The position numbers and the translations under genes were made by a program. The notes under the pieces were generated by a model. The model saw only the letters and a list, made by a program, of their open reading frames with translations. It searched no databases and was not told where the DNA came from. From an uncultured Erysipelotrichaceae bacterium (lineage in GTDB: Bacteria > Bacillota_I > Bacilli_A > Erysipelotrichales > Coprobacillaceae), in contig UQVG01000029.1 in assembly GCA_900544435.1 (NCBI GenBank), positions 1 through 12,799 of the forward strand: a DNA stretch of 12,799 nucleotides, read 5' to 3'. Shown one piece after another: positions 1 to 12,799 of the stretch. Within the stretch, counting starts at the first letter, position 1; each line of letters begins with the position of its first letter.

Positions 1-562
1 CTGTATTAATTTGGAAAGATTGTTACTTTTAAGAAGTAAAGAACTTTCTTTATCTGATGTAGAATGTCATGTATTGTTATTGATATATACTTTTGTTGAT
101 TTGCATAAAAGAATGATTACACCTACATTGTTATTGCAATATTCGTCTTTTACACCTCATGAAATGGATCGAATTTTAGAATCTCTTTTAAAGAAAAAAT
201 GGATTTTTAATAAAAATGGAGCTATTTGTTTAAATCATTTTGAAGAAAAGCTTTTAGAAAACAAACAAGCTCCAGTAGAAGAAAAAACAAATTTAATTGA
301 TGTTTTTGAAGAACAATTTGGAAGACCTTTAACACCTATGGAATTTGATAGTATTAAAGAATGGGTTCAAAGTGGATATAGTGAAGAAATGATTTTAAAA
401 GCTTTAAAAGAAGCTGTTAAGAGTCAAGTGTTAACTTTAAGATATATAGAAGGTATTTTAATTAATTGGGCACAAAATGGTATTAAAGAAAGATATATTG
501 ATGAAAAGCCACAAGAAAGAAAAATAAAAGAAAGTCATTATCATTGGTGGGAAGATGAATAA
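1..562 (+). CDS. dnaD: DnaD-family replication initiation/restart protein, 5' partial
   Basis: The reading frame is open from the window's left edge (frame starts at base 2), so the true start probably lies just upstream; the TTG at 11 is not a convincing start. About 186 residues are visible. The N-terminal half looks like the winged-helix DnaD-N domain. The C-terminal half is the DnaD/DnaB C-terminal domain (DDBH2), with FEEQFGRPLTPMEF at about residues 99-112 counted from the TTG and the family's YxxxIxxxW motif as YIEGILINW (about 145-153). The C-terminus is aromatic and acidic (YHWWEDE), resembling B. subtilis DnaD. In Bacillota DnaD helps load the replicative helicase at the origin and at stalled forks with DnaB and DnaI. 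The stop overlaps the nth start by 8 nt, implying one transcript and translational coupling. The neighbour nth is the usual partner, which supports the call. Confidence 0.9.
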   Translation, partial: CINLERLLLLRSKELSLSDVECHVLLLIYTFVDLHKRMITPTLLLQYSSFTPHEMDRILESLLKKKWIFNKNGAICLNHFEEKLLENKQAPVEEKTNLIDVFEEQFGRPLTPMEFDSIKEWVQSGYSEEMILKALKEAVKSQVLTLRYIEGILINWAQNGIKERYIDEKPQERKIKESHYHWWEDE

Positions 563-1196
563 AGAAAAAACAAATAGAGTATTAGATTATTTTGAGGAAT
601 TATTTCCTGATGCTCATTGTGAACTTAATCATCAAAATGTCTTTGAACTTTTAGTAGCTGTAATGCTTTCAGCTCAAACAACAGATAAAAAAGTAAATCA
701 AGTAACAGCTTCACTTTTTAAAAAATATCCTACTGTTGAATCATTTGCGAATGCTTCGTTGGAAGATTTACAAAATGATATTAAAATTATTGGATTATAT
801 AGAAATAAAGCTAAGAATTTAAAGAAAATGGCTCAAGTACTTCTTGATCAATATCAAGGTGAAGTTCCAAAAACAAGAAAAGAATTAGAAAGTTTACCAG
901 GAGTAGGAAGAAAAACAACAAATGTTGTTTTATCAGTTGGTTTTAATGAACCGGCTTTTGCTGTAGATACACATGTTGAACGTATTTCTAAAAGGTTAGG
1001 CTTTGCTAAAAAAGAGGATACTGTAAGTGATGTTGAAAGAAAAGTATGTCGTTCTATTCCTAGAAATAAGTGGAATAAAGCACATCATCAATTCATATTC
1101 TTTGGTAGATATTTTTGTAAAGCACAAAATCCAAACTGTTTAGAATGTCATTTATATGATATGTGTAAAGATAAAATAAAAGAATCGAGAAGATAA
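555..1196 (+). CDS. nth: Endonuclease III, [4Fe-4S] DNA glycosylase/AP lyase
   Basis: This 213-residue protein is full length for Nth. It removes oxidised pyrimidines and cleaves the abasic site during base excision repair. The helix-hairpin-helix LPGVGRKTTNVVL (114-126) carries the catalytic lysine K120, and VDTHVER (137-143) carries the catalytic aspartate D138; both match the E. coli numbering. The C-terminal iron-sulphur cluster loop is intact as C-x6-C-x2-C-x5-C (C188, C195, C198, C204). The ATG at 555 lies inside the dnaD end and is preceded by GGTGGGAAG as a ribosome site. The stop shares one base with the next start (TAATG at 1194-1198). All key residues are present, so it should be active. 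Confidence 0.97.
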   Translation: MNKEKTNRVLDYFEELFPDAHCELNHQNVFELLVAVMLSAQTTDKKVNQVTASLFKKYPTVESFANASLEDLQNDIKIIGLYRNKAKNLKKMAQVLLDQYQGEVPKTRKELESLPGVGRKTTNVVLSVGFNEPAFAVDTHVERISKRLGFAKKEDTVSDVERKVCRSIPRNKWNKAHHQFIFFGRYFCKAQNPNCLECHLYDMCKDKIKESRR

Positions 1197-1837
1197 TGAT
1201 GGATCAAAATGTAGAAAAGATATTAGAAATTAAAAATAGAAAAATGCAAAAAGCATTTAATCAAAATCATATTGAATTACTTTTTTTAAATAATCAAGAA
1301 GAATTATTGAAGTATCTAGATAATTTAATTGAAGAAAATCAAACAGTAGGTGTTGGTGGTTCAATGACTTTATTTGAAACAGGGGTCATTGATTATTTAA
1401 GAAAAAAGCCTATTCGTTTTTTAGATCGTTATCAAGAAGGTCTTTCAACAGATCAAATAGAAAATATATTTCATCAATCATTACTTGCTGATGTTTATTT
1501 AACAAGTTCAAATGCAATTGATAGAAATGGTAATCTTTATAATATAGATGGTCATGGAAATCGTGTGGCTGCAATGATTTATGGCCCTAAAAAAGTGGTT
1601 GTGATTGTTGGCATGAATAAGATTTTTGATGATGAACTTTCAGCAATTCAACATATAAAAAATATGTCATGTCCAGCCAATGCATTACGTTTACATAAGA
1701 ACACACCATGTGTTCAAGTTGGAAAGTGTGTTGATTGCCAAAGTGATGATCGTATATGTAGTGCTTATGTGAAGATTGCAAGGCAACCGTTAGGAAGAAT
1801 GACGGTGCTTGTTATAAATGAAGAATTAGGATATTAG
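1196..1837 (+). CDS. LUD-domain protein (YkgG/DUF162, lactate-utilisation-like)
   Basis: A 213-residue single-domain LUD protein. Family motifs seen are VGVGGSMTL (51-59), FLDRYQEGL (75-83), TSSNAI (103-108) and GHGNRVAAMIYGPKKV (119-134). It ends in a cysteine cluster, C172-x5-C178-x2-C181-x6-C188, typical of the stand-alone clostridial-type members and possibly binding a metal or Fe-S centre. LutC/LutB proteins of this superfamily act in L-lactate oxidation, but there is no LutA or LutB next to it, so the substrate is unknown. ATG codons at 1196 and 1199 are both possible; the first makes a TAATG junction with nth. It is co-transcribed with nth and the flavin reductase-like gene 10 nt downstream. 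The family is clear; the function is not. Confidence 0.85.
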   Translation: MMDQNVEKILEIKNRKMQKAFNQNHIELLFLNNQEELLKYLDNLIEENQTVGVGGSMTLFETGVIDYLRKKPIRFLDRYQEGLSTDQIENIFHQSLLADVYLTSSNAIDRNGNLYNIDGHGNRVAAMIYGPKKVVVIVGMNKIFDDELSAIQHIKNMSCPANALRLHKNTPCVQVGKCVDCQSDDRICSAYVKIARQPLGRMTVLVINEELGY

Positions 1838-1847
1838 GGGGTATATT

Positions 1848-2348
1848 ATGTTTGAAAAAGTAAATATTCAAGATTTAAAGTTTAATCCTTTTGATGAAAT
1901 TAGTAATCATTGGGTACTTATTTCAGCAAAAAAAGATGGAGTTGTTAATACAATGACTGCTAGTTGGGGGCAACTTGGTCATTTATGGGGTAAAAATGTA
2001 ATGACTGTTTATATTAGACCTCAAAGATATACAAAGGAATTTGTAGATGCAGGTGATTATTTTACTGTTACTTTATTTGATGGTTATAAAAAGGAGTTAG
2101 GAGTCTTAGGTTCTAAATCAGGTAGAGATGGTAATAAGATTGCTGAAGTTTCTTTTGATGTGGAAGAAGTTGATGATCAACCTACTTTTAAACAAGGTAA
2201 AATGGTTTTTGTTTGTAAGAAAATTTATAGTGATATGATTGATCCTAAACAATTTATTGATCAGTCTTTAGATGAAAAATGGTATCCACAAAAGGATTAT
2301 CATCAAAGATATATTGGTGAAATTGTTGCGGTATATCAAAATAAATAA
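1848..2348 (+). CDS. Flavin reductase-like (FMN-binding split barrel) protein
   Basis: A 166-residue protein of the flavin reductase/flavoredoxin-like family. NTMTASWGQLGHLW (about 34-47) and VYIRPQRYTKEF (about 54-65) are the characteristic strands that bind FMN in this family. The stretch LGSKSGRDGNK (about 87-97) is also shared by its members. No signal peptide or membrane segment is seen, so it is probably a cytoplasmic electron-transfer or flavin-binding protein with an unknown partner. The ATG at 1848 has a strong purine run, GGGGG at 1837-1841, overlapping the stop of the LUD gene. This is the last gene of the rightward operon, followed by a hairpin terminator immediately after the stop. 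No clear pathway can be assigned. Confidence 0.85.
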   Translation: MFEKVNIQDLKFNPFDEISNHWVLISAKKDGVVNTMTASWGQLGHLWGKNVMTVYIRPQRYTKEFVDAGDYFTVTLFDGYKKELGVLGSKSGRDGNKIAEVSFDVEEVDDQPTFKQGKMVFVCKKIYSDMIDPKQFIDQSLDEKWYPQKDYHQRYIGEIVAVYQNK

Positions 2349-2381
2349 CGAGATGTACAAAATGTACACCTCGTTTTTTTT
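2347..2381. terminator. Bidirectional rho-independent terminator between convergent genes
   Basis: A 13-bp inverted repeat (arms 2347-2359 and 2363-2375, loop AAA) overlaps the flavin reductase stop and is followed on the + strand by eight T residues (2374-2381). One pair is A.C on the + strand but a G.U wobble on the - strand, so the leftward transcript of the dipeptidase gene can fold the full stem, followed by a T-rich run. Confidence 0.88.
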
Positions 2382-3831
2382 AGGCATCAGAACGTTCAAA
2401 TTTATTTTTCATTGAAAGACTTAATTCATTTAAAACCAGAGAAATTGTTTTATCAGTTTCTTCTTTTAACATTTTTGCAACTTCTTGATTAGCTTGATGT
2501 TTTAAATTAAGTTGTTTATCAAGATCATCTTCTTTTTCTAAAAGATCATCATAAACATTCAATAAATGATGTCCTTTAGCCATCACGTTTTTTTGATAAC
2601 GTTCAATATGAATAGCTGACTTTCTATAAGAAGCATCTGCCATTGCTGCAATTAAACGACTTGACCAATAGAAATTATCTGTAGAAACAGTTGCAGTTGT
2701 ATTCGCTAGATAAGCTGGTGTTTCAGTAATATTACCATAAAATGGAACTAATGCATTAAAGACATTAGAAGCGTAAGCAATCCATTCTATTGCCTGAAAA
2801 GCTTTTGGAACATCATTTCTTAATTGAATAACGGATAAGAAATCATTACGATTAATACCTATAGGACGATACATTCCTTTTTGCGATAAATCTCCATAAG
2901 CTTTATAAGGATCATAATCTGTTCCTTGGAAATGTAAAGAAAGAGCATATTTAACATCTTCGACAGTAATTTTCTTTTCTGGAACTTGAGACCATGGAAT
3001 ATCATCATCACTTGGTTGATGATTAAATGTATGTGGATTAAAATATCTTTCAATATCAAATGCACGAGGTGTATTATAAATGTGATCAGAATCATCATGA
3101 CTTCCGAAAGCATCACGGGCATTAAATTTTGAATTAAATGAAAGATCAAGATGATATTTTTCTATAAATTCTTTCATATCAGCAGAACACATATGATTTT
3201 CTTTTGAAGTTAAGGCATCTTCTAAATCAAAATCATCAATTCCAAATTGATTAGGCATAGCAACATAATGATCATCGGGTACTTTTTTAGCAATCCAATG
3301 ATGACCACCAATCGTTTCTAACCACCAAATCTCATCATGATCTTGAAAAGCAATACCATTCATTTCGTAAGTTCCATATTTTTCTAATAAACTTCCTAAT
3401 CTTTCAACACCTTCACGAGCACTATGAATATAAGGTAAAACGATATAAACAATATCTTCTTCCCCGATTCCTCCAGCAATATGATTGATCTCATCATATT
3501 CTACAAGAGGATCAGCTCCTAAAACACGTGGATTTGATGTAATTGTTTCAGTTGCTGTCATCGCAATATTTTCTTCATTGATTCCACTTGCAGCCCAAAT
3601 TCCTTTTCCTTCAACTGCATTTGGCATAGCTGTATAAGACATAGGATTTTCAGGTAAATCTATTTCTAAATGAGAAATGACAGTTTTATATTTTCTTTTT
3701 TGTTCTTTTGAAGAAATAACAACGAATTTTTTAGCTGTAAATCCATCAGCACCAGAATCATCATTTCTAGCAATCATTGTCGATCCGTCAAAAGAAGCTT
3801 TTTTTCCTACTAATAATGTTGTACAAGACAT
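2380..3831 (-). CDS. C69-family dipeptidase (PepD-like)
   Basis: A 483-residue protein matching family C69 dipeptidases, Ntn-hydrolase enzymes that cleave dipeptides. The expected nucleophile cysteine is at residue 3 (MSCTTLLVG), followed by the conserved GSTMIARNDD at 16-25. Members use this cysteine after removal of the residues before it; here only Met-Ser would have to be removed. There is no signal peptide, so a cytoplasmic role in peptide or amino-acid supply is likely. The ATG at 3831-3829 is preceded on its strand by an AGGGGG site about 8 nt away. The gene stands alone on its own promoter and converges on the flavin reductase gene with a shared terminator. The family is sure; substrate preference is unknown. 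Confidence 0.9.
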   Translation of the reverse strand: MSCTTLLVGKKASFDGSTMIARNDDSGADGFTAKKFVVISSKEQKRKYKTVISHLEIDLPENPMSYTAMPNAVEGKGIWAASGINEENIAMTATETITSNPRVLGADPLVEYDEINHIAGGIGEEDIVYIVLPYIHSAREGVERLGSLLEKYGTYEMNGIAFQDHDEIWWLETIGGHHWIAKKVPDDHYVAMPNQFGIDDFDLEDALTSKENHMCSADMKEFIEKYHLDLSFNSKFNARDAFGSHDDSDHIYNTPRAFDIERYFNPHTFNHQPSDDDIPWSQVPEKKITVEDVKYALSLHFQGTDYDPYKAYGDLSQKGMYRPIGINRNDFLSVIQLRNDVPKAFQAIEWIAYASNVFNALVPFYGNITETPAYLANTTATVSTDNFYWSSRLIAAMADASYRKSAIHIERYQKNVMAKGHHLLNVYDDLLEKEDDLDKQLNLKHQANQEVAKMLKEETDKTISLVLNELSLSMKNKFERSDA

Positions 3832-3855
3832 ATATTTTCCCCCTTTTTGTATCTT

Positions 3856-3884
3856 ATTATAATATAAAAGAATAAAAAATAATA
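3856..3884 (-). promoter_or_regulatory. Candidate promoter of the C69 dipeptidase gene
   Basis: On the minus strand a perfect TATAAT -10 box lies at 3861-3856, giving a start near 3849 and a leader of about 18 nt. The -35 position 17 bp upstream (3884-3879, TATTAT) is a poor match, so the call rests on the -10 box and its position. Confidence 0.5.
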
Positions 3885-3898
3885 TTTATTAGATAAAG

Positions 3899-3928
3899 AA
3901 AAAACATTCATATACATGAATGCTTTTT
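3899..3928 (-). terminator. Rho-independent terminator of the distal PBP gene
   Basis: Read on the minus strand, a perfect 7-bp stem CATTCAT/ATGAATG (3922-3916 and 3911-3905) with a 4-nt loop is followed by six T residues. It lies 4 nt past the stop codon. Flanking A and T runs on both sides could let it act in both directions. Confidence 0.85.
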
Positions 3929-6587
3929 AAGAAATAGAAAAATGAATTGTTTTTTCTGCAGAACTTGAACCATTAGATTCCATAAATTTAACAAAGTATT
4001 GATGTCCACGACTTAAATTTGAAAAAGTTGCATTGTTATGATTAACAGAAGAAAGTAAATTACCACTTCTATCATATAAAGCAATCGTAAGTGCATGGCC
4101 TTGACCTTGTTTTGAAATGACAGCACGAATTGCAGTAGATGAAATAACAGCACCATCATTGATTTGTCCACTATCACAAGAAAGCGAAGCATTAATAGAT
4201 GTTAATTGTAAAGCAATTGTTTTTTCTATTTTATTAGATGTACGATCAGGAGCCTTTTCATAACTATAAAAACCAGTAACCTTTACATTTGATGTAACTG
4301 TAAAATTAAGCGTTCCAGAGGCCGTTGAGAAGCTTTCTCGATGCAATTCTTGACCACTTTCATCACTTACAACTACTGTATAAACAACTTTACCAAATGT
4401 CTTTGTTCCCTCAGTAGCATTTTCATCTGTTGTTGCATTTTCAGGATTATAAGGAGCAAAATTAAATGAAATACTTTGTCCATTAAGACTAACATCAAAT
4501 GAAGTAAGTTCACTTAAATTAAAGACATCACTATCAATACTTTGTGTAGGCGCTGTTCCTTTTTTAAACCAAGCTTGAATAATCATATCTTCACTCATAC
4601 CTTCACCAGGTGAAACATATGGATAAATTCCTTTAACCATTGCTGCCTGTTCAACATCATCGGGTTGTTCTGGATACGATTTTTGACTGCCTTTACTTTG
4701 TAAATGATTTAAAAGCATTTGAACAACTTTACCAGGATAAGCTTTATATTGACTCGTTGTCTTTCCTTTACTAATTCCCTCTTTAGCAAATCCCATCCAA
4801 ACTGAACAAACATAATCTGGAGTATAGGCAGACATCCATAAATCACGGCTCTTTCCAGCCATACCATTTTTAGCAGTACTTGACCAGTTAGATGTTCCTG
4901 TTTTAGCTCCTATATTGTTTATACCAGATACATAAGCATAGTTACCACTACCATTTTTTGTATAATCTAGCATGACTTGTCTTACCATGAAGGCACTTGC
5001 TTTTGAATAAGCACTTTGTTTAGCATTATTTTGAATTTCTTCATCAATATTAAAAGTTTCTCCTGTTTGAACGACTTCTACATAGTTAATGGTATGACTT
5101 TCAGTATATAAACCATTATTGGAAATTGTCGCGTAAGCACTGACCATTTCAAGTGGAGAAATACCATAAGACCAACCACCAATGGCACTTGCAAGTCCAA
5201 TGTTTTCTTTTGACATATCGATTCCAAGAGATTCCATTGCTTCTTTGATTTTATCATTACCGATTTTTTGTTCAACTTCATCAAATGTTTTAATAGCAGG
5301 AATATTCCAAGAATTTTCAAGTGCATTTTCAACAGTGACTAATCCATGGAATTGTCTATCCCAGTTTTTAAACTTACCATTATAATAGTCATCATCATTA
5401 ATAGAATGACCAGTAGACCAATCTAAATTTTCAAAAGCTAAACCATAATCTAAAAACGGTTTAACAGATGAACCAGGTTGTTGTTTTTGAGTGGCATAGT
5501 TATAATTTCCATACGAATAATTACGACCACCAATCACAGCTACGATACGACCATCTTGGCTTGATTGAACGGCACCACCCATACGCATATCTTCATCACC
5601 ATAAGCATATTTTTCACCATTACCAATAGCACTTGCAAGTGTTTGTGTATCCACATCACAATAAGTATAGATATTTAATTGTGTTTTTAAAGGATCTAAA
5701 CTAGTTCTTTTTTTCACTTCTGCTGTTACGATATCTACATAAGCAGCAAGAGTATTGTTATTTGTAGTTGGTGAAACACATAATGTATTTTCTATTTTTG
5801 TAGCTTTTGCTTCTTCATATTCTTCTTGTGTAATATAACCATGATTCATCATAAGTTTTAAAATTGTATTACGTCTTGCTGTTGCTTTATCAAGGCAATA
5901 GTAAGGATCATAGTTATAAGGTGAATTCAAGCTTCCTGCAAGCATGGCTGCTTCTGGAAGAGTTAATTCGCTGACATCTTTATTAAAGTAATACTTACTT
6001 GCTGCCGCAATTCCAATTGAACTTGTACTTCTACCAAAATAGATTTTATTTAAATAAAGAGTTAAAATTTCTTCTTTACTCAAAGCTTTATCTGCTTGGA
6101 TTGCTAGAATAATTTCACTGAATTTTCTTGTGTAGGTTTTTTCGGCATTAGGAAAATAGGTTTTTTTAATCAATTGTTGAGTGATTGTAGAACCACCACC
6201 TCTAATACCACCAGCAATCAAGTTAGACATAGCAGCTTTAGCGATACGTGGTAAGTCAAAACCATCATGTTCAAAAAAACGAGAATCTTCAGCTGCAATA
6301 ACAGCATCAACAAGTACTTGAGGCAAATCTTCATAGGTAATATTTTCTCTTGTACCGTTTTCTTGACTGCCATATGTATAAAGAACTTTACCTTGATCAT
6401 CATACATAACACTAGCTCCAGATGATAAAAGTTTTTTAGCATCAAAAGCATCTGTATCTTTGTAGACACCATAAGCTAAAACACTTACACCAGCAAAAAT
6501 TGTAACTATTAATAAAATAGCTATAGCGATAAAAAGCTTTTTTTTATTTGCTTTTTTCTTTTGAAAGTTATTTGTTTTCGAAGACAT
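3927..6587 (-). CDS. Class A penicillin-binding protein (PBP1), distal copy with Ig/Fn3-like C-terminus
   Basis: An 886-residue bifunctional peptidoglycan synthase. The order is a short Lys-rich cytoplasmic tail, a membrane anchor (about 17-42), a GT51 glycosyltransferase domain with EDSRFFEH (100-107, catalytic E100), GGSTITQQ (131-138) and E158 of the third motif, and a transpeptidase domain with SxxK S373-K376, SxN S426-N428 and KTGT at 562-565. All catalytic motifs are intact. After about residue 690 comes a beta-rich Ig/Fn3-like extension of about 190 residues, absent from the upstream paralog. The frame opens 19 codons further upstream (6644), but the ATG at 6587 has GGAGGT at a 5-nt spacing and removes a non-conserved tail, so it was chosen. 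The gene has its own candidate promoter and terminator. Residues 157-390 are encoded by DNA almost identical to the paralog. Confidence 0.93.
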   Translation of the reverse strand: MSSKTNNFQKKKANKKKLFIAIAILLIVTIFAGVSVLAYGVYKDTDAFDAKKLLSSGASVMYDDQGKVLYTYGSQENGTRENITYEDLPQVLVDAVIAAEDSRFFEHDGFDLPRIAKAAMSNLIAGGIRGGGSTITQQLIKKTYFPNAEKTYTRKFSEIILAIQADKALSKEEILTLYLNKIYFGRSTSSIGIAAASKYYFNKDVSELTLPEAAMLAGSLNSPYNYDPYYCLDKATARRNTILKLMMNHGYITQEEYEEAKATKIENTLCVSPTTNNNTLAAYVDIVTAEVKKRTSLDPLKTQLNIYTYCDVDTQTLASAIGNGEKYAYGDEDMRMGGAVQSSQDGRIVAVIGGRNYSYGNYNYATQKQQPGSSVKPFLDYGLAFENLDWSTGHSINDDDYYNGKFKNWDRQFHGLVTVENALENSWNIPAIKTFDEVEQKIGNDKIKEAMESLGIDMSKENIGLASAIGGWSYGISPLEMVSAYATISNNGLYTESHTINYVEVVQTGETFNIDEEIQNNAKQSAYSKASAFMVRQVMLDYTKNGSGNYAYVSGINNIGAKTGTSNWSSTAKNGMAGKSRDLWMSAYTPDYVCSVWMGFAKEGISKGKTTSQYKAYPGKVVQMLLNHLQSKGSQKSYPEQPDDVEQAAMVKGIYPYVSPGEGMSEDMIIQAWFKKGTAPTQSIDSDVFNLSELTSFDVSLNGQSISFNFAPYNPENATTDENATEGTKTFGKVVYTVVVSDESGQELHRESFSTASGTLNFTVTSNVKVTGFYSYEKAPDRTSNKIEKTIALQLTSINASLSCDSGQINDGAVISSTAIRAVISKQGQGHALTIALYDRSGNLLSSVNHNNATFSNLSRGHQYFVKFMESNGSSSAEKTIHFSIS
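5417..6119 (-). repeat. Copy A of 703-bp near-identical tract shared by the two PBP genes
   Basis: Aligned base by base with 7780-8482 (offset 2363), the only difference found is at 6081 (C) versus 8444 (T). Positions 5417-6080 are identical over 664 bp. Bases outside both ends diverge at once (5416 versus 7779, 6120 versus 8483). It encodes residues 157-390, from GT51 motif 3 through the SxxK serine. Confidence 0.95.
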
Positions 6588-6592
6588 AAGAT

Positions 6593-6598
6593 ACCTCC
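6593..6598 (-). promoter_or_regulatory. Ribosome binding site setting the distal PBP start
   Basis: GGAGGT on the minus strand lies 5 nt before the ATG at 6587. No comparable site was found in front of the in-frame upstream start at 6644, so this site decides the start. Confidence 0.85.
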
Positions 6599-6614
6599 AT
6601 CTTTTCTTTATACA

Positions 6615-6644
6615 AGTATACCTTATTTTGTATGATAAAAGCAA
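6615..6644 (-). promoter_or_regulatory. Candidate promoter of the distal PBP gene
   Basis: On the minus strand TTGCTT (6644-6639), an 18-bp spacer and TATACT (6620-6615) form a plausible sigma-A promoter between the upstream gene's terminator and the ATG at 6587. The -10 box matches five of six consensus bases and the -35 box only three. The start would fall near 6608, giving a leader of about 20 nt. Confidence 0.55.
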
Positions 6645-6655
6645 ATTTTGAGGAA

Positions 6656-6682
6656 AAATAAAAAGCCAACTTAAAGTTGACT
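6656..6682 (-). terminator. Terminator between the two PBP genes
   Basis: On the minus strand a 7-bp stem (6682-6676 with 6670-6664, one G.U pair, 5-nt loop) directly follows the upstream PBP stop and leads into a T-rich run, TTTTTATTTTT. It suggests the two PBP genes are not simply one transcript. Confidence 0.75.
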
Positions 6683-8938
6683 TTATTGATTGTTTCCTTG
6701 ATTTTGAGAAGATTGGTCTCCACCACCGGTATTACCACCTGTATTATCTCCAGTATTGTCACCAGTATTACCGCCGGTATTACCACCTGTATTATCTCCA
6801 GAATGATCACCGCTAGTTGTATTACCATTGTTTGTGTTATTACTATCGCTATTTTGACCATTTTGATTATTTTGAGATGATTGATTATCATTTGATGTTT
6901 GATCATCAGTATTTTCAGTTGTTTCTTCTGTTGTTTCTTCAGTTAAAGAAGCATGTGATTCATGTTTTGAACCTTTTTTATAATAATCATCACCATCATG
7001 AGTCACTGTTGATGGTTGATCAGGATATGATTTTTTACTATTTTTACTTTGTAAATGTTTTAATAACATTTGAACCACTTTACCAGGATATGCTTTATAA
7101 CGACTTGTTGTTTTACCTTTTTCGATACCTTCTTTACCAAATCCCATCCAAACTGAACAAATGTAATTAGGAGTATAAGCAGACATCCATAAATCACGGC
7201 TCTTTCCAGCCATACCATTTTTAGCAGTACTTCCCCAGTTAGAAGTTCCAGTTTTAGCTCCTACATTAGAAAGACCAGATAAATAAGCATAGTTACCACT
7301 ACCATTTTTTGTATAATCAAGCATCACATGTCTTATCATAAAAGCACTTGCTTTTGAATAAGCACTTTGTTTAGCGTTATTTTGAATTTCTTCATCAATG
7401 TTATATTTTTCGCCTGTTTGGACAACTTCTACATAGTTAATAGTATGACTTTCAGTATATAAACCATTATTGGAAATTGTCGCATAAGCACTTGCCATTT
7501 CAAGAGGAGAGATTCCTCTATCCCATCCACCAATAGCGTAAGATAAGTTTGTTGGATTAGTTTCTTTTGACATATCAATTCCAAGTGATTCCATTGCTGA
7601 AACAACACCAGATTTACCAATTTCTTTTGTTACTTCTTCATAAGTTTTAATAGCAGGAATATTCCAAGAATTTTCAAGTGCACTTGTAAGTGTCACTGTT
7701 CCATGGAATTGTCCATCCCAGTTTTTAGGAGTAAACTTTCCTTTAGAATAAGGAGTATCTTCCAAAGTTTTTCCTGTACACCAATCTAAATTTTCAAAAG
7801 CTAAACCATAATCTAAAAACGGTTTAACAGATGAACCAGGTTGTTGTTTTTGAGTGGCATAGTTATAATTTCCATACGAATAATTACGACCACCAATCAC
7901 AGCTACGATACGACCATCTTGGCTTGATTGAACGGCACCACCCATACGCATATCTTCATCACCATAAGCATATTTTTCACCATTACCAATAGCACTTGCA
8001 AGTGTTTGTGTATCCACATCACAATAAGTATAGATATTTAATTGTGTTTTTAAAGGATCTAAACTAGTTCTTTTTTTCACTTCTGCTGTTACGATATCTA
8101 CATAAGCAGCAAGAGTATTGTTATTTGTAGTTGGTGAAACACATAATGTATTTTCTATTTTTGTAGCTTTTGCTTCTTCATATTCTTCTTGTGTAATATA
8201 ACCATGATTCATCATAAGTTTTAAAATTGTATTACGTCTTGCTGTTGCTTTATCAAGGCAATAGTAAGGATCATAGTTATAAGGTGAATTCAAGCTTCCT
8301 GCAAGCATGGCTGCTTCTGGAAGAGTTAATTCGCTGACATCTTTATTAAAGTAATACTTACTTGCTGCCGCAATTCCAATTGAACTTGTACTTCTACCAA
8401 AATAGATTTTATTTAAATAAAGAGTTAAAATTTCTTCTTTACTTAAAGCTTTATCTGCTTGGATTGCTAGAATAATTTCACTTAATTTACGAGAGTACGT
8501 TTTTTGAGCATCAGGGAAATAGGTTTTTTTAATCAATTGTTGAGTGATTGTAGAACCACCACCTGTAATACCTCCCGCTTTTAAATTAGAAAGCGCAGCT
8601 TTAACAATACGAGGTAAGTCAAAACCATTATGTTCAAAGAAACGAGAGTCTTCAGCAGCTACAATAGCATCTACTAAAACTTGTGGTAGATCATCATAGG
8701 TAATATTTTCTCTTGTTCCATTTTCTTGGCTACCATACGTATACATAACATTTCCGTTACTGTCATACATGACACTAGCTCCAGATGATAATAATTTTTC
8801 AGAATCAAAGGCAGCTGTATCCTTATATATACTGTAACCAAAAATGCATGAAAAAACTAAGATCAAGCAAAGAATAAGCATTGTTACAACTGTAATGATT
8901 TTTTTTGAATTTAATTTTTTTGTTTTTTGTCTTTTCAT
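6683..8938 (-). CDS. ponA: Class A penicillin-binding protein PBP1 (recU-linked copy) with disordered tail
   Basis: A 751-residue bifunctional peptidoglycan synthase. It has a Lys-rich cytoplasmic tail, a membrane anchor (about 13-37), GT51 motifs EDSRFFEH (96-103) and GGSTITQQ (127-134), and transpeptidase motifs SxxK (S369-K372), SxN (S424-N426) and KTGT (562-565), all intact. After about residue 640 there is no folded domain. Instead about 100 residues are rich in Asn, Gly, Thr, Asp, Ser and Gln, ending in GDNTGGNTG-type repeats. Its ATG overlaps the recU stop as ATGA (8938-8935), and GAGGT lies 7 nt upstream. The recU-ponA order is the conserved Bacillota arrangement, so this is the likely ponA orthologue. 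Residues 153-386 share a nearly identical DNA tract with the downstream paralog. Confidence 0.94.
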   Translation of the reverse strand: MKRQKTKKLNSKKIITVVTMLILCLILVFSCIFGYSIYKDTAAFDSEKLLSSGASVMYDSNGNVMYTYGSQENGTRENITYDDLPQVLVDAIVAAEDSRFFEHNGFDLPRIVKAALSNLKAGGITGGGSTITQQLIKKTYFPDAQKTYSRKLSEIILAIQADKALSKEEILTLYLNKIYFGRSTSSIGIAAASKYYFNKDVSELTLPEAAMLAGSLNSPYNYDPYYCLDKATARRNTILKLMMNHGYITQEEYEEAKATKIENTLCVSPTTNNNTLAAYVDIVTAEVKKRTSLDPLKTQLNIYTYCDVDTQTLASAIGNGEKYAYGDEDMRMGGAVQSSQDGRIVAVIGGRNYSYGNYNYATQKQQPGSSVKPFLDYGLAFENLDWCTGKTLEDTPYSKGKFTPKNWDGQFHGTVTLTSALENSWNIPAIKTYEEVTKEIGKSGVVSAMESLGIDMSKETNPTNLSYAIGGWDRGISPLEMASAYATISNNGLYTESHTINYVEVVQTGEKYNIDEEIQNNAKQSAYSKASAFMIRHVMLDYTKNGSGNYAYLSGLSNVGAKTGTSNWGSTAKNGMAGKSRDLWMSAYTPNYICSVWMGFGKEGIEKGKTTSRYKAYPGKVVQMLLKHLQSKNSKKSYPDQPSTVTHDGDDYYKKGSKHESHASLTEETTEETTENTDDQTSNDNQSSQNNQNGQNSDSNNTNNGNTTSGDHSGDNTGGNTGGNTGDNTGDNTGGNTGGGDQSSQNQGNNQ
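6722..6805 (-). repeat. 12-bp tandem repeats encoding the Asn-Thr-Gly-(Gly/Asp) tail
   Basis: Six 12-bp units at 6722-6793 (for example ACCACCTGTATT on the + strand) plus a degenerate seventh to 6805 encode NTGG/NTGD repeats at the C-terminus of the PBP. Units 1-3 (6722-6757) and 5-7 (6770-6805) form a 48-bp higher-order repeat differing at only a few bases. Confidence 0.85.
6918..6941 (-). repeat. Two 12-bp repeats encoding the EETT/EETTE stretch
   Basis: GTTGTTTCTTCT and GTTGTTTCTTCA are adjacent direct repeats on the + strand. They encode the acidic Glu-Glu-Thr-Thr repeat at about residues 667-674 of the recU-linked PBP, at the start of its low-complexity tail. Confidence 0.7.
7780..8482 (-). 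repeat. Copy B of 703-bp near-identical tract shared by the two PBP genes
   Basis: Partner of 5417-6119, with one mismatch at 8444. It encodes residues 153-386 of the recU-linked PBP. The copies are direct repeats 2363 bp apart, so recombination between them could delete or duplicate the segment between and create a fused PBP. Confidence 0.95.
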
Positions 8939-9522
8939 TTAAATACCTCACAATAATATTGATCAATAATTTCTAAATAATGGAGACGAGGAAGAAATCC
9001 TTGTCTTATTAAATGACCATTTTCTTTTATTGTTTCATAACGAAGGGATTTACGATCGTTTTTTCTATATGCTTTTACCATAAAAGCAGCATCTAGTAAA
9101 TAAACTTCATTCACTTTAGTAAAAGCAATAATTAAAAAAGCAATACCTCCATGATGAATAACTTTATCAAGATGGTTAATTTGATGTAAAGAAATATTTG
9201 TAAAAGGAAAAGATAGAGTCTTTGTTTCTTTAGCTTCAAAATCAATATATCTTCCTTTATAAATACCATTATAATCAGTTGTTGAAGGTGTTCTAAAATA
9301 AGCTTCAACTATTTTTGCAGCGCTTCTTTCTGGATAAGAAACTTTTACAATTTGAATAGGTGTTGGCTTTTTATGAATCACAGCAATATCATGAGATAAA
9401 TAATATTCATTTGTTAAGTTAATATCTTCTTCTAAGTTCATCCCACGGTGTGCTGTATTATGCTTACCCTCAATCATAGATGTATAATGATTATTTTTTT
9501 TCTTATTTGGATAATTAACCAT
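8935..9522 (-). CDS. recU: Holliday junction resolvase RecU
   Basis: A 195-residue protein matching RecU, the Bacillota resolvase that cuts four-way junctions during recombinational repair and chromosome segregation. The HRGMNLEEDI segment (25-34) corresponds to the family's NRG-x-x-E region. The nuclease core has D83 in TTDYNGIYKG (81-90) and the D94, E96, K98 triad in DFEAKET (94-100). The ATG at 9522-9520 is preceded on the minus strand by AAGGAGT, with about 5 nt spacing. Its TGA stop overlaps the downstream PBP start, so translation is coupled, as in the recU-ponA operon of B. subtilis. An extended -10 promoter lies about 30 nt upstream, facing away from gpsB. Confidence 0.95.
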   Translation of the reverse strand: MVNYPNKKKNNHYTSMIEGKHNTAHRGMNLEEDINLTNEYYLSHDIAVIHKKPTPIQIVKVSYPERSAAKIVEAYFRTPSTTDYNGIYKGRYIDFEAKETKTLSFPFTNISLHQINHLDKVIHHGGIAFLIIAFTKVNEVYLLDAAFMVKAYRKNDRKSLRYETIKENGHLIRQGFLPRLHYLEIIDQYYCEVFK

Positions 9523-9554
9523 AGAAACTCCTTTTTGTTTGCATATATATGGGT

Positions 9555-9582
9555 ATTATAACACATATTTTTTTTGTGATAA
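9555..9582 (-). promoter_or_regulatory. recU-ponA promoter (extended -10)
   Basis: On the minus strand TGTTATAAT forms a perfect extended -10 (TATAAT at 9560-9555), with TTATCA at 9582-9577 as a four-of-six -35 box and a 16-bp spacer. Transcription would start near 9548, leaving a leader of about 25 nt that contains the recU ribosome site. Confidence 0.75.
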
Positions 9583-9612
9583 CAACTCTTTGATAAGAAA
9601 TCATATTTTATC

Positions 9613-9640
9613 TTGAAAAAAGGAAATAAATTGGTACAAT
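9613..9640 (+). promoter_or_regulatory. gpsB promoter (extended -10)
   Basis: TTGAAA (9613-9618), a 16-bp spacer and TGG-TACAAT (TACAAT at 9635-9640) make a strong extended -10 sigma-A promoter. It diverges from the recU promoter, with the two -35 boxes about 30 bp apart. The start near 9647 would leave only about 15 nt of leader, with AAAGGAG (9646-9652) at its very 5' end. Confidence 0.78.
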
Positions 9641-9661
9641 GGGGTAAAGGAGTTGAAAAGC

Positions 9662-9994
9662 ATGGAATATAAAGTCGTATTAAGTCCAAAAAAAATTGTC
9701 AGTAAAGAATTTAAAGTTGATTTTAAAGGGTATAATGCTGATGAGGTTGATCACTTCTTAGATCAAGTTGTCAAAGATTATGAAGCTTTTGCTGGACTAT
9801 TGAACAATTCTTATGATAGAATAGAACAGCTTGAAAGACGTCTTGCTGATCAAAAAGCAATGATTGCTAGATTAGAAAGAGAAAAAGCTTTACAAGATGA
9901 TAATTTAAGAGCATTGGAAGATAATGTCTCTTCAAATGTAGATATCTTAAAAAGATTATCATTATTAGAAAAAGCAGTATTTAAAAATAAATAA
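9662..9994 (+). CDS. gpsB: Cell-division adaptor GpsB (DivIVA-like)
   Basis: A 110-residue protein. Its N-terminal DivIVA/GpsB domain (about 7-45) reads LSPKKIVSKEF then GYNADEVDHFLDQVVKDYEAF. Y24, D30 and D34 line up with the B. subtilis GpsB groove residues Y25, D31 and D35 that hold the Arg-rich tail of class A PBPs. A coiled coil follows (about 50-80), then a short C-terminal segment of the kind that multimerises GpsB. It acts at the inner membrane face of the septum, guiding PBP1 between division and elongation. The ATG at 9662 was chosen because AAAGGAG (9646-9652) sits 9 nt upstream; the TTG at 9653 directly abuts that site and is too close. Its PBP clients are encoded just across the divergent promoter, and rnpB follows without a gap, as in B. 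subtilis. Confidence 0.92.
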   Translation: MEYKVVLSPKKIVSKEFKVDFKGYNADEVDHFLDQVVKDYEAFAGLLNNSYDRIEQLERRLADQKAMIARLEREKALQDDNLRALEDNVSSNVDILKRLSLLEKAVFKNK

Positions 9995-10331
9995 CAAATG
10001 ACAGATAATCGCTGCTTCATTGAAGTAGAGGAAAGTCCAGGCTGCCACAATCTGCGATGATTGTAGTGTTTGTGCCTCACGAATCAATAAGTGAGGGTAG
10101 TGTAAACTAACGACAGAAGGGAAACCTAAGGGTAACTATGGTAGAACTTCATAAATGGCTCCACAGAGACAATTCCATAGGAAACTATGGCTGAAAAGAG
10201 GAAAGCTCCGCAAGGCAGAAACCCAAATTTGGTAGGGGAATCTTTAAATCGGAATTGAACGAGATAAAGGACGCGTAAGCGTAGATAAATGATTATTTAA
10301 TACAGAACTTGGCTTATTATCATTTGTTTTT
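9995..10331 (+). ncRNA. rnpB: RNase P RNA (catalytic subunit), probably type B
   Basis: The ribozyme that removes 5' leaders from pre-tRNAs. Terminal helix P1 pairs ACAAATGA (9994-10001) with TCATTTGT (10320-10327). A 7-bp hairpin at about 10012-10028 (P3) leads into the universal GAGGAAAGTCC (5' strand of P4). AGAAACCCAAATTTGGTAGG near 10220-10240 is the conserved core, ACGC-GTAA-GCGT near 10271-10282 is a GNRA hairpin, and ACAGAACTTGGCTTA near 10302-10316 supplies the 3' strand of P4. A perfect CCATAG-GAAA-CTATGG hairpin sits at 10175-10190. The pattern resembles the Bacillus type B RNA; at about 335 nt it is compact. P1 starts at the last base of the gpsB stop. A weak internal promoter (TTATCA at 9956, TATTTA at 9978) is possible; processing from the gpsB transcript is the alternative. 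Exact ends are inferred. Confidence 0.93.
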
Positions 10332-10334
10332 AAA

Positions 10335-10362
10335 TTGGCATGGAAACATGTCTTTTTTTAAT
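10335..10362 (+). promoter_or_regulatory. ktrB promoter embedded in the rnpB terminator
   Basis: TTGGCA (10335-10340, five of six) and TTTAAT (10357-10362, five of six) are 16 bp apart. The -35 box covers the first arm of the rnpB terminator and the -10 box covers the end of its T run. A start near 10369 would place the GAGGGAG ribosome site at the very 5' end of the transcript. Confidence 0.6.
10337..10359 (+). terminator. rnpB terminator with GAAA tetraloop
   Basis: GGCATG-GAAA-CATGTC (10337-10352, one G.U pair) forms a 6-bp stem with a GNRA loop, followed by seven T residues (10353-10359). It lies 9 nt past P1 of the RNase P RNA. Confidence 0.85.
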
Positions 10363-10379
10363 AGAACTGAGGGAGAAAT

Positions 10380-11783
10380 ATGCAAAGAAAAATACTTCGT
10401 AAACAATATAAAAAACTAGATATATCAGCAGTTAGAAGAATTGGCTTTAGCTTTTTTGCGGTTATTTTAATAGGATCGATTTTATTAAGTTTACCAATGA
10501 GTCATAGTGTTCATTCAACAAGTAGTTATTTAGATCATCTATTTGTTGCAACATCGGCTACCTGTGTAACAGGCTTAGTGACTCATGTAACAGCTAGTGA
10601 ATATACGCTTTTTGGACAAATAGTCATTATTTTATTGATTCAAATAGGGGGGTTAGGATTTTTAACGCTGATGTCGATGTTCTTTGTTCTTTTAAAAAGA
10701 AAACTAACCTACGCTAATAAGATTGTCATGCAGGAAGCTTTAAATAGAAATTCATTAAATGAAACAGGTATTTATATTAAAAGAGTTATCAAATATACAG
10801 CTTTTTTTGAATTATTAGGAGCGATTTGTTTATCTTTTGTTTTTATTCCTCAATTTGGAATTATTAAAGGAATCTATTATAGTTTGTTTCATGCAATTTC
10901 AGCATTTTGTAATGCTGGATTTGATATTTTAGGAAATAATTCATTAGTTCCTTATGTAGGCAATGTTTGGATCAATTTAGTTATTTGTGGTTTGATTATT
11001 GCGGGTGGTTTAGGTTTTGTTGTGTGGATCGATTTACGTTTATCTTTGATTCATTATAGAGAACATTTTAAATATTTTAAAATGAAAAGGTATTTAGAAT
11101 CTTTATCTTTGCATACAAAGATTGTATTGATTTCTTCATTTGTTTTAATTTTTGGAGGAATGATCGTTATCTTTTTATTAGAGTTTCAAAATCCTCTAAC
11201 ATTAAAGCCTTTACCATTTTCGCAAAAAATATTAGCTAGTTTTTTCCAATCCGTGACACTTCGAACAGCAGGTTTTGCTACAGTGGATATGGCTTCATTA
11301 AATCAAGCAACTAAATTTTTTATGTCAATTGTTATGTTTATTGGAGGATCTCCTGCTGGGACAGCAGGTGGGGTTAAAACTGTAACTTTTGTTATTGGAT
11401 TATTATATGTGAGATCTTTAATACGTGGTGATGAAAATATTCATGTTTTTAAAAGAACAATAGATGATCAAATTGTGAAAAGAGCATTGACAATCATGTT
11501 AATTAGTTTTTCAATTGCATTAACAGGATTGTTTGTTTTATCAATAAGTGAAAGTGCAGATTTTATTGATTTACTTTTTGAAGTTTTTTCTGCATTTGCG
11601 ACAGTTGGATTAACAGCAGGTCTTACACCAACACTGACATTTGTTGGAAAAATTGTTATAATTATTTTGATGTATATAGGACGTATAGGGCCTATTACAA
11701 TGGTTTTGATTTTTGTTAGAAAATATAATGCTAAGAAAGGAAAAGATGTGAACTATATCACGGAACATATCTTAATAGGATAA
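10380..11783 (+). CDS. ktrB: Ktr/Trk-type potassium uptake channel subunit
   Basis: A 467-residue integral membrane protein of the TrkH/KtrB superfamily, which moves K+ with Na+ coupling or channel-like. Four pore repeats can be traced by their filter loops: TCVTGLVT (61-68, G65), CNAGFD (177-182, G180), LRTAGFAT (294-301, G298) and ATVGLTAG (407-414, G410). The flexible gate loop of the third repeat is GGSPAGTAGGVKT (322-334), and GRIGP (434-438) is the KtrB-type end motif. The length is close to KtrB. The start has GAGGGAG just upstream. ktrA follows after 5 nt, and its Shine-Dalgarno AGGA lies in the ktrB end, so the two are coupled. It probably works as a dimer on a KtrA octamer ring. Confidence 0.94.
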   Translation: MQRKILRKQYKKLDISAVRRIGFSFFAVILIGSILLSLPMSHSVHSTSSYLDHLFVATSATCVTGLVTHVTASEYTLFGQIVIILLIQIGGLGFLTLMSMFFVLLKRKLTYANKIVMQEALNRNSLNETGIYIKRVIKYTAFFELLGAICLSFVFIPQFGIIKGIYYSLFHAISAFCNAGFDILGNNSLVPYVGNVWINLVICGLIIAGGLGFVVWIDLRLSLIHYREHFKYFKMKRYLESLSLHTKIVLISSFVLIFGGMIVIFLLEFQNPLTLKPLPFSQKILASFFQSVTLRTAGFATVDMASLNQATKFFMSIVMFIGGSPAGTAGGVKTVTFVIGLLYVRSLIRGDENIHVFKRTIDDQIVKRALTIMLISFSIALTGLFVLSISESADFIDLLFEVFSAFATVGLTAGLTPTLTFVGKIVIIILMYIGRIGPITMVLIFVRKYNAKKGKDVNYITEHILIG

Positions 11784-11788
11784 AGCAG

Positions 11789-12448
11789 ATGGAAAAACAA
11801 TTTGTTGTATTGGGGCTTGGAATTTTTGGTTCTACACTTGTTAAAACACTTTCTCAATATGGAAGAGAAGTGATTGCTATTGATAAAGATCCAGAAAATG
11901 TTCAAAGAGTTGCAAATTTTGCAACTAAAGCAGTTATTGGAGATGTTACAGATATTCAATTTTTAACAGATTTAGGATTAGATGATATTGATGTTGGAAT
12001 TGTTGCGATTGGAGATCGATTAGAAGATAGTATCTTAGCAACAATGAATTTAAAAGAATTAGGTGTACCCTATGTCATTGTTAAAGCTAAAAATAAACGT
12101 TTTAAAGTTGTTTTAGAAAGAATAGGGGCCGACTATGTTGTTCGTCCTGAAAAAGAAATGGGAGAAAAGGTTGCAAGAACATTACTTAGAAAAAATATTA
12201 AGGATTTAATCGAATTAGATGAAGAAAATTGTATTGTTGAAATGAAAGTTCCTCAAGCATGGGTAGGAAAAACATTATCACAATTAGATTTAAGAAAACT
12301 TTATAGTATCAATGTTTTAGGCAAACGTAATCCACATACTCATAAGTTAGAAGTTCCTGTTGATCCTAATTTAGAAATAGAATTAAATGATACTTTTCTT
12401 GTTTTAGCACAAACAGATAAAATAGAAAAATATGATTATTTATTATAG
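11789..12448 (+). CDS. ktrA: Ktr/Trk potassium uptake regulatory subunit (RCK domain)
   Basis: A 219-residue cytosolic regulator. The N-terminal RCK domain (about 1-135) has the Rossmann nucleotide loop GLGIFG (9-14) and the D32 of AIDKD that normally contacts the ribose. GDVTD (51-55) is a further conserved strand and turn. The C-terminal RCK_C/TrkA-C domain spans about 138-219. KtrA forms an octameric ring that opens KtrB with ATP and closes it with ADP; in some Bacillota the C-terminal domain binds c-di-AMP. AGGA (11777-11780) is the ribosome site, 8 nt before the ATG. The reading frame and length are complete for the family. The start of the next gene is 9 nt past the TAG stop. Confidence 0.94.
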   Translation: MEKQFVVLGLGIFGSTLVKTLSQYGREVIAIDKDPENVQRVANFATKAVIGDVTDIQFLTDLGLDDIDVGIVAIGDRLEDSILATMNLKELGVPYVIVKAKNKRFKVVLERIGADYVVRPEKEMGEKVARTLLRKNIKDLIELDEENCIVEMKVPQAWVGKTLSQLDLRKLYSINVLGKRNPHTHKLEVPVDPNLEIELNDTFLVLAQTDKIEKYDYLL

Positions 12449-12457
12449 AGGTCTATT

Positions 12458-12799
12458 ATGAAAAATGAAGATACTGTATTTTTGTTTGCAAAGGCAATCA
12501 AAACATTAATAAAAAAACAACCTTTAGATAAGATTACTGTAACAGATATTGTATCAACAGCAGGAAAGACAAGACAAACATTCTATCGACATTTTCAAGA
12601 TAAATATGATTTAGTGAATTGGTATTTTGAAAAACTTGTTTTAAAATCTTTTGAAGAAATGAATCAAGGTGGAACCTTACAAGAAGCTCTTAATTTAAAA
12701 TTTGCTTTTATTGAACAAGAACATGCTTTTTTTAAAGAAGCTTTTAAATCAAATGATTATAATAATTTAATTCATTATGATTTCTGTTGTATTTATGAT
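12458..12799 (+). CDS. TetR/AcrR-family transcriptional regulator, 3' partial (DhaS-like)
   Basis: The frame is open from ATG 12458 to the window edge, giving 114 residues with no stop. Residues 1-55 are a TetR DNA-binding domain: FAKAIKTLIKKQPLDKITV, then helix-turn-helix DIVSTAGKTRQTFYRHF (30-46) and DKYDLVNWYFE (48-58). The QTFYRHF.DKYDLVNW pattern resembles the DhaS-like branch, whose typical members regulate dihydroxyacetone kinase genes or act as unrelated repressors. GAGGT (12448-12452) lies 5 nt before the ATG, and the start is 9 nt past the ktrA stop, so it may be co-transcribed with ktrBA. The ligand-binding C-terminus is cut off, so its ligand and targets cannot be guessed. Confidence 0.85.
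   Translation, partial: MKNEDTVFLFAKAIKTLIKKQPLDKITVTDIVSTAGKTRQTFYRHFQDKYDLVNWYFEKLVLKSFEEMNQGGTLQEALNLKFAFIEQEHAFFKEAFKSNDYNNLIHYDFCCIYD

Follow-up and report, generated by a model that had tools for sequence, protein, structure and literature searches.

We consider it very probable that an old, recU-linked tandem duplication of a class A penicillin-binding protein (PBP) gene is undergoing interlocus gene conversion, the latest event having copied about 0.7 kb, most likely from the upstream gene, PBP-B, into its downstream neighbor, PBP-A. At the level of sequence, alignments and regional trees show an old pair, a young block, sharp edges and region-specific histories, and recent gene conversion appears well supported as the best explanation of the block. 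The initial annotation of the window (the whole 12,799-nucleotide stretch of DNA analyzed here) had already proposed recent gene conversion, and this proposal is borne out by the contrast in synonymous divergence (dS) along the genes, by the lack of the block in relatives and by conflicting trees for different regions.

The tandem PBP genes and their near-identical block

Along the minus strand, the order is recU, PBP-B and PBP-A, with the two PBP genes in tandem. The recU family gene (8935..9522; PF03838, E 1.3e-61) overlaps the start of PBP-B by 4 bases. PBP-B (6683..8938, 751 aa), the upstream member adjoining recU, has a low-complexity Asn/Gly/Thr tail, and its best PDB match is S. aureus PBP2 (2olu, E 3.7e-91). 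PBP-A (ORF 3927..6587, 886 aa), the downstream member, has a long C-terminal tail; its ATG is at 6587 with GGAGG 6 bases 5' of it, and the database protein P0001 has the same length of 886 aa. Residue numbers of PBP-A refer to the translation of 3927-6590, in which this ATG is residue 2. According to Pfam, both proteins combine GT51 and transpeptidase domains in one chain (PF00912 and PF00905, above the Pfam cut-off), and a motif search, with PBP-B aligned to S. aureus PBP2, found SSVK, SWN and KTG in each, which we take to be the SxxK, SxN and KTG motifs. SSVK lies within the block in PBP-A (5460..5471) as well as in PBP-B (7823..7834), while NSWN, which includes SWN, lies outside it (5304..5315 in PBP-A and 7661-7672 in PBP-B) in the segment that tracks gene orthology; all of these are on the minus strand. 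By domains and motifs, both genes are predicted to encode class A PBPs, and both read as complete open frames with start and stop and with no silent-cassette form. A consensus scan placed a terminator-like hairpin between them (6662..6684, minus strand), which is a weak candidate given one hairpin found vs 1.8 expected in shuffles.

Three further features of the neighborhood were observed. The PBP-B tail is coded by a 12/24-bp tandem repeat of the Gly-Asn-Thr type (6710-6823), the length of which is possibly strain-variable, and an RNase P RNA of class B (RF00011, 238.9 bits) lies at 9997-10321, directly 3' of a DivIVA-family gene. Faecalibacillus intestinalis is a close relative of the source of the window (87.4% and 88.6% nucleotide identity in the two longest aligned stretches), and its locus (L001) has a gene for a PAS-GGDEF protein (12599-14227; PF00990, PF08447) between PBP-A and a C69 peptidase gene; ORFs similar in length and ending stand at this position in two other loci (L018 and L003), and the window has just 95 bases there (3832-3926), so that the gene seems to have been lost.

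The block occupies 5417..6119 in PBP-A (codons 158-391) and 7780..8482 in PBP-B (residues 153-386), on the minus strand in both. Re-alignment and a repeat search confirmed the coordinates and counts given earlier: the copies have exactly 1 mismatch in 703 bp (6081 C and 8444 T on the plus strand), which is silent (TTG/TTA, Leu), and the longest exact repeat of the window, 664 bp, starts at 5417 and 7780. As had been described, the block runs through the SxxK motif: it starts directly behind RK(F/L) of the GT domain (RKF) and stops 14 codons beyond SSVK, taking in the last part of the GT domain, the GT-TP junction and the first transpeptidase motif. Over its 234 codons, dS is 0.006 (1.0 synonymous difference over 162.3 synonymous sites) and replacements are absent, vs a dS of 0.72 in the GT part upstream (97 codons), 0.56 in the following 94 codons and 0.41 in the KTG part (160 codons). 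Uniformly low dS along the genes, which the initial annotation had named as one of two findings that would refute its proposal, is itself refuted (0.006 vs 0.41-0.72). Its description of lower-identity flanks with silent changes around 5041-5150 also stands, with 90% identity in bin 5046-5135, where 6 of the 28 identical residues carry silent changes; the corresponding values are 92% and 5 of 28 for bin 4956-5045, and 70% and 7 of 22 for bin 5136-5225. Finally, among the 1177 sites polymorphic in ten tandem copies from five genomes, the longest identical run of the window pair spans 314 sites, a length that 0 of 10,000 shuffles reached (maximum 41), and 178 vs 47 when only third positions are used; the identical run is far beyond chance.

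Because the block contains catalytic parts, it might be thought that strong constraint on the protein or the mRNA holds it identical. However, copies A and B of F. intestinalis are 68-92% identical within the same region (30-codon bins), differing by up to 32% per bin, and 18 near-relative B proteins are more variable in the block than elsewhere. The F. intestinalis block rules out constraint, to which we assign a probability close to nil. It also upholds the earlier argument that protein selection alone could not keep the silent sites, and the comparison with homologues in related genomes that the initial annotation had suggested thus found the block identity to be absent in F. intestinalis.

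The second concern is an assembly artefact, in which assembly or polishing gave both copies a single consensus sequence. Short reads handle near-identical tandem repeats badly, and contigs of two related genomes (G005 and G006) end inside PBP genes. A collapse, however, presupposes near-identical copies, whereas 8-30% of the bases differ in the flank bins closest to the block, and the F. intestinalis copies, whose longest exact repeat is 45 bp, were assembled apart. Moreover, the two copies are not exact duplicates, given the mismatch at 6081 (near one edge, however), and a further protein pair (P0001 and P0050, see below) shares these edges but carries another allele. If copies that differ as much as those of F. 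intestinalis L001 had been collapsed, no 664-bp exact match would have resulted, which weakens the case for an artefact, and we regard it as unlikely.

Histories of the individual regions and distribution of the pair

Trees were based on eleven sequences (ten tandem copies and a Thomasclavelia outgroup, with two further aligned outgroups left out), and for each region five candidate trees were compared by AU and SH tests and one free tree was inferred. For the block, species pairing was best (AU 1.0) and the ortholog tree had a value of 2e-66; in the free tree, window A and B join with a support of 100, F. intestinalis B comes next (93), followed by F. intestinalis A, so that the two F. intestinalis copies are not sisters, and the copies of F. 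faecis and S9M mix. For residues 391-485, which include SxN, the ortholog tree was best (AU 1.0) and species pairing had 8e-43; the free tree splits the window, F. intestinalis, F. faecis and S9M copies by gene, that is, in four of five genomes, and joins the CAMFRJ pair with itself (support 80). Because A and B separate by gene in this segment, the pair is old in the four-genome group. Support for gene conversion thus comes from the silent-site identity in a sharply bounded block together with the conflict between these two trees.

These trees also bear on the idea that recent unequal crossing-over or duplication made the pair and that the flanks then diverged fast. Crossing-over between repeats would give proteins with a B-like start and an A-like end, as found for 25 of 35 typed A-length database proteins (see below), but the split by gene in residues 391-485 in four genomes indicates an old pair, and a flank dS of 0.41-0.72 is not recent. 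With this segment separating by gene in four of five genomes and the block joining window A and B at 100, recent duplication was ruled out, and we consider it extremely improbable; at the molecular level, a crossover followed by loss could nevertheless have led to the same result.

Gene conversion may have reached further than the block. In the GT part upstream of it, within-lineage grouping of A and B was best (AU 1.0; ortholog tree 3e-4), and the same holds for the KTG part (AU 0.994; ortholog tree 0.006, but not rejected by the SH test at 0.06). The within-lineage join has supports of 94 (GT part) and 92 (KTG part) for the CAMFRJ pair and is moderate for F. faecis/S9M (76 and 74); for the lineage of the window, it is absent in the GT part and has a support of 35 in the KTG part. 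For the first 60 residues, the test did not distinguish the ortholog tree (0.31) from the within-lineage tree (0.70), and it rejected species pairing. In four of five free trees, the two CAMFRJ copies join each other, and this pair could therefore be a separate duplication. Altogether, exchange elsewhere in the core (in the KTG part, and in the GT part in relatives) is likely, older and less certain than that in the block, and older exchange outside the block in the window's own lineage is weakly supported by these trees. Pairwise identities fit this division: in residues 391-476, window A and B are 65-76% identical with small indels vs 82-90% for orthologs, while in the KTG part they are 82-92% identical per bin, about the level of orthologs of the two species (82-91%). 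The initial annotation had held that the unconverted parts were left to diverge; this applies to the SxN segment, for which the ortholog tree is best, and not to the KTG part with its A vs B identity of 82-92% and its signs of older exchange.

The run-length test gave varied results in relatives. Identical runs of 22 sites in the F. faecis pair and of 37 sites in the S9M pair were matched in 2 and 0 of 3000 shuffles, respectively; the F. intestinalis pair was marginal (67 of 3000 shuffles, and 574 of 3000 for third positions), and the test detected no signal in the CAMFRJ pair (2181 of 3000). The latter two results mean that recent exchange is not visible in every genome.

To place the pair in a wider context, six genomes of the genus were searched, and three of them (G001, G002 and G004) have the adjacent pair; in G003, the pair lies on two separate contigs (L002/L003), and the assemblies of G005 and G006 break at the PBP genes. 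The breaks lie inside PBP genes at the end of C55 in G005 and at the starts of C86 and C74 in G006. They were considered as evidence for long identical tracts and rejected as such: the final 200 bases of the G005 contig match nowhere else in the G005 genome, in which recU was not found either, and the breaks therefore prove nothing. Of 43 genomes searched in the family, 40 gave a match with an E value of 1e-100 or lower. Outside the genus, the genomes with several matches (G021-G024 and G030) have them on different contigs or opposite strands; in each of G021-G024, three strong PBP matches lie on different contigs or strands, which looks like an independent expansion. Among 78 loci examined, recU adjoins a PBP in 67, nearly always one PBP, and a second PBP directly downstream is present in 3 of these 67, all from genomes of the genus search; 50 have no second PBP within at least 3 kb of downstream sequence, and 14 are too short to tell. 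In this survey, the tandem recU-linked PBP duplication was found only in the Faecalibacillus group.

Variants of the block in database proteins and probable direction of copying

Database proteins, the best 120 of 982 and the best 120 of 1424 (7998 and 7999 candidates scored), came from public genomes and metagenomes, and most of the variants appear to be metagenomic, judging by their source tag. Matching of contigs yielded one pair of A and B variants: P0001 (A, a cluster of 65 members) and P0050 (B) are each reported from a contig of 39,796 bases and most likely derive from one and the same contig. Like the window proteins, the two are identical at A residues 158-391 and different at 157 and 392. 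In comparison with the window, both have the same seven replacements (A 297, 305, 312, 313, 317, 320 and 365), and there is otherwise a single difference, at B residue 22 (the codon before the A start lies outside P0001). Identity of P0001 and P0050 with another allele implies that the copies were re-homogenised or that a new patch was copied across.

Variation among B proteins points in the same direction. We compared 18 B proteins with near-identical flanks among the matches listed (the window protein, P0049-P0064 and P0066); P0044 and P0047, which are B-flanked with A-like stretches beyond the block, were left out, and including them would raise the variation outside. Variable residues number 28 of 234 in the block vs 11 of 517 outside (Fisher p 9.8e-8, nominal as the sequences are related), or 27 vs 5 without singletons. 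There are 26 two-allele sites (at 195, 234-249, 258-281, 305-320 and 365), all four combinations occur at 96 of 325 site pairs, and in patches 258-281 and 305-320 the alleles divide into one similar to F. intestinalis A and one similar to F. intestinalis B. Such reshuffled patches look like the pattern of repeated exchange between two paralogs, to which exchange between strains can add, and conversion has probably been recurrent in the same block across strains.

In addition, 62 database proteins among the matches listed were typed with a 3-point margin. Among the 35 of A length, 25 have a B-like start and an A-like end with varying switch points, 4 are A-like throughout or have an undecided middle, 4 are A-like at both ends with B stretches inside, and 2 have parts unlike either reference; the shorter P0046 has an A-like start and a B-like end. 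The B/A mosaics (P0002-P0035) could be true deletions or conversions, repeat-deletion fusions or assembly chimeras, and the database B variants may partly be assembly chimeras as well. One database PBP (P0070) carries an extra PF01728 domain annotation and is possibly a contig chimera.

The mosaic B alleles of related proteins, with patches in common with F. intestinalis, raise the question of whether one foreign tract from another strain entered both genes by horizontal transfer. This would take two separate imports that share their edges and differ by one base, whereas copying within the genome is one step, and on this argument of parsimony we judge the double import highly unlikely; import into one gene followed by copying fits the gene conversion model itself. 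When we looked for a foreign tract, the window block was found to join F. intestinalis B (support 93) at ordinary divergence, and some B variants to have patches in common with F. intestinalis A.

Returning to gene conversion between the two copies, a donor test favored PBP-B as the donor (AU 0.962) over PBP-A (0.006) and over neither (0.0485). Informative sites number 68 for a B donor vs 43 for an A donor, and just 35 vs 30 at third positions. Copying from B to A thus seems the likelier direction, with support that is moderate and short of proof.

Mechanism, known systems and implications

In our model of the exchange, homologous recombination, most likely of the RecA type, between direct repeats 2363 bp apart would copy a stretch that runs from late in the GT domain across the GT-TP junction to beyond SxxK in the transpeptidase domain. 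The sharp downstream edge would fall where the genes pair poorly (65-76% identity with small indels in residues 391-476), and the unconverted segment would be shielded by its own divergence. The recombination rate, and with it gene conversion, falls exponentially as divergence grows (PMC12046097), and a minimal efficient processing segment has been described (PMC3924818). In other strains, exchange would recur in the same block and reshuffle two old allele types. The neighboring recU, which adjoins a PBP in 67 of 78 loci and nearly always a single one, would need no special role in the copying.

It is tempting to speculate that the tandem pair acts as a two-copy allele shuffler, in which two-way conversion recombines two old block versions and the enzymes stay distinct through their SxN segments and tails, a reading that we regard as possible but doubtful. 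Patches near A residues 234-249, 258-281, 305-320 and 365 would then form strain-specific combinations common to both enzymes, and their diversity could be favored by selective agents such as phages, bacteriocins or cell-wall drugs.

The pair resembles several known systems without matching any of them. Mosaic PBP genes of streptococci and Neisseria receive their blocks from other strains or species; the present case is similar in the block-wise replacement across catalytic parts of a PBP gene, but the best donor of the window block is the neighboring paralog. In the recU-ponA arrangement, a class A PBP of Bacillota adjoins recU; the window likewise has GT51 and transpeptidase domains with recU upstream, and unlike the usual arrangement it has a tandem second copy directly downstream (3 of 67 recU-PBP loci examined). 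pilE and vlsE undergo antigenic variation by gene conversion and, like the PBP pair, show patchwork alleles in one region between fixed flanks, whereas both PBP copies are complete open frames rather than silent cassettes.

The closest parallels are paralogs within bacterial genomes. Interlocus gene conversion and concerted evolution have been described for 26 genes (PMC6053082), and gene conversion with exchange both ways for PE/PPE genes (PMC12046097). In both, as in the PBP pair, paralogs within a genome are closer than orthologs, at silent sites too and in sharp tracts; in the PBP pair, by contrast, a single catalytic block is homogenised, and the SxN segment and the two ends retain histories of their own. 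The main text of PMC6053082 nowhere uses the words penicillin, peptidoglycan or transpeptidase, and the literature found on PBP gene conversion or concerted evolution and on Faecalibacillus contains, judged by title, nothing on this subject. Thus, the process is known, and the PBP pair appears to be a new instance of it.

For the locus itself, the finding marks a place where short-read assemblies may break or fuse, and it bears on how PBP phylogenies and PBP alleles in metagenomes are read. For the bacterium, it means that both enzymes of a strain have one block in common while their SxN segments and tails are distinct, which makes the pair a clear-cut natural example of segmental gene conversion in a cell-wall synthase and suggests that PBP diversity may arise within one genome, besides uptake from other species.
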